A DNA stretch of 64,000 nucleotides from NCBI RefSeq assembly GCF_003730135.1, contig NZ_RJVO01000003.1:124001-188000 (forward strand), given 5' to 3'. Below, one piece after another: positions 1 through 64,000 of this stretch. The position numbers and the translations under genes were made by a program. This stretch comes from Stagnimonas aquatica. Its GTDB lineage: Bacteria; Pseudomonadota; Gammaproteobacteria; Nevskiales; Nevskiaceae. The stretch's first letter is position 1. Every line of letters begins with the position of its first letter. The notes under the pieces were generated by a model. The model was not told the DNA's origin. It was given only the letters and a program-made list of their open reading frames with translations, and did no database searches.

Positions 1-58
1 GCCGCCGCCCCTCGCTAAACTGCGCCACCAACAAATCAGTCCAGTCCGAGGAAAGACG

Positions 59-931
59 ATGAGTCTGCAAGGCAACACCCTGAGCGGCAAGACCCTGTTC
101 ATCACCGGCGGCAGCCGTGGCATCGGCCTCGCCATCGCCCTGCGCGCGGCGCGCGACGGCGCCAACGTGGTCATCGCCGCCAAGACCGCCGAGCCGCATC
201 CCAAGCTGGCTGGCACCATCCACACCGCCGTGGCCGAGATCGAGGCCGCCGGCGGGCAGGGCTTGGCGGTGCAATGCGACATCCGCGAGGAGGCGCAGGT
301 CGTCGAGGCGGTTCGGCAGGCGGTGGCGCGCTTCGGCGGCATCGACATCCTGGTCAACAACGCCAGTGCGATCCAGCTCACCGGCACCCTGGCCACCGAC
401 ATGAAGCGCTACGACCTGATGAACGGGATCAACGCGCGCGGTACCTATCTGACCGGTCGCGTGGTGCTGCCGCATCTGCAAGCCGCCGCCAAGGCCGGTC
501 GCAACCCGCACATCCTGACGCTCTCGCCGCCGCTGGCGATGGAGCCGCGCTGGTTCGGGCCGAATGTCGCCTACGCGATCGCCAAGTACGGCATGAGTCT
601 GTGCACCCTGGGCTGGGCCGAGGAGTTCAAGCGCGAGGGCATCGCCGCCAACAGCCTGTGGCCGCGCACCACCATTGCCACTGCCGCGATCCAGATGGTG
701 GGCGGTGATCCGATGATGAAGCAGAGCCGCCTGCCCAGCATCATGGCCGACGCCGCGCAGGAGATCCTGAGCAAGCCGTCCAGGGCGTTCACCGGCAACT
801 TCTGTATTGACGATCTGGTGCTGTACGAAGCGGGCGTGCGGGATTTCTCCGCGTACGCGGCGGTGCCGGGCACCCGCAAATTCTTGCCGGACTTCTTCCT
901 GCCCAAGGATGTGGCGGAGTTGCCGGAGTAG
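59..931 (+). CDS. SDR family oxidoreductase, HSDL2-like
   Basis: Short-chain dehydrogenase/reductase of 290 aa. The cofactor glycine motif TGGSRGIG is at residues 16-23, the NNAS motif at about 100-103, and the catalytic residues are Ser156 (in LSPPLA), Tyr172 and Lys176 (YAIAK). The LSPPL...YAIAKYGMS arrangement is that of the HSDL2 (hydroxysteroid dehydrogenase-like 2) branch rather than FabG, and there is no C-terminal SCP2 domain. The substrate is probably a fatty or isoprenoid alcohol/ketone, which is inference from the family. The ATG follows a GAGG ribosome site 6 bases upstream. It stands alone, converging with the DUF1302 gene. Confidence 0.85.
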   Translation: MSLQGNTLSGKTLFITGGSRGIGLAIALRAARDGANVVIAAKTAEPHPKLAGTIHTAVAEIEAAGGQGLAVQCDIREEAQVVEAVRQAVARFGGIDILVNNASAIQLTGTLATDMKRYDLMNGINARGTYLTGRVVLPHLQAAAKAGRNPHILTLSPPLAMEPRWFGPNVAYAIAKYGMSLCTLGWAEEFKREGIAANSLWPRTTIATAAIQMVGGDPMMKQSRLPSIMADAAQEILSKPSRAFTGNFCIDDLVLYEAGVRDFSAYAAVPGTRKFLPDFFLPKDVAELPE

Positions 932-1008
932 GCGCGGACCTATCGTTGCGGTCGGTCTTTGCCGTTTCCTCTCCTGCCACGGGAGAGCGGAAAACTCGCC
1001 ACAGCAAC

Positions 1009-1041
1009 AAAAAAACCCAAGCCCGGACTCCCGGACTTGGG
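1009..1041 (-). terminator. Rho-independent terminator of the DUF1302 gene
   Basis: An 11-bp stem with one mismatch (1016-1026 against 1031-1041, 4-base loop) is followed on the minus strand by seven T residues (1015-1009). It lies 24 bases past the stop of the minus-strand DUF1302 gene. Confidence 0.8.
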
Positions 1042-1064
1042 GCTTTGGGCCTCGCAGGCCGCTC

Positions 1065-3572
1065 TTAGAACAGGTAGCGCGCGTACAGCTGCAGGTTGTC
1101 GCGGTCGTGGATCAGGTTGTTCTCGCCGCCGCCCCAGTACCAGTTGTAGCCGGCGGTGAACGAGAAGTCCGACTTGTAACGCACCTCGAAGTTGGCGCTC
1201 ATGCTCTTGCGGCCCTGGATGAAGTTCTCACCCGGTCCCGGCGCGGTGCCGTTGACGTCGTGGGCGAACACCAGGAAGGGCTGCAAGGAGATGCCCGGCA
1301 GCAGGCTCTCGTACTTGACGATATTGACGAAGCGGTAACCCCAGGAGAAAGGATCGGCGAAGGCTTCGAGATTCGCCTGGTGCGGGTTGAAGCGGCCACC
1401 GTCGGGGCCAACCACGCAGTTCGGGTTGGTGACGCAGGCCTGGCGGGAGCCGTCAGCGCCGCTGCCGTCGGCGCCGGCACTGGCGTGGTAGTAAACGCCG
1501 GGGGCGTCGATCTGCAGCACGTCCACCGATGGCATGTTGGGCACGTGGGTCGCGCCGATCTCCACCAGCGAGATGATCTGGTCGGCGCCGAATGGGTTTT
1601 CGGTGGCGCCGAAGATGCGGGTGATGCCCAGGTTGTACTGCAGCACGTCGAAGCGCTCGTAGCCCTGGATGTACTCGCCCGGCGTCGCTTCGCCGGCCTC
1701 GCGGCCACGATACGCCCACAGGAAGCTCGGGAAGGAGCGCGCCGAATTGGGGGCACTGCCGAGCAGCAGGTTGACGGTGTCGCAATTGCCGTTGGCGACG
1801 CAGTTGGGGTCGGCGTCGCTGCGGTCGTAATCGACACGCGTGCCGTTCTCGGCCCAGCCGCGTCCGGCGCTGGAGCCGGCGCAGTTGATGGTCGAGCCGT
1901 CCGCAGCCTTGCCGCCGCAGCGGGTCAAAAAGGGCTGCGCGGCGGCGAAGGCGACGTCGATCACCGACACCTGCAAAGGCAGGTTGGGCCGGTAGGCAAC
2001 TTCGCCCTGGAAGGAGTAGTCGCCGGCGGTGGTGTTGAAGGAGGCGCCAAACAACTGGATGTTCTTCGGGTATTCGAGGAAGAACGGACCGGAGTCGAGC
2101 TTGACCAAGTCGTCCGGGTCGCTGGCATCGCCGCCGGTGAGCAGGCTGGTCAGCACGCCCAGGGCGGCGGGGTCGAGCCCTAGGCCCAGATCGTTATTCA
2201 GCAGAATTTCCGGGTTGCGGCCGATGGTGTCGAGCAGGTCCAGGCGGAACTGGTTGAGCGCCGAAGGCACGGTCAGTACCGGCAGGTTCGGGCAGGTCTG
2301 GAAGATCTGCGCCGAGTTGGTGGCGTCGATGCCCAGGGCGTTGCCCTCGCGACGCGCGCAGCTGGCCTGGCCGGCCTTGAAGCTGACGTAGGGCAGGCGC
2401 GAGTGGTAGTTCATGAAGTACAGGCCGATCTCGGTGCCGCCGTTGAGGTCCTCGAAGTAGGTCTTCAGAGCGACGCCGAACTGGCCGGCCGAGCCCGGAT
2501 CGCGATCCGGCAGGCGGCTGATGTTGGCGGTGGTGCCGGTGACCAGCGACAGCGGGTTGTCGAGGTAGTACCCGACCTTGTCCTTGTCGTCCGCCGAGCC
2601 GCCGAACGACAGGTTGACGTAGTTCATGACGTTGTCGGTGCCGATGTCGTTGCTCGACAGATAGCTACCCGGCGCCGGGATTTCGACCGGCTTCCATTCC
2701 AGCTGGTAGAAGGCCTCCAGGGTGCCGTTCTCGTAGGGCTCGAAGCTGAAGAAGGCCATGTTCACCGGGGTGAACACCTCCTCGACCATGAAGCCGAAGC
2801 GGTTGAGGTTGTTGGCGTTGACCGGCTGGGCCTGGTTCAGCGAGTTGATGACCAGCAGGGTGGACTCGCCCCAGTTGACGTTCTGGCGGCCGAGCTTGAA
2901 GGCGAATTCCTTGTCGGTGAAGGGGATGGGCAGCTTGCCGAAGAAGTTGAAATCCAGCAGTTGCACATCGGCCACCAGTTGCCGACGCAGCGTGGAGTCG
3001 GTGCGCTCCAGCTCAGTGGTTTCGCCCGGGCCGTAGACGCGGGTGAAGTAGCGGTTGGCGACCGGGTCGCCAGTGATGCCGACGCGACCGGCGTTGTCGG
3101 TGGTGATCAGGCTCGGGTAGTAGTCCTTCTTCTGGTCGTTGAGCACGTCGTAGAAGGAGATGGCGCGGGCGAAGAACCCGAAGTCACCCTTGTTGAGGGT
3201 GATGTCCTGGGTGAGGCGCACGCCGCCCTGGGTCATGTCATAGCGGTCGTAATTGAGGTTGCCGTTGTCGGTACGCATGCTCGCCGCGCCCGGGGAGCGC
3301 GCGAGCTGCTCGGAGGGGTAGATCTGGTCCTTGAACAGACCCTGGCAGGACTGGTACACGCCCCGGCAGACCCCCTGGTTGAGGTTGGCCTTGCCGACCA
3401 GGTCTCCCGAGCGGGTCTCCATGCGCCATTGGGCGCCGACGGTGACGGTGTTGTTGAGCGTGCCCTCGATTCCGAGCGACTCGAAATTGAGATTGACGGC
3501 CTGCGCCGAGCCGGCGCTCAGGGCAAGGGCGAGGGCGGCCAGCAGGGTACTGGGGCGGCGGTGGGTACGCAT
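1065..3572 (-). CDS. DUF1302 family outer-membrane protein
   Basis: Exported protein of 835 aa. The first 25 residues form a signal peptide ending in GSAQA, and the mature protein starts VNLNFESLG. The body alternates short polar/aromatic strands and ends in LYARYLF, a terminal aromatic typical of outer-membrane beta-barrels. The N-terminal GTLNNTVTVGAQWRM and the length fit DUF1302, a family usually encoded with a DUF1329 protein, which here lies about 2.1 kb away at 5673. Its role is not established; lipid or hydrophobic-compound traffic is inferred. The start has a GGAGG-type ribosome site and a good promoter upstream. Confidence 0.85.
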   Translation of the reverse strand: MRTHRRPSTLLAALALALSAGSAQAVNLNFESLGIEGTLNNTVTVGAQWRMETRSGDLVGKANLNQGVCRGVYQSCQGLFKDQIYPSEQLARSPGAASMRTDNGNLNYDRYDMTQGGVRLTQDITLNKGDFGFFARAISFYDVLNDQKKDYYPSLITTDNAGRVGITGDPVANRYFTRVYGPGETTELERTDSTLRRQLVADVQLLDFNFFGKLPIPFTDKEFAFKLGRQNVNWGESTLLVINSLNQAQPVNANNLNRFGFMVEEVFTPVNMAFFSFEPYENGTLEAFYQLEWKPVEIPAPGSYLSSNDIGTDNVMNYVNLSFGGSADDKDKVGYYLDNPLSLVTGTTANISRLPDRDPGSAGQFGVALKTYFEDLNGGTEIGLYFMNYHSRLPYVSFKAGQASCARREGNALGIDATNSAQIFQTCPNLPVLTVPSALNQFRLDLLDTIGRNPEILLNNDLGLGLDPAALGVLTSLLTGGDASDPDDLVKLDSGPFFLEYPKNIQLFGASFNTTAGDYSFQGEVAYRPNLPLQVSVIDVAFAAAQPFLTRCGGKAADGSTINCAGSSAGRGWAENGTRVDYDRSDADPNCVANGNCDTVNLLLGSAPNSARSFPSFLWAYRGREAGEATPGEYIQGYERFDVLQYNLGITRIFGATENPFGADQIISLVEIGATHVPNMPSVDVLQIDAPGVYYHASAGADGSGADGSRQACVTNPNCVVGPDGGRFNPHQANLEAFADPFSWGYRFVNIVKYESLLPGISLQPFLVFAHDVNGTAPGPGENFIQGRKSMSANFEVRYKSDFSFTAGYNWYWGGGENNLIHDRDNLQLYARYLF

Positions 3573-3631
3573 GAATCCTCCGAATGAATTTTTTATGCGC
3601 CGGACACATGCCGCCCGGCGGATTTGCAGTG

Positions 3632-3660
3632 TTTATAGCGGCCTGTCAGAACGCTGTCAC
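3632..3660 (-). promoter_or_regulatory. Sigma-70-like promoter for the DUF1302 gene
   Basis: On the minus strand GTGACA (3660-3655), a 17-bp spacer and TATAAA (3637-3632) lie about 60 bases before the DUF1302 start. A TGACAG repeat overlaps the -35 and spacer. Prediction from sequence only. Confidence 0.5.
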
Positions 3661-3702
3661 CCTGTTTTCGCGTTCAGGTTGACGGTCTCGGGTTGGCCCG
3701 CT

Positions 3703-4143
3703 CTACAGGTAGGCGGCGACCAGCTTGCCGATGCGGGGCAGCAGGCCACGGACTTCCTCCCCGGCACCGCCGCGAAACTTCTGGTAGGCCGACTTGGCGG
3801 CGGCATTCTGGGCCGCCGCGACCTTGGCATCGGCGACGCCCAGCAGCAGTTCGACGGCGGTATCGGCACGGCGGTCGAGGAACACCGCGAAATCGCCCAC
3901 GCCGGAGTTCCGGAACTCCTGATACAGGGGCTCCAGCGCCCGCACCATGTCCGGCAGCATGCGCTGGCTGGCGCGCTCGAGGATGTCCGGCCGGGCGGCC
4001 TTGAGCAGGGCCAGCCCGGTCTTCAGCCCCATGCCCTTGAGTCCGCCACGCTGCTGGATGTGCTGCTCGACCAGCCGGGCGGCATCGGCGATCAGTTCGT
4101 CGCGGTGGTGAGCGGCCAATAGAATGTCGGCGAGAGAACTCAT
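3703..4143 (-). CDS. DUF6918-like hypothetical protein
   Basis: Protein of 146 aa starting MSSLADILL, mostly helical with no signal peptide or membrane segment. The opening and the sequence around GGLKGMGLKTGLALLKAARP resemble the poorly characterised DUF6918 family; this is recognition by eye, without a search. A longer frame exists upstream but would run into the opposite-strand UbiB-like gene, so the internal ATG was chosen. Its start codon overlaps the start region of that divergent gene (CATG at 4141-4144), so the promoters of one or both must lie inside the other coding region. Function unknown. Confidence 0.6.
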   Translation of the reverse strand: MSSLADILLAAHHRDELIADAARLVEQHIQQRGGLKGMGLKTGLALLKAARPDILERASQRMLPDMVRALEPLYQEFRNSGVGDFAVFLDRRADTAVELLLGVADAKVAAAQNAAAKSAYQKFRGGAGEEVRGLLPRIGKLVAAYL

Positions 4144-5551
4144 GAGATCAGGGATGTCGGAAGACGAATTCGATGCCGCGAAGCCTACCATCGCGCGCCT
4201 GAAAACCCGACCGCTGGAGCGCAATCTGGCGCTCGCCAAACTGGGCATGGGCGCGGGCGCGAAGATCGCCCTGCATTCGCTGTCCAACATCTTCCGTGGC
4301 GAGATTTCCCGCACCGAGGCCGACCGCCGCTTCTACGCCCAGCAGGCGCAGGTGCTGGCCGATGAACTGGGCCAGCTCAAGGGCAGCGTGATGAAGGCGG
4401 GGCAGATGCTCTCGCTCTACGCCCAGTACTTCCTGCCGGAGGAAGCGGTGCAGGTGCTGGCGACCTTGCAGGACTCCTCGATGCCGGTGGCCTGGACCGT
4501 GGTGGCGCCGCAGCTGGAGCAGGCGCTGGGCGCGAAGGTGCTGCGCGAACTGGACATCGACCACACGCCGATTGCCGCCGCCTCCCTGGGGCAGGCGCAC
4601 CGGGCGCGCCGGCGCAAGGACGGTCTGGAGCTGGTGGTGAAGATCCAGTACCCGGGCGTGGCCTCGGCCATCGACAGCGACATCAAGACTCTGTCAAGAC
4701 TGATCGCCGCCAGCCGGCTGACGCCGAAGAACTTCGATCTGACTCCGATCTTCGCCGAGGTCCGCGAGATGCTGTTGCGCGAGTGCGACTACGTGCAGGA
4801 GCGCGCCTGGACCGAGGAGTTCGGGCGACGCCTGGCCGACGACCACCGCTACGCCGTGCCCCGGGTCTTGTCCGAGTACAGCGCCGCGACCGTGCTCACC
4901 ACCACCTACGAGTCCGGCTGTTCGGTGCAGGACGTGCAGGTGCGGGAGCTGCCGCAGGCGCGGCGGGATGCCCTGGGCCTGGCCTTCGCCGAATTGTTCC
5001 TGCGCGAGTTCTTCGAGTGGCGGCTGGTCCAGACCGACCCGCACTTCGGCAACTACCGGGTGCGTCTGGATGCCGACGGCCGCGACCGGCTGGTGCTGCT
5101 GGATTTCGGGGCTACGCGGGTCTACGAGCCGGCTTTCGTCCGCGACTACGCCCTGATCCTGCGCGGCGCCCTGCACCGGGATGCGCCGATGGTCGGCGTG
5201 GGGGCTACGGCCATCGGCCTCGCCGGCGAGAATTTCCCCCCGGCGGCCTTGCAGGCGTTCACCGACATGTGTGCGCGCATCGTCGAGCCGTTCGACCCCG
5301 AGCACGCACCCAAGGAGTTGCTGAACGCGAGTGGCGCCTATCGGTTCGGCGCTTCCAACCTGCCGATGCGGGTCAGCCAGATGGCGGCAAAGAACGCGCT
5401 TTCTCTGAGCTTCCGCGTACCGCCGCGCGAAATCGTCTTCCTGCACCGGCGCCTGGCCGGCGTGTTCATTGCCCTGGCGACCCTGGGTGCCGAACTCGAT
5501 CTGCGCAAGCCTCTGGCCAGAGCGCTTTCCGCTATCGCAATGCAGCATTAA
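4142..5551 (+). CDS. ABC1/AarF/UbiB-family atypical kinase
   Basis: Atypical protein-kinase-like protein of 469 aa from ATG 4142. The KxGQ motif is present (KAGQMLSLYAQYFLPEE), as are the alanine/serine-rich nucleotide loop (AAASLGQAHRA), the lysine region VVKIQYPG, the catalytic-loop equivalent QTDPHFGNY and the metal-binding LLDFGATR. ADCK/UbiB family members support ubiquinone or lipid metabolism, probably as ATPases. There is no obvious C-terminal membrane pair, so it is a UbiB paralogue rather than ubiB itself. Start is uncertain: ATGs at 4124, 4142 and 4154 are in frame. 4142 has GAGAG five bases upstream; 4154 would just clear the divergent gene. Confidence 0.8.
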   Translation: MRSGMSEDEFDAAKPTIARLKTRPLERNLALAKLGMGAGAKIALHSLSNIFRGEISRTEADRRFYAQQAQVLADELGQLKGSVMKAGQMLSLYAQYFLPEEAVQVLATLQDSSMPVAWTVVAPQLEQALGAKVLRELDIDHTPIAAASLGQAHRARRRKDGLELVVKIQYPGVASAIDSDIKTLSRLIAASRLTPKNFDLTPIFAEVREMLLRECDYVQERAWTEEFGRRLADDHRYAVPRVLSEYSAATVLTTTYESGCSVQDVQVRELPQARRDALGLAFAELFLREFFEWRLVQTDPHFGNYRVRLDADGRDRLVLLDFGATRVYEPAFVRDYALILRGALHRDAPMVGVGATAIGLAGENFPPAALQAFTDMCARIVEPFDPEHAPKELLNASGAYRFGASNLPMRVSQMAAKNALSLSFRVPPREIVFLHRRLAGVFIALATLGAELDLRKPLARALSAIAMQH

Positions 5552-5580
5552 ATCCTTCTGCAACCGAGCCTCTAGTCAGC

Positions 5581-5610
5581 TTGGCGCGACTGCGGAATAT
5601 TCGTTAGCAT
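5581..5610 (+). promoter_or_regulatory. Possible promoter of the DUF1329 gene
   Basis: TTGGCG (5581-5586), 18-bp spacer, TAGCAT (5605-5610), about 60 bases before the DUF1329 start. Weak match; position in the only sizeable gap supports it. Confidence 0.3.
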
Positions 5611-5672
5611 CCAACGCCTCGCAGGGGCCGTAAACCTGCGAACACTGCCACCCTCCGAGGAGAAAATCGGAC

Positions 5673-7025
5673 ATGAAAAATTTGTCCTTAGCGTTCGGCG
5701 CCATCGCGCTGAGCCTTGCGGCCCAACAGGCCATTGCGAAAGTCGGGGCCGATGAAGCGGCCAAGCTCGGCACCAGCCTCACCCCGATCGGTGCGGAAAA
5801 GGCCGGCAACAAGGATGGCAGCGTTCCGGAATGGAAGCCGGCTCCGCAGAGCGGCTCGCTGAAGGGCGAGTTCCCGATGGATCCGGTGATCGCGGCCGAG
5901 AAGCCGAAGTTCACCATCACCAAGGCCACGCTCGACCAGTACAAGGACAAGCTGACCGAGGGTCACAAGTACCTGCTGAAGACCTACGACACCTACAAGA
6001 TGAACGTCTACCCGACGCATCGCAACGTGTCCTGGCCGCAGCCGATCTACGACGCCACCAAGGTCAACGCCACCAACTGCGAACTGATCGGCACCGACGT
6101 GCTCGACGGTTGTAAGTTGGGCTTCCCCTTCCCGATCCCGAAGAGCGGCGCCGAGCCGGTCTGGAACCACAAGCTGAAGTGGCGCGGCGAGTCGGTGACC
6201 CGCTTCAACAACCAGATGATCGTGCAGCCCAATGGTGACTTCCAGCTCACCAAGGTGATCGAGAACGTGCAGTTCTCCTACGCCTCGATCAAGAACCCGA
6301 TCCCGATGACCAAGACCGAGGGCGAGTACCTCAAGTATCTGTCGCAGACCGTGGCGCCGCCGCGTCTCGCCGGTACTTTCATCCTGGTTCACGACAAGGC
6401 GGGCATTGGCAACGACGGTCGCGCGGCCTGGCTGTACTCGCCCGGCATCAAGCGCATCCGCCGCGCGCCGACGGTGTGCTGCGACAACCCCTACGAGGGC
6501 ACCGACGGTCACGAATTCTATGACCAGGTGGACGTCTTCAACGGCGTGCTTGAGCGCTACAACTGGAAGCTGGTCGGCAAGAAGGAAATCTACATTCCTT
6601 ACAACAGCTACAAGCTGGCCGGCCCGATGACCAAGTACAAGGATCTGGCCAAGCCCAAGCACCTCAATGCCGACCTGCCGCGCTACGAGCTGCACCGCGT
6701 CTGGGTGGTGGAAGCCACCATCAAGCCGGGCACCAGCCACACCTTCGCCAAGCGCGTGATGTACCTCGACGAAGACAGCTGGAACATCGTCGCCGCCGAC
6801 AACTACGACGCGCGTGGCAACCTGTACCAGTTCCAGGAAGGCCATCTGGTGTTCGGCTCGAACATCCAGGCCACCTCGACGGTGCCGGAAATCATCTACC
6901 ACTTCACCTCCGGCCGTTACTTCATCACCGCCGCGTTCAACGAAGACAAGCCCTTCGACCTGACCGCCAACTTCAGCAAGGACTACTTCTCCGCCGCTTC
7001 GGTGCAGAAGATGTCCACCAAGTAA
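5673..7025 (+). CDS. DUF1329 domain-containing exported protein
   Basis: Exported protein of 450 aa with a signal peptide (residues 1-22, cleavage after QQAIA) and a clear GAGGAGAAA ribosome site. DUF1329 features are visible: the GTSLTPIGAEKAGN start, an N-terminal Asp/Gly/Trp-rich segment, the middle block WLYSPGIKRIRRAPTV and the C-terminal GRYFITAAFNEDKP. The family is periplasmic, thought to have a lipoprotein-sorting-like fold, and usually pairs with a DUF1302 barrel, as here. It is followed by a strong terminator. Function is inferred, probably carrying a hydrophobic ligand to or from the outer membrane. Confidence 0.87.
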   Translation: MKNLSLAFGAIALSLAAQQAIAKVGADEAAKLGTSLTPIGAEKAGNKDGSVPEWKPAPQSGSLKGEFPMDPVIAAEKPKFTITKATLDQYKDKLTEGHKYLLKTYDTYKMNVYPTHRNVSWPQPIYDATKVNATNCELIGTDVLDGCKLGFPFPIPKSGAEPVWNHKLKWRGESVTRFNNQMIVQPNGDFQLTKVIENVQFSYASIKNPIPMTKTEGEYLKYLSQTVAPPRLAGTFILVHDKAGIGNDGRAAWLYSPGIKRIRRAPTVCCDNPYEGTDGHEFYDQVDVFNGVLERYNWKLVGKKEIYIPYNSYKLAGPMTKYKDLAKPKHLNADLPRYELHRVWVVEATIKPGTSHTFAKRVMYLDEDSWNIVAADNYDARGNLYQFQEGHLVFGSNIQATSTVPEIIYHFTSGRYFITAAFNEDKPFDLTANFSKDYFSAASVQKMSTK

Positions 7026-7037
7026 CAGGGCTGTGAC

Positions 7038-7072
7038 AAAGGCCGCCGCGCGTACGCCCGGCGGCCTTTTTT
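7038..7072 (+). terminator. Rho-independent terminator after the DUF1329 gene
   Basis: Perfect 11-bp stem (AAAGGCCGCCG at 7038-7048 with 7059-7069), 10-base loop, then a run of Ts. Thirteen bases past the stop. Confidence 0.9.
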
Positions 7073-7107
7073 CTTAGGCGCACAACGAGACTTACAGGGG
7101 AGAAACC

Positions 7108-7602
7108 ATGAGCACCAAGATCGATCTCGAGCACAAGTTCAGCAAGGGCGTGGCCAGCGTCTGGAAGATGTACTCCGACCGTGCCTTCTTCGAGCGCAAG
7201 TACAAGGACTCCGGCTACAGCAACATCGAAGTGCTGGATTACCAGAGTTCCGCCAAGGGCTTTTCGATCACCGTCCGCTACGACGCCGGCTCCGACGCGC
7301 CGCTACCCGACTTCGCCAAGAAGTTCATTGGCGAGCGCATCAGCGTGACCCAGACCGATAGCTGGGACGCCGCCAGCAAGACCGGCAAGATCAGCACCGA
7401 GATCAAGGGCGCGCCGGTGAAGGTCACCGCCGAGATGAAGCTGGAAGGCGACGCCAAGAGCGCGGTCAACCGCATGAAGTGGACGCTGTCCTGCGGCATT
7501 CCGCTGGTTGGTGGCAAACTGGAGGCCCTGCTCGGCGAGGACGTCAAGGTGAAGTCGGCGCGCGATCAGACGGTGTCGGCCAAGATCCTGGCCGATTATT
7601 GA
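7108..7602 (+). CDS. DUF2505 family protein
   Basis: Cytosolic-looking protein of 164 aa with no signal peptide. The pattern MSTKIDLEHKFSKGVASVWKM, then a central beta-rich part and KVTAEMKLEGDAKSAVNRMKW, fits DUF2505, a member of the START/SRPBCC-like group with a hydrophobic cavity. No catalytic residues are known. The ribosome site GGGGAGA lies 7 bases before the ATG. It is followed 31 bases later by the DUF2970 gene, probably in one transcript ended by the terminator at 7934. Lipid binding is inference from the fold class. Confidence 0.75.
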   Translation: MSTKIDLEHKFSKGVASVWKMYSDRAFFERKYKDSGYSNIEVLDYQSSAKGFSITVRYDAGSDAPLPDFAKKFIGERISVTQTDSWDAASKTGKISTEIKGAPVKVTAEMKLEGDAKSAVNRMKWTLSCGIPLVGGKLEALLGEDVKVKSARDQTVSAKILADY

Positions 7603-7633
7603 GCAGTACCCTTTTGCACCACTGCGAGCGAGC

Positions 7634-7891
7634 ATGAACAAGCCGGAGTCCGAGAACAGCAGCCCCAATACCGGCAATGCCGACAAGGACAGCGGCCTCG
7701 CCGCTGCCGCCGCCAGCGCGGCGGCGGCCATGTTCGGGGTTCAGAGTTCCAAGGCCCACCAGCGCGATTTCCAGAAGGCCAGCCCCGGCAAGCTGATCTT
7801 CATGGGCGCGGTGATGGTCTGTGTGTTTGTCACCTGCGTGCTGTTTGCGGTGCGCTGCTCGCTGGAGCAGGCGGGTATGGCCGGCAACTAG
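7634..7891 (+). CDS. DUF2970-like single-span membrane protein
   Basis: Small protein of 85 aa: a Ser/Asn-rich N-terminus, an Ala-rich stretch, then AAAMFGVQSSKAHQRDFQKA followed by one membrane segment at about residues 54-73. The FGVQ...RDF block before a C-terminal transmembrane helix is characteristic of DUF2970, whose function is unknown. The ribosome site is weak (GCGAGCG), suggesting translation coupled to the DUF2505 gene. N-terminus probably cytoplasmic. Confidence 0.65.
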   Translation: MNKPESENSSPNTGNADKDSGLAAAAASAAAAMFGVQSSKAHQRDFQKASPGKLIFMGAVMVCVFVTCVLFAVRCSLEQAGMAGN

Positions 7892-7933
7892 CGCGGCGCC
7901 ATGCGCCGCCATGGCGGCGCGCGAAAATCCTGG

Positions 7934-7959
7934 AAAGCCCGCAGCTCGCGGGCTTTTTT
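7934..7959 (+). terminator. Rho-independent terminator after the DUF2970 gene
   Basis: AAAGCCCGC (7934-7942) pairs with GCGGGCTTT (7948-7956), loop of five, six Ts. It also rules out an upstream ATG at 7960 as the start of the next gene. Confidence 0.9.
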
Positions 7960-8019
7960 GTGGCCGCCGGTCTGCTAGCCTTCCCGGCACAAGAATCCTT
8001 TCGAGGGGAGAACGCCTGC

Positions 8020-9267
8020 ATGTTGCAGAGCTTGCATGCTGCCTTGCTGACCGCACAGGCCAATTTTCTGGCGCATTGGTGGCTGTACCTGTCGATGCCG
8101 CTGATCGCAGCGGTGATCGGCTACGTCACCAAGATCGTCGCGGTGCGGATGATGTTCCAGCCGCTGGAATTCGTCGGCATCAAGCCCTACCTGGGCTGGC
8201 AGGGCGTGATCCCGCGCAAGGCCGAGAAGATGGCCAGCGTCGCGGTGGACGTGATCACCAGCCGGCTGATCACCGTAGAGGAAATCTTTGCCCGTCTCGA
8301 CCCCCAGCAGATCGCCGCCGAGATCGAAAAGCCGATGCTCGGCGCGGTCGAGCAGATCACCCGGGAGGTGCTCTCGCAGTATCAGCCCGGGCTCTGGGAG
8401 CTGCTGCCCAACTTCGCCCGCGAGCGTCTGATCAAGCGCGTGCAGGCTGAGGCGCCGCAGGTGGTGGCGCAGGTCATGGCCGAGTTGCGCAGCAACATCG
8501 GGCAGGTATTCGACCTCAAGCACATGGTCATCACCGCGCTGCTGAGGGACAAGCAGTTGCTCAACCGGGTGTTCTCCGAAGTGGGGCGCAAGGAGTTCCG
8601 CTTCTTCGGCCACTCCGGTCTGGTGTTCGGCTTCATCATCGGTCTGGTGCAGATGCTGGTCTGGCTGTTCTACCAGTCGCCCTGGATTCTGCCCGCGTTC
8701 GGCTTGTTCATCGGCTTCGCCTCCGACTGGCTGGCCTTGCAGATGCTGTTCCACCCGAAGCAGCCGAAGAAGATCCTCGGTCTGACCTACCAGGGCCTGT
8801 TCCTGCGCCGCCAGCAGGAGGTCTCGCGCGACTACGCGCGACTGGTCGCCGACCAGATCATCACCCCCGCCAACATCTGGGAAGCGGTGCTGGAGGGGCC
8901 TGCCTCCGATCGCCTGTTCGCGCTGGTGCAGAAGCACGTCGAAAAGACCGTGGACGAGCAGGCCGGCTTCGCTCGTCCGCTGGTGGCCTTCGCCATCGGC
9001 TCGCGCCAGTACCAGCAGATGAAGCAGACCGTCACCGAGAAGCTGGTGCAGACCCTGCCCAAGACCCTGCGCCACGTCGATGGCTACGCCGAGGGCGCGA
9101 TGGACATCCGCAACACCTTGCAGGCGCGCATGCAGAAGCTCAGCCCCGAGGAATTCGAGGGCATGTTGCGGCCGGCGTTCAAGGAGGACGAGTGGTCGCT
9201 GATCGTGGTCGGCGCGGTGCTCGGCTTCCTGGTCGGCGAGTTGCAGACCTTCATCATGCTGCACTGA
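8020..9267 (+). CDS. DUF445 family membrane protein
   Basis: Membrane protein of 415 aa. An N-terminal hydrophobic hairpin contains the conserved GYVTKIVAVRMMFQP, a cytoplasmic helical region follows, then a central pair of membrane segments (from LVFGFIIGLVQMLVWL through LFIGFASDWLALQMLF), a second helical region and a C-terminal membrane anchor (VVGAVLGFLVGELQ). The duplicated N-K/DW-LAL-M-F-P theme is typical of DUF445 (YheB/YjiN group). Function is unknown. GAGGGGAG lies 10 bases before ATG 8020, which was preferred to an in-frame ATG 60 bases upstream that sits at the terminator. Confidence 0.85.
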   Translation: MLQSLHAALLTAQANFLAHWWLYLSMPLIAAVIGYVTKIVAVRMMFQPLEFVGIKPYLGWQGVIPRKAEKMASVAVDVITSRLITVEEIFARLDPQQIAAEIEKPMLGAVEQITREVLSQYQPGLWELLPNFARERLIKRVQAEAPQVVAQVMAELRSNIGQVFDLKHMVITALLRDKQLLNRVFSEVGRKEFRFFGHSGLVFGFIIGLVQMLVWLFYQSPWILPAFGLFIGFASDWLALQMLFHPKQPKKILGLTYQGLFLRRQQEVSRDYARLVADQIITPANIWEAVLEGPASDRLFALVQKHVEKTVDEQAGFARPLVAFAIGSRQYQQMKQTVTEKLVQTLPKTLRHVDGYAEGAMDIRNTLQARMQKLSPEEFEGMLRPAFKEDEWSLIVVGAVLGFLVGELQTFIMLH

Positions 9268-9300
9268 GTCGGCGAGGACGGCCGCCAGCCGCCGCCGTCC

Positions 9301-11925
9301 TCACCGCAGCTTCTTGAGCTTGTAGAGCGCTTCTAGAGCCTGCTTGGGAGACAGCTCGTCGGGGTCCAGCGCGTCGAGTGCGGCCAGCGCCTTCGAGGGC
9401 GGCTCGGCGAACAGCGAGAGCTGCGGCGCCTTGCGGTCGGGCTTCGGAGCTTTTTCCGGCTGCTGTTCCAGCTCGGCGAGGATGCGCCGCGCCTGCTCGA
9501 TCACCGGCTTGGGCACGCCGGCCAGTGCCGCTACGTGCAGGCCGTAGCTGCGGTTGGCTGGCCCCTCGCGGACGCTGTGCAGGAAGGCCAGGGTCTCGCC
9601 ACCGGCATCAGCTCCGGCACCATTGCCGGACGTCGAGTATTCGGCGACTTCCAGATGGACATTGGCCACCCCGGGCTTCTCGCTGGCCAGCGCGGTGATC
9701 TCGAAGTAGTGCGTGGCGAACAGCGTGTAGGCACGCACCGCCACCGCCAGATGCTCGGCGCTGGCGCGCGCCAGCGACAGGCCGTCGTAGGTGGAGGTGC
9801 CGCGGCCGACCTCGTCCATCAGCACCAGCGACTGCTCGGTGGCGTTGTGCAGGATGTTGGCGGTCTCGCTCATCTCGACCATGAAGGTCGATTGCCCGGC
9901 GGCAAGGTCGTCGCCGGCGCCGATGCGGGTGTAGATGCGGTCGATGGGGCCGAGGCGCGCTGACGCGGCGGGCACGAAGCTGCCGGTGTGGGCGAGCAGG
10001 ACGATCAGCGCCGCCTGACGCATGTAGGTGCTCTTGCCGCCCATGTTGGGGCCGGTGATGACCAGCAGGCGGCGCCCTTCATCCAGGCGCAGATCGTTGG
10101 GCGTGAACGGCTCGCTCAGGGTCGATTCCACCACCGGATGCCGACCCTGGACGATCTCGATGCCGCCGCTCTCCGCCAGCTCCGGCCGCACCAGCCGTAA
10201 CTGCATGGCGCGCTCGGCGAAGGCGGCCAGCACATCGAGTTCGGCCAGCGCGGCGGCGGTCGCCTGCAGCGCCGGCAGATGGCCGGCCAGTTCTTCCAGC
10301 AGCGCCTCGTAGAGCGCCTTCTCGCGCGCCAGTGCGCGGTCGCGGGCGGACAGCACGGTGTCCTCGAAGCGCTTCAGCTCCTCGGTGATGTAGCGCTCGT
10401 AATTGGTGAGCGTCTGTCGGCGCGTGTAGTCGGCCGGGATCTTCGCGGCGTGGCTCTTGCCGATCTCGATGTAATAGCCATGCACCCGGTTGTAGGCGAC
10501 CTTGAGGCTGTCGATGCCGCTGCGCTCGCGCTCGCGGCGTTCAAGGTCGAGCAGATAGCCGTCGGCGTTCTCCGACAGGCCGCGCAGCTCGTCCAAGGTC
10601 GCATCGTGGCCGGCGCGGAACACGCCGCCGTCGCGCGCCAGCAATGGCAGCGATTCGGCCAGCGCCCCGGCCAAGCGCTCGGTCAGCGCCTCGTGCTGAC
10701 CCAGTCGCTCCAGTAGCTCGGTCAGACGGGCGGTGCTGGCACCGGCGAGCGCGCCGCGCACCGCCGGCAGGCTGGCGAGGGTGTCGCGCAGGCCGGCGAG
10801 GTCGCGCGGTCGCGCGCTGCGCAGGGCGATGCGGCCAGTGATGCGCTCCAGATCGGCGATGTCGCGCAGCGCCAGACGCAGCGGCTCGTGCAGCGGCTGA
10901 GCGCAGGGCGGGATGGCGGTGGAGGCAGCGAGCAGCTCCTGCACCGCATCCTGGCGGGCCGACAGCAGCTTGCGGTCGCGCAGCGGTCGCAGCAGCCAGG
11001 CGCGCAGCAGGCGGCTGCCCATATGGCTGACCGCGCTGTCCATCACGCTGGCAAGGGTGGGCGAGGGCTCGCCGGCCAGGGTGCGGTCGATCTCCAGATT
11101 GCGGCGGCTGGCGGCATCGAGGATCAGCGCCTCGTCGGGAATTTCCACCGTCAGGCCGGCGACGTGGGCGAGCTGTGCGCGGGCGGTTTCCGCGACATAG
11201 GCGAGCAGGGCGCCGGCCGCGCCTAGCGCCGGCTGCAAGTCCTCGGCGCCGAAGCCGCGCAGGTCGCGGGTGCCGAACTGCTCGGTCAGCTTGCGGCGGG
11301 CGGCGACGGCATCGAAGTGCCAGGGCGGACGCCGGCGCGCCGGGCTGCCGGAGAGGAAGTCGCTGAGCGTGGAGGCGAGATCGTCGGGGATCAGCAGCTC
11401 GCTGGGCCTCAGCCGCGCCAGCTCGCCGCTGAAGTCGCTGATCTTGCTGGTCTCCAGCACCCGGAAGCTGCCGGAGCTGAGTTCCAGCCAGGCCAGGCCA
11501 TAGCGCCCGTCCTGCACGCAGACCGCAGCCAGGCGGTTGCTGCTGCGCGGGTCGAGCAGGGCTTCGTCGGTGGCGGTGCCGGGGGTGACGATGCGCGCCA
11601 CCTCGCGGCGCACCGGTCCCTTGTCCACGCCCACCTCGCCGACCTGCTCGACGATGGCCGCCGACTCGCCGGCCTTGATCAGCCGGGCCAGGTAGTTGTC
11701 GAGCTGGTGGTAGGGCACGCCGGCCATCACCACCGGCTGGCCGGCGGATTCACCGCGCTGGGTGAGGGTGATGTTGAGCAACCGCGCCGCCTTGCGGGCG
11801 TCGTCGTAGAACAGCTCGTAGAAGTCGCCCATCCGGAACAGCACCAGGGTCGCCGGGAAGTCGGCCTTGATGCGCAGGTACTGTTGCATCAAGGGAGTGT
11901 GCGCGGCGGCCGGAGTCACGGTCAT
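9301..11925 (-). CDS. mutS: DNA mismatch repair protein MutS
   Basis: Full-length MutS, 874 aa. It starts at the mismatch-recognition domain with [16 protein letters not shown] and the [10 protein letters not shown] motif, whose Phe and Glu contact the mispaired base. The connector, lever and clamp domains follow. The C-terminal ABC-type ATPase has Walker [10 protein letters not shown] near residue 624, a Walker B ending [14 protein letters not shown] and the TLFATHYFE switch. The tail [16 protein letters not shown] is the tetramerisation/helix-turn-helix end. It senses mismatches and recruits MutL, which is not in this window. It is divergent from the DAHP synthase gene, with about 80 bases between starts. 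Confidence 0.97.
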
Positions 11926-11951
11926 CGGTCGGGAAGTAGGCGGGTGGGGTC

Positions 11952-11957
11952 TATACT
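11952..11957 (+). promoter_or_regulatory. Possible -10 element for the DAHP synthase gene
   Basis: TATACT lies 48 bases before the start in the mutS/DAHP synthase divergent gap. No good -35 is visible at 17 bp, so it may need an activator or be fortuitous. Confidence 0.3.
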
Positions 11958-12004
11958 TGCGCCCCCATTATCGCAGCCCGCACCGCCTTGATCGCGCTTC
12001 ACCG

Positions 12005-13336
12005 ATGACCTGGACCCCTGAAAGCTGGCAGACCAAGCCGGTCGCGCAGCACCCGACCTATCCCGATCCCGCTGCCTTGCAGGAGGTGCTGGCCCAGCTC
12101 AAGCGGCTGCCGCCGCTGGTCACTTCCTGGGAGGTCAACAAGCTCAAGGCCGAGTTCGCCGCCGCCCAGCGTGGCGAGCGCTTCGTGCTGCAGGGTGGCG
12201 ATTGCGCCGAGAGCTTCGCCGACTGCCGGCCGGAGCTGATCACCAACCGGCTCAAGGTGCTGCTGCAGATGAGCCTGGTGCTGACCCACGGGCTCAAGAC
12301 CCGCGTCACCCGCGTCGGCCGCTTCGCCGGCCAGTACGCCAAGCCGCGCTCGGCGGACCTGGAGACCAAGAACGGACTGACGCTGCCCAGCTATCGCGGC
12401 GATCTGGTCAACGCGCCGGAATTCACTCCCGAAGCGCGGCGGCCCGATCCGCAGCGCCTGCTCGACGGCCATACCCGCTCGGCGATGACCATCAACTTCG
12501 TGCGCGGCCTGATCGACGGCGGCTTCGCCGACCTGCATCACCCCGAGTACTGGGATCTGGACTGGGTACAGCACGCGCCGCTGGCGGCCGAATACCAGAC
12601 CCAGGTCGATGCCATCGGTGACTCGCTGCGCTTCATGGAAACCCTGGCCGGCGCACCGATCAGCGATTTCCAGCGCGTGGACTTCTTCACCAGCCACGAG
12701 GCCCTGCTGCTCTGGGCCGAGCAGGCGCAGACCCGGCAGGTGCCGCGCCAGCCCGGCTGGTACAACCTGTCCACCCATTTCCCCTGGATCGGTCTGCGCA
12801 CGGCAGCGCTGGATGGCGCCCATGTCGAGTACTGCCGTGGCATCGCCAATCCCATCGGCGTCAAGGTCGGTCCGAGCATGGGCATCGACTGGGTGCTGGC
12901 CCTGTGCGAGGCGCTCAATCCGCAGCGCGAGGCCGGCAAGCTGGTGCTGATCCACCGCATGGGCGCCGGCAAGATCGAGCAGCACCTGCCGGCGCTGGTC
13001 GAGGCGGTGCGGAAGTCCGGGCACCCGGTGCTCTGGCTCTGCGACCCCATGCACGGCAACACCCAGAGCACCAGCAATGGTCTCAAGACCCGCGCCTTTG
13101 ACGACATCGCCGGCGAGCTGACCAGCGCCTTCGCGATCCATCGTGCCGCCGGCTCGCGTCTGGGCGGCGTGCACCTGGAGCTGACTGGCGAAGATGTCAC
13201 CGAATGCGTCGGTGGCGCCCGCAACCTGACCGAAACCGATCTGGAGCGCGCTTATCGCTCGCAGGTCGACCCCCGACTCAACTACGAACAGGCGCTGGAG
13301 CTGGCGATGAAGATCGTCGGCGTCCAGGGCCGCTGA
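12005..13336 (+). CDS. Class II 3-deoxy-7-phosphoheptulonate synthase
   Basis: Type II (plant-like) DAHP synthase, 443 aa. It condenses phosphoenolpyruvate and erythrose 4-phosphate in the first shikimate-pathway step. Diagnostic parts are the start [20 protein letters not shown], the metal-ligand cysteine in [58 protein letters not shown] and the C-terminal [12 protein letters not shown]. An upstream in-frame ATG would extend the protein into mutS, so MTWTPESW was taken as the start. There is no strong ribosome site. It is followed 10 bases later by dapB. Class II enzymes differ from the AroF/G/H type in regulation; an inhibitor cannot be read from the sequence. Confidence 0.95.
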
Positions 13337-13346
13337 GGAGCGCCGC

Positions 13347-14150
13347 ATGAGCTTGCGCATCGGTATACACGGCGCCACCGGCCGCATGGGCCAGGCGCTG
13401 ATCCAGGCGGTTGCCGCCGCCGACGGCGCGCGGCTGGCCGCCGCCATCGCGCCCGAGGGCACGCCCGGCTACGGCCTGGACGCCGGCTCCATGGTCGGCC
13501 TGCCGCCGGTCGGGCTGAGCGTGCACCACGATCTGGCGGCTGCCATCGCCGGCCTGGACGTGCTGATCGACTTCACCCGCCCCGAGGGCACGCTCGCCGC
13601 GCTGGCGCTGTGTCAGCAGCAGGGCAAGGCCTTGGTGATCGGCACCACCGGTTTCACGCCGGAGCAGAAGGCGGCGATTGCCGCTGCCGCGACGCAGATT
13701 CCCATCGTGCTGGCGGCCAATTTCAGCATCGGCGTCAACGTCGTGCTGAAGCTGCTGGAGCAGGCCGGCAAGCTGCTGAACGAGGGCTATGACGTCGAGA
13801 TCGTCGAGGCCCATCACCGCCACAAGGTCGATGCCCCCAGTGGCACCGCGCTGCGCATGGGTGAGGCGGTGGCGCTCGGCCTGGGGCGTGACCTGAAGAC
13901 CTGCGCGGTCTACGAGCGCTACGGCCACACCGGCGCCCGCGATGCGCAGACCATCGGCTTTTCCACCGTGCGCGGCGGCGACGTGGTCGGCGACCACAGC
14001 GTGCTGTTCCTGGGCGACGGCGAACGGGTCGAGATCGCCCACAAGGCGACCAGCCGCATGAACTTCGCGCGCGGCGCGGTGCGCGCGGCGCAGTGGCTGG
14101 CCACGGCCAAGCCAGGGCTGTACGACATGCCGGATGTGTTGGGGCTGTAG
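13347..14150 (+). CDS. dapB: 4-hydroxy-tetrahydrodipicolinate reductase
   Basis: DapB of 267 aa, which reduces hydroxy-tetrahydrodipicolinate with NAD(P)H for lysine and diaminopimelate synthesis. The Rossmann motif [10 protein letters not shown] is at residues 6-15. The catalytic and substrate-binding segment is [16 protein letters not shown], and the C-terminal [17 protein letters not shown] is typical. GAGGAG precedes the ATG. It sits 10 bases after the DAHP synthase gene, likely one transcript. The neighbouring dapA or carA seen in many genomes is absent here. Confidence 0.95.
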
Positions 14151-14189
14151 TCCGCTAAGCTGGGGTTCCCGCGATCCGGAGCGCTCGAC

Positions 14190-15500
14190 ATGAAATCCCT
14201 GGCCATACTCGCCGCCCTCGCCATGGCTCCGGTTCTGGCGGCCGCCGCGCCCGTCGATCTGCATGCGGAGATCGACCGCCTGAGCGCCCAGATCGAGCCC
14301 CAGGTCATCAAGAACCGCCGCCACCTGCACCAGCACCCGGAACTCTCGAACCGCGAGTTCGAGACCGCCAAGTTCGTCGCCGCCCGGCTCAAGGGGCTGG
14401 GCCTGGAGGTGCAGACCGGAGTGGCCCACACCGGGGTGGTGGCGGTGCTCAGAGGCGGGAAGCCGGGGCCGGTGGTGGCGCTGCGCGCCGACATGGATGC
14501 GCTGCCGGTGGTCGAGGAAGTTGATCTGCCGTTCGCCTCCAAGGTCCGCAGCAGCTACGACGGCAAGGACGTCGGCGTGATGCACGCCTGCGGTCACGAC
14601 GCTCACACTGCGATCCTGCTCGGCGCCGCCGAGGTGCTGGCGCAACTCAAGCCGCAGTTGGCGGGCACGGTGAAGTTCATCTTCCAGCCGGCCGAGGAGA
14701 GCGCGCCGGTCGGGGAGGAAGGCGGTGCCCAGCTCATGCTCAAGCAGGGCGTGTTCGACCAGGCCCCCAAGCCGGAGGCGATCTTCGGCCTGCATGTGTT
14801 CGCGCAGTGGGAGGTCGGCGAGCTGCTGGTGAAGGAAGGCGGGGCGATGGCCAGCGCCGACAGTCTCGACATCCTGGTCAGGGGCAAGCAGACCCACGGC
14901 GCGGCACCCTGGCAGGGCATCGACCCCATCGTCGTCGCCAGCCAGATCGTGATGGGCCTGCAGACGGTCGCCTCGCGGCAGATGAACATCGGCAAGGAGC
15001 CGGTCATCGTCACCATCGGCAAGATCGACGGCGGTGTGCGCAACAACATCATCCCCGACCAGGTGGTGATGAAGGGCACGCTGCGGGCGCTCGACGACGG
15101 CATGCGTGCGGAGTTGCACCAGCGGGTGACCCGCACCGCGCAGAAAATCGCGGAAGCAGCGGGGACCACGGCCGAGGTCACCATCGGTGCCGAGTCGGAC
15201 TACCCGGTGACGGTCAACGATCCGGCCCTGGTGGCACGCATGCGCCCGACCCTGGCGCGGGTCGCCGGCGGCCCGGTGAAGACCCCGGACGCGATGCTCG
15301 GCGCCGAGGACTTCTCCTACTTCGCGCAGCGGGTGCCCGGTCTGTTCGTGTTCCTGGGCGCGCGGCCCAAGGGCGAGGCGCCGGAGAAGTTCGCCGCCAA
15401 CCATTCGCCGCGCTTCCATCTGGACGAGGGAGTGCTGCCGATAGGCGTGCGCACCCTGGCCAATCTGGTGGTGGACTATGCCGCGACGGTCCAGCCCTGA
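14190..15500 (+). CDS. Exported M20 family amidohydrolase/peptidase
   Basis: Secreted metallo-amidohydrolase of 436 aa with a signal peptide (about residues 1-20, cut after LAAAA). M20 (IAA-amino-acid hydrolase/hippuricase-like) features are RHLHQHPELS at about 44-53, the metal-binding HACGHDAH at 132-139 with Asp137 and His136, the catalytic pair FQPAEES, the dimerisation domain after GGAMASADSLDIL and the C-terminal LGAEDFSYF. It probably cleaves N-acyl amino acids or peptides in the periplasm. It is 40 bases after dapB, but the relation is not obviously functional. Confidence 0.88.
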   Translation: MKSLAILAALAMAPVLAAAAPVDLHAEIDRLSAQIEPQVIKNRRHLHQHPELSNREFETAKFVAARLKGLGLEVQTGVAHTGVVAVLRGGKPGPVVALRADMDALPVVEEVDLPFASKVRSSYDGKDVGVMHACGHDAHTAILLGAAEVLAQLKPQLAGTVKFIFQPAEESAPVGEEGGAQLMLKQGVFDQAPKPEAIFGLHVFAQWEVGELLVKEGGAMASADSLDILVRGKQTHGAAPWQGIDPIVVASQIVMGLQTVASRQMNIGKEPVIVTIGKIDGGVRNNIIPDQVVMKGTLRALDDGMRAELHQRVTRTAQKIAEAAGTTAEVTIGAESDYPVTVNDPALVARMRPTLARVAGGPVKTPDAMLGAEDFSYFAQRVPGLFVFLGARPKGEAPEKFAANHSPRFHLDEGVLPIGVRTLANLVVDYAATVQP

Positions 15501-15530
15501 GCGGGCCTGGCGGCCGGAACGAGGGCGTTC

Positions 15531-15914
15531 GTGACCGCGCCCGGCGTTGATGCGCTGCTGCGCTCAGTGGCGGACGGCAAGCTGCGGCAGGACTGCTATT
15601 TCCTGGTCAAGCTGATGCAGAACGTGGTCGGCGAGCCGGCGCGGGTCTGCGGCGATTCGGTGCTGGGCTTCGGCAGTCGCCCCGGGCGCGCCGCCGGTGC
15701 CGAAGGCGATTTCCGGCTGGGCTTCGCGCCGCGCCGCAACGAGATCACCCTCTACCTGGGTGGCGGCCTGGAAGGTCTGGAGACCATCGTCGCGCGACTG
15801 GGGAAGTACCGCGCCGGCAAGGCCTGTCTGCACCTCAAGGGCCTCGACGGCATCAATCCGACGGTGCTCCAGCAGTTGCTCGTCGAAGCCAACGCGCGGG
15901 CGAGGGCAGGGTGA
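15531..15914 (+). CDS. DUF1801 domain-containing protein
   Basis: Protein of 127 aa. The order of a helical start, VGEPARVCGDSVLGFGS, FAPRRNEITLYL, then LEGLETIVARLGKYRAGKACLHLKGL matches DUF1801 (YdhG-like fold). The family has been linked to iron-chaperone-like or DNA-binding roles in a few species, but function is generally unknown. GTG start with GAGG six bases upstream. Its stop overlaps the start of the radical SAM gene by four bases (GTGA), so the two are translationally coupled. Confidence 0.75.
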   Translation: MTAPGVDALLRSVADGKLRQDCYFLVKLMQNVVGEPARVCGDSVLGFGSRPGRAAGAEGDFRLGFAPRRNEITLYLGGGLEGLETIVARLGKYRAGKACLHLKGLDGINPTVLQQLLVEANARARAG

Positions 15915-16987
15915 GTTCGGCGACCACGGGGCCGCGCAAGGGGCGCGGCGCGGTTTCCAATGCCGACAGCCGTTTCAGCGCGCACTCACATGCGGTTTTC
16001 CACGACGACTGGGACATCCAGGAAGACCCGGCGCCGACGCTGGAGACCCAACTGATTCCGGAGCGCAGCAAGACCATCCTCACCCGCAACGACTCGCCGG
16101 ACATCCCGTTCGAGTACTCGATCAACCCCTACAAGGGCTGCGAGCACGGCTGCATCTACTGCTACGCGCGCCCGACCCACGCCTACCTGAGCCTGTCGCC
16201 GGGCCTCGATTTCGAGACCAAGCTGTTCTACAAGCCGGAGGCGGCGCAGTTGCTGCGCCAGGAGCTGGCGGCGCCCGGCTACCGGCCTTCGGCGATCAAT
16301 CTCGGCAGCAGCACCGACCCCTACCAGCCCTGCGAGCGCGAGCTGAAGCTGACCCGGAGCGTGCTGGAAGTGCTGCTCGAAGCGCGCCATCCGGTGGCCC
16401 TGGTCACCAAGGGCGTGCTGGTGCTGCGCGACCTCGATCTGCTGGCGGAGATGGCCAAGCTCGATCTGGTGGCGGTCTACATCAGCCTGACCACGCTGGA
16501 CCCGGCGCTGAAGCGCATCCTGGAGCCGCGCGCCGCCAGCCCGGGCGCGCGGCTGCGCGCGATCCGCGAACTGCGTGCAGCCGGGGTGCCGGTGGGCATC
16601 AATGCCTCGCCGATGATCCCGCGCATCAACGATCACGAGCTGGAGCGGATTCTCGAAGCCGCCAGCGAGGCCGGTGCGCAAAGGGCCAGCACCATCCTGG
16701 TGCGACTGCCGCGCGAGGTCTCGCCGCTGTTCCAGGAATGGCTGGCGAGCCACTACCCGGACCGCGCCCAGCACGTCATGAGCCTGATCCGCGACACCCG
16801 TGGCGGCGCTGATTACCAGGCCGACTGGGGCAGCCGCTTCCGTGGCAGCGGTCCGGTGGCGGAGCTGCTGCGCCGGCGCTTCGAGCTGGCCTGTCGGCGT
16901 CTGGGCCTGGCCACTGGCGAGCGCCTGAGCTTGAGTGCCGCGCGATTTCGGCCGCCTTCTCTCGGTGGCCAGATGGGGCTGTTCTAG
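15911..16987 (+). CDS. PA0069-family radical SAM protein
   Basis: Radical SAM protein of 358 aa with the 4Fe-4S motif CEHGCIYC (Cys77, Cys81, Cys84) inside INPYKGCEHGCIYCYARPTH, which is characteristic of the PA0069/SPL-like group. LGSSTDPYQPCE, LVTKG and GINASPMIPRIND are further group signatures. The substrate is unknown; relatives resemble spore photoproduct lyase and DNA-repair radical enzymes. GTG start overlaps the DUF1801 stop. The C-terminal end beyond residue 320 is basic. Confidence 0.88.
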   Translation: MSSATTGPRKGRGAVSNADSRFSAHSHAVFHDDWDIQEDPAPTLETQLIPERSKTILTRNDSPDIPFEYSINPYKGCEHGCIYCYARPTHAYLSLSPGLDFETKLFYKPEAAQLLRQELAAPGYRPSAINLGSSTDPYQPCERELKLTRSVLEVLLEARHPVALVTKGVLVLRDLDLLAEMAKLDLVAVYISLTTLDPALKRILEPRAASPGARLRAIRELRAAGVPVGINASPMIPRINDHELERILEAASEAGAQRASTILVRLPREVSPLFQEWLASHYPDRAQHVMSLIRDTRGGADYQADWGSRFRGSGPVAELLRRRFELACRRLGLATGERLSLSAARFRPPSLGGQMGLF

Positions 16988-17056
16988 CTTTCTCCGAGCC
17001 TCGTCCGCATGGACGAAATGGCCTAAAACCACTAAACTATCGCCTTAATCCTGAAG

Positions 17057-17080
17057 AAGGGGGCCAAAAGCCCCCTTTTT
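17057..17080 (+). terminator. Terminator or carA leader attenuator
   Basis: AAGGGGGC (17057-17064) pairs with GCCCCCTT (17070-17077) and ends in five Ts. It lies 70 bases after the radical SAM stop and 38 bases before carA. A TAAACT -10-like element at 17033-17038 would put it inside the carA leader, so it may either end the upstream operon or attenuate carA. Confidence 0.75.
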
Positions 17081-17117
17081 CATGGCCGCACCCCGACGTT
17101 CGAGAGCCCCTGCGACC

Positions 17118-18251
17118 ATGAACCTAGCTACGCCCGCCCTGTTGGCCCTTGCCGATGGGTCTGTTTTTAAAGGCATTTCCGTTGGCGCCGAAGGTGCCAC
17201 GACCGGGGAAGTGGTGTTCAACACCGCGATGACCGGTTATCAGGAAATTCTCACTGATACCTCCTACACCGACCAGATCGTTACCCTGACTTATCCGCAC
17301 ATCGGTAATGTCGGGGTCAACGCCGAGGATGACGAGTCCGGCAAGGTGCGCCTGGCCGGGCTGGTGTTGCGCGAGGTGCCGCGCAAGCCCTCCAATTTCC
17401 GCTCCAGCCAGGATTTCCGCGCCTATCTGGCCGAGCAGGGCACGGTGGCCATCGCTGGCATCGACACCCGCCGCTTGACCCGCATCCTGCGCGACAAGGG
17501 TGCCCAGAACGGCGCCATCGTCGCTGGTCCCGGCGTCACTGCCGAGCAGGCGCTGAGCGCTGCGCGCGGCTTCAAGGGCCTGAAGGGCGCCGATCTCGCC
17601 AAGCTGGTGTCGGTGAAGGAACCCTATGCCTGGACCAAGGGTTCCTGGACGCTGGAGACCAATCGCGAGACCGAACTGAACAATCCGCGCTTCAAGGTCG
17701 TGGTTTACGACTTCGGCATCAAGCGCAACATCCTGCGCATGCTGGTGGATCGCGGCTGTCAGCTGACCGTGGTGCCGGCGCAGACGCCGGCGGCCGAGGT
17801 ATTCAAACTCAAGCCGGACGGCGTGATGCTCAGCAACGGCCCCGGTGACCCGGAGCCATGCACCTACGCCATCGCCGCCGCTCGCGAATTCATCGCCAGC
17901 AAGACGCCCCTGTTCGGCATCTGCCTCGGTCACCAGATTCTCGGCCTCGCCGCCGGCGCCAAGACCTTGAAGATGAAGTTCGGCCATCACGGTGCCAACC
18001 ATCCGGTTCAGGATCTCAGCACCGGCCAGGTGATGATCACCAGTCAGAACCACGGCTTCGCGGTGGACGAGGCGACGCTGCCCGCCAATGTGAAGGTTAC
18101 TCACCGTTCGCTGTTCGACGGCTCCAACCAGGGCATCGCCCTGACCGACGCCCCGGCCTTCAGCTTTCAGGGGCACCCCGAAGCCAGCCCGGGTCCGCAT
18201 GACGTCGGCGTGCTGTTCGACCGTTTCATCCAGCTGATGGCGGCGAAGTAG
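17118..18251 (+). CDS. carA: Carbamoyl-phosphate synthase small (glutaminase) subunit
   Basis: CarA of 377 aa, supplying ammonia from glutamine to CarB for arginine and pyrimidine synthesis. The N-terminal domain has [21 protein letters not shown]. The class I glutaminase has the nucleophile in FGICLGHQ and the His/Glu pair in [11 protein letters not shown], and the oxyanion/binding loop [10 protein letters not shown]. An in-frame ATG 36 bases upstream would add a basic dozen residues; the [11 protein letters not shown] start matches family length. First gene of carA-LysE-carB-greA. Confidence 0.97.
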
Positions 18252-18258
18252 GGCGGCC

Positions 18259-18906
18259 ATGTTCGGCATCACCGACCTGACCGCCTACCTGATCGGTACG
18301 GTGGTCATCATTCTGCTGCCCGGTCCGAACTCCCTGTTCGTGCTCAGTGTGGCGGCCCGCCAGGGTGTGCGCGATGGCTACCGGGCGGCGGCGGGCGTGA
18401 TGGTTGGCGATGCGATCCTGATGCTGGCCTCGGTGCTCGGTGTGGCGGCTCTGGCCAAGGCTTATCCGAGCGCCTATCTGGCGCTGCGGCTGGCCGGGGC
18501 CGCGTATCTGGCCTGGTTGGGGCTGGGTTTGCTGCGTGCGGGTGCCGAAGCCTGGCGTCAGTCGCGGTCGGCGGATTCGATGCCGTCGGTGCCGCTGGCG
18601 CGGGTGGAAAACCCCTTCGCCCGGACCGTCGGCATCTGCCTGACCAACCCGAAGGCGATCCTGTTCTTCATGTCCTATTTCATCCAGTTCGTGGACCCGG
18701 TCTACCCGCATCCCGGGCTGAGTTTCACCTTGCTGGGGCTGATGCTGCAGACGATCAGCTTCCTGTACCTCACCGCCCTGATCTTCGCCGGCAGCCGCCT
18801 GGCGGAGAGCGTCCGCTCCCGTCGCCGCCTGGCGGCGGGTGGGACCGGTCTGGCCGGTGTCCTGTTCATGGCGTTCAGCGCCAAGCTGGCGACCGCCAGT
18901 CTTTGA
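18259..18906 (+). CDS. LysE/LeuE-type amino-acid exporter
   Basis: Membrane protein of 215 aa with about six hydrophobic segments. LysE/RhtB family motifs are visible: [18 protein letters not shown] at about 21-38, then [10 protein letters not shown] and [10 protein letters not shown], and a central [16 protein letters not shown]. The sequence is nearest LeuE-type exporters, which expel leucine or related amino acids; the substrate here is not shown. It lies 7 bases after carA and 16 before carB. The same insertion between the two carbamoyl-phosphate synthase genes is known in Pseudomonas aeruginosa, so it is a conserved operon member rather than a recent insertion. Confidence 0.85.
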
Positions 18907-18922
18907 TGAGAGTGAGAGTTCC

Positions 18923-22132
<3,210 letters not shown>

Positions 22133-22216
22133 CATCAACCGCCGACCTGCGGCGCCGGCCCACGCTTAGGCGGGGCCAGAGCGCCGCTGGCGAGCGAACA
22201 CTGGAAACCGTTTGAC

Positions 22217-22693
22217 ATGATCAAGACCCCCATGACCCTGCGAGGCGCCGAAAAGCTTCGCGAAGAGCTGCGCGAGCGCAAGTCCGAGCTGCGTCCGAAG
22301 ATCATCGCCGCCGTCGAGGAGGCCCGCGCCCACGGTGACCTCAAGGAGAACGCCGAGTACGCGGCCGCCCGTGAGCAGCACGGCTTCAACGAAGGCCGCA
22401 TCACCGAGATCGAGGCCAAGCTTTCCAATGCCCAGGTGATCGACCCGACCAAGCTGCCGCACAACGGCAAGGTGGTGTTCGGGGTCACCGTCGAGCTGGT
22501 GGACAGCGACAGCGGCGAGGAGCTGCGCTACCAGATCGTTGGCGAGGACGAGGCCGACATCAAGCAGAACCTGATCTCGGTGAATTCCCCCATTGCCCGT
22601 GCGCTGATCGGCAAGCTGGAAGGCGACGCGGTGGGTGTTGCCACGCCGCGTGGCACGCGCGAGCTGGAAATCGTCGCGGTGCACTACCTGTAG
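22217..22693 (+). CDS. greA: Transcription elongation factor GreA
   Basis: GreA of 158 aa. The N-terminal antiparallel coiled coil, with the acidic tip in [16 protein letters not shown], reaches into the RNA polymerase secondary channel and stimulates cleavage of backtracked RNA. The C-terminal FKBP-like domain ends [17 protein letters not shown]. Fourth gene of the car operon. Its stop codon overlaps the first bases of a palindromic element that fills the gap to rlmE. Confidence 0.96.
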
Positions 22694-22958
22694 GGCCTGC
22701 TGATGCCAACGGGACCGCTGCGTTGCGAGTCAAAACCGCGTCAGGCAAGGCGCCGCACGACGCGAAGGCTTTTTGCCTGCGCCAGGCCGGTAACGCCGCA
22801 TGACACGGTTTTGGCCGCAAGCCTTCGGGGCGGGACGGTTTTGGCGCATTGCTTCGTCAGCAAGTCTTTCAATATCGACATATTGCGCAGCCTTGCTTTC
22901 TGGCACTGCGCCAAAATCGCCTTCCGCCGCAGCGATCCCATTGGCGTCAGCAGGCCCT
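22692..22958. repeat. 267-bp palindromic element with 31-bp terminal inverted repeats
   Basis: The left arm (22692-22722, starting AGGGCCTGCTGATGCC) and the right arm (22928-22958) are inverted copies matching at 28 of 31 positions. A nested inverted repeat (GGTTTTGGCGCA at about 22837-22848 with TGCGCCAAAATC near 22907-22918) lies inside, and CGGTTTTGG occurs twice. The arms stop exactly at the greA stop codon and 1 base before the rlmE ATG. No transposase and no target-site duplication was found. It looks like a MITE or other non-autonomous repeat and would fold into a long hairpin in the transcript. Confidence 0.7.
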
Positions 22959-22959
22959 C

Positions 22960-23589
22960 ATGAGCCAGAAGCGCCGCCCGTCCTCCGCCCGCTGGCTGGC
23001 CGAGCACAACGCCGACCACTATGTGCAGGAGGCGCGGCGTCTGGGCTATCGCTCGCGGGCGGTGTTCAAGCTGCAGGAACTCAACGAGCGCGACCGTCTG
23101 ATCAAGCCAGGCATGGCCCTGGTCGACCTCGGTGCGGCCCCCGGCGGCTGGAGTCAGATGGCCCGGCCCATGGTCGGTGCCAAAGGCCGGGTGATCGCCA
23201 CCGACATCCTCGACATTGAGCCGATCCCCGGCGTCGACTTCCTCTGCGGGGACTTTCGCGAGGAATCCGTACTGAAGGGGGTGGAGGCGCTGGTCGGAGA
23301 GCAGGCGCTGGACCTTGTGTTGTCCGACATGGCCCCCAACATCTCTGGCATTGATGCATCCGACCAGGCGGCCAGCCTGTATTTGTGTGAGTTGGCACTG
23401 GAGTTCGCCCGGCTGCATCTCAAGCCTCAGGGCACCTTCGTGGTGAAGGTATTCCAGGGCGAAGGGTTTGACGCTTATTTGAAGCAGGTTCGGGCGCTGT
23501 TCGGTTCTGTGGCCATTCGCAAACCCAAAGCCAGCCGCCCACGCTCCAGCGAGGTTTATCTGGTGGCGAAGAACTTTCGCCGGGTGTAA
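22960..23589 (+). CDS. rlmE: 23S rRNA 2'-O-methyltransferase RlmE (FtsJ/RrmJ)
   Basis: RlmE of 209 aa, which methylates the ribose of U2552 in 23S rRNA on the assembled large subunit. Features are the K-D-K-E tetrad context: [18 protein letters not shown]-binding [35 protein letters not shown] and the C-terminal [14 protein letters not shown] 22960 gives the family start [15 protein letters not shown]; a longer frame through the palindromic element was rejected. Upstream of ftsH by 49 bases, the classical ftsJ-ftsH order. Confidence 0.95.
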
Positions 23590-23638
23590 GGTCAAAACGT
23601 GCGAATTTTCTGTAGTAGTCGGAAGTGAAGGTGAATTC

Positions 23639-25552
23639 TTGAACGATCTAGCCAAAAACCTGCTGCTCTGGGTGGTCATCCTGGTGGTGCTGATGACCGT
23701 GTTCCAGAGTTTCTCGGGGCGCCGTGGTGCCGAACAGCCGCTGGCCTACTCCGATTTTCTGGAGCAGGTGAAGAAGGGCGATGTCGAGTCGGTGGTCATC
23801 GAGAACCAGCAAATCCGGGGTCAGCTTAAGGGCGGTCAGCGCTTCTCGGCCTACAGCCCGGAAACCGATAACCGCTCGATGATCGGCACCCTGCTGGACA
23901 ACAACGTCCGCTTCGACGGCCAGCCGCCGAAGGAAACCCCGATCCTGCTGCAGCTGCTGTACAGCTCGTTCCCGATCCTGCTGCTGATCGCGGTCTGGGT
24001 GTATTTCATGCGCCAGATGCAGGGCGGTGGCGCCGGCCGTGGCGCGATGAGCTTCGGCAAGTCCAAGGCGCGCATGCTCAACGCCGATCAGGTGAAGGTC
24101 ACCTTCGCCGACGTCGCTGGTGTCGAGGAAGCCAAGCAGGAAGTCGCCGAGTTGGTCGAGTTCCTGAAGGACCCGGGCAAGTTCCAGAAGCTCGGCGGCA
24201 AGATTCCGCGCGGGGTGCTGATGTCGGGCTCGCCCGGCACCGGCAAGACTCTGCTGGCCAAGGCCATCGCCGGCGAAGCGGGCGTGCCGTTCTTCTCGAT
24301 CTCCGGTTCCGACTTCGTCGAGATGTTCGTGGGCGTCGGCGCCAGCCGCGTGCGCGACATGTTCGACCAGGCCAAGAAGCACGCGCCCTGCATCATCTTC
24401 ATTGACGAAATCGACGCCGTCGGCCGCCACCGTGGCGCCGGCTTGGGCGGCGGCCACGACGAGCGCGAGCAGACCCTCAACCAGTTGCTGGTGGAAATGG
24501 ACGGCTTCGAGGGCAGCGAGGGCGTGATCGTCATCGCCGCCACCAACCGGCCGGACGTGCTCGACCCGGCGCTGCTGCGTCCGGGGCGTTTCGACCGCCA
24601 GGTGGTGGTGCCTCTGCCCGATGTGCGTGGCCGCGAGCAGATCATCAAGGTGCACATGCGCTCGGTGCCGCTGGCCGATAACGTCAAGGCCGAGATCATC
24701 GCCCGTGCGACGCCTGGATTCTCGGGTGCTGACCTCGCCAATCTAGTCAACGAGGCGGCCTTGTTCGCTGCCCGTGCCAACAAGCGCCTGGTCGATCATC
24801 AGGACTTCGAGAAGGCCAAGGACAAGATCATGATGGGCGCCGAGCGCCGCAGCATGCTGATGTCCGAGGACGAGAAGAAGCTGACTGCCTACCACGAGGC
24901 CGGTCACGCCATCGTCGGCCTGACCGTGCCGGACCACGACCCGGTCTACAAGGTGACCATCATTCCGCGTGGCCGCGCTCTGGGCGTGACCATGTTCCTG
25001 CCCGAAGCCGACCGCTACAGCTATTCGAAGTCGCGCCTGAACTCGCAGATCAGCTCGCTGTTCGGCGGCCGTCTTGCCGAGGAGTTGATCTTTGGGCCTG
25101 AGGCGGTCACCACCGGCGCCTCCAACGACATCGAGCGTGCCACCGAGATCGCCCGCAACATGGTGACCAAGTGGGGCTTGTCCGAGCGTCTCGGCCCCTT
25201 GGCCTATGGTGAGGACAACGGCGAAGTGTTCCTGGGCAAGAGCGTCACCCAGACCAAGAACGTCTCCGACGACACCGCCAACGCCATCGACCGCGAGATC
25301 CGCGAGGTGATCGACCGCAATTACACGCGGGCGAAGAACATCCTGATCGAGAAGATGGACATCCTGCACGCGATGGCCGACGCCCTGATGAAGTACGAGA
25401 CCATCGACAGCGAGCAGTTGGCCCGTCTGATGCGCGGTGAGCCACCCGGCCCGCCGGAAAACTGGACCGACCCGAACAAGCCCAGTGCGCCCAAGCCCAG
25501 CTCCACGGGCGGAGCGCCCACGCCGTCGGTTGCGCCTGCCAGTCAGCTGTAA
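23639..25552 (+). CDS. ftsH: ATP-dependent zinc metalloprotease FtsH
   Basis: FtsH of 637 aa, the membrane-anchored AAA protease that degrades sigma-32, LpxC and unassembled membrane proteins. The N-terminal helix (about 5-22) and a second one at about 103-120 flank a periplasmic domain. Walker A is GSPGTGKT at about 197-204, Walker [10 protein letters not shown], second region of homology [20 protein letters not shown], zinc site HEAGH at 419-423. Start is TTG ([11 protein letters not shown]), with GAAGG-like ribosome site upstream; a TTG start may lower its translation. Confidence 0.97.
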
Positions 25553-25568
25553 GCAGCGAGCTCCTTTG

Positions 25569-25603
25569 ATGGGGTCGGCCTTGCCGGCCCCATTTTCATT
25601 TTT
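25569..25603 (+). terminator. Terminator after ftsH
   Basis: An 11-bp stem with one G-T pair (25569-25579 with 25583-25593), then TTTTCATTTTT. Separates ftsH from folP. Confidence 0.75.
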
Positions 25604-25623
25604 GCCCCGAGTTCTTCATCGCC

Positions 25624-26466
25624 TTGATCCTGCAGTTGCCAGATCGCGAACTTGATCTTGCCGTTCCGGCGGTCATGGGCATCCTCAACGTCACTCCGGA
25701 CTCGTTCTCCGATGGGGGGCTCTGGCTGCAGGCCGATCAGGCTCTGGCCCAGGCCCGTCAGATGCTGGAGGAGGGTGCGCGCCTGATTGATGTCGGCGGC
25801 GAGTCCACCCGGCCGGGTGCGGCGCCGGTGTCCGAGCAGGAAGAACTGGACCGCGTCGTGCCGATCATCGAGCGCCTCCGTCGCGATCTGGATTGCGTGA
25901 TTTCGGTGGACAGCATGAAGCCGGCCGTCATGCGCGCCGCCGTGGCTGCCGGTGCCGGCCTCATCAACGACGTCAACGCCCTGCGCGCCGAGGGTGCGGT
26001 CGAAGCGGCCGCGCAGACCGGCGCGGCGGTCTGCCTGATGCATATGCAGGGCGAGCCGCGCAGCATGCAGGCCGCGCCCCATTACCAGGACGTGCTGGCG
26101 GAAGTTCATGCCGCCCTCGGCGCGCGCGTCGCGGCCTGCCTGGCCGCCGGCATCCCGCGAGACCGCCTCCTGGTCGATCCCGGGATCGGCTTCGGCAAGA
26201 GCCTGGAGCACAACCTGCGTCTGCTGGCGCGTCTCGATGTCTTCGCAGACCTCGGCTGTCCGCTGCTGCTGGGGGTGTCAAGGAAGTCCCTGTTCGGCAA
26301 ACTGCTCGGCCTGCCGGTGGGCGAGCGGCTGATTCCCAGCGTGGTGACCGCCGCGCTTGCCATCCAGCAGGGGGCGGCGATAATCCGCGCCCACGATGTG
26401 CGTGCCACGGTGCAGGCGGTTCAGACTGCCCAGGCTATCCGCCAGGCACGCCGGGAGACCCAATAG
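25624..26466 (+). CDS. folP: Dihydropteroate synthase
   Basis: FolP of 280 aa, joining p-aminobenzoate to dihydropterin pyrophosphate for folate synthesis; the sulfonamide target. Signatures are MGILNVTPDSFSDGG, VGGESTRPGA, INDVNALR, LVDPGIGFGKSLEHN and LLGVSRKSLFGKL. The start is taken as TTG (MILQLPDREL); the next ATG would remove the first strand. No strong ribosome site. It ends immediately before the glmM ATG, the usual folP-glmM pair. Confidence 0.95.
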   Translation: MILQLPDRELDLAVPAVMGILNVTPDSFSDGGLWLQADQALAQARQMLEEGARLIDVGGESTRPGAAPVSEQEELDRVVPIIERLRRDLDCVISVDSMKPAVMRAAVAAGAGLINDVNALRAEGAVEAAAQTGAAVCLMHMQGEPRSMQAAPHYQDVLAEVHAALGARVAACLAAGIPRDRLLVDPGIGFGKSLEHNLRLLARLDVFADLGCPLLLGVSRKSLFGKLLGLPVGERLIPSVVTAALAIQQGAAIIRAHDVRATVQAVQTAQAIRQARRETQ

Positions 26467-27804
26467 ATGACTCGCCAGTATTTTGGCACCGACGGCATCC
26501 GCGGCACGGTAGGCCAGACGCCGATGACCCCCGAATTCGCGCTCAAGCTGGGCTGGGCCGCCGGGCGCGTGTTGGGCCGGGTGCCAGGTGCCCGGGTGCT
26601 GATCGGCAAGGACACCCGTCGTTCCGGCTATATGTTCGAGTCGGCTCTGGAAGCGGGGTTTGCCGCTGCCGGGGTCGAGACAGACCTGCTGGGTCCGCTG
26701 CCGACGCCCGGTGTCGCCTATCTGACCCGGGCCCTGCGCTGTCAGGCCGGCGTGGTGATCTCGGCCTCGCACAACCCGCATTACGACAATGGGGTGAAGT
26801 TCTTCGGCGCCGACGGTGGCAAGTTGAGCGACGCGGTGGAGTTGCAGATTGAGGCGCTGCTGGATCAGCCCATGCAGATCGTGGCTGCCGAGCAACTGGG
26901 GCGCGCGCGCCGTATCGACGATGCTGCCGGCCGCTACATCGAGTTCTGCAAGAGCAGCTTTCCAGGCGAGGCAACGCTGGCTGGGCTCAAGATCGTTGTC
27001 GATTGCGCCAATGGTGCGGCCTACAAGACCGCGCCGGCGGTGTTTGCCGAACTGGGCGCCCAGGTAATCACGATCGGAGATCGGCCCGACGGCTTCAACA
27101 TCAATCGGGACTGCGGATCTACCCATCTGGAACTGCTCAAGGCGGCGGTGCTGGAACATCGCGCCGATGTCGGCGTCGCCCTGGACGGGGACGCTGACCG
27201 CTGCCTGATGGTGTCGGCGAGCGGCCGCGAGATCGACGGCGACGACATTCTTTATCTGATCGCCCGCCAGCGGCTGGCGGCGGGTAGCTTGCGCGGTCCG
27301 GTGGTCGGCACCCAGATGTCCAACCTCGGGCTGGAGCAGGCGCTGCGCGCACTGGGCCTGGAGTTCGAGCGGGCCAAGGTCGGCGACCGCTACGTGATGG
27401 AGCTGCTCAAAGCCAAGGGTGGCGTTCTGGGTGGCGAGACCTCGGGTCATACCATCTGCCTGGACCGGACCGGCACCGGCGACGGCACCGTGACGGCCCT
27501 GCAGGTACTGGCCGCCATGGTGGAAGCCGGGCAGGGTCTGGAACAATTGCTGGCGGGGCTGAGGAAGTTTCCGCAAGTGCTCATCAACGTCCGCGTCGCT
27601 GGTGGTGCCAAGGCGCTGGTCGAGCATGCTTCCCTGGTGGCCGAGGTTGCCGCCGTCGAGTCCGAGTTGGGCGCGCGGGGCAGGGTGCTGCTACGCGCCT
27701 CGGGCACCGAGCCGCTGGTGCGGGTCATGGTTGAGGCCGACGAGGCGGCGCTGAGCCAGCGCATGGCAGAACGCATTGCCGAACGGGTCCGCGCACTGGC
27801 CTGA
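26467..27804 (+). CDS. glmM: Phosphoglucosamine mutase
   Basis: GlmM of 445 aa, converting glucosamine 6-phosphate to the 1-phosphate for UDP-GlcNAc, hence peptidoglycan and LPS. The phosphoserine loop is [12 protein letters not shown] with Ser101, the Mg site DGDADR is at 240-245, sugar-binding GGETSGH follows and the phosphate loop [12 protein letters not shown] is near the C-terminus. The first residues [12 protein letters not shown] are diagnostic. Start directly abuts the folP stop, so translation is probably coupled. Confidence 0.97.
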
Positions 27805-27868
27805 GCCGAGGTGTGGAATCGTCGATGAATCTTTCTAACAAGCTGTATTTCGCAAGGGGAGTGTCACT

Positions 27869-28636
27869 GTGAGCCGCAAGTATCTCGTCGCTGGTAACTG
27901 GAAAATGCACGGCAGCCGGGCGCTGACCGCAGAGCTGATCGCCGGCATACGCGACGGTCTTTCGGCCGCGCCTGCGGTGGAGGCCCTGGTCTGCCCGCCA
28001 TTCCCCTATCTGGACGCCGCTGCGGCCGCCATCGGCAAGTCGGTTTTGGCGCTTGGTGCACAGAATCTCTCTGACCAGGACAAGCAGGGCGCCTACACCG
28101 GCGAGGTGCTTGGGACGATGTTGGTCGAGTTGGGTTGCCGCTACGTGATCGTCGGTCACTCGGAGCGTCGTGCTTACTACGGCGAGACGGACGCGATTGT
28201 CGCCAGTAAGACCCTGGTGGCGCTGCGACAGGGGTTGCTGCCCATCGTCTGCGTCGGCGAAACCCTGGCCGAACGGGAGGCTGGTGAGACCGAAGCCGTG
28301 ATCGGCCGTCAGCTGGATGCGGTGCTGGATGCCGGTGGTGCTGAGGTCTTCGCGCAGGCGGTCATCGCCTACGAGCCGGTCTGGGCCATCGGTACCGGCA
28401 AGACGGCCAGTCCGGAGCAGGCGCAGGAGGTCCACGCTTTCATCCGGGCGCGTGTCGCCGCCCGCGATGCTAAAATCGCGGCTTCGCTTCGGATTCTCTA
28501 CGGCGGCAGCGTCAAGCCCGACAACGCGCTGGCAATTTTTGCCCAGCCCGATGTCGATGGCGGCCTCATCGGCGGCGCGGCCCTCAAGGCGGCCGATTTT
28601 CTCGCGATCTGTGCTGCGGCGCAGTCGCACTCGTAA
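27869..28636 (+). CDS. tpiA: Triosephosphate isomerase
   Basis: TpiA of 255 aa, interconverting dihydroxyacetone phosphate and glyceraldehyde 3-phosphate. Active-site pieces: GNWKMHG with Lys12, VIVGHSERR (electrophilic His), and AYEPVWAIGTG (catalytic Glu), plus the phosphate-binding LYGGSVKPDN and IGGAAL. GTG start with AAGGGGA eight bases upstream. Followed by secG, the usual gammaproteobacterial order. Confidence 0.97.
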   Translation: MSRKYLVAGNWKMHGSRALTAELIAGIRDGLSAAPAVEALVCPPFPYLDAAAAAIGKSVLALGAQNLSDQDKQGAYTGEVLGTMLVELGCRYVIVGHSERRAYYGETDAIVASKTLVALRQGLLPIVCVGETLAEREAGETEAVIGRQLDAVLDAGGAEVFAQAVIAYEPVWAIGTGKTASPEQAQEVHAFIRARVAARDAKIAASLRILYGGSVKPDNALAIFAQPDVDGGLIGGAALKAADFLAICAAAQSHS

Positions 28637-28656
28637 ACGCAGGGACGGTGGTTGGG

Positions 28657-29025
28657 ATGTATACCTTTCTGGTGGTTATTCAGGTCATTGTCGCGATCGG
28701 TCTGATCGCCCTGGTGCTGTTGCAGCATGGCAAGGGTGCCGATGCCGGCGCCGCTTTCGGGTCCGGTGCCTCCGGGACCGTGTTCGGCTCCCGCGGCTCG
28801 GCCAACTTCCTGTCGCGCGCGACCGCCTATCTGGCGGTGGTGTTCTTCGGCATCAGCCTGGCGCTGGCGTATTTCGTCAACACCAAGAGCGGTGTCGGTG
28901 CCAGCGTCGTCGACAGCCTGCCGGCCGCCGCCAGCGAGGCGTCGGCGCCTGCTGTCGGTGAGCAACTGCCAGTTCCGGCGCCGGCTGCGCCGGCCGAAGA
29001 TGCCAAGCCGAAGCTGCCCGAATAA
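28657..29025 (+). CDS. secG: Preprotein translocase subunit SecG
   Basis: SecG of 122 aa, the small helper of the SecYEG channel. The first membrane segment (TFLVVIQVIVAIGLIALVLL) leads to the conserved QHGKGADAGAAFGSGASGTVFGSRGSANFL loop, then a second segment and an Ala/Pro-rich tail. ATG 28657 was preferred to GTG 28648 because AGGGA is then at a workable distance of 11 bases. Confidence 0.94.
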   Translation: MYTFLVVIQVIVAIGLIALVLLQHGKGADAGAAFGSGASGTVFGSRGSANFLSRATAYLAVVFFGISLALAYFVNTKSGVGASVVDSLPAAASEASAPAVGEQLPVPAPAAPAEDAKPKLPE

Positions 29026-29054
29026 AAGCCACTACCCAGCGATGGCGCTTGGGC

Positions 29055-29060
29055 TATAAT
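29055..29060 (+). promoter_or_regulatory. -10 element of the tRNA-Leu promoter
   Basis: Consensus TATAAT lies 14 bases before the mature tRNA-Leu. The -35 region at 17 bp is poor, but the position between secG and the tRNA supports a promoter. Confidence 0.5.
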
Positions 29061-29074
29061 CCGCGCCCCCGAAT

Positions 29075-29159
29075 GCCGACGTGGTGGAATTGGTAGACAC
29101 ACTACCTTGAGGTGGTAGCGGCGAAAGCTATGCGAGTTCGAGTCTCGCCGTCGGTACCA
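29075..29159 (+). tRNA. tRNA-Leu (anticodon GAG)
   Basis: Class II tRNA of 85 nt with encoded CCA. The acceptor 5' strand GCCGACG pairs with CGTCGGT. The anticodon arm is CTACC-TTGAGGT-GGTAG, giving anticodon GAG for CUC/CUU, and a variable arm follows. The T arm has GTTCGAGTC. Located between secG and the initiator tRNA as in Pseudomonas. Confidence 0.95.
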
Positions 29160-29194
29160 AGCGGAAATCGGTTGTCTGATTTGAGCTTGGTTCA

Positions 29195-29223
29195 TTGATT
29201 CGGAAAGTGGTTTGCGGTATACT
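29195..29223 (+). promoter_or_regulatory. Promoter of the initiator tRNA
   Basis: TTGATT (29195-29200), 17-bp spacer, TATACT (29218-29223); predicted start about 7 bases later, close to the tRNA 5' end at 29238. Confidence 0.65.
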
Positions 29224-29237
29224 TTTTGTCTGTCTGG

Positions 29238-29314
<77 letters not shown>

Positions 29315-29331
29315 AATATTGAATTGGTGCC

Positions 29332-29353
29332 AGGCCCCTCGTGGGCCTTTTTT
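29332..29353 (+). terminator. Terminator after tRNA-fMet
   Basis: AGGCCC (29332-29337) with GGGCCT (29343-29348), followed by Ts. It separates the tRNA from the rimP operon or acts as a leader attenuator for it. Confidence 0.7.
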
Positions 29354-29377
29354 GTTGCTACTGGTCTGGAGTTGCCC

Positions 29378-29890
29378 TTGCTGCGTGAACGCCTCAGCCA
29401 CTTGATCGAACCCGCCGTGGAATCGCTGGGTTACGAGCTGGTGTTGCTGGAATTCAGCCCCGGCCTGCAGACCGGCACCCTGCGGTTGTATATCGATGCG
29501 CCCAAGGGCGTGGCTTTGGAGGACTGCGAGAAGGTGAGCCGGGAGGTTGCCGCTCTGCTCGACGTCGAAGATCCGATCCAGAAAGCCTATCGCCTGGAGG
29601 TGTCTTCGCCCGGTCTGGATCGGCCGCTGGTGAAGCTGGCGCATTTCCAGCGCTTCCTCGGCGAGAAGGTACGCCTGCAGTTGCTGGCCCCGGTTCAGAA
29701 GCGCAAGAAGCTGCTGGGCGTGCTGCGCGGTGCCAGTGCCGAGACGCTGGTGATCGAGGTAGACGGCGAGAGCTTGCAAGTGCCCATGGCGGATCTGGAA
29801 CGCGCCAGGTTGGTGCCGGATTTCGCCAAGGAATTTTCCAAAAAAGGGTCTTCCGAGCAGGAAGACGATGGGGACTCAACGAATGAATAA
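29378..29890 (+). CDS. rimP: Ribosome maturation factor RimP
   Basis: RimP of 170 aa, needed for 30S assembly. Family pattern: LIEPAVESLGYELVLLEF, RLYIDAPKGVALEDCEKVSREV, YRLEVSSPGLDRPL and the C-terminal SH3-like domain. The TTG at 29378 was chosen: GGAG ends 6 bases upstream and it gives the normal family start, whereas an in-frame ATG at 29324 lies before the terminator hairpin. First gene of the rimP-nusA-infB-rbfA-truB operon. Confidence 0.9.
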   Translation: MLRERLSHLIEPAVESLGYELVLLEFSPGLQTGTLRLYIDAPKGVALEDCEKVSREVAALLDVEDPIQKAYRLEVSSPGLDRPLVKLAHFQRFLGEKVRLQLLAPVQKRKKLLGVLRGASAETLVIEVDGESLQVPMADLERARLVPDFAKEFSKKGSSEQEDDGDSTNE

Positions 29891-31373
29891 CGCCAAGAAT
29901 CTGCTGCTGATGGTCGAGGTCATGGCCAACGAGAAAGGCGTGGATCAGGAAATCGTCTTCCAGGCTCTGGAAGCGGCCCTGGCCTCGGCGAGCAAGGAGC
30001 ATTACGGCGCCGAGTGGGACATCGTGGTCACCATCAACCGCGACACCGGCGAGTACGAGACCGCCCGGCGCTGGACCGTGGTCGACGACGAAGACGAGAA
30101 TTTCGAGTCTCCGGCCCGCCAACTGCTGCTGGCGCGCGCGCAGATCGACAATCCTGACGCCCAGGTGGGCGAGGTCATCACCCAGCCGCTGCAGTCGATT
30201 GAATTTGGCCGCATCGGCGCCCAGAAAGCCAAGCAGGTCATCTTTCAGCGGGTGCGCGATGCCGAGCGCGCGCGCATCGTCGAGGCCTTCAAGGGCCGTA
30301 TCGGTGAGCTGATCTCCGGCATGGTCAAGCGCATCGAGCGCGGCAACGTGATCATCGACCTGGGCAACAACGCCGAGGCCATCATCCTGCGCGAGCAGCT
30401 GATCCCGCGCGAGCCGGTGCGTCCCAACGACCGCATCCGTGGCTACCTCTACGAAGTCAGCCCGCAGCAGCGCGGCCCGCAGATTTTCCTTTCGCGCACC
30501 AAGCCGGAATACCTCATGGAGCTGTTCAAGCTCGAGGTCCCGGAAATTGCCCAGGGTCTGATCGAGCTCAAGGGTGCCGCCCGTGATCCCGGTGTGCGCG
30601 CCAAGATCGCTGTCCAGGCCAAGGACAAGCGCATCGACCCGGTCGGCGCCTGCGTGGGCATGCGCGGTTCGCGCGTGCAGGCGGTGTCCACCGAACTGGC
30701 GGGCGAGCGCGTCGACATCGTGCCCTGGGACAACAACCCGGCGCAGTTCGTGATCAATGCCATGGCGCCGGCGGAAGTCGAGTCCATCGTCATGGACGAA
30801 GAGGCGCACTCGATGATGATCGCCGTCGCCGAGGACAAGCTGGCGCAGGCCATCGGCCGTGGTGGCCAGAACGTGCGTCTGGCCTCGGAGCTGACCGGCT
30901 GGGTGTTGAACGTGATGACCGCCGCCGACGCCGAGGCCAAGAAGGAGCAGGAGAACCAGAACCTGCTGCAGATGTTCATGGAAGGCCTGGATGTCGACGC
31001 CGACATCGCCGGCATCCTGGTGCAGGAAGGTTTTGCCTCGCTGGAGGAAATCGCTTACGTCCCGGCCGAGGAACTGCTGCAGATCGACGAGTTCGACGAG
31101 GGTATCGTCGAGGAACTGCGCAATCGCGCCAAGGACGTGCTGCTGACCCGCGCCCTGGCCAAGGCCGAACGCGCGACCGGCGCCAAGCCCGACGACGACT
31201 TGCTGGCGGTGGAAGGCATGGATGAAGACACCGCTTATGCCTTGGCGGAGAAGGGTGTGATCAGCCGGGAAAACCTGGGCGATCTCGCCACCGATGAATT
31301 GCTGGAAATGCTGCCGGATCTCGACGAGGCCCGTGCCTCGGATCTGATCATGACGGCGCGGGGTCTCGGCTAA
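29883..31373 (+). CDS. nusA: Transcription termination/antitermination factor NusA
   Basis: NusA of 496 aa, an RNA-polymerase partner controlling pausing, intrinsic termination and antitermination. The N-terminal RNAP-binding domain ([19 protein letters not shown]), S1 domain ([18 protein letters not shown]), two KH domains ([14 protein letters not shown] and [16 protein letters not shown]) and two acidic C-terminal repeats (about 350-495) are all there. ATG 29883 overlaps the rimP stop by 8 bases; an in-frame ATG 15 bases earlier is less likely. Confidence 0.97.
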
Positions 31374-31404
31374 GCCCGGACCCAGACCTAGGACATACGC
31401 ACGC

Positions 31405-34122
31405 ATGAGTACCCAAACGATCCGCGAGTTGGCGGCGGAGCTGCACAAGCCCGTCACCGAACTGCTGTCTCAGCTCAAGGACGCCGGCGTGGAGGCCAAG
31501 GACGAGCAGTCCGCGATCTCGCCGTCCGAGAAGATGGCCCTGTTGGCGCACCTGCAGAAGATGGCTCGCGGCAGCGGCACGCTGGCCACCAGCGGTGCCG
31601 GGCGGATCACCCTCAAGCGCACCGAGAAGACCGAGCTGAAGCTGGGTGGTGGTCGTGGCCTGCCCTCCAAGACGGTCAACATTGAGGTCAAGAAGCGGCG
31701 CACCTACGTCGCCCAGGACGAGCTGCCGACCGCGACGCGCGCACCGGAAGACTTGCCGGAAATCAGTCCCGAGGAAGCCCAGGCGGCCGAAGAGGCAGCG
31801 CTGCGCCAGCAGGCCGACCGCGAAGCCGCCGCCGCCCGGGCCGCCGCCGAAGCAGAAGCGCGGCGGGTGCAGGAAGAGGCCAAGCGCAAGGAGCGCGAGG
31901 AAGTGGAGGCCAAGCAGCGGGCCGAGGCGGAGGCCGCCGAGCGCGCCCGCACTGAGCACGCTGAGAAGCTCAAGAACGACCCGATCTATCGCGCCAAATG
32001 GGAGGCTGAGTCCTCCCGTCGTCGCGCCCAGGAGAACTTGGCGCGCGCTGCGGAAGCCGCGCGCATTGCCCGTACCGCACCGCCTCCGGTCGCTGCCCGC
32101 CCGGCTGCCGCCGCCGCGCGCCCTGCGCCGGCTGGTGCCCGTCCTGCTCCTGGCGCCGCGCGCCCTGCGCCGGCAGGCGCGCCGGCTCCGGCCAAGAAGG
32201 GAAGCGACCGTGATCGTGATCGCGGCCGGCGTGAGGAATTGCACCTGGCCGATGGCAAGGGTGGGCGGCGGGATCGCAAGGGTGGCAAGAAGCCTTCCGG
32301 CGCGATGCGCATGGGTGACAACGCCCACGCCTTCGAGCGGCCATTGGCGCCGATCGTGCGCGAGGTGGAAGTGCCGGAGGCAATCACCGTCGCCGAGTTG
32401 GCGTCGCGCATGGCAGTCAAGGCCGGCGACCTGATCAAGGTGATGATGCGCAACGGCGTCATGGCCACCATCAACCAGACCCTGGACCAGGACACTGCGG
32501 TACTGATGGTCGAGGAAATGGGCCACACCGCCAAGGCGATCAAGGACACCGATTTCGAGGACAGCCTGGAGCAGGCGGTCACCGGTGAGGGCTCGGATGT
32601 CGAGACCATCACCCGTCCGCCGGTCGTGACCATCATGGGTCACGTCGACCACGGCAAGACCTCCTTGCTGGACCACATCCGCAAGACCCGCGTCGCCGCC
32701 GGCGAAGCGGGTGGCATCACCCAGCACATCGGCGCCTATCACGTCGAGACCAAGAAGGGCGTCATCAGCTTCCTCGACACCCCGGGCCACGCCGCGTTTA
32801 CCCGCATGCGTGCTCGCGGCGCTCAGATCACCGACGTGGTGATCCTGGTGGTTGCCGGCGACGACGGCGTGATGCCGCAGACCCGTGAGGCCATCCAGCA
32901 TGCGCGCGCCGCCAAGGCACCGATGGTGGTGGCGGTAACCAAGATCGACAAGCCGCAATCCGATCTGATCCGGGTCAAGAACGAACTGCTGAAGGAAGAG
33001 GTGGTCGCCGAAGATTTCGGTGGCGACACCATGGTGATCGGCGTTTCCAGCCACACCGGTCAGGGCATCGACGAACTGCTCGACGCGGTGCTGCTGCAGG
33101 CGGAAGTTCTGGAGCTGCGTGCCCAGGTGGATGCCCTCGCGCGCGGCGTGATCATCGAATCGTCGGTGGAGAAGGGCCGTGGCCCGGTCGCCACCGTGCT
33201 GGTCCGTTCCGGCACCCTGAAGCAGGGCGATGTGATTCTCACCGGCCCGCACTTCGGCCGCGTGCGCGCGATGTTCGACGAGAATGGCAAGCCGGTGAAG
33301 TCGGCGGGTCCGTCGATTCCGGTGCAGGTGCTCGGTCTCTCCGGCGCGCCGGATGCCGGTGACGACGTGGTGGTGGTGGCCGACGAGCGCAAGGCGCGCG
33401 AGCTGGCCATCGTCCGCGAGAACAAGATGCGCGAGACCAAGCTCGCGCAGAGTTCGGCGGTACGCATGGAGAACGCCTTCGCCAACATGGGCGATGGCGA
33501 GAAGAAGGCGCTGAACCTGATGGTGAAGGCCGACGTGCAGGGTTCCGCCGAGGCGATCACCGAAGCGCTGCGCAAGCTGCCCAGCGAGGAGGTGCGCGTC
33601 AATGTGCTCTCCACTGGCATCGGCGGTATCAGCGAGTCTGACGTCGAACTGGCGCTGGCTTCGAAGGCGATCATCATTGCCTTCAACGTCCGTGCCGATG
33701 CGCAGGCACGCAAGCGCGTGCAGGACACCGGCGTCGATCTGCGCTACTACTCGATCATCTACAACATCCTGGACGACGTCACTGCGGCCATCACCGGCCT
33801 GCTGGGCACCGAGACGCGCGAGCAGATCGTCGGTATCGCCCAGGTGCGCGACGTGTTCCGCAGCTCCAAGATCGGCGCCATCGCGGGCTGCTTGGTGATG
33901 GACGGCAGCGTGCAGAAGAACCTGCCGATCCGCGTCCTGCGCAACAACACGGTGATCTACGAAGGCGTGCTGGAGTCGCTGCGTCGCTTCAAGGACGATG
34001 TCGCCAAGGTCGAGGCCGGCACCGAGTGCGGTATCGGTGTGAAGGACTACAACGACGTCAAGGTCGGCGACCAGATCGAATGCTTCCAGCGCGTCGAGGT
34101 GCAGCGCGTCGTCAAGGCTTAG
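31405..34122 (+). CDS. infB: Translation initiation factor IF-2
   Basis: IF-2 of 905 aa, the GTPase that delivers fMet-tRNA to the 30S subunit. The N-terminal helical domain ([20 protein letters not shown]) leads to a long Glu/Ala/Arg and then Ala/Pro-rich linker (about 115-300), the second IF2-N domain ([20 protein letters not shown]), the G domain with GHVDHGKT at 412-419, DTPGH and TKID, and the C-terminal fMet-binding domain. The linker is low complexity but in frame and intact. Confidence 0.98.
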
Positions 34123-34143
34123 GCCTAAGGCGACGCCAGCGCG

Positions 34144-34554
34144 ATGGCCAGCAAGCGTGACTACCCACGCGCCGCCCGGTTCAATGCCGAGCTGCGCGCG
34201 GTGCTGACCGAAATTCTGCGCGCCGACGTCATCCGCGATCCCCGGGTCGCGGGTGCCGGGCTCACCGTCACCAGCGTTGATGTCACGCCGGACCTGGCGA
34301 ACGCCCATGTCTGGGTATCCAGCCTGGTCGACGACGCCAAGCTGGCGGAGGCGGTCAAAGGTCTCAACCACGCGGCGGGCAAGTTGCGTCACGAGGTGGG
34401 TCAGCGCATTCAGGTCCGGCATCTGCCGCTGCTGCGTTTCACCGCCGACCAAGCCACTCGCGAGGGTGATCGCATCACGGCGCTGATCCGCACCGTGGTC
34501 GCTGAAGATCGCGAGCACGCCCGCTCGCGTGGCGAAGACTCCGAATCCGAATAA
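34144..34554 (+). CDS. rbfA: 30S ribosome-binding factor RbfA
   Basis: RbfA of 136 aa, a cold-shock KH-fold factor for late 16S rRNA maturation. Family features: RAARFNAELRAVLTEILR, DPRVAGAGLTVTSVDVTPDL and LPLLRFTAD. An acidic tail (DREHARSRGEDSESE) ends the protein. Its stop is directly followed by the truB ATG. Confidence 0.94.
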   Translation: MASKRDYPRAARFNAELRAVLTEILRADVIRDPRVAGAGLTVTSVDVTPDLANAHVWVSSLVDDAKLAEAVKGLNHAAGKLRHEVGQRIQVRHLPLLRFTADQATREGDRITALIRTVVAEDREHARSRGEDSESE

Positions 34555-35475
34555 ATGAACAGCGTGCGCCGGCCACGGCGCGCCGTGCATGGCGTGCTGC
34601 TGCTCGATAAGCCTCGGGGGCTGAGTTCCAACGACGCTTTGTTGCGGGTGCGCAGGCTCTACCAGGCCGACAAGGCGGGGCACACGGGGACGCTGGACCC
34701 TCTCGCCACCGGCTTGCTGCCAATCTGCCTGGGACAGGCGACGCGCTTGAGCGCGCAATTGCTGGACTCCCGCAAGCGCTATCTGGCTGAAGTCCGTTTC
34801 GGCGAGCTGCGCAGTACCGGCGATCTGGAAGGGGAAGTGATCGCTCGCAGCGATCCCGCCGGACTGGAACCCTTGCGTCTGCGCGCCGCCCTGCAGAGCC
34901 TGACCGGCCGCATACGCCAGATTCCCCCCATGTACTCGGCGATCAAGCAGGGTGGGCAGCGGCTGTACGAATTGGCTCGTGAAGGCCTGGAGGTCGAGCG
35001 CGAGCCGAGGGAGGTCGAAATCCATGCGCTGGACCTGTTGTCGTTCGCAGACGGGCTGGCCTTGCTGGACGTGAGTTGCAGCAAGGGAACCTACGTCCGC
35101 ACCCTGGCCGAGGATTGGGCGAAGGCGGTGGGGCAGGTGGCGCACCTGCACTCGCTGCGACGAATCGAAGTCGGCCCCTTCGGTCAGCAACCGATGCGGA
35201 CCCTGGAAGAACTCGGGCAGGTCGCACAGCAAGGCGTGGCGGCGCTGGATGCCTTGCTGCTGCCGGCGCGCGCGGCTTTGGACGGCTGGCGTTTCGTGCG
35301 GCCGGAGGATGAGTTGCTCCCGACGCTGGACCACGGTGGGTCGGTTCCCTGGCCGTGCGAGGAGGTGGGGCCAGTGGCCATCGAGGGGGCGGATCAGAGG
35401 CTGCTGGGTCTGGGTGAAGTGACTCCCGAAGGTCGGCTGCAGCCACGACGCTGGTTCGGGTCGGTCGGGATTTGA
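34555..35475 (+). CDS. truB: tRNA pseudouridine(55) synthase TruB
   Basis: TruB of 306 aa, making pseudouridine-55 in the tRNA T loop. Catalytic Asp48 is in GHTGTLDPLATGLLP, VHGVLLLDKPRGLSSN precedes it, and QIPPMYSAIKQGGQRLYELAR and CSKGTYVRTLAED are family segments. The C-terminal PUA-like part is present. No gap after rbfA, so translation is probably coupled. Confidence 0.96.
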   Translation: MNSVRRPRRAVHGVLLLDKPRGLSSNDALLRVRRLYQADKAGHTGTLDPLATGLLPICLGQATRLSAQLLDSRKRYLAEVRFGELRSTGDLEGEVIARSDPAGLEPLRLRAALQSLTGRIRQIPPMYSAIKQGGQRLYELAREGLEVEREPREVEIHALDLLSFADGLALLDVSCSKGTYVRTLAEDWAKAVGQVAHLHSLRRIEVGPFGQQPMRTLEELGQVAQQGVAALDALLLPARAALDGWRFVRPEDELLPTLDHGGSVPWPCEEVGPVAIEGADQRLLGLGEVTPEGRLQPRRWFGSVGI

Positions 35476-35493
35476 ACGGCTTTTCCCTGGTAA

Positions 35494-35522
35494 TTGTTTG
35501 AAAATGTGGTCTCCGCTATAAT
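35494..35522 (+). promoter_or_regulatory. rpsO promoter
   Basis: TTGTTT (35494-35499), 17-bp spacer, consensus TATAAT (35517-35522). The leader to rpsO is about 48 nt, where S15 autoregulation would act if conserved. Confidence 0.65.
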
Positions 35523-35576
35523 TTCGCGCTCAAAAAAGTGCAAGCATCCGAAACGCATTCCCCTGGAGTTGTTTTT

Positions 35577-35846
<270 letters not shown>

Positions 35847-35855
35847 GCGATCCAC

Positions 35856-35886
35856 ACGAACCGCGCCAAAGGCGCGGTTCGTTTTT
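35856..35886 (+). terminator. Terminator after rpsO
   Basis: Perfect 11-bp stem (35857-35867 with 35871-35881), AAA loop, five Ts. Partial readthrough into pnp is possible. Confidence 0.9.
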
Positions 35887-35945
35887 GCGCGTCTGGTCTG
35901 CGTTTGGCGCCGGCGCGACTTCCACTCGAATCAGAGAACGAATCC

Positions 35946-38051
35946 ATGACCTTTCCAGTCCAGCCGGTCCGCAAGTCCTTTCAGTACGGTCAGCACGAAG
36001 TAGTCCTTGAAACCGGCCACATGGCCCGCCAGGCCACCGCCGCCGTGGTGGTGAGCATGGGCGAGACCGTGGTGCTGGTCTCGGTGGTCGCCAAGAAGGA
36101 GCCGAAGGAAGGCCAGGATTTCTTCCCGCTCACCGTTGACTACATGGAGCGCTTCTACGCTGGCGGCCGCATCCCTGGCGGCTTCTTCAAGCGTGAAGGC
36201 CGTCCCACCGAGAACGAGACCCTCACCTCGCGCCTGATCGACCGCCCGCTGCGCCCGCTGTTCCCGGATGGCTTCTACAACGAGATCCAGGTGGTCGCCA
36301 CCGTCATCTCGCTGAACCCGGAAGTGGCCGGTGACATTCCGGCGCTGATCGGCGCTTCCGCCGCCATGAGCCTGGCCGGCGTGCCGTTCGAAGGCCCCAT
36401 CGGTGCCGCCCGCGTTGGCTACGCCAATGGCCAGTACCTGCTCAACCCCACCACCAAGCAGCTCGAAACCTCGCAGCTCGACCTGGTGGTCGCCGGCACC
36501 AAGGACGCAGTGCTGATGGTGGAATCCGAAGCCCAGCAGCTCTCGGAAGACGTGATGCTCGGCGCCGTGCTGTTCGGTCACGAGCAGATGCAGGCCGCGA
36601 TCAATGCCATCAACGAGCTGACTGCCGTCGCCGGCAAGCCGAAGTGGGATTGGACCGCTCCGGCTGAATCCGCCGAGCTGACCGCCGCCATCAATGCCGT
36701 CGAAGCCCTGGTCAGCGATGCCTACAGCATCACCGACAAAAAGGCGCGTCAGGACGCCGTGGCCGCCGTCCGCAAGCAGCTCACCGCCGAACTGGCCGGC
36801 GGCGATGCCCCGAAGTTCAGCGAGGGCAAGATCAAGGATGCCTTCCACGCCCTGGAAGCCCGCGTGGTGCGTAACCGCATCCTTGATGGCGCGCCGCGTA
36901 TCGACGGCCGCGACCGCGTTACCGTGCGTCCGCTGACCATGGGCACCGGCCTGCTGCCGCGTGTGCACGGCTCGGCCCTGTTCACCCGTGGCGAAACCCA
37001 GGTGATGGCCGCCATCACCCTGGGCACCGGCAAGAGCTCGCAGTTGATCGACGCTGCCTCCGGCGAGACCAACGACAGCTTCCTGTTCAACTACAACTTC
37101 CCTCCGTACTGCGTCGGTGAGACTGGTCGTCTGAACGCGCCCAAGCGTCGCGAGATCGGCCACGGCCGTCTGGCCAAGCGCGGCGTCATGGCGGTGATGC
37201 CGGATCTGGTCAAGGAATTCCCCTACGTGGTGCGCGTGGTCACCGAGGTGATGGAGTCCAACGGCTCTTCCTCGATGGCTTCGGTGTGCAGCGCCAGCCT
37301 GGCGTTGATGGACGCTGGCGTGCCGCTGAAGGCGCCAGTGGCCGGCGTGGCCATGGGTCTGATCAAGGAGGCCGAGAAGTTTGCGGTGCTCACCGACATC
37401 CTCGGCGACGAAGATCACCTCGGCGACATGGACTTCAAGGTGGCCGGTTCGGTCAACGGCATCACCGCGCTGCAGATGGACATCAAGATCACCGGCATCA
37501 CCGGCGAGATCATGAAGCTGGCGCTGGCCCAGGCCAAGGACGCGCGTTTGCACATCCTCGGCGCCATGAATCAGGCGCTGTCCGGTACCCGCGAGACCAT
37601 GAGCCCCTGGGCGCCGCGCATCACCACCATCAAGATCCACCCGGACAAGATCCGCGAAGTGATTGGCAAGGGTGGTGTCACCATCCGTTCGATCACCGAG
37701 GCCACTGGCACCCAGATCGACATCGACGACGACGGCACCATCAAGATCGCCGCCGTCACTGGCGAAGCGGCCGAAGCCGCCATCGCCCGCATCACCATGC
37801 TCACCCGCGAAGTGATGCCGGGTGATGTCTACGAGGGTCGTGTGGCCCGCCTGATGGATTTCGGTGCGTTCGTGACCATCCTGCCTGGCCGCGACGGTCT
37901 GGTGCACATCAGCCAACTCTCGGAGCAGCGCGTCGAGAAGGTGGAAGAGGTGGTCAAGGAAGGCGACATCGTGCGCGTCAAGGTGCTGGAAGTGGGGCGT
38001 GACGGCAAGATTCGTTTGTCCATGAAGGCTTCCGACGTCGGTCTCGCCTGA
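35946..38051 (+). CDS. pnp: Polyribonucleotide nucleotidyltransferase
   Basis: PNPase of 701 aa, a phosphorolytic 3'-5' exonuclease of the RNA degradosome. Two RNase PH cores are visible ([15 protein letters not shown] and [21 protein letters not shown]), with [16 protein letters not shown] and [19 protein letters not shown] in the second core, then the KH ([16 protein letters not shown]) and S1 ([18 protein letters not shown]) domains. ATG 35946 gives the family start; an earlier in-frame ATG would add 14 residues. Confidence 0.98.
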
Positions 38052-38069
38052 TCGTCGGCCGCAACAAGG

Positions 38070-38106
38070 ACGGCCGCTCCATGTGGAGCGGCCGTTTTGT
38101 TTTTTG
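38070..38106 (+). terminator. Terminator after pnp
   Basis: Perfect 11-bp stem ACGGCCGCTCC (38070-38080) with 38085-38095, ATGT loop, then TTTGTTTTTT. Confidence 0.92.
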
Positions 38107-38234
38107 TGGTGTTCTTTACGCGGTACCGCCGTTGCGGCGGAATAAACCCGGGTTTTGCGCCGTCATCGGCTTGAAACAACCGTCTGATTGCTTCAGAATG
38201 CAACACATCGGGTCGCTGTCAGTTTGTCCCGACC
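38107..38234. other. Non-coding stretch between pnp terminator and candidate sRNA
   Basis: Part of the 512-base gap between pnp and phaR, the only gene-free stretch over 300 bases in the window. It holds one small hairpin (CCGCCG-TTG-CGGCGG at about 38126-38140) and no credible reading frame. The rest of the gap holds the sRNA, its promoter and an AT-rich stretch at 38401-38563. Confidence 0.5.
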
Positions 38235-38364
38235 AAAAAAAGAACCCCCCTCGTTGCCGAAGGGGGTAAGGTGCTAGAAAGGCGCATGGCCTTTCTGGAG
38301 GAGACCAGATAAAAGCCCGGAAACGAGACCCGCTTCCGGGCTTTTTTCGTTTCCTACTTTTGTT
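38235..38364 (-). ncRNA. Candidate small RNA, about 130 nt, with CUCCUCC segment
   Basis: Predicted from sequence only. A consensus minus-strand promoter is followed by three hairpins. The first has a 12-bp stem (38345-38334 with 38322-38311). The middle region can form either a 5-bp stem with loop UCUCCU (38309-38294) or an 8-bp stem (38296-38289 with 38283-38276) that leaves CUCCUCC unpaired. The last is a 9-10-bp stem capped by a GCAA tetraloop and ending in seven Us (38241-38235), an excellent intrinsic terminator. The C-rich segment is complementary to ribosome-binding sites, as in known anti-Shine-Dalgarno sRNAs. No reading frame of note. The first hairpin, with four Us, might give a shorter product. 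Confidence 0.65.
38311..38347 (+). terminator. Bidirectional hairpin, terminator in the plus direction
   Basis: AAAAGCCCGGAA (38311-38322) pairs with TTCCGGGCTTTT (38334-38345) and on the plus strand ends in six Ts. On the minus strand the same hairpin is the first stem of the candidate sRNA. Confidence 0.65.
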
Positions 38365-38373
38365 GCAGTGCAG
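38361..38373. promoter_or_regulatory. PhaR-like operator at the sRNA start
   Basis: TGTTGCAGTGCAG overlaps the predicted transcription start and abuts the -10 of the sRNA promoter. Ten of its first 11 bases recur before phaR (39084-39094). TGCA-type half-sites fit known PhaR targets; binding is inferred. Confidence 0.45.
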
Positions 38374-38400
38374 TATAGACCTCTGTTATTGCAATGTCAA
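38372..38400 (-). promoter_or_regulatory. Strong sigma-70 promoter of the candidate sRNA
   Basis: On the minus strand TTGACA (38400-38395), 17-bp spacer, TATACT (38377-38372). The spacer includes TTGCAA, and an A/T tract (about 38413-38422) sits upstream like an UP element. This is the best consensus promoter in the window. Confidence 0.8.
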
Positions 38401-38563
38401 TTCTGCAGATGCTTAAAAAAATTCAACCATAACAATGAGTTATTTTGATTCTTGAAAAATTGGTGACGCAAACGTCATTTATATCAATGATTGATCTGAG
38501 CTAATGCCGCTGCGAAATCAGGCTTGTCACGGCTAGAAGAAAGCAATAACCGGGCCGTTCTGT

Positions 38564-39067
38564 TCAGACGCCAGGGCCGTCCTCGCCTTTTTCTCGCAAG
38601 GGGTTGATTGCCTTGGCGCGTTCCAGGCTCTTCAGGAACTCCTTGCGCACTGCCCGCCAGACCGGAACCTGCTTCTCCGCCAGTTCCTTGAGCACCTGCA
38701 CTGGCTGCTGCGCCTGCCCGAGCAGGTCGCGCAGCTGGTCGGTGAAGTGGTGTTGCTGCTCGGAGAACAGGCGCAGCGACAGCTCCAGGTAACGGCTGAT
38801 GCTGGACTGCATCGGGTCGCCGTAATAACGGACGATGAACATCAGCAGATCGGCGCTGAAGATCGGGTTGCCACCTTCCTCCTGCTCGGCGATCACCTGC
38901 AGCAGGATCGAGCGGGTGATGTCCTCGTGACTGCGCTTGTCCTCGACCCGGAAGCTGATGTTCTGCAGAACCAGTTGCCGTACCTCCTCCAGCGTGATGT
39001 AGCGGCTGACGTGGGTGTCGTACAGCCGGCGGTTGGGGTACTTCTTGATGATGCGGACATCGTTCAT
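38564..39067 (-). CDS. phaR: Polyhydroxyalkanoate synthesis repressor PhaR
   Basis: PhaR of 167 aa. The N-terminal DNA-binding domain, with the hallmark IIKKYPNRRLYDTHVSRYIT, is at about residues 5-25 and continues to about 65. The following PHB-accumulation domain has LLMFIVRYYGDPMQSSISRYLE, and a helical, basic tail follows. In other species PhaR senses PHA granules and represses phasin genes and itself. No PHA synthase or phasin gene is in the window. ATG 39067 was chosen because the family starts just before the KKYPNR motif; an in-frame ATG eight codons upstream overlaps an operator-like box. Divergent in orientation from pnp, and transcribed towards the sRNA. Confidence 0.93.
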   Translation of the reverse strand: MNDVRIIKKYPNRRLYDTHVSRYITLEEVRQLVLQNISFRVEDKRSHEDITRSILLQVIAEQEEGGNPIFSADLLMFIVRYYGDPMQSSISRYLELSLRLFSEQQHHFTDQLRDLLGQAQQPVQVLKELAEKQVPVWRAVRKEFLKSLERAKAINPLREKGEDGPGV

Positions 39068-39083
39068 GGGCGCGGGATAAAAA

Positions 39084-39094
39084 TGTTGCACTGC
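39084..39094. promoter_or_regulatory. PhaR-like box upstream of phaR
   Basis: TGTTGCACTGC lies 17-27 bases before the phaR start and differs at one position from the box at the sRNA promoter. PhaR is known to autoregulate in other bacteria; that it does so here is inferred. Confidence 0.45.
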
Positions 39095-39138
39095 GGAAAG
39101 AATGCCAGAAGCCGCCCTTTCCCGCTATTGAGGCGCTT

Positions 39139-40086
39139 CTAACCCGCCATTTCAGGAATGCTCTGTTGCCGGGCTGGAGCAACTTGCGTGAGTCGCCATT
39201 CCCGCAGGGCCCAGGCCAGAATTTCCTGCGGCGCCGCCCGCTCCAGCTCCACCGGTGGTGCGCCGCCGAGGGCACGTAAACAACGCTGGAGATTGGCGCC
39301 GGCGCTGTGTTCATCCAGCGCCGGAGCGCCGTTTTGCTTGGATAGCTTGCGGCCGTCCACCGCGACCAGCACCGGCAAGTGCAGGTAGGCCGGCACCGGC
39401 GCACCCAGCGCGCCTAGCAGCAGGATCTGGCGCAGGCTGGAGCCGATCAGATCGGCGCCGCGCACCACCTCGGTGATGCCCTGCGCCTGTTCATCGACCA
39501 CGCAGGCAAGCTGGTACCCGCAAACTCCGTCGCCGCGACGCAATACGAAGTCGCCGATCTCGCTTTCCGCATCGCGCCACAGACGGCCTTGCACCGGGTC
39601 CTGCAGTTCCACGCCGCCGCTGGGGACGCGCCAGCGCAATGCGGCCGCACCGGTGCCGATCGGTGCCGAGCGGCAGCGGCCGGAGTAGACGGGGCCATCG
39701 GGGCCGGGCCGGCTCTCGGCCGCGAGCCGGGCGCGAGTGCAGTCGCAGGGATAGACCCGGCCCTGGGACTGCAAGCGTTCCAGCGCCGCCGTGTACTCGG
39801 CGCCGTGTGCGCTTTGCAGGCGCGGCGTCTCGTCCCAATGCAGTCCATGTGCTTCCAGTTGCCGCAGGATCACTGCACTGGCGCCGGGCGGGCAGCGCGC
39901 GCGGTCGAGGTCGTCGATGCGCAGCAGCCAACGACCGCCGGCCTGGCGTGCGCGCAGCCAGCTGGTCAGTGCCGTCAGCAGCGAGCCCAGGTGCAGCGGG
40001 CCCGAAGGTGTAGGGGCGAAGCGACCGCGGTATTCGGGGTCGGGAGGGCTCATCGGGTCGTGAACAAAATCAAGCTGTTCTTGCAT
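39139..40086 (-). CDS. gluQ: Glutamyl-Q tRNA(Asp) synthetase
   Basis: GluQRS of 315 aa, a truncated glutamyl-tRNA synthetase paralogue that attaches glutamate to queuosine-34 of tRNA-Asp. It has RFAPTPSGPLHLGSLLTAL (HIGH-like), a zinc site YPCDCTRARL...VYSGRCR, and the KLSKQNGA loop, but lacks the anticodon-binding domain. ATG 40086 has AGGTG eight bases upstream; an in-frame ATG at 40053 would give the more usual short N-terminus. It is divergent from the HAD gene and not next to dksA as in Enterobacteria. Confidence 0.9.
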   Translation of the reverse strand: MQEQLDFVHDPMSPPDPEYRGRFAPTPSGPLHLGSLLTALTSWLRARQAGGRWLLRIDDLDRARCPPGASAVILRQLEAHGLHWDETPRLQSAHGAEYTAALERLQSQGRVYPCDCTRARLAAESRPGPDGPVYSGRCRSAPIGTGAAALRWRVPSGGVELQDPVQGRLWRDAESEIGDFVLRRGDGVCGYQLACVVDEQAQGITEVVRGADLIGSSLRQILLLGALGAPVPAYLHLPVLVAVDGRKLSKQNGAPALDEHSAGANLQRCLRALGGAPPVELERAAPQEILAWALREWRLTQVAPARQQSIPEMAG

Positions 40087-40157
40087 CTTCTTCACCTAGA
40101 ATACGGCATGCATCCTGTCCTGCCTCGCGCCTGCGGCAGGCCCCTAGAGGGCCGCTG

Positions 40158-40943
40158 ATGGCCTTGCGCGCCCTGCTGTTCGATCTCGATGGCACGCTGG
40201 CGGATACCGAGGCGCACGGACATCGCCCGTCCTACAACCGCGCCTTTCGCAAGCTCGGTCTCGGCTTCCGCTGGGGCCCGAAGCTGTACCGGCGCCTGCT
40301 CAAGCAGCCCAGCGGCCGCGAGCGCCTGCTGCACTACCTGCGCCGCTACCAACCAGAGCTCGGGGAGCACGCCGAGGCGGTTTCCGAAAGCGAGGAGGCC
40401 TGGGTGGAGCACGTGCACCGGCTGAAGTCGCGCTATTTCCGCCGCTACCTCCGCCAGGGCAAGGTGCCGCTGCGTCCAGGGGTCGCACGGCTGCTGCGCG
40501 AGGCCAGCGAGGCCGGCTTGCGGCTGGCGGTGGTGACCAATGCCAGCCGCGCCAGCGTCAAGCCGTTTCTCAAATACGGTCTCGGCCAGGACCTGGCCCA
40601 GCGCATCAGCCTGGTGGTCGGCGGTGACCAGATCGCCGCCCGCAAGCCCGCGCCCGACCTCTACCGCTATGCCCTCGGCAAGCTCAAGCTCGCGCCGTAC
40701 GAGTGCATCGCCATCGAGGATTCTGCGATGGGCTTGCAGGCCGCCCGCGCCGCCGGCGTGCCCACCGTCATCACCGTCAACAGCGACACCCTGGAGCAGG
40801 ATTTTTCCGCCGCCAGCCTGGTGCTCGATGCCCTGGGCGAGCCGGATCAGCCGGCGCGGGTGCTGGCCGGCCGCATGGACGAACCACAGCTGGGGCTCAA
40901 GACCTTGCGTCGCATCGCCCGCAGCGCCGCGCCGAGGCTCTAG
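40158..40943 (+). CDS. HAD-IA family hydrolase (CbbY/phosphoglycolate phosphatase-like)
   Basis: HAD phosphatase of 261 aa. Motif I is FDLDGTLADTEAHGH with nucleophile Asp9 and Asp11; motif II is VVTNAS; motif III lysine is in ARKPAPDLYRYAL; motif IV is IEDSAMGLQAARAAG. An all-helical cap lies at about 20-95. The arrangement is closest to CbbY/beta-phosphoglucomutase-like phosphatases. Substrate unknown. It lies just before the flavoprotein gene (56 bases) in the same direction. Confidence 0.8.
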   Translation: MALRALLFDLDGTLADTEAHGHRPSYNRAFRKLGLGFRWGPKLYRRLLKQPSGRERLLHYLRRYQPELGEHAEAVSESEEAWVEHVHRLKSRYFRRYLRQGKVPLRPGVARLLREASEAGLRLAVVTNASRASVKPFLKYGLGQDLAQRISLVVGGDQIAARKPAPDLYRYALGKLKLAPYECIAIEDSAMGLQAARAAGVPTVITVNSDTLEQDFSAASLVLDALGEPDQPARVLAGRMDEPQLGLKTLRRIARSAAPRL

Positions 40944-40999
40944 ACCAGCGCCCATCGGTATACTCCGCCGCTCTTCGGCAGGGCAGATCAGGAGCGAAC

Positions 41000-42589
41000 A
41001 TGCGGCGTTGGAACGGCTGGGGTGATGAGGCGCAGGACTACCCGCTGAACGAGGTCGCGCGCGGCTTCCTGCGCGAGCGTGTCGGCCAAGGCAGCGCCAA
41101 TCGCGATGCCAGCCTGGAATCGGTACTGGCCGGCGTCGCGCCCTCGCGCCTGGCCAACGGCCCCTTTCTCACCGACGCCGCCAGCCGCGCCCAGCACGCA
41201 CGCGGCCAGAGCTATCCGGACTGGCTGGCCCTGCGCTACGGCAAGCTCGGGCCGGTCGCCGATGCCGTGGCGCTGCCCACCAGCAGCGAGGAAGCCGAGG
41301 CGGCGCTGGCGGCCGCGCTCAAGCTGGGTGCGGTGGTGATCCCCTATGGCGGCGGTACCAGCGTGGTCGGCCACCTGGATGTTCCGGTCAGCGACCGGCC
41401 AGTGGTCAACATCGCCCTGGGTCGCTACAACAAGCTGCGCGAGCTGGACGAGCGCCAGTGGATCGCCCGCTTCGACGCCGGCACGCCGGGTCCGCTGGTG
41501 GAAGCGCAACTGCGCGAGCGCGGCTTCCTGCTCGGTCATTTTCCGCAGTCCTACGAGTATTCGACGGTGGGCGGCTGGGTGGTGACCCGCTCCTCCGGCC
41601 AGCAGTCCTTGCGCTATGGCCGCATCGAGCAGCTGTTCCACGGTGGCCGGCTGGCGACGCCGCGCGGGGTGTTCAATATCGGCGGCCTGCCGGCCTCCAG
41701 CGCTGGCCCGGATCTGCGCGAGGCGCTGATGGGCTCGGAAGGGCGCCTGGGCCTGCTCACCGAGGTCTCGGTGCGGCTGCGGCGGCTGCCCACGCACGAG
41801 GATTTCCACGCGGTGTTCTTCCCGACCTGGGACTTGGGGTGCGAAGCAGTGCGCCATCTGGCGCAGGCCGACCTCGGTCTGTCGCTGCTGCGTCTCTCCA
41901 ATGAAGTCGAGACCGAAACCCAACTGGCGCTGGCCGGTCACGAAAAGCTCATCGCCTGGCTGCGCCGCTATCTCAAGGTACGCAAGGTCGGCGAACAGCC
42001 GGTGATGCTGCTGGTCGGCACCACCGGCAACCACCGCGAGGTGCTGCGTCTGAAGCGCGAGGCGCTGGCGATCTGCAAGCAGTTCCGGGGCGTCAACACT
42101 GGCAGGGCAATCGGCAAGGGTTGGGCGAAGAACCGCTTCCGTGGCCCCTACCTGCGCAACTCCCTGTGGGAGCTGGGCTACGGTGCCGACACGGTGGAGA
42201 CCTGCGTGGGCTGGAACAACGCCACCGCCACCATGCGCGCCATCGAAGAGGCGGCGCGTAGCCTGTTCGCCGCCGAGAACGAGAAGGTGCACTGCTTCAC
42301 CCATCTCTCCCATGTCTACCGCCAGGGTTGCAGCGTCTATTCCACCTTCGTGTTCCGCGCCGGCGGCGACTACGAGCGCGACCTGGAGCGCTGGACCCGC
42401 CTCAAGCGCCGCCTGAGCGAGACCATCGTCGCCCACGGCGGCACCATCAGCCACCAGCACGGCGTTGGCCGCGACCACGCGCCCTACCTGGCGCAGGAGA
42501 AGGGCGAACTGGGCATGGACCTGATCCGCGCCATGGCCCGCGAGTTCGACCCGCAGGGGCAGATGAATCCCGGCAAGCTGTTCGCCTGA
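41000..42589 (+). CDS. FAD-linked oxidase, alkyl-DHAP synthase (AGPS)-like
   Basis: Flavoprotein of 529 aa, PF01565/PF02913 type. The FAD-binding part has LPTSSEEAEAALAAAL, IPYGGGTSVVGHLDVP and PQSYEYSTVGGWVVTRSSGQ; the C-terminal cap ends with GTISHQHGVGRDHAPYL and FDPQGQMNPGKLF. AGPS, the peroxisomal/bacterial enzyme that exchanges an acyl for an alkyl chain in ether-lipid synthesis, has a similar His-rich motif (SHHHGVGK); here the middle His is Gln. D-lactate/glycolate dehydrogenases are the alternative. AGGAG precedes the ATG. Heads a tight operon with GlpD-like and FGGY genes, which supports a glycerol-phosphate-related role. Confidence 0.75.
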   Translation: MRRWNGWGDEAQDYPLNEVARGFLRERVGQGSANRDASLESVLAGVAPSRLANGPFLTDAASRAQHARGQSYPDWLALRYGKLGPVADAVALPTSSEEAEAALAAALKLGAVVIPYGGGTSVVGHLDVPVSDRPVVNIALGRYNKLRELDERQWIARFDAGTPGPLVEAQLRERGFLLGHFPQSYEYSTVGGWVVTRSSGQQSLRYGRIEQLFHGGRLATPRGVFNIGGLPASSAGPDLREALMGSEGRLGLLTEVSVRLRRLPTHEDFHAVFFPTWDLGCEAVRHLAQADLGLSLLRLSNEVETETQLALAGHEKLIAWLRRYLKVRKVGEQPVMLLVGTTGNHREVLRLKREALAICKQFRGVNTGRAIGKGWAKNRFRGPYLRNSLWELGYGADTVETCVGWNNATATMRAIEEAARSLFAAENEKVHCFTHLSHVYRQGCSVYSTFVFRAGGDYERDLERWTRLKRRLSETIVAHGGTISHQHGVGRDHAPYLAQEKGELGMDLIRAMAREFDPQGQMNPGKLFA

Positions 42590-42951
42590 TGGCCAGCGCC
42601 AGCGTGCATCCGCCGGCCTCGCTGAGCGACGCTGCCGCGCCGCAGTTCGCGGTGCTCTATCAGTGGTCGGTGAAGCCGGGTGAGGTGCGCAACTTCGTCG
42701 CCGCCTGGACCGAGCTGACCGAGCGCATCCGTGTCCGCTTCGGCAGCGGTGGCTCGCGTCTGCACCGCTCCATGCAGGGCACCTGGATCGCCTACGCGCA
42801 GTGGCCCAGCCAGGCCGCCTCCGAGGCGATGAGCGAACTGCTCAGCCAGGAAGGGCCGCTGGACCCGGCGCTGCGCGACCGCTTTCTGGCCACCATCGAC
42901 GACACCTGGGCGCCCGTGCTGCTCAGCGTCCACAAGGATCTGCTGTCGTGA
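42589..42951 (+). CDS. Small ABM-fold-like protein of unknown function
   Basis: Protein of 120 aa. The middle, FAVLYQWSVKPGEVRNFVAAWTELTERIRVRFGSGGSRLHRS followed by WIAYAQWPSQAASEAM, resembles the ferredoxin-like antibiotic biosynthesis monooxygenase fold, which often acts as a small dimer in heme or quinone chemistry. No cofactor-binding residue can be assigned. Its ATG shares one base with the stop of the flavoprotein gene, and its stop overlaps the GlpD-like start by four bases (GTGA), so the three are translationally coupled. A partner or scaffold role is a guess. Confidence 0.55.
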   Translation: MASASVHPPASLSDAAAPQFAVLYQWSVKPGEVRNFVAAWTELTERIRVRFGSGGSRLHRSMQGTWIAYAQWPSQAASEAMSELLSQEGPLDPALRDRFLATIDDTWAPVLLSVHKDLLS

Positions 42952-44393
42952 GCCGCCTGGGCGCGTTGCCGGCGAAGGTGGATCTGCTGGTAGTCGGCGG
43001 CGGCATCACCGGTGCCGGCATTTTTCGCGAGGCGGCGCGGGCCGGGGTGTCGGTGCTGCTGGTGGAAGCGCGTGATTACGCCTCCGGCACCTCGTCCTGG
43101 TCGTCGAAACTGGTGCACGGCGGCCTGCGTTACCTGAAGACCGGCGAATGGCGGCTCACCGCCGAGTCGGTGCATGAGCGCGAACGTCTGCTGCGCGAGG
43201 CGCCCGATCTGGTGCGCCCGCTGGACTTCGTGATGCCGCTCTACAGGGGTATCAAGCCCGGCAAGACCACCATGCGTCTGGGGCTCTGGCTCTACGACCG
43301 CTTTTCCCGGGGCGGCGCGCGTTCGCGTTTTCTGCCGGCGACGGATGCCAGTGCGGTCCAGCCCGGTCTGCGTGCGGAGCGCTTGCTGGGTGCCGTGCGC
43401 TACCAGGATGCCTACACCGACGACTGCCGGCTGGTCTGGCGGCTGATCGACCAGGGCCAGCGCGACGGCGGCCGGGCGCTCAACTACGTGGCCGCCGAAC
43501 AGTTGTTGCAGGCGCGGGACCGGGTCTGCGGTGCCGCGCTGCGCGACGCCGAAACCGGCGAGAGCCGCGAGATCGAAGCCGGGCTGGTCATCAACGCCGC
43601 CGGGGTCTGGGCCGACACGCTGCCCGGCCAGCCGGCCGGCGCGCCGCGCCTGCGGCCGCTGCGCGGTTCGCATCTGCTGTTCCCGCAGGCGCGCTTGCCG
43701 CTGCCGCAAGCGGTGGGCTGGCTGCACCCGCGCGACCGGCGGCCGGTGTTCGCCTATCCCTGGCAGGGCGCGACCCTGCTCGGCACCACCGATCTCGATC
43801 ACCGCGAGGATCTCTGGAGCCCGCGCATGCAGCGCGCCGAGGCCGACTACCTGCTGGAAGCCCTGGACTGGCTGCTTCCCAGCGCCGGTCTGGTCTTGAC
43901 CGATGCGCTGTCCAGCTACGCCGGCGTGCGGCCGGTGGTGGACGACGGTGCCGACAAACCTTCGGCGGCGTCCAGGGAGTCGGCGCAATGGGCTTCGCCG
44001 GGCTTTATCGGCGTCACCGGCGGCAAGCTCACCACCTTCCGGGTCACCGCCCGCCAGGCCCTGCGAGCCGCCGCGCAGCAGCTGCCGGCGCTGCGCTTGG
44101 CCGCAGATTCAGCGCCGCTGTTCGACCGGCCAGCGCAGGAATCTCCAGGCGAAACCCCTGACCTGGCGCAGATTCGCGCACGCGTCGGCGAGCAGGTGTT
44201 CCACCTCGATGATCTGCTGTTGCGCCGCAGCCGCGCCGGACTGGTGCTGCCGGAGGCCGCCGAAGCCCTGATCGAGCCGACGCTGGCCGCCTGCCAGACG
44301 CAACTGGGCTGGGATGCCGAGCGCTGCGCCGCCGAGGCCGGCCGTTACCGCGACTACTGGCGCCGTCAGCACGATCCGCGCGGCCTGGCCTAG
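42948..44393 (+). CDS. GlpD-like FAD-dependent glycerol-3-phosphate dehydrogenase
   Basis: FAD enzyme of 481 aa from GTG. The dinucleotide-binding VVGGGITGAGIFREAARAG is at residues 15-33, ARDYASGTSSWSSKLVHGGLRYL follows (GlpD signature), then VINAAGVWAD and GVTGGKLTTFRVTA; a short C-terminal domain closes it. The substrate is glycerol 3-phosphate or a related polyol phosphate, oxidised to DHAP with electrons passed to quinone. Shorter C-terminus than E. coli GlpD (501 aa). Fused by overlap to the ABM-like gene and 20 bases from the FGGY kinase. Confidence 0.83.
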   Translation: MSRLGALPAKVDLLVVGGGITGAGIFREAARAGVSVLLVEARDYASGTSSWSSKLVHGGLRYLKTGEWRLTAESVHERERLLREAPDLVRPLDFVMPLYRGIKPGKTTMRLGLWLYDRFSRGGARSRFLPATDASAVQPGLRAERLLGAVRYQDAYTDDCRLVWRLIDQGQRDGGRALNYVAAEQLLQARDRVCGAALRDAETGESREIEAGLVINAAGVWADTLPGQPAGAPRLRPLRGSHLLFPQARLPLPQAVGWLHPRDRRPVFAYPWQGATLLGTTDLDHREDLWSPRMQRAEADYLLEALDWLLPSAGLVLTDALSSYAGVRPVVDDGADKPSAASRESAQWASPGFIGVTGGKLTTFRVTARQALRAAAQQLPALRLAADSAPLFDRPAQESPGETPDLAQIRARVGEQVFHLDDLLLRRSRAGLVLPEAAEALIEPTLAACQTQLGWDAERCAAEAGRYRDYWRRQHDPRGLA

Positions 44394-44412
44394 CGCGGCG
44401 ACCGGGGAGAGC

Positions 44413-45975
44413 ATGAGCACCAAGAACAAGATCCTCGCCATCGACGTCGGCACCCAGTCCAGCCGCGCCCTGGTCTTCGATGCCCAGGGGCAGGTGCACG
44501 CCAAGGCGCAGTCGCTGCACGAGCCGGCCTATGTCTCGCCGCAGCCGGGCTGGGCCGAGCAGGACCCGGAACAGTACTGGACCGCCATCCGCACCGTCTG
44601 CGAGCAGCTCTGGCAGGGCGGGGCGGTAAGGCCCGAAGAGATCGCGGCGGTAACGCTGACCACCCTGCGGGCCAGCGTGGTCTGCGTCGACGCCCAGGGC
44701 CAGGCGCTGCGGCCGACGATGGTCTGGCTGGACCAGCGCGAGTGCAGTCAGCCGCCCAGGCTGTCCTGGTACTGGCGCGCCGCCTTCGCGCTGGCCGGTG
44801 CCAGCGGCCTGATCGCCCATCTGCAGCGCCAGGCCGAGTGCAACTGGCTGGCCCAGCACGAACCCGAGCTGTGGGCGCGCACCGACAAATTCCTGCTGCT
44901 GTCCGGCTGGCTCAGCCAGCGCCTCACCGGCGACTACGTGGACTCCACCGGCTGTACGGTCGGCTACCTGCCGTTCGACTACCGGCGCCTGGACTGGGCG
45001 GCGCCACGCGACTTCAAGTGGCAGGCGCTGGCGGTGCGGCGCGAACAGCTGCCGCGCCTGGTGCGTCCCAGCGAGCGGCTCGGCGCGCTCACCGCCGAAG
45101 CTGGCGAGGCCCTGGGCCTGCCCGCCGGCCTGCCGGTGATCGCCGCCGCCGCCGACAAGGCCTGCGAGGTGCTGGGCTGCGGCGCGCTGGAGCCGGAAGT
45201 GGCACAGCTGTCGTTTGGCACCACCGCCACCATCAACACCACCCAGCGCCGTTACCTGGAAGTGCAGCGCCTGCTGCCGGCCTATCCCGGCGCGCTGCCG
45301 GGCGCCTGGAACACCGAGATCCAGATCTACCGGGGTTTCTGGATGGTGAGCTGGTTCAAGCGCGAGTTCGCGCACCGCGAACAGAGCCTGGCCCGCGAGC
45401 GCGGGGTGTCGGTGGAGTCGCTGTTCGACGAGCTGGTGCGTGACATCCCACCCGGCAGTCTCGGCCTCACCCTGCAACCCTACTGGAGCCCCGGCGTGCG
45501 CGATCCGGGCCCGGAGGCCAAGGGCGCGATCATCGGCTTCGGCGACGTGCATACCCGCGCGCATTTCTACCGCGCGATTCTCGAAGGCCTGGTCTACGGC
45601 CTGCGTGCCGGCCGCGAGCAGATCGAGCGCAAGCTGCGCCGGCCGGTGCGGCGGCTGGTGGTTGCCGGTGGCGGCAGCCAGAGCGATGCCGCCATGCAGA
45701 TCACCGCCGATGTCTTCAACCTGCCGGCCGAGCGGCCGGCGCTGTACGAAACCTCGGCGCTGGGCGCGGCGATCAATGCCGCCGTTGGCCTGGGCTGGCA
45801 TGCCGATCACGCCAGCGCGGTGTCGGCGATGTGCCGGCCCGGCGCGTTGTTTCGTCCGAATCCCGAGGCGGTGCGTACTTACGAAGCGCTTTATCGCGGG
45901 GTCTACCAGGAGCTGTACCCGCGCCTGAAGCCGCTCTACCACCGTATCCGCCGCATCACCGGCTATCCCGCCTAG
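44413..45975 (+). CDS. FGGY-family carbohydrate kinase
   Basis: Kinase of 520 aa. The N-terminal fold has ILAIDVGTQSSRALVFDAQGQ, the middle WLDQRE and LLLSGWLSQRLTGDYVDSTG, then FGTTATINTTQRRYLE and the C-terminal GLRAGREQIERKL...VVAGGGSQSDAAMQITADVFN. Length is that of glycerol/xylulose kinases, but the start is DVGT rather than the DQGT of typical glycerol kinases, so the polyol is uncertain. With the GlpD-like neighbour it plausibly phosphorylates glycerol or an alkylglycerol. GGGGAGA precedes the ATG. Confidence 0.82.
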   Translation: MSTKNKILAIDVGTQSSRALVFDAQGQVHAKAQSLHEPAYVSPQPGWAEQDPEQYWTAIRTVCEQLWQGGAVRPEEIAAVTLTTLRASVVCVDAQGQALRPTMVWLDQRECSQPPRLSWYWRAAFALAGASGLIAHLQRQAECNWLAQHEPELWARTDKFLLLSGWLSQRLTGDYVDSTGCTVGYLPFDYRRLDWAAPRDFKWQALAVRREQLPRLVRPSERLGALTAEAGEALGLPAGLPVIAAAADKACEVLGCGALEPEVAQLSFGTTATINTTQRRYLEVQRLLPAYPGALPGAWNTEIQIYRGFWMVSWFKREFAHREQSLARERGVSVESLFDELVRDIPPGSLGLTLQPYWSPGVRDPGPEAKGAIIGFGDVHTRAHFYRAILEGLVYGLRAGREQIERKLRRPVRRLVVAGGGSQSDAAMQITADVFNLPAERPALYETSALGAAINAAVGLGWHADHASAVSAMCRPGALFRPNPEAVRTYEALYRGVYQELYPRLKPLYHRIRRITGYPA

Positions 45976-45997
45976 ACCCGAAGCCCAGGATCCCCTC

Positions 45998-46393
45998 ATG
46001 AATCCGCAAACCTCTCTGCAATTCGCCGCCGTCTACGCCGAGGCGGCCATCGCCTGGATCGAAACCGGCGTGCCCCAGGCCGTGCTCTGGTACGACGATG
46101 AAGAGCGCTGGGACTTCACCCCCGCCGACGAGGAACTGCCGCCCAGCCTGGTCGCCTTCGTGCTGCAACAGGGCTGGGACGGCCAGTTGAGCCTGGAAGG
46201 CAGTACCGACGCGCTCGATGAAAACTACGACTCGCTGGCGCTGCGCGAGGAGATCGAGGAGCAGATGGATCAGGAAGGCGTGGCCCGCGCGCTGATCGAG
46301 GCATTGATCGAACACCGCGAGCGGCTGGGCGACGATGCCGAGGACGGCCTGGGTCTCGACCCTGGCCTGCTGCAGGACGAAGACGAGCGCTGA
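45998..46393 (+). CDS. Acidic hypothetical protein
   Basis: Protein of 131 aa not recognised. No signal peptide, mostly helical, strongly acidic (many Asp/Glu, including LLQDEDER at the end and DDEERWDF near residue 38). Twenty-two bases after the FGGY kinase, so probably in its transcript. Possibly a regulator or chaperone of the operon; this is not supported by a motif. Confidence 0.5.
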   Translation: MNPQTSLQFAAVYAEAAIAWIETGVPQAVLWYDDEERWDFTPADEELPPSLVAFVLQQGWDGQLSLEGSTDALDENYDSLALREEIEEQMDQEGVARALIEALIEHRERLGDDAEDGLGLDPGLLQDEDER

Positions 46394-46441
46394 GCGCTGG
46401 GCTGGCGCCACGACCACAACAAGAAATCAGAGGAGAGCGGT

Positions 46442-47704
46442 ATGCCACTTCCCAGTCCGCGCGGGCTGCTGCCTGCGCAGGTCGCGGTGCCGCGCGCGCT
46501 GTCCGGCGTGCAGACCTTCGGTGCCGAGGTCGCGCCGGAAAGCGTCGGCCTCAGCCGCTCGGCGATCCAGACGGTGGACCGCGCGCTGGCGGCGGTCTAT
46601 CGCAGTGGCGCCTATCCGGCGGCATCGCTGTGCCTGCGCAAGCACGGGCAGGTGGTGTTTCACCGCGCCTACGGCCACGCGCGCGGCAACGGCCCGCGCG
46701 AGCCGGCCGGCAGCGAGCGGCAGTTGCTCGATCTCGATACGCCGGTCTGCCTGTTCTCCGCCTCCAAGGCGGTGACCGCCATCCTGGTTCATCAGCTGGC
46801 GGAGGAGGGCGGTGTCGACCTCGATGCGCCGGTCGCCCACTACCTGCCGGAATTCGGTCGCAACGGCAAGGCCGGCGTCACTCTCGGCGAGGTGCTCTCG
46901 CACCGCGCCGGCGTCCCGGGGCTGAAAATTCCCAAGGCCGAGCGCAGGGTGGAGATGCTCAACGACTGGGACGGCGTCATCGAGCGCATCTGCGCCGCTC
47001 CCGGTGGTCGTCTGCGGCCGGTGGCCTATCACGCCATCACCGGCGGATTCGTGCTCGGCGAGGTGATCCGCCGCGTCACCGGCCAGACCATCCAGCAGTA
47101 TCTCGACGCCAAGCTGCGCCGGCCCCTGGGCATGAAGTACTTCCAGTACGGCCTGGCGCCCGAGCATCGCGAGCGCGTGGCCTTGAACTATTCGGCCGGC
47201 ATGCCGGTGTTGTTTCCGGTGGCGCCGCTGATCGAGCGCGCGCTGATCGTGCCCTTCGACGAGGTGGTGTCGGCCTCCAACACCCCGGCGTTCATGGACG
47301 CGGTGATCCCGGCCGGCAACCTCTACGCCACCGCCGAGGAGCTGTCGCGCTTCTTCCAGATGCTGCTCGACGGCGGCGTCTGGCAGGGCCGGCGCATCCT
47401 CAAGGAAGAGACCATCGCCCGCGCGGTGCAGCCGCGTGGCCGTACCGTGCCGGACGCCATGCTGCTGCTGCCGATGCGCTACAGCGAGGGCATGATGCTG
47501 GGCGGGCCGATGAGCCTGTTCGGCCCGGCCACCGGCGGCGTCTACGGGCATCTGGGCTTCATGAACATCCTCGGTTGGGCCGACCCGGCGCGTGCGCTCT
47601 CCGGCGCCCTGCTGGTCACCGGCAAGGCGGTGCTCGGCCCGCATCTGCTGCCCTGGGCGGCGTTGATGGCGATCATCGGCCGGCAACTGCGCACGTCGAA
47701 CTGA
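46442..47704 (+). CDS. Serine hydrolase, class C beta-lactamase/esterase-like
   Basis: Beta-lactamase-family protein of 420 aa with no clear signal peptide. The active-site SxxK is SASK (Ser106 to Lys109) in FSASKAVTAILVHQLAEEG; the tyrosine block is RLRPVAYHAITGGFVLGE, and the C-terminal triad-like motif GVYGHLGFMNILGW holds HLG. This pattern is that of EstB-type esterases and lipid-ester hydrolases rather than true AmpC. The ATG follows GAGGAGAG. Ends a run of same-strand genes; the substrate may be an ester linked to the lipid-type operon upstream, which is speculation. Confidence 0.8.
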   Translation: MPLPSPRGLLPAQVAVPRALSGVQTFGAEVAPESVGLSRSAIQTVDRALAAVYRSGAYPAASLCLRKHGQVVFHRAYGHARGNGPREPAGSERQLLDLDTPVCLFSASKAVTAILVHQLAEEGGVDLDAPVAHYLPEFGRNGKAGVTLGEVLSHRAGVPGLKIPKAERRVEMLNDWDGVIERICAAPGGRLRPVAYHAITGGFVLGEVIRRVTGQTIQQYLDAKLRRPLGMKYFQYGLAPEHRERVALNYSAGMPVLFPVAPLIERALIVPFDEVVSASNTPAFMDAVIPAGNLYATAEELSRFFQMLLDGGVWQGRRILKEETIARAVQPRGRTVPDAMLLLPMRYSEGMMLGGPMSLFGPATGGVYGHLGFMNILGWADPARALSGALLVTGKAVLGPHLLPWAALMAIIGRQLRTSN

Positions 47705-47806
47705 GCCTCAGCCAAACCCGGTGTACGGCAGGCGGCATCCAAAGCCTGGCCATCTCCGCTAAGTTACGGCGGTGTTCAAGGAATGAGCCTGAAACGGAGA
47801 CCGTCC

Positions 47807-49879
47807 ATGCGCCTGCTGCGAATCTGTCTGCTGTCCTCCCTGGCCCTGCTGGCCGCCTGCGGCAAGAAGGAGGCACCACCCGCCGCCAGTGCTCCGGTCG
47901 TCGCGGCGGCGGTGGCGCCACCGGCCTTGATCCCGCGTGCCGAGCTGTTCGGCAATCCCGACAAGGCGCTGCCCAAGCTGTCGCCGGACGGCCAGCAACT
48001 GAGCTGGCTGGCGCCGGTGGATGGCGTGCTCAATATCTGGGTGGCGCCGGCCACCGACCCCAAGGCGGCCAAGCCGGTGACCCGGGACAGCGGTCGTGGC
48101 ATCCGTCAGTACTACTGGGCCTATGACAACCAGCGCCTGCTGTACCTTCAGGACAGCGGCGGTGACGAGAATTTCCACGTCTACGCGGTCGAGCTGGCGA
48201 GCCTCAAGACCACCGATCTGACGCCGTACAAAGGCAGTCGTGCCGAGATCAACGGTCTCAGCCACAAGTTGCCGGGCGAGATTCTGGTTGGACTCAATGA
48301 TCGCGGCGACCATTCGCTGCACGATCTGTATCGCATCGACATTGCCAGCGGCAAGCGCAAGCTGGTGGAGAAGAACCCCGGCTTTGCCGGCTATGTCAGC
48401 GACGACGATTACGCGGTGAAGCTGGCGATCCGCAGCGAGCCGGACGGCAGCACCACCTATCTGCAGCGCGACGCCAAGGGCCGGTGGCAGCCGCTGCTGA
48501 GCGTGGGCCTGGAAGACGCGCTCACCACCAATGTCCTGGGTCTCGACGCCAAGGGCGAGACGCTCTATCTGCTCGACTCGCGCGGCCGCGATACCGCCGC
48601 GCTGGCTACTCTGGGACTCAAGGACAGCGCGCCCAAGCTCGTGTTCGAGGATGCCCGTGCCGATGTCGACGAGGTGTTGATCAACCCGGTCAGCCATGGG
48701 CTGGAAGCAGTGGCCTCCAACTACGAGAAGCCGGTCTGGACGGTGCTCGACGAGGCGGTGAAGGCGGATTTCGCGGCGCTGGCCGCGCTGGCCGGCGACG
48801 GCTACTTCAAGGTGCTGGACCGCACCCTGGACGACCGCCGCTGGGTGGTGGGCGTCGATCGCTCCGACGCCTCCTACAAGACTTACGTCTACGACCGCGC
48901 CAGCCGCAAGGCGGAATTCCTGTTCGCCAACCGGCCCTGGTACGAGGGCAAGACCCTGGCGAAGATGCATCCCCGGGTGCTGAAGGCGCGGGACGGCCTG
49001 AAGCTGGTCAGCTATCTCTCGCTGCCGGTGGAATCCGATCCCGATGGCGACGGCCTGCCGAACCAGCCCTTGCCGCTGGTGCTCAACGTCCATGGCGGCC
49101 CCTGGGCGCGCGACGAGTGGGGCCTCGACAGCGAGCACCAGTGGCTCGCCAACCGTGGCTACGCGGTGCTGTCGGTGAACTACCGGGGCTCCACCGGCTT
49201 CGGCAAGAACTTCGTCAACGCCAGCAATCTCGAGTGGGCCGGCAAGATGCACGAAGACCTGCTCGACGCCGTGCAGTGGGCCATCGACAGCAAGATCACC
49301 AGCGCCGACAAGGTCGCCATCTACGGCGGCAGCTACGGCGGTTACGCCACCTTGGTGGGCCTCAGCTTCACCCCCGATACCTTCGCCTGCGGCGTCGACA
49401 TCGTTGGTCCTTCCAATCTCAACACCCTGCTGTCGACCATTCCGCCGTACTGGAAGACCTTCTTCGAACAGTTCGCCAAGCGGGTCGGCGATCCGCGCAC
49501 CGAGGAGGGCAAGAAGCTGCTCACCGAGCGCTCGCCGCTGAGCCGCGTGGAGCAGATCAAGAAACCGCTGCTGATCGCCCAGGGCGCCAACGACCCGCGC
49601 GTGAAGCAGGCCGAGGCCGAGCAGATCGTCGCCGCCATGCAGGCCAAGCAGATCCCGGTGACCTATGTGCTCTACCCCGACGAGGGCCACGGCTTCGCCC
49701 GTCCGCCCAACCGCCAGTCGTTCTACGCCATCTCCGAGGCCTTCCTGGAGAAATGCCTGGGCGGTCGCGCCGAAGCGGTGGGCAAGGACTTTGCGAACTC
49801 CAGCTTGCAGGTGAAGGTTGGCGCCGAGTTCGTCCCCGGCCTCAGCCAATCGCTGCAAGCCGCCGGCACCAGTCCCTAG
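47807..49879 (+). CDS. Prolyl oligopeptidase family (S9) lipoprotein
   Basis: Lipoprotein peptidase of 690 aa. The lipobox LAAC ends at Cys18, so it is likely anchored in the outer membrane. An N-terminal beta-propeller (about 40-400) has repeats such as GRGIRQYYWAYDNQRLLYLQD; the C-terminal alpha/beta hydrolase has nucleophile Ser in YGGSYGGYATLVG, Asp in NDPRVKQAEAEQI and His in DEGHGFARP. The family cleaves short proline-containing peptides and dipeptides. An in-frame ATG 24 bases upstream lacks spacing for its ribosome site; 47807 has GGAGA seven bases away. A UUCG terminator follows. Confidence 0.9.
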   Translation: MRLLRICLLSSLALLAACGKKEAPPAASAPVVAAAVAPPALIPRAELFGNPDKALPKLSPDGQQLSWLAPVDGVLNIWVAPATDPKAAKPVTRDSGRGIRQYYWAYDNQRLLYLQDSGGDENFHVYAVELASLKTTDLTPYKGSRAEINGLSHKLPGEILVGLNDRGDHSLHDLYRIDIASGKRKLVEKNPGFAGYVSDDDYAVKLAIRSEPDGSTTYLQRDAKGRWQPLLSVGLEDALTTNVLGLDAKGETLYLLDSRGRDTAALATLGLKDSAPKLVFEDARADVDEVLINPVSHGLEAVASNYEKPVWTVLDEAVKADFAALAALAGDGYFKVLDRTLDDRRWVVGVDRSDASYKTYVYDRASRKAEFLFANRPWYEGKTLAKMHPRVLKARDGLKLVSYLSLPVESDPDGDGLPNQPLPLVLNVHGGPWARDEWGLDSEHQWLANRGYAVLSVNYRGSTGFGKNFVNASNLEWAGKMHEDLLDAVQWAIDSKITSADKVAIYGGSYGGYATLVGLSFTPDTFACGVDIVGPSNLNTLLSTIPPYWKTFFEQFAKRVGDPRTEEGKKLLTERSPLSRVEQIKKPLLIAQGANDPRVKQAEAEQIVAAMQAKQIPVTYVLYPDEGHGFARPPNRQSFYAISEAFLEKCLGGRAEAVGKDFANSSLQVKVGAEFVPGLSQSLQAAGTSP

Positions 49880-49896
49880 TCGTCCACAACGCGATC

Positions 49897-49926
49897 AAGG
49901 GCCGCCTTCGGGCGGCCCTTTGTTTT
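49897..49926 (+). terminator. Terminator after the S9 peptidase gene
   Basis: AAGGGCCGCC (49897-49906) and GGCGGCCCTT (49911-49920) with a TTCG tetraloop, followed by TTGTTTT. Serves the S9 gene on the plus strand; it runs into the 3' end of the convergent GGDEF gene. Confidence 0.88.
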
Positions 49927-51148
49927 AGGCCGGCGGTTCGGCTTCCGACCACAGGCAGACCCGGTCCCGGCCGCCGGTCTTGGCGCGATACAGCGCGGTG
50001 TCGGCGCGCGCCACCAGGGTTTCGGTACTGGTCAGCCGGTTGGCCAGGGCGCTGGCGACGCCGACGCTGGTGCTGACCCGTACCTCCGGCAGCGGTTGCA
50101 GGGCGCGCACCGCCTCGCGCACGGCCTCGGCGTGCTGTTCGGCAGTCGCCGCGTCGACGCCGTAGAGGAACAGCGCAAACTCCTCGCCGCCCAGGCGTCC
50201 GACCACGTCCAGCGGTCGGCGCGCGAAACCGGCCAGCGCCTGCGCCACCCGGCGCAGGCAGTCGTCGCCGGCGAGATGCCCGTGGCGGTCGTTGAACTGC
50301 TTGAAATGGTCGACATCGACCGCCAGCACCGCCACCGGCTGCTGTTCGCGCTGGGCCTGACGCAGGATCGCGTCGCAGCGCTCGTACCAGGCGCGGTGGT
50401 TGCAGATGCCGGTCAGCGGGTCGTGTTCGGAGAGCTGGCGCAGCAGCTGCTGACGCAACCAGGCCAGTCGTTGAGCGCGTTCCTGCAGGTAGCAGGCGAT
50501 GGTACCCAGCACGGCGGCGACGGCGAGGAAAAAACCGTAGTCGAACAAAGCAGTCCCGCGGCTGCCGGCCAGCCACAGCGCGAACGGCGCCACCAGGGCG
50601 GTGAGCAGGGCCAGGATGGTGGCCTGGATCCAGGGCAGGCCGAGCAGGAAGAAGTCGTAGAACAGCTGGATCAGCAGCAGTTCGTGCGGGGCATGCAGTC
50701 CGTTTCGTTCACCCACAACACTGACCACCACCATGCCGACGGTGTTGGCGACCGCCACCAGCAGCGCCACCGACTGGATGTAGCGCCAGGCTCCGCGACG
50801 GAAACTGCAGGCCACCAGTAGGGCGTTGCTGGGAGCCACGAACAGCATCAGCCAGAACAACATGGGCTGATCGGTAAAGTGCTGCGAGCCCAGCCAGTCG
50901 TAGCCGATATAGATGCTGTAGAACAGCACCCCCAAGGCCACCGCCAGGCGTTGCAGCAGCAGATTGGTTTCCGAGCGATAGCGCAGGTAGTCGCGCTCCA
51001 GCCAGGATTCGAAGCCGATCTGCAGAGCCGAAGCGCAGCCGGAAGGCGAGCGCCAGCCACTGCGTTCCACCGCTTCCAGCGCGGCGCGCAGACGTTGCAG
51101 ATCGCTGATCTCGGTGGGCGGCTGGCGCGGACGCGGCGGGCTGTTCAT
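49925..51148 (-). CDS. Membrane-bound GGDEF diguanylate cyclase
   Basis: Protein of 407 aa. About six membrane segments occupy residues 65-225, with the first near LAVALGVLFYSIYIGY. The C-terminal GGDEF domain (about 240-400) has DPLTGICNHRAWYERC, VDVDHFKQFNDRHGH and the active-site RLGGEEFALFL. The catalytic signature GGEEF is intact, so c-di-GMP synthesis is expected. No RxxD inhibitory site four residues before GGEEF is obvious. It is alone, convergent with the S9 peptidase gene. Confidence 0.88.
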   Translation of the reverse strand: MNSPPRPRQPPTEISDLQRLRAALEAVERSGWRSPSGCASALQIGFESWLERDYLRYRSETNLLLQRLAVALGVLFYSIYIGYDWLGSQHFTDQPMLFWLMLFVAPSNALLVACSFRRGAWRYIQSVALLVAVANTVGMVVVSVVGERNGLHAPHELLLIQLFYDFFLLGLPWIQATILALLTALVAPFALWLAGSRGTALFDYGFFLAVAAVLGTIACYLQERAQRLAWLRQQLLRQLSEHDPLTGICNHRAWYERCDAILRQAQREQQPVAVLAVDVDHFKQFNDRHGHLAGDDCLRRVAQALAGFARRPLDVVGRLGGEEFALFLYGVDAATAEQHAEAVREAVRALQPLPEVRVSTSVGVASALANRLTSTETLVARADTALYRAKTGGRDRVCLWSEAEPPA

Positions 51149-51247
51149 GGAGGCGCTCCGGGTTCTGCGAGGGTCGTCGGCCGGCGCCGTCGCCCAGATA
51201 CAACAAGGCCCCCGATCAACGGGGGCCTGGTCCTTGCCCGATGCAAC

Positions 51248-51324
<77 letters not shown>

Positions 51325-51384
51325 AATCGTTTTGCAGGGGCGCGAAGTTTAAGGAATGACCGCAGTGGCGTCGAGTGCCGGTGG

Positions 51385-52482
51385 TCAGACATTGAAGCGG
51401 AAGTGCATCACGTCGCCTTCCGCCACGAGGTATTCCTTGCCTTCCAGCCGCCATTTGCCGGCTTCCTTGGCGCCGGCTTCGCCCTTGTACTGGATGAAAT
51501 CCTCGTAGGCGATCACTTCGGCGCGGATGAAGCCCTTCTCGAAATCGGTGTGGATCACCGCCGCCGCCTGCGGCGCGGTGGCGCCCTTCTTGACCTGCCA
51601 GGCGCGGACTTCCTGCACGCCGGCGGTGAAGTAGGTCTGCAAGCCCAGCAGGGCGTAGCCGGCGCGGATGACCCGGTTCAGGCCCGGCTCCTCCAGTCCC
51701 AGATCCTTCAGGAACTCGGCCTTGTCGGCCTCGTCGAGCTGGCCGATCTCGGCCTCGATGGCGGCGCACACCGCGACCACCTGGGCGCCTTCCTTGGCGG
51801 CGTAGGCCTGCACCTTCGAGAGGTTGGCGTTGCCGTTCTTCAGCGAGGCCTCGTCGACGTTGGCGATATAGAGCGCCGGCTTGGCGGTGATCAGCATCAG
51901 GTCGCGGATCGCCAGCTTCTCGTCGGCGTCGAGGTTCAAGGCCCGCACCGCCTGGCCTTCGTTGAGGTGGGCCTGCACGCGCTCCAGCACCAGTTGCCGG
52001 GCGGCGGCGTCCTTGTTGCCGGCGCGCACCAGCTTGGCATTGCGCTCCACCGCCTTGGTGACGCTGTCGAGATCGGCCAGCGCCAGCTCGGTGTTGATGA
52101 CCTCGATGTCGCGGATCGGATCGACGCCGCCGCTGACGTGGATGATGTCGTCGTTGACGAAGCAGCGGGTGACGTGGGCGATGGCGTCGGTTTCGCGGAT
52201 GTGGCCCAGGAACTGGTTGCCCAGGCCTTCGCCCTTGGAAGCACCCGCGACCAGGCCGGCGATGTCGACGAATTCCACCGTGGTCGCCACCGTTTTGTTC
52301 GGTTTGACGATGGCGGCCAGCGCCTCAAGGCGCTTGTCCGGCACCGGCACGATGCCGACATTGGGCTCGATGGTGCAGAACGGATAGTTTTCCGCCGCCG
52401 CGTTCTGGGCGTTGGTCAGGGCGTTGAAGAGCGTCGATTTGCCGACGTTGGGGAGCCCGACGATGCCGCACTTGATGCCCAT
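51385..52482 (-). CDS. ychF: Redox-regulated ATPase YchF
   Basis: YchF of 365 aa, an Obg-family P-loop protein that prefers ATP. It begins [20 protein letters not shown] (G1), has the DIAGL and NVDEASL motifs, and ends with the TGS-like domain [17 protein letters not shown]...[10 protein letters not shown]. Its roles in ribosome binding and oxidative-stress response come from E. coli. GGAG lies seven bases before the ATG. Just downstream of pth; the two are conserved neighbours. Confidence 0.95.
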
Positions 52483-52544
52483 GGAATAACTCCGGAAAAC
52501 TTAAAAAATGAGAAAAGGGAAAGGCCGGCCGGGGGAGGGAGTTG

Positions 52545-53147
52545 CTACTCCGCCTTCCCGTGGCCCGCGTCCCGGCTGTGCAACTGTTGCAGCGCCTTGT
52601 CCCAACTCTGGCCCAGCCAGACCGGCAGTGCATCGGCGGCGCGCGCCATGCCCTGGTGGATGGCGTCCTCGTCGGCTTTCGACGGCCGGCCGAGCACGTA
52701 GTTGAGCACCAGATTCTTGTCGCCGGGATGGCCGATGCCGATACGCAGGCGCCGGTAGCCATCGCCCAGCGGCTTGTGGATGTCGCGCAGGCCGTTGTGG
52801 CCGCCGTGTCCACCGCCCAGCTTCAGGCGCATTTCTCCGGCTGGCAGATCCAGTTCGTCGTGCGCCACCAGCAGCTCGGCCGGCGTCAACTTGTAGAACT
52901 GCATCAGCGCCTGCACCGCCTGACCGGAACGGTTCATGAAGGTCGAGGGTTTGAGCAGCAAGACCTCGCTGCCTTCGATCCTGACCCGCGCCAACTGCCC
53001 GAAGAACTTGCTCTCGGTGCGGAAACTGCCGCGCCAGCGCTCGGCCACGGCATCGGCAAACCAGAAGCCGGCGTTGTGGCGGGTTCGTTCGTATTCCGGT
53101 CCGGGATTGCCCAGGCCGACGATGGCGATGAGAGCGGGGGCGGGCAT
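52545..53147 (-). CDS. pth: Peptidyl-tRNA hydrolase
   Basis: Pth of 200 aa, releasing peptides from dropped-off peptidyl-tRNA. Key residues Asn14 (GLGNPG) and the catalytic His24 (RTRHNAG) are present, and PSTFMNRSGQAVQAL and HDELDLPAGEMRLK are family segments. C-terminus extends a little past the usual end. Upstream lies rplY; a weak hairpin sits between them. Confidence 0.95.
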   Translation of the reverse strand: MPAPALIAIVGLGNPGPEYERTRHNAGFWFADAVAERWRGSFRTESKFFGQLARVRIEGSEVLLLKPSTFMNRSGQAVQALMQFYKLTPAELLVAHDELDLPAGEMRLKLGGGHGGHNGLRDIHKPLGDGYRRLRIGIGHPGDKNLVLNYVLGRPSKADEDAIHQGMARAADALPVWLGQSWDKALQQLHSRDAGHGKAE

Positions 53148-53161
53148 GGGGCTCTAAAGCG

Positions 53162-53195
53162 AAAACCCCATCCGGTTCTTGCGAGCGGATGGGGT
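53162..53195 (-). terminator. Weak terminator or attenuator between rplY and pth
   Basis: A 10-bp perfect stem (53195-53186 with 53174-53165, minus-strand order) is followed by only four Ts. Partial readthrough into pth is likely. Confidence 0.5.
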
Positions 53196-53276
53196 CGGCA
53201 ACGGTGGCAAGCAACCACCGGGTGGTGCCGTCGGAGCCCGGTTCGAGGACCGGGCGCCGTCGGCGCCGACCGCGGC

Positions 53277-53963
53277 TTACTTCTTCTTGGGCGCAGCCTT
53301 GGCCGGAGCCGCAGCGGCCGCAGGGGCCTTCTGGTTGGCAGCCGGCACATCGGCGGCGGCCGGAGCGGCGGCGGCTTCTTCCACCACCTTCGGCGCGTGC
53401 ACGGCGCAGACGCTGTCGTCCTTGCCACGCAGCAGGCTGGTCAGCTTCACGCCTTCCGGCAGGCTCAGCTCGGAGAGGTGGATCGACTGGTTCAGTTCCA
53501 GCTTGGAGACATCCACCGAGATGTACTCGGGCAGGTCCTTCGGCAGGCACTCGACTTCCACTTCATTGTGGACGTGTTCGAGCTTGCCGCCGCCGAGCTT
53601 GACGCCGGGGGCGGCTTCAGCGCCCACGAAGTGCAGCGGCACGGCGCGACGCAGCAGCTTGTCGGCGAGGATGCGGTAGAGGTCGAGGTGCAGGATGTCC
53701 TCGTGGCGCAGCGGGTGACGCTGCAGGTCCTTGAGCACGACCTGTTGCTGCTTGCCGCCAACGTCCAGGGTCAGGATGTGGCTGTAGAAGGCCTCGGTCT
53801 TGAGGTGGTTCTTCAGCTCGTTGTGGTCAACGACGAGCGACTGCGCGCCTTCATGACCACCGTACAGCACGGCAGGGACCTTGCCCTCACGACGCAGGCG
53901 GCGGCTCGCACCCTTGCCCTGATCGTTGCGGACTTCGGCGTTGACGACGAAGGATTCTTTCAT
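53277..53963 (-). CDS. rplY: 50S ribosomal protein L25/general stress protein Ctc
   Basis: L25 of the long Ctc (TL5) type, 228 aa. The N-terminal 5S rRNA-binding domain has AEVRNDQGKGASRRLRREGKVPAVLYGG; the C-terminal domain (about 95-190) has LPKDLPEYISVDVSKLELN. An Ala/Pro/Lys-rich tail of about 35 residues (VVEEAAAAPAA to APKKK) follows, longer than in most. GGAG is eight bases before the ATG. Leader hairpin and promoter upstream. Confidence 0.94.
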   Translation of the reverse strand: MKESFVVNAEVRNDQGKGASRRLRREGKVPAVLYGGHEGAQSLVVDHNELKNHLKTEAFYSHILTLDVGGKQQQVVLKDLQRHPLRHEDILHLDLYRILADKLLRRAVPLHFVGAEAAPGVKLGGGKLEHVHNEVEVECLPKDLPEYISVDVSKLELNQSIHLSELSLPEGVKLTSLLRGKDDSVCAVHAPKVVEEAAAAPAAADVPAANQKAPAAAAAPAKAAPKKK

Positions 53964-53987
53964 GGGACTACTCCGGAAATGGTGAAT

Positions 53988-54024
53988 CTTTCGCCTGCGA
54001 CCGGGCGAAAGGGCGCGGAGTATA
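53988..54024 (-). promoter_or_regulatory. rplY -10 element and leader hairpin
   Basis: On the minus strand TATACT (54024-54019) precedes a perfect 8-bp hairpin, CTTTCGCC-type stem (54011-54004 with 53995-53988), at the very 5' end of the expected transcript; rplY starts 24 bases later. No good -35. A 5' stabilising or regulatory stem is possible. Confidence 0.4.
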
Positions 54025-54069
54025 GCCGCACCGGGGTGCCGGGCGGTAGTCGAACCGCGTGGGCCGACC

Positions 54070-55020
54070 TCAGTCGTCGTATAGCGAGCTGACCGATTCC
54101 TCGGCGCTGACGCGGCGGATGGTCTCGGCGAGCAGGCCGCCGATCGACAACTGGCGGATCTTGCCGCAGGCGGCGGCGTCCGGCGCCAGCGGGATGGTGT
54201 CGGTCACCACCAGCGAGTCGAGGGTGGAATTCATCAGGTTGCTGACCGCGTTGCCGGACAGCACTGCGTGGGTGACATAGGCCACCACCTTCACCGCGCC
54301 GGCTTCCTTGAGCGCGTCGGCGGCCTTGCCGAGGGTGCCGGCGGTATCCACCAAGTCGTCGATCATCACGCAGGTCTTGCCGCGCACGTCGCCGATGATG
54401 TTCATCACCTTCGACTCGTTCGGGCGCGGACGGCGTTTGTCGATGATCGCCAGGTCGGCATCGTCCAGGCGCTTGGCAAGGGCGCGGGCACGGACCACGC
54501 CGCCGACGTCGGGGGAGACGACGATCAGGTTGTCGTAGTTCTGGCGCCAGATGTCGCCGAGCAGGATCGGCGAGGCGTAGATGTTGTCGACGGCGACGTC
54601 GAAGAAGCCCTGGATCTGTTCGGCGTGCAGGTCGACGGTGACCACGCGATCGGCGCCGGAGTGCACCAGCATGTCGGCGACCACCTTGGCCGAGATCGGC
54701 ACGCGGGCGGAGCGGATGCGGCGATCCTGGCGGCTGTAGCCGAAGTAGGGCACCACGGCGGTGATGCGGCGCGCCGAGGAGCGCTCCAGCGCGTCCAGCA
54801 TCATGCACAGTTCCATGATGTGGTCGTTGGTGGGCGCGCAGGTCGGCTGGATCACGAACACGTCGCGGCCGCGCACGTTTTCCAGCAGCTCCACCTGCAC
54901 TTCGCCGTCGGAGAACTTGCCGACCGTAGCCTGGCCGAGCGGCAGCTTCAGGTAGTTGGCAATGTCCTGCGCCAGCTTGCGGTTGGCGTTGCCCGAGAAG
55001 AGCATCAGGGAGTCGGACAT
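54070..55020 (-). CDS. prs: Ribose-phosphate pyrophosphokinase
   Basis: PRPP synthetase of 316 aa, feeding purine, pyrimidine, histidine and tryptophan synthesis. Family motifs: [49 protein letters not shown] and the PRPP-binding [22 protein letters not shown] precedes the ATG. Expressed with or near tRNA-Gln, as in Pseudomonas. Confidence 0.98.
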
Positions 55021-55057
55021 GCTGCGGTTCCTGTTCGGTGCCGGTTCTGTGGGTTGG

Positions 55058-55152
55058 TCATTCCCGCACGGGCGGGAATCCAGTTTTGCTCATGGCTCCC
55101 CAGCTCGTGGTCAATGACGAAACTGGACCCCCGCCTGCGCGGGGGGCATTTT
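55058..55152. repeat. Inverted pair of an intergenic GC-rich repeat
   Basis: The left arm has TCATTCCCGCACGGGCGGGA followed by ATCCAG; the right arm is an inverted copy ending near 55152 in CCCCGCCTGCGCGGGGGG. Such TTCCCGC...GCGGGAATCCAG units recur between genes in many Proteobacteria. Here the pair fills most of the 150 bases between prs and tRNA-Gln. Origin and role unknown. Confidence 0.6.
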
Positions 55153-55172
55153 TTGCGCCAAAGCGCAAAAAA

Positions 55173-55247
55173 TGGCTGGGGCGGATGGATTCGAACCACC
55201 GATTGGCAGGATCAAAACCTGCTGCCTTACCACTTGGCGACGCCCCA
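55173..55247 (-). tRNA. tRNA-Gln (anticodon TTG)
   Basis: 75 nt with encoded CCA. Acceptor TGGGGCG/CGCCCCA, anticodon arm GCAGG-TTTTGAT-CCTGC giving TTG, and the T arm has GGTTCGAATCC. Only three bases separate it from the ispE stop codon, so it is probably processed from that transcript. Confidence 0.95.
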
Positions 55248-55250
55248 ACA

Positions 55251-56096
55251 TCAAGCGGCGCGAATTATAGCCGCGAGGGGAGAGACATTCAGCCCACGGG
55301 CGGCGAATCCGCGCCATTCGGTCGGCGCCGCTGCGGCGGTGGCGCGGGCCAGGCCCTCGTCCTCGCAGGCGGCGAACACCGCGCTGCCGGTGCCGGACAT
55401 GCGGGCATCCAGGCCGCGCGCCGCCAGCCAGCGCAAGGCTTCGGCCACCGGCGGATAGCGCGCGGCGGTCACCGCCGTGCAATCGTTGTGGCCGGCGCCA
55501 GCCAGGTAGTCGGCGAACGAGATCGGCGCGCTGTCGCGCTTCAGCTCAGGGGCGCCGAACACGGCGGCGGTGGCGACATGCACCGTCGGCACCAGCACCA
55601 CGTACCAGGGCTCGGGCAGCAGCACGGGCGTCAGTTGCTCGCCCACGCCCTCGGCCCAGGCCGCCAGGCCGCGCACGAAGACCGGCACGTCGGCGCCCAG
55701 TTTCAGACCGATGGCGGCAAGCTGGTCGCTGTCGAGGCCGCAGGCCCAGAGCCGGTTGAGCGCCACCAGCACGGTGGCGGCATCGGAAGAGCCACCTCCT
55801 AGGCCGGCGCCGGTGGGCGTGCGCTTGTCGACGGCGATGTCCACACCTTGGCTGCCCGGGCAGGCGGCGCGCAGCGCGCGAGCGGCGCGGATGGCGAGAT
55901 CGCTGTCCTCGGGAATCTCCGCCGGGCCGGCGCTGCGGCGTATTTCGGCGTCCTCACGGAGCCGGAAGCGCAGTTCGTCGCCGTGATCGAGGAACTGGAA
56001 CAGGGTCTGGAGCCGGTGATAGCCGTCGGCACGGCGGCCAAGCACGTGCAGGAACAGGTTGATCTTGGCCGGCGCCGGCCAGACCTCCGGAATCAC
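55251..56096 (-). CDS. ispE: 4-diphosphocytidyl-2-C-methyl-D-erythritol kinase
   Basis: IspE of 281 aa, phosphorylating CDP-ME in the non-mevalonate isoprenoid pathway. GHMP-kinase features: WPAPAKINLFLHVLGRRADGYH at the start, PTGAGLGGGSSDAATVLVALN (ATP-binding loop) and MSGTGSAVFAAC near the end. GTG start overlaps the lolB stop by four bases (GTGA). Between lolB and tRNA-Gln as in Pseudomonas. Confidence 0.96.
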   Translation of the reverse strand: MIPEVWPAPAKINLFLHVLGRRADGYHRLQTLFQFLDHGDELRFRLREDAEIRRSAGPAEIPEDSDLAIRAARALRAACPGSQGVDIAVDKRTPTGAGLGGGSSDAATVLVALNRLWACGLDSDQLAAIGLKLGADVPVFVRGLAAWAEGVGEQLTPVLLPEPWYVVLVPTVHVATAAVFGAPELKRDSAPISFADYLAGAGHNDCTAVTAARYPPVAEALRWLAARGLDARMSGTGSAVFAACEDEGLARATAAAAPTEWRGFAARGLNVSPLAAIIRAA

Positions 56097-56722
56097 GGCG
56101 CGCTCAGGGCCGGCGGGGCGCCGAGGCTGAGGTTTTCGATCAGCAGCAGCGCCTGCCAGTTGTCCTGCTGCGCCTCGATGCGGCCGGGCAGGCTGGGTGT
56201 GCCGGGACGCCAGTCGGCAAAGCGCAGCTGCCAGCCCAGCTGGCGGAAGCCGAGCGGACGACCGTCGGCATCAAGCTGCAACTGCGCCTCGGCGTCCGGG
56301 GCCGGCAGGCCCAGCACCCACCAGCGCAGCGCGGCCAGTGGCAGCCGCCAGCCGGTGCGGGCGGCGAGCACGACCTCGGGTTCGGCGGTGACCAGGTCGA
56401 GATCCTTGCCCTTGATCGCCACCAGGGCTTCGTCGCCTTCCAGGCTCAGCGCGCCGGCGCCGAAGGGGCCGCTCAGGCGCAACCGGAAGCGGCTGCCGGC
56501 CTGCTGCCAGCGCAGACTGCCGGACAGGCCGCCGCCTTTCGCGGCCAGGCGGCCCTGAAGCTCAAAGCCGTCCTGGGCTCCCAGCTGGCTGCGGCGTTGT
56601 TCCCAGGCGCGGCTGACTTGCTCCAGCCCGGTGCCGGTCGATGGCGGTTGCACACTGGCGCAGGCGCCCAGCCCGCTCGCCAGGGCCAGTGCCAGCAGCA
56701 ATCTGGCGGCGGAAACCGGCAT
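56093..56722 (-). CDS. lolB: Outer-membrane lipoprotein-insertion protein LolB
   Basis: LolB of 209 aa, receiving lipoproteins from LolA at the outer membrane. Lipobox LGAC ends at Cys21. The later FELQGRLAAKGGGLSGSLRWQQ, RLRLSGPFGAGALSLEGDEA and FRQLGWQLRFADWR are LolB patterns; GWQLRFADWR carries the conserved Trp. Overlaps ispE by four bases and lies three bases after the TPR gene. Confidence 0.93.
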   Translation of the reverse strand: MPVSAARLLLALALASGLGACASVQPPSTGTGLEQVSRAWEQRRSQLGAQDGFELQGRLAAKGGGLSGSLRWQQAGSRFRLRLSGPFGAGALSLEGDEALVAIKGKDLDLVTAEPEVVLAARTGWRLPLAALRWWVLGLPAPDAEAQLQLDADGRPLGFRQLGWQLRFADWRPGTPSLPGRIEAQQDNWQALLLIENLSLGAPPALSAP

Positions 56723-56725
56723 CGC

Positions 56726-58444
56726 TCAGCGGGTCGGCGCCAGGCGCTGGATGGTCTCGCGCAACACCCGGTGCTCGGGGTCGAGCTTGCTGGCGCTGTC
56801 CCAGATCGCCCGCGCGCGGTCCTTCTCGCCGAGCGTCCACAGCACCTCGCCGAGGTGGGCGGCGACTTCCGCGTCCTGGAAGATTTCGTAGGCACGCACC
56901 AGCGGCGGCAGTGCCTCGCGCGGCTTGCCCTGCTTGAACAGTACCCAGCCCAGCGAGTCGAGCACCGCCGGGTCGTTCGGGCTCAGTTCGGCGGCGCGGC
57001 CGATCAGCTTGGCCGCCTCCTCGTAGCGGTTGCTGTGCACGGTCAGCAGATAGCCCAGGGCGTTGAGCGCGCGGGCGTCGTTGGCGTCCTTGGCGAGCAC
57101 GCGCCTCAGGTCGGCCTCGGACAGCTCCATGCGCCCCATGCGCTCGTGCAGCAGGGCGCGGGCGTAGAGCAGCTCGGCGTCGTCCGGGATTTCCTTGAGC
57201 GCGTTGTCGTAGACGCTCAGCGCTTCCAGAACGGCATCCTGCTGGCTCAGTAGCTCGCCTTCGGCGGCGTACAGCCGGCTCGCCAGCGGCGGGAACTGCG
57301 CGCGCAGGCCAGACAGCAGCTGGCGCGCTTCCGGCATCCGCCGCAGCTGCGACAGCATGCGGGCGCGGCGCAGATAGGCGTCGAAGGCCTGCGAGCCGGC
57401 CTGCACCCGCTCGTACCAACCCAGGGCTACCTCCGGCTGGCGGCGCATCTCGGCAATCCGGCCCAGGTAGTAGGCGGCGTCGTGACGGCGCTCGGCATTG
57501 TCGAGCAGGAGCTTCAGATGCGGTTCGGCCTCGTCGGGCTTGCGCTCGTCGAGCAGCAGCAGGGCCAGGGCGAAGTGGGCGTCGGCATTGCCGGGGTCTA
57601 GCTTAAGCACTTTCAGCAACTGCTCGCGGGCCGGGATGCGCTGGTTGGCGTCGATCAGCAGCTTGCTGTAGCCCAGTCGCAGCTCGGCAGGGCTCTTTTG
57701 CTCGCGCACCAGGTTCTCGAACGCCGCGTCAGCGCCCGCCACATCGCCCTTCTTGACCAAGGCGCCGACCAGCAGCAGCGTCGACTCCCGCTCGTTGGGG
57801 GCCAGCCGCAGGGCCTCGCGGGCGGCCTTTTCGGTGAGCGCGGCGTCGTCGAAGCGGAAGGCCAGCAAGGCCAGCGCTCGTTGGGCGCCTGGCAGTTGCG
57901 GTTTTTCCGCGACCAGCGTCTTCATCAGGGCCAGCGCCGGCTCGGCGGTTTCGCGGTCCTGCGACAGCAGCAGGGCGACGTGGCGGTAACCGTCGGACTC
58001 GCCGCCCGGGTGTCCCTTGACGATGGCCTGGCACTGCGCGAGCGCCTCGGCGCTGTTGCCGGCGCGCAAGCTCAGCCGCGCCAGCACCTCGCGCGCTTCC
58101 AGGCTGGAGGGCTCGGCCGACAGCCACTTGCGGGCGGCGGCCAGGGCCAGGTCTTCGCGCTTGGCGGCCAGGGCCATGGCGGTGGCGCGGGCGGCCAGCG
58201 CCGGGTCGGGCGAGAACTCCAGGGCGCGGAGGAATTCCTGCGCCGCCATTTCCGGCATCTGCCGGCCGGCGGCCATCTCGCCCGCCAGTACGTGGTACTG
58301 GGCCTGGGCCTGCGGCGAGCGCAGGGCCGGCGCCGGCTCGGCCGTGGCCAAGGCCGTCGGCGAATGGGCGAGGGCGGCGGCCCAGATCAACAGGATGGGG
58401 AGGCTGAGGTGAGCGGGTACGCGGCTGGCGCTGGCTTCCAACAC
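56726..58444 (-). CDS. Exported tetratricopeptide-repeat protein
   Basis: Protein of about 572 aa. An N-terminal signal-like hydrophobic stretch (LPILLIWAAALAHS), then 13 or so TPR units over most of the length (for example LARLSLRAGNSAEALAQCQA, LQLDPGNADAHFALALLLL-like, and near the end LSPNDPAVLDSLGWVLFKQG). The same TPR gene precedes lolB in Pseudomonas; role probably as a periplasmic or inner-membrane scaffold. Start uncertain: GTG 58444 (MLEASASRVPAHL) was taken because the frame further upstream has no credible start before the hemA promoter. Confidence 0.8.
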   Translation of the reverse strand: MLEASASRVPAHLSLPILLIWAAALAHSPTALATAEPAPALRSPQAQAQYHVLAGEMAAGRQMPEMAAQEFLRALEFSPDPALAARATAMALAAKREDLALAAARKWLSAEPSSLEAREVLARLSLRAGNSAEALAQCQAIVKGHPGGESDGYRHVALLLSQDRETAEPALALMKTLVAEKPQLPGAQRALALLAFRFDDAALTEKAAREALRLAPNERESTLLLVGALVKKGDVAGADAAFENLVREQKSPAELRLGYSKLLIDANQRIPAREQLLKVLKLDPGNADAHFALALLLLDERKPDEAEPHLKLLLDNAERRHDAAYYLGRIAEMRRQPEVALGWYERVQAGSQAFDAYLRRARMLSQLRRMPEARQLLSGLRAQFPPLASRLYAAEGELLSQQDAVLEALSVYDNALKEIPDDAELLYARALLHERMGRMELSEADLRRVLAKDANDARALNALGYLLTVHSNRYEEAAKLIGRAAELSPNDPAVLDSLGWVLFKQGKPREALPPLVRAYEIFQDAEVAAHLGEVLWTLGEKDRARAIWDSASKLDPEHRVLRETIQRLAPTR

Positions 58445-58521
58445 GGGGCGTCTGTCTCTGGATGGGCCAGCGATCAGGGCGCTGGACGAGGCGGATTTTA
58501 CGCCCACCGGCGGGCGTTCGC

Positions 58522-58551
58522 TTGTCGGCCTTTCGGAGGATGCGGGACAAT
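58522..58551 (+). promoter_or_regulatory. Possible hemA promoter
   Basis: TTGTCG (58522-58527), 18-bp spacer, GACAAT (58546-58551), 24 bases before the hemA ATG, in the divergent gap to the TPR gene. Moderate match. Confidence 0.4.
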
Positions 58552-58574
58552 GTGTACCTGTTACCGGTAGCCCC

Positions 58575-59840
58575 ATGTCCTTGATCACGCTAGGGCTGAG
58601 CCACCACTCCGCGTCGGTCGAGACGCGTGGGCGGCTCGCCTTCACCGATGCCGAGCTGCCGCAGGCGCTGACCCGCCTGCGTGGGCTGCCGGGCGTCTGC
58701 GAGGCGGCGATCCTGTCCACCTGCAACCGGACCGAGATCTTCACCGTCGCCGAGCCCGAGCACGAATCGCGGCTGGCAGAGTGGTGGCGGCGCGAGCGCC
58801 AGGCCGAGGCCGGCGTGCTGGAAAAACACCTCTACGTGCACCGCGACCTCAGCAGCGTGCTGCACTCCCTGCGCGTCGCCTCCGGCCTGGACTCGATGGT
58901 GGTGGGCGAGCCGCAGATTCTCGGCCAGATGAAGCAGGCCTATGCGGTGGCCAGCGAGACCCGCACGCTGGGTCCGGTGCTCAGCCGCCTGTTCCAGCAC
59001 AGCTTCGCGGTGGCCAAGCGGGTGCGTACCGATACCGAAATCGGCGCCCACCCGGTGTCGGCCGCCTATGCGGCGGTGCAGATCGCCAAGCGCATCTTCA
59101 CCGACTTCTCGCGCCAGACCGCCCTGCTGATCGGTGCCGGCGAGACCATCCGCCTGTTCGCCCGCCACCTGCGCGGGCAGGGCATCGGCCGGATGATCAT
59201 CGCCAACCGGTCCATCGAGAACGCCCAGAATCTGGCCCGCGAACTGGGCGCTTTCGCCTGTTCCCTGGACGACATCCCCAGCCATCTGGCCGACGCCGAT
59301 CTGGTGGTGTCCTCCACTGCCGCGCGCGGCTACCTGATCGGCCGGCCGCAGATGGAGCTGGCGCTGTCCCGGCGGCGGCGCAAGCCGGTGTTCCTGATCG
59401 ACCTGGCGGTGCCGGCCGATCTCGACCCGAAGATCCGCGAGCTGGAAGACTGCTACCTCTATACCGTCGACGACCTGCGGGCGGTGATCTCGGAAAACCT
59501 GAAGGCGCGCGCGACCGCCGCCCAGCAGGCCGAGGCGATGCTCGAAGAACACGCCCGCGAGTTCTCCCGCTGGCTGGAGTCGCGCGATTCGGCACCGACC
59601 ATCCGCGCGCTGCGCCAGCAGGCGCGCAGTTACCGCGACGAGGTGCTGGACAAGGCGCGTCGCAAGCTCGCTGGCGGCGAGCCGGCGGAGGCGGTGATGC
59701 AGTTCGTCGCCGACACCCTCGCCAACAAGCTGCTGCATGCCCCCAGCGCCGCCCTGAAGCGCGCCGACGCGGTCGAGCAGGCCTTGCTGCTCAATGCCGC
59801 GCAGACGCTGTTCGATCTGCCCACCGAATCCGACCATTAG
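58575..59840 (+). CDS. hemA: Glutamyl-tRNA reductase
   Basis: HemA of 421 aa, making glutamate-1-semialdehyde from Glu-tRNA for tetrapyrroles. The nucleophile Cys50 lies in ILSTCNRTEIF; GLDSMVVGEPQILGQ and the NADPH-binding LIGAGETIRLFARHL are family motifs (Gly-Ala-Gly-Glu). C-terminal dimerisation helix intact to LFDLPTESDH. Directly upstream of prfA, as in Pseudomonas and E. coli. Confidence 0.97.
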   Translation: MSLITLGLSHHSASVETRGRLAFTDAELPQALTRLRGLPGVCEAAILSTCNRTEIFTVAEPEHESRLAEWWRRERQAEAGVLEKHLYVHRDLSSVLHSLRVASGLDSMVVGEPQILGQMKQAYAVASETRTLGPVLSRLFQHSFAVAKRVRTDTEIGAHPVSAAYAAVQIAKRIFTDFSRQTALLIGAGETIRLFARHLRGQGIGRMIIANRSIENAQNLARELGAFACSLDDIPSHLADADLVVSSTAARGYLIGRPQMELALSRRRRKPVFLIDLAVPADLDPKIRELEDCYLYTVDDLRAVISENLKARATAAQQAEAMLEEHAREFSRWLESRDSAPTIRALRQQARSYRDEVLDKARRKLAGGEPAEAVMQFVADTLANKLLHAPSAALKRADAVEQALLLNAAQTLFDLPTESDH

Positions 59841-59842
59841 CA

Positions 59843-59932
59843 CCCCTTTCCCCGCTGGCGGGGGAAGGTAGGGATGGGGGCGTTCCGCGCGATGCGAACC
59901 CCCACCCAGCCCTCCCACACAGACGGGGCGGG
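59843..59932. repeat. GC-rich imperfect palindromic intergenic repeat
   Basis: Most of the 106 bases between hemA and prfA. First hairpin CCCC-TTTCCCCGCTGGCGGGGGAA at about 59844-59866, then a second pairing GGGGG-CGTTCCGCG with GAACCCCC (about 59876-59904). The pattern resembles the CCCTTCCCCCGC...GCGGGGGAAGG repeats of other Proteobacteria. No T run, so it is not a standard terminator. Confidence 0.5.
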
Positions 59933-59946
59933 CCACAGGCAATGCC

Positions 59947-61041
59947 ATGAAATCCTCCCTGCTGGAAAAACTGTCCCAGATGGCCGAGCGCCGCTCCGAG
60001 ATCGAGCGCGAGCTGGCCGAGCCGGCGGTGGCCGCCAACAACGACCTGTTCCGGCGCCTGTCGCAGGAGTACGCACAACTGGGCCCGCTGGTCGAGGCTT
60101 ACGACGGCCACCGCGCCGCCAGCCAGGAGCGCGAGGATCTTCTGGCCATGCGCAACGACAGCGACCGCGAGCTGCGCGCCATGGCCGACGCCGAGCTGCC
60201 GCTGGTGGAAGCCCGCATCGAGGCCCTGGAGAAGGAGTTGCAGGGCTATCTGGTGCCGCGCGATCCGCTCGACGGCAACAATGTGTTTCTGGAGATCCGC
60301 GCCGGCACCGGCGGCGACGAGGCGGCGATCTTTGCCGGCGACCTGTTCCGCATGTATAGCCGCTATGCCGAGTCGCGCGGCTGGACCCTGGAGCGCATCT
60401 CGCTGAGCGAGGGCGAGCACGGCGGCTACAAGGAAGTCATCAGCCGCATCGTCGGCTACGGCGCCTATTCCCAGCTCAAGTTCGAGTCCGGCGCCCACCG
60501 CGTGCAGCGGGTGCCGGAAACCGAGGCCCAGGGTCGCATCCACACCAGCGCCGCCACCGTCGCAGTGCTGCCGGAAGTGGAGGAGGCGCAGGTGGAGATC
60601 AACCCGGCCGATCTGAAGGTCGATACCTTCAAGGCCAGCGGCGCCGGCGGCCAGCACGTCAACAAGACCGAGTCGGCGATCCGCATCACCCACATCCCCA
60701 CCGGCGTCATCGTCGAATGCGACGACGAGCGCAGCCAGCACAAGAACCGCGCCAAGGCGATGACCCTGCTGGCCTCGCACCTGGTCGATGCCGAGCGCAA
60801 CCGGCAGCAGGCCGAGCAGGCCGCCACCCGCAAGAAGCTGGTCGGTTCCGGCGACCGCAGCGAGCGCATTCGCACCTACAATTTCCCCCAGGGCCGGATC
60901 ACCGACCACCGCATCAACCTCACCCTGTACCAGCTCGACCGGGTGATGCAGGGCGATCTCGATCCGGTGATCCAGCCGCTGCTGGCCGAGCACCAAGCCG
61001 AGCTGCTCGCCGACCTCACCAGTGGTAACGGAGACTATTGA
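59947..61041 (+). CDS. prfA: Peptide chain release factor 1
   Basis: RF1 of 364 aa. The GGQ motif that triggers peptide release is at 234-236 in [14 protein letters not shown]; the anticodon-like reading region lies around [12 protein letters not shown]. The tail [12 protein letters not shown] is typical. PrmC, which methylates the GGQ glutamine, is encoded two genes later. Stop overlaps by one base the start of the Cys-rich lipoprotein. Confidence 0.98.
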
Positions 61042-61442
61042 TGCGCATCCTGCTTGCTGCCCTGGCGACTTTCCTGCTGCTGTCCTGCGGGCCGATCTAC
61101 GAGACCCAGTACCGCTACACGCCGCCTGCCGACGCCCAGGGCCGCGCCTGTATTGCCCAGTGCGAAGTTGGCAAGAGCCAGTGCCGGATCAACGCCGACC
61201 TGCGCGCCGAAAATCGCCAGCTGCGCTGCGAGCGCGAGGCGCGCGACGACTTCGAGCGCTGCCTCACCGTGCAGGGCGCCGATCCCGAAAAGAGCCACTG
61301 CCAGCGCCGCCTCTGCAACGTCTCCGGCGCCGGCAGCGACCAGGAGCAGTGCGAGTCCGACCACCGCATCTGCTTCCAGGGCTGCGGCGGCGTGGTCAGC
61401 AGCCAGCAGGTTTGCAGCTTCAACTGCCCGCCCGCGCCTTGA
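61041..61442 (+). CDS. Cysteine-rich lipoprotein of unknown function
   Basis: Protein of 133 aa, not recognised. Lipobox LLSC at Cys16, so probably an anchored lipoprotein. Twelve more cysteines follow (37, 41, 48, 63, 74, 87, 92, 104, 111, 115, 125, 129), giving CxxxC pairs at 37/41, 111/115 and 125/129; an even number suggests six disulfides in the periplasm. GGAG is seven bases before the ATG. It is inserted between prfA and prmC, which are usually neighbours, and its stop overlaps the prmC TTG start by four bases (TTGA). Could be a redox or scaffold protein; no catalytic motif seen. Confidence 0.6.
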   Translation: MRILLAALATFLLLSCGPIYETQYRYTPPADAQGRACIAQCEVGKSQCRINADLRAENRQLRCEREARDDFERCLTVQGADPEKSHCQRRLCNVSGAGSDQEQCESDHRICFQGCGGVVSSQQVCSFNCPPAP

Positions 61443-62314
61443 GCCAAGCGGCTTCCGAGGTGATCGAGGCCCTGCTGCGCGAGGCGACGCCGCAGCTGGC
61501 GGCAGTCAGCGAGTCGCCGCGCGCCGAGGCCGAGCGCCTGCTCGCCGAGGTGCTGGGCAGCAGCCGCACCCGGCTCGCCGCCGGTCTGGCCGCCGCCCCC
61601 AGTGCCGAGCAAGTGCGCCGCTACCAACAATGGCTGGCGCGCCGCGCCGCCGGTGAGCCCTATGCCTATCTCAGCGGCCAGCAGCCGTTCCGGCAGATCG
61701 AATTGCAGGTGAACCCGGCGGTGCTGATCCCGCGTGCCGATACCGAGCATCTGGTCGACTGGGCGCTGGAGCGCATCGCCGCCTGGCAGGCGACCGGCTG
61801 CGCCGCGCCGCAGGTCTGGGATGTCTGCACCGGTAGCGGTTGCGTGGCGCTTTCCATCGCCGAGGCCAGCCCCGCCGCGCGCCTGCTCGCCAGCGATCTG
61901 TCGCCGGCGGCGCTCGCGGTTGCGCGCGGCAATGCCGAGGCTCTGGGACTGTCGCGGGTGGAGCTGGTCGAGGCCGACGGCCTGGACTGGCCGACGCCGG
62001 TACCGTTCGAGCTGATTGTCGGCAACCCGCCCTATATCGCCGAGGACGACCCGCATCTGCCGGCGCTGCGCCACGAGCCGCGTCTGGCCCTGGTTTCCGG
62101 CCCCGATGGTCTGGACTGCCTGCGCCGCCTGATCGCCCAGGCGCCGGCACGCCTGGCATCCGGCGGCTGGCTGCTGCTGGAACACGGCTATGACCAGGGC
62201 GCGGCAGTACGCGCGCTGCTGCTTGCCGCCGGCTTCGTCGAAGTGAGCAGCCGTCGCGACTATGGCGGCCAGGAGCGGGTCAGCGGCGGGCGCTGGCCGG
62301 GGGTGGCGCGGTGA
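61439..62314 (+). CDS. prmC: Release-factor glutamine methyltransferase PrmC (HemK)
   Basis: PrmC of 291 aa, methylating the GGQ glutamine of RF1/RF2. SAM motif VWDVCTGSGCVALSIAE, NPPY motif in VGNPPYIAEDDPHL, PRADTEHLVD before it and DYGGQERV at the C-terminus. TTG 61439 overlaps the previous stop; a GTG at 61460 is the alternative. Followed by moeB with a four-base overlap. Confidence 0.95.
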   Translation: MSQAASEVIEALLREATPQLAAVSESPRAEAERLLAEVLGSSRTRLAAGLAAAPSAEQVRRYQQWLARRAAGEPYAYLSGQQPFRQIELQVNPAVLIPRADTEHLVDWALERIAAWQATGCAAPQVWDVCTGSGCVALSIAEASPAARLLASDLSPAALAVARGNAEALGLSRVELVEADGLDWPTPVPFELIVGNPPYIAEDDPHLPALRHEPRLALVSGPDGLDCLRRLIAQAPARLASGGWLLLEHGYDQGAAVRALLLAAGFVEVSSRRDYGGQERVSGGRWPGVAR

Positions 62315-63057
62315 GCGATTTCCGCCGCCACGCGCGCCAGGTGGTGCTGCCCGAGGTTGGCGTCGCTGGCCAGCAGTTGCTGCGCGATTCCAGCGTGCTG
62401 ATCGTCGGCTGCGGTGGCCTGGGCAGCCCGGCCGCGCTCTATCTCGCCGCTGCCGGCGTCGGCCGCCTGGTGCTGGCCGACCGCGACCGGGTCGAGCGCA
62501 GCAATCTGCAACGCCAGTTGCTCTACACCGAAGCCGATGTCGGCCGCCGCAAGCTCGATGCCGCCCGCGAGCGGCTGCTGGCGCTGGATGCATCGCTGAT
62601 CGTGGAAACCCTCGACGGCGACACCGAGCTGGCGCAGTTCCCGGCGCGGGTCGCCGAGGCCGATGTGGTGCTCGACTGCACCGACAATTTCCCGGCCCGC
62701 TTCGCCATCAACGCCGCCTGCCTGCGCGCCCGCAAGCCCCTGGTTTCCGGCGCCGCGATCCGGCTGGAAGGGCAGGTCGCCGCCTTCGACCTGCGCCAGG
62801 GCGGCCCCTGCTACGCCTGCCTGTACCCGGATGCCGGCGAGCCCGCCGAGGCCTGCGAGGACGCCGGCGTGCTCGGTCCGGTGGTCGGCGTGATCGGCGC
62901 GATGCAGGCCCTGCTGGCGATCCAGTTGCTGCTTGGGCATGCCGACAACACCGGCGTCCTGCATTGCTGGGATGCACGCTGCTTCGACTGGCGTAAGCTG
63001 CGCCTGCTTCGTGATCCCGCCTGTCCGCATTGCGGTCCGGCCGCTGCCACTGCCTAG
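62311..63057 (+). CDS. moeB: MoeB/ThiF/HesA-family adenylyltransferase
   Basis: E1-like enzyme of 248 aa. RHARQVVLPEVGVAGQQLL at the start, ATP-binding VGCGGLGSPAALYLAAAGVG, ADRDRVERSNLQRQLLYTEADVG, and the zinc cysteines in CYAC and the C-terminal CPHC (238-241) are all there. It adenylates the C-terminus of a MoaD/ThiS-like sulfur carrier; no carrier gene is in the window, so MoeB versus HesA/ThiF identity rests on sequence. GTG start overlaps the prmC stop (GTGA). In Pseudomonas it also follows prmC. Confidence 0.88.
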   Translation: MSDFRRHARQVVLPEVGVAGQQLLRDSSVLIVGCGGLGSPAALYLAAAGVGRLVLADRDRVERSNLQRQLLYTEADVGRRKLDAARERLLALDASLIVETLDGDTELAQFPARVAEADVVLDCTDNFPARFAINAACLRARKPLVSGAAIRLEGQVAAFDLRQGGPCYACLYPDAGEPAEACEDAGVLGPVVGVIGAMQALLAIQLLLGHADNTGVLHCWDARCFDWRKLRLLRDPACPHCGPAAATA

Positions 63058-63065
63058 ATTCCGCC

Positions 63066-63389
63066 ATGACCGTAGAACCGCTGGTGCTGCCGCGCCGCCT
63101 CGCCATCCAGATCCTCCACGCCGCCCAACTGGCGGCGCCGGACAGCAGCCGTGGCTGGGTGCAGCCGGGGGCGTTGCGCTATCACGAAGGCGAGCCGGCG
63201 CCGGGGGCGGTGGTTTACGCCCGCTGCTACTCCAAGCCCACCAGCGCCGCCGAGCCGCTGCCGGAAGAGCTGAGCGGCGACGGCCTGCATCTGGTGATCT
63301 CGCTCAACACCAAGGGCGTGCTGGAAATGCGCGGCTGGCGGCTGCTGGCCGAGGGCCTGCGGGAGCAGCCCTTGGCGGTCACCGATTAG
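63066..63389 (+). CDS. JAB/MPN-domain-like protein lacking the zinc motif
   Basis: Protein of 107 aa. VLPRRLAIQILHAAQLAAPD at the start and GLHLVISLNTKG-LEMRGWRL at the end resemble the first helix and last strands of the JAB (M67/Mov34) fold found next to MoeB/ThiF enzymes. Where active members have HxHP with a downstream Asp, this one has RCYSKP (53-58), and the central loop is short, so metal binding is not expected. Perhaps a binding or regulatory module for the adjacent E1-like enzyme. Homology is by eye and the least certain of the named families here. Confidence 0.45.
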   Translation: MTVEPLVLPRRLAIQILHAAQLAAPDSSRGWVQPGALRYHEGEPAPGAVVYARCYSKPTSAAEPLPEELSGDGLHLVISLNTKGVLEMRGWRLLAEGLREQPLAVTD

Positions 63390-63397
63390 CCCGGGCG

Positions 63398-63595
63398 ATG
63401 AACGCGACCCTGATCTGGGTGCTGGTGCTGGTGGTGGCCCTGATCGTCGGGCCGTTCGCCACCCTGCGCGCGGTATCGCACTGCCGTAGCCGCCGCCCGA
63501 ACGGCGCACCGCCGGTTGCAAAGCCGGCGTCCGCCGCTGAACCGAAGACCGATGCCGATGCTGAAGACCCGGATCGCCCCAGCGGCTTCTGGTAA
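63398..63595 (+). CDS. Small single-span membrane protein
   Basis: Protein of 65 aa with one membrane segment (LIWVLVLVVALIVGPFATL) and a polar tail with basic (SHCRSRRPN) then acidic residues ending DPDRPSGFW. No recognised family. ATG nine bases after the JAB-like gene stop; likely same transcript. Confidence 0.5.
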   Translation: MNATLIWVLVLVVALIVGPFATLRAVSHCRSRRPNGAPPVAKPASAAEPKTDADAEDPDRPSGFW

Positions 63596-63623
63596 GCATG
63601 CCTTTCAACCCCGGAGCAAGCCC

Positions 63624-63863
63624 ATGAAACCCGTCCTGATCGCCGCCCTGCTGTTGCCGCTCGCCGCCTGCCAGCCGAACGCCGAGCCGAAGAAGGTGGA
63701 CGATACCCAGGGCCGCGCCGAGACCCAGGGCATCCGCAACACCGAGGCGATTGGCTACGCCGGCGATGCCATCGCCAACAAGGTCGATGGCGCGCTCGAT
63801 GCCAACGACCAGCGCAAGGACGCGCTCGACGCCCAGCTCAAGGCGGCAGAACAGCCGCAGTAG
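63624..63863 (+). CDS. Small lipoprotein
   Basis: Lipoprotein of 79 aa: lipobox LAAC at Cys16, mature part hydrophilic and helical (GYAGDAIANKVDGALDANDQ), Asp/Lys/Gln-rich with no cysteine. Likely outer-membrane anchored, function unknown. CGGAGC precedes the ATG by several bases. Confidence 0.6.
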   Translation: MKPVLIAALLLPLAACQPNAEPKKVDDTQGRAETQGIRNTEAIGYAGDAIANKVDGALDANDQRKDALDAQLKAAEQPQ

Positions 63864-63878
63864 GCGATCCGGCGGCGC

Positions 63879-64000
63879 TCAGGCCGCCAGCCGGCCTTCT
63901 TCCAGCAGTTTGTCGAGATGGCTCTCGATGTTGGCGCGCGCCAGCGGCAGCAGGCGCGGGTCCAGGCCCTGGTAGATCAGCGGCAGCATCTCGTCGATGG
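63879..64000 (-). CDS. MBL-fold metallohydrolase, C-terminal end (partial)
   Basis: Only the last 40 codons are in the window, read on the minus strand. The ending, IYQGLDPRLLPLARANIESH then LDKLLEEGRL, resembles the winged-helix tail of LACTB2/glyoxalase-II-type metallo-beta-lactamase-fold hydrolases. The catalytic HxHxDH region lies outside, so identity is tentative. Confidence 0.45.
   Translation of the reverse strand, partial: IDEMLPLIYQGLDPRLLPLARANIESHLDKLLEEGRLAA

Follow-up and report, generated by a model that had tools for sequence, protein, structure and literature searches.

On the minus strand at positions 38235-38364, the Stagnimonas aquatica DNA is predicted to encode a small RNA of about 130 nt, with the start site inferred from sequence (positions are those of the window, i.e., the whole 64,000-nt stretch that was analysed). 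Judged by comparison with related genomes, this sRNA feature is real and conserved. It is probably a PhaR-regulated, trans-acting anti-Shine-Dalgarno (anti-SD) sRNA linking translation to PHB (carbon storage) status: the PhaR motif at the promoter, combined with an anti-SD copy in the RNA, suggests that carbon storage status probably switches off the translation of selected genes. An earlier note on this DNA had proposed a PhaR-linked trans-acting RNA with an anti-ribosome-binding-site segment. Comparative sequence analysis upholds that proposal, with phaR synteny in 48/55 genomes, a PhaR box in 69/78 copies, a near-invariant UCUCCUCC segment and a covarying hairpin.

The phaR gene (PHB-responsive regulator; 38564-39067, minus strand; listed ORF 38564-39091, likely start 39067) lies upstream of the sRNA on the same strand, and its product matched Pfam families PF07879 (96.6 bits) and PF05233 (41.9 bits). 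On the other side lies the convergent pnp gene (35904-38051, plus strand, longest listed ORF), followed directly by a terminator-like hairpin (38067-38098, plus strand) that is separate from the sRNA. No ORF of at least 60 aa was found on the minus strand within 38235-38364, in agreement with the claimed lack of a reading frame. The promoter, the folds, the C-rich segment and the GCAA-capped terminator with seven Us were likewise all found where the earlier note had placed them. A hairpin loop of this copy contains an AUG, as would suit a 5' untranslated region or a small-ORF mRNA instead of an sRNA. We find that reading scarcely credible: the loop is variable in relatives, and the terminator follows directly.

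The consensus minus-strand promoter that had been claimed, TTGACA-17-TATACT (38400-38372), was confirmed with 11/12 matches and reads as a strong sigma-70 promoter. Its -35 box TTGACA (38395-38400, minus strand) was assigned from the promoter scan and from relatives. The final T of its -10 box TATACT (38372-38377, minus strand) is also the first base of a putative PhaR box. A scan of 521 nt on both strands gave 2 promoter-like sites vs. a shuffle mean of 0.5. The PhaR box TGCACTGCAACA (38361-38372, minus strand; core TGCACTGCA at 38364-38372), assigned by motif match, overlaps the -10 box and the start site. The sequence TATACTGCACTGCAACA is thus a -10 fused with a PhaR box, and the earlier note does not remark on this match to the PhaR consensus. 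In the available sections of the Sinorhizobium meliloti study, the PhaR motif is given as WNWD2NYGCRNYGCRNH2WNW, an efficiently bound site upstream of ppdK as ATTTGGTGCACTGCAACAAAA, and a bound site of the sRNA MmgR is listed 13 nt from its start (PMC12542648). For R. eutropha the consensus is given as YTKNTGCRNYGCANMAR (PMC12849132, available sections). The 21-mer at 38358-38378 departs from the S. meliloti motif at 1 position, and our site differs from the R. eutropha consensus at 2. By sequence motif, the promoter therefore carries a palindromic box matching the published ones, as expected of a PhaR regulon member, and shares with MmgR a PhaR box at the promoter. A relaxed match, CGCAGTGCA, is also present in the phaR leader (39087-39095, minus strand), which may point to autoregulation.

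The box recurs across the copies found in relatives. The pattern TGCRNYGCA was present within 110 nt upstream of the module in 69/78 copies. In a 67-copy set (at most 5 mismatches to the core), 58 copies carried it upstream, whereas 200 Markov resamplings gave 1.34 copies on average and never more than 5; these resamplings take the copies as independent and ignore genome kinship. With up to 3 mismatches to the R. eutropha consensus allowed, 58/67 copies matched. Among TGCNNNGCA sites overlapping a -10, the centre was R-N-Y in 56/56, as PhaR motifs require, and it was ACT or ACC in 46/56. The remaining 9/78 copies, Hydrocarboniphaga copies among them, had no box within 110 nt; five of the nine lie beside phaR. 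The sRNA could also be a conserved anti-SD RNA whose promoter is constitutive or otherwise controlled, with TGCACTGCAACA serving as a discriminator instead of a PhaR operator. The near-consensus promoter is strong enough that it could fire unaided, and the box-less copies would fit. We nevertheless consider this unlikely in view of the R-N-Y rule at the centres, the adjoining phaR gene, the ppdK site with an identical right half that is bound by PhaR in S. meliloti (PMC12542648, available sections), and the recurrence of the box on phasin promoters.

Four places in the S. aquatica genome contain TGCANTGCARCA; one of them, with tandem boxes TATGATGCGCTGCAACAAATGCTGCATTGCAACA, is upstream of a phasin-like gene. 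This gene scored 18.1 against Phasin_2, below the cut-off of 24.9, which all of the three relatives scanned exceed. PhaR boxes were found at all 30 phasin loci examined (our genome plus 29 relatives; 54 genomes matched), and at 21/30 the box is fused to the phasin -10 as TATGATGC. The phasin loci therefore give independent support for the identity of the box as a PhaR box. Only 11/48 loci show a strict box ahead of phaR itself, and one of the 11 is misplaced. Elsewhere in the genome, an acyl carrier protein gene (PF00550) and an ammonium transporter gene (PF00909) have PhaR-box-like matches upstream of them, at G000:C4:291668-291682 (L099) and C4:168020 (L098).

For the 130-nt stretch, the predicted fold energy is -61.8 kcal/mol (z = -6.12), and none of 200 shuffles was equally good. 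The predicted order is a 5' hairpin, the hairpin AGAAAGGC/GCCUUUCU and the GCAA-capped terminator. The 5' hairpin AAAAGCCCGGAAGCG..CGUUUCCGGGCUUUU (38311-38345, minus strand) is highly variable in sequence among relatives. The conserved 3' module (38237-38305, minus strand; 75.5 bits with covariance model R1) contains the anti-SD segment UCUCCUCC (38297-38304, minus strand; nearly invariant), which is followed by the AGA of the next hairpin. The hairpin AGAAAGGC-loop-GCCUUUCU (38276-38296, minus strand) and the intrinsic terminator (38235-38267, minus strand; 10-bp stem 38267-38244, GCAA loop, U tract 38241-38235) complete it. As for Hfq, the U-rich terminator tail is the one trait of the sRNA consistent with binding.

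The 5' hairpin also reads as a terminator on the plus strand, where a T run follows it (GCCCGGAA..TTCCGGGCTTTTTT, 38308-38348) although pnp has a terminator-like hairpin already. Together with the place between convergent genes, this T run would fit a region of terminators for pnp and phaR that has no RNA function. We regard that as very improbable: pnp is followed by a terminator-like hairpin of its own (38067-38098), the promoter and a near-invariant non-hairpin segment are conserved, and 17/78 copies lie near neither phaR nor pnp ("near" meaning no more than 1.5 kb away for phaR and 2.5 kb for pnp).

The segment UCUCCUCC is a copy of the ribosome's (16S) anti-SD sequence. In the S. aquatica copy its mean unpaired probability was 0.45 at full length and 0.94 in the isolated 3' module; among 64 copies the medians were 0.83 and 0.95, respectively. 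It exceeded 0.5 in 57/64 full-length copies and in 64/64 isolated 3' modules. In predicted folds, the 64 copies thus present an exposed SD-complementary segment, as in the anti-SD functional class. The earlier claim of a C-rich segment switching between an exposed and a looped state did not hold up as a conserved feature, since UCUCCUCC is partly held in just 7/64 full-length copies. A hairpin with a CU-rich loop (CUUCUUCCCUCCCCUU) and a terminator also follow an ORF end at L001:1493-1565 in the same genome, possibly a second C-rich-loop RNA.

Mimicry of the 16S anti-SD could also mean that the RNA acts mainly on the ribosome, titrates a protein (e.g., Hfq) or serves as a general growth brake that is not mRNA-specific. 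Overexpressed ncS27 slows the growth of B. cenocepacia (PMC5688073, available sections), and toxicity in E. coli is reported for RF02278 RNAs (PMC4603805), which would agree with a brake. However, Bordetella pertussis S17 represses one specific target through complementary sites and its overexpression is not similarly toxic, according to the available sections of PMC11722255. Conservation also extends to bases flanking UCUCCUCC, the AGA and the linker among them, which speaks against pure ribosome mimicry or titration. We judge these readings quite unlikely and prefer mRNA-specific action.

A DNA search with a 186-nt query matched 56/58 genomes of the family at E ≤ 0.01, covering 12/12 genera. 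The exact core pattern was found in 35 stretches in named genomes (our own genome possibly left out), labelled Solimonas, Nevskia, Sinimarinibacterium, Hydrocarboniphaga, Stagnimonas, Polycyclovorans, Panacagrimonas, Abyssibacter and Stenotrophobium, or plainly as Nevskiaceae, Nevskiales, Sinobacteraceae or Gammaproteobacteria MAGs. The sRNA lies between phaR (upstream, same strand) and convergent pnp in those 48 of the 55 genomes with fetched loci. Another four have pnp near and no phaR within 1.5 kb, and three (G013, G040, G045) have neither gene near the fetched copy. Model R1 found 78 copies on 69 loci of the 55 genomes, some of them in tandem at the phaR-pnp site (e.g., L101, L102, L111, L113, L115, L139). 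Copy numbers are lower bounds because only part of the DNA-search matches was fetched; G027, one of the 56 matching genomes, has no fetched locus. The 78 matches do not count as independent evidence, since R1 was built from alignment A1 and the loci are mostly the source of A1. In the S. aquatica genome R1 found one copy (75.5 bits; next 20 bits), and among 369 genomes of the class it matched 11, four of them in our own order (own genome included).

In A1 (66 aligned 3' modules; one copy with no clear terminator was dropped), no variation was seen in CUCCUCCAG or in much of the hairpin. The hairpin AGAAAGGC/GCCUUUCU is paired in 494/494 cells, and two pairs covary by A-U to G-C double changes. 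Five of its eight pairs never vary and therefore carry no covariation information. Relatives retain the promoter and the 3' module, and many copies have an unrelated hairpin in place of the 5' hairpin. Consensus folding of A2 (24 of 64 full-length copies, selected for resemblance in their 5' hairpin) yielded no common hairpin at the 5' end of these 24 copies, because the 5' part diverges and the copies fold their own hairpins. Conservation in relatives, proposed earlier as a check, is thus borne out for the C-rich segment, the second hairpin and the terminator, and the 5' hairpin persists merely as some hairpin.

We examined possible targets by pattern searches before start codons. The S. aquatica genome has 52 GGAGGAGA-ATG matches (51 places) vs. 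0 for the reversed pattern and 2 sites for the control pattern AAGGAGGT-ATG; given the latter ratio, GGAGGAGA may be merely the genome's Shine-Dalgarno habit. The preference itself (52 vs. 2 before ATG) is possibly unusual. Of 30 GGAGGAGA-ATG sites fetched, 29 open frames of at least 60 aa, and some are probably internal (e.g., the SurE one). Ten of the 29 frames encode two acyl-CoA dehydrogenases, two AMP-binding enzymes, two DUF1302 proteins, one DUF1329 protein, two TonB receptor plugs and one lipase-like hydrolase; the other 19 belong to other families or none (e.g., GGDEF, CBS, MAPEG, pilin). Several lipid-uptake or beta-oxidation genes are thus among the predicted targets. Across the family, TTCTGGAGGAGA was found ahead of an ATG 18 times, in 11/58 genomes. 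Five of the 18 open only frames of < 25 aa, and four of these five overlap sRNA copies on the other strand. For an acyl-CoA dehydrogenase, a strong predicted target and the one candidate followed across relatives (site also in L223), complementarity was kept within the genus only. By analogy with MmgR, phasin would be the obvious target to expect. Its duplex reached -9.0 kcal/mol and 37/42 window genes paired as strongly or more strongly (median -11.3), so phasin is not favoured. The phaR leader was not a preferred duplex partner either.

The position of the box over the -10 and start site, together with precedent, leads us to infer that free PhaR represses and that PHB sequestration induces. 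Free PhaR would block the sRNA promoter; once newly formed PHB granules sequester PhaR, the sRNA would be expressed along with phasin. The 3' module would perhaps be released by processing, by analogy with Bordetella S17 only. It may then pair, with the help of Hfq, to GGAGGAGA-type Shine-Dalgarno sites and lower translation, most plausibly that of uptake and catabolic genes for external carbon. A phaR-linked sRNA that is nearly universal in the family offers a case independent of MmgR, and it suggests that translation responds to PHB status. It could also provide a practical handle for PHA production strains.

Related RNAs were found beyond the family copy. Several genomes of one genus (g6) and G037 carry a second type of RNA, GUCUCCUCCAGAUCCC..GGGAUCU followed by a terminator, at L047:1501-1562, L049:1213-1275, L050, L051 (two in tandem), L054, L057 and L059; L058 repeats the L051 copies. 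It resembles RF02278 at 30-36 bits, below the cut-off. Of its eight distinct copies, six are preceded within 110 nt by a strict PhaR box and one by a relaxed box; the last has none. Outside the family, L175, L176 and L180 have the module in the vicinity of phaR or pnp, a PhaR box following the -10; in L173 and L182 it lies near pnp with no evident box, and in L172, L174, L177 and L181 its context is different. L172 (1501-1600 and 1628 onward, two in tandem), L174 and L177, all from further gammaproteobacteria, carry related modules GUCUCCUCCUGAAAGGACC.. with no evident PhaR box. In another gammaproteobacterial family (L178:1501-1568 and L179, from G195 and G311), the 3' module is just downstream of a small gene and is possibly a 3'UTR-derived sRNA; in L178 (G195), phaR lies further upstream of both. 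The small gene had been considered as a phasin, and it matched no Pfam phasin and no Pfam family. Plasmid and viral-contig loci gave lookalikes only; of the 57 loci, 14 were scanned and none of these passed the RF02278 cut-off. Several viral contigs (L287, L308, L276, L306, L286, L270, L299 and others) carry TGTCTCCTCC with a hairpin and terminator, possibly virus-borne anti-SD RNAs; none of 12 viral-contig modules tested was over the RF02278 cut-off.

A wider reading is that PhaR-controlled anti-SD sRNAs serve Proteobacteria in general as a second branch of PHB signalling, RF02278 RNAs in the PhaR regulon included: once carbon is stored, a 16S-mimic RNA would shut down the catabolism of external carbon. 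It draws on the two boxed Nevskiaceae RNA types, on the other gammaproteobacterial modules near phaR, and on the RF02278 glucose rise and shared motif. In the available sections of PMC5688073, a common upstream motif is described for three of the four RF02278 RNAs of B. cenocepacia, and glucose medium raises ncS03, ncS05 and ncS27 4- to 8-fold. We put this extension forward tentatively and think it doubtful as a general rule, slightly more so because the G195 gene next to the module gave no phasin match in Pfam; it would offer a testable explanation for the glucose-medium rise of the Burkholderia double-hairpin RNAs.

Rfam at the gathering threshold matched four tRNAs only in the window and nothing at the sRNA place, in line with the earlier note, which had recognised no named family in it. 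RF02278 scored 19.6 bits in the window, 25.7 in L018 and 31.5 in the best copy (G053) against a cut-off of 50, and none of 85 genomes of the order had a match over it. RF00519 (MmgR) scored 16.7 bits vs. its cut-off of 41. In all, 25 weak Rfam matches in the window (RefA9, PyrR, His leader, RF02278, anti-hemB, suhB and others) were far below cut-offs, ncS54 reached 27.6 bits in a relative vs. 43, and the own-genome RF02278 matches L001 (30.8 bits) and L002 (24.6 bits) are different C-rich or terminator sequences. In the open-licence literature we found no published report of a PhaR-linked sRNA in the Nevskiaceae group.

In architecture, the sRNA is closest to the RF02278 double-hairpin RNAs (B. 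cenocepacia ncS03, ncS05, ncS27 and ncS62). Both have a 5' UGUCUCCUCC segment, a hairpin and a terminator, our own segment GGUCUCCUCC matching at 9/10 positions, as well as several copies per genome and a CU-rich segment complementary to ribosome binding sites. Our sRNA differs in the stem itself, an extra 5' hairpin, the conserved phaR-side place and tandem copies. In its available sections, the literature on RF02278 RNAs does not mention PhaR control; it does report processing of ncS27 to a short form (PMC5688073). B. pertussis S17 is a 67-nt RNase E product with a conserved CU-rich 5' end that represses via RBS-proximal sites (PMC11722255, available sections). As in S17/S17S, a longer primary transcript would yield a short, RBS-complementary 3' form, and S17 is Hfq-dependent. 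S17, likened here by description, differs in being Bvg-linked and lying between a glycosyltransferase gene and coq7.

In control, the nearest counterpart is MmgR (alpha-r8) of S. meliloti, which is described as repressed by PhaR (AniA) and PHB-linked, with a PhaR box near its start and an anti-SD motif (PMC12542648, PMC8401924, PMC7143759; available sections). Of the PHB/PHA-linked sRNAs MmgR, ArrF, CrcY/CrcZ and RsmY/RsmZ, the sections available state PhaR control for MmgR only; those of PMC7143759 give no direct mRNA target of MmgR known in 2020. MmgR belongs to another lineage, has another structure and limits phasin proteins, whereas our sRNA has no special phasin match. The phasin promoters of R. 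eutropha and S. meliloti have the same palindromic box at or near the -10 or start site; the controlled gene here, unlike those, is an RNA, as with mmgR. Although it falls below the RF02278 and RF00519 scores, the sRNA would thus act like the double-hairpin anti-SD RNAs and be controlled like MmgR.
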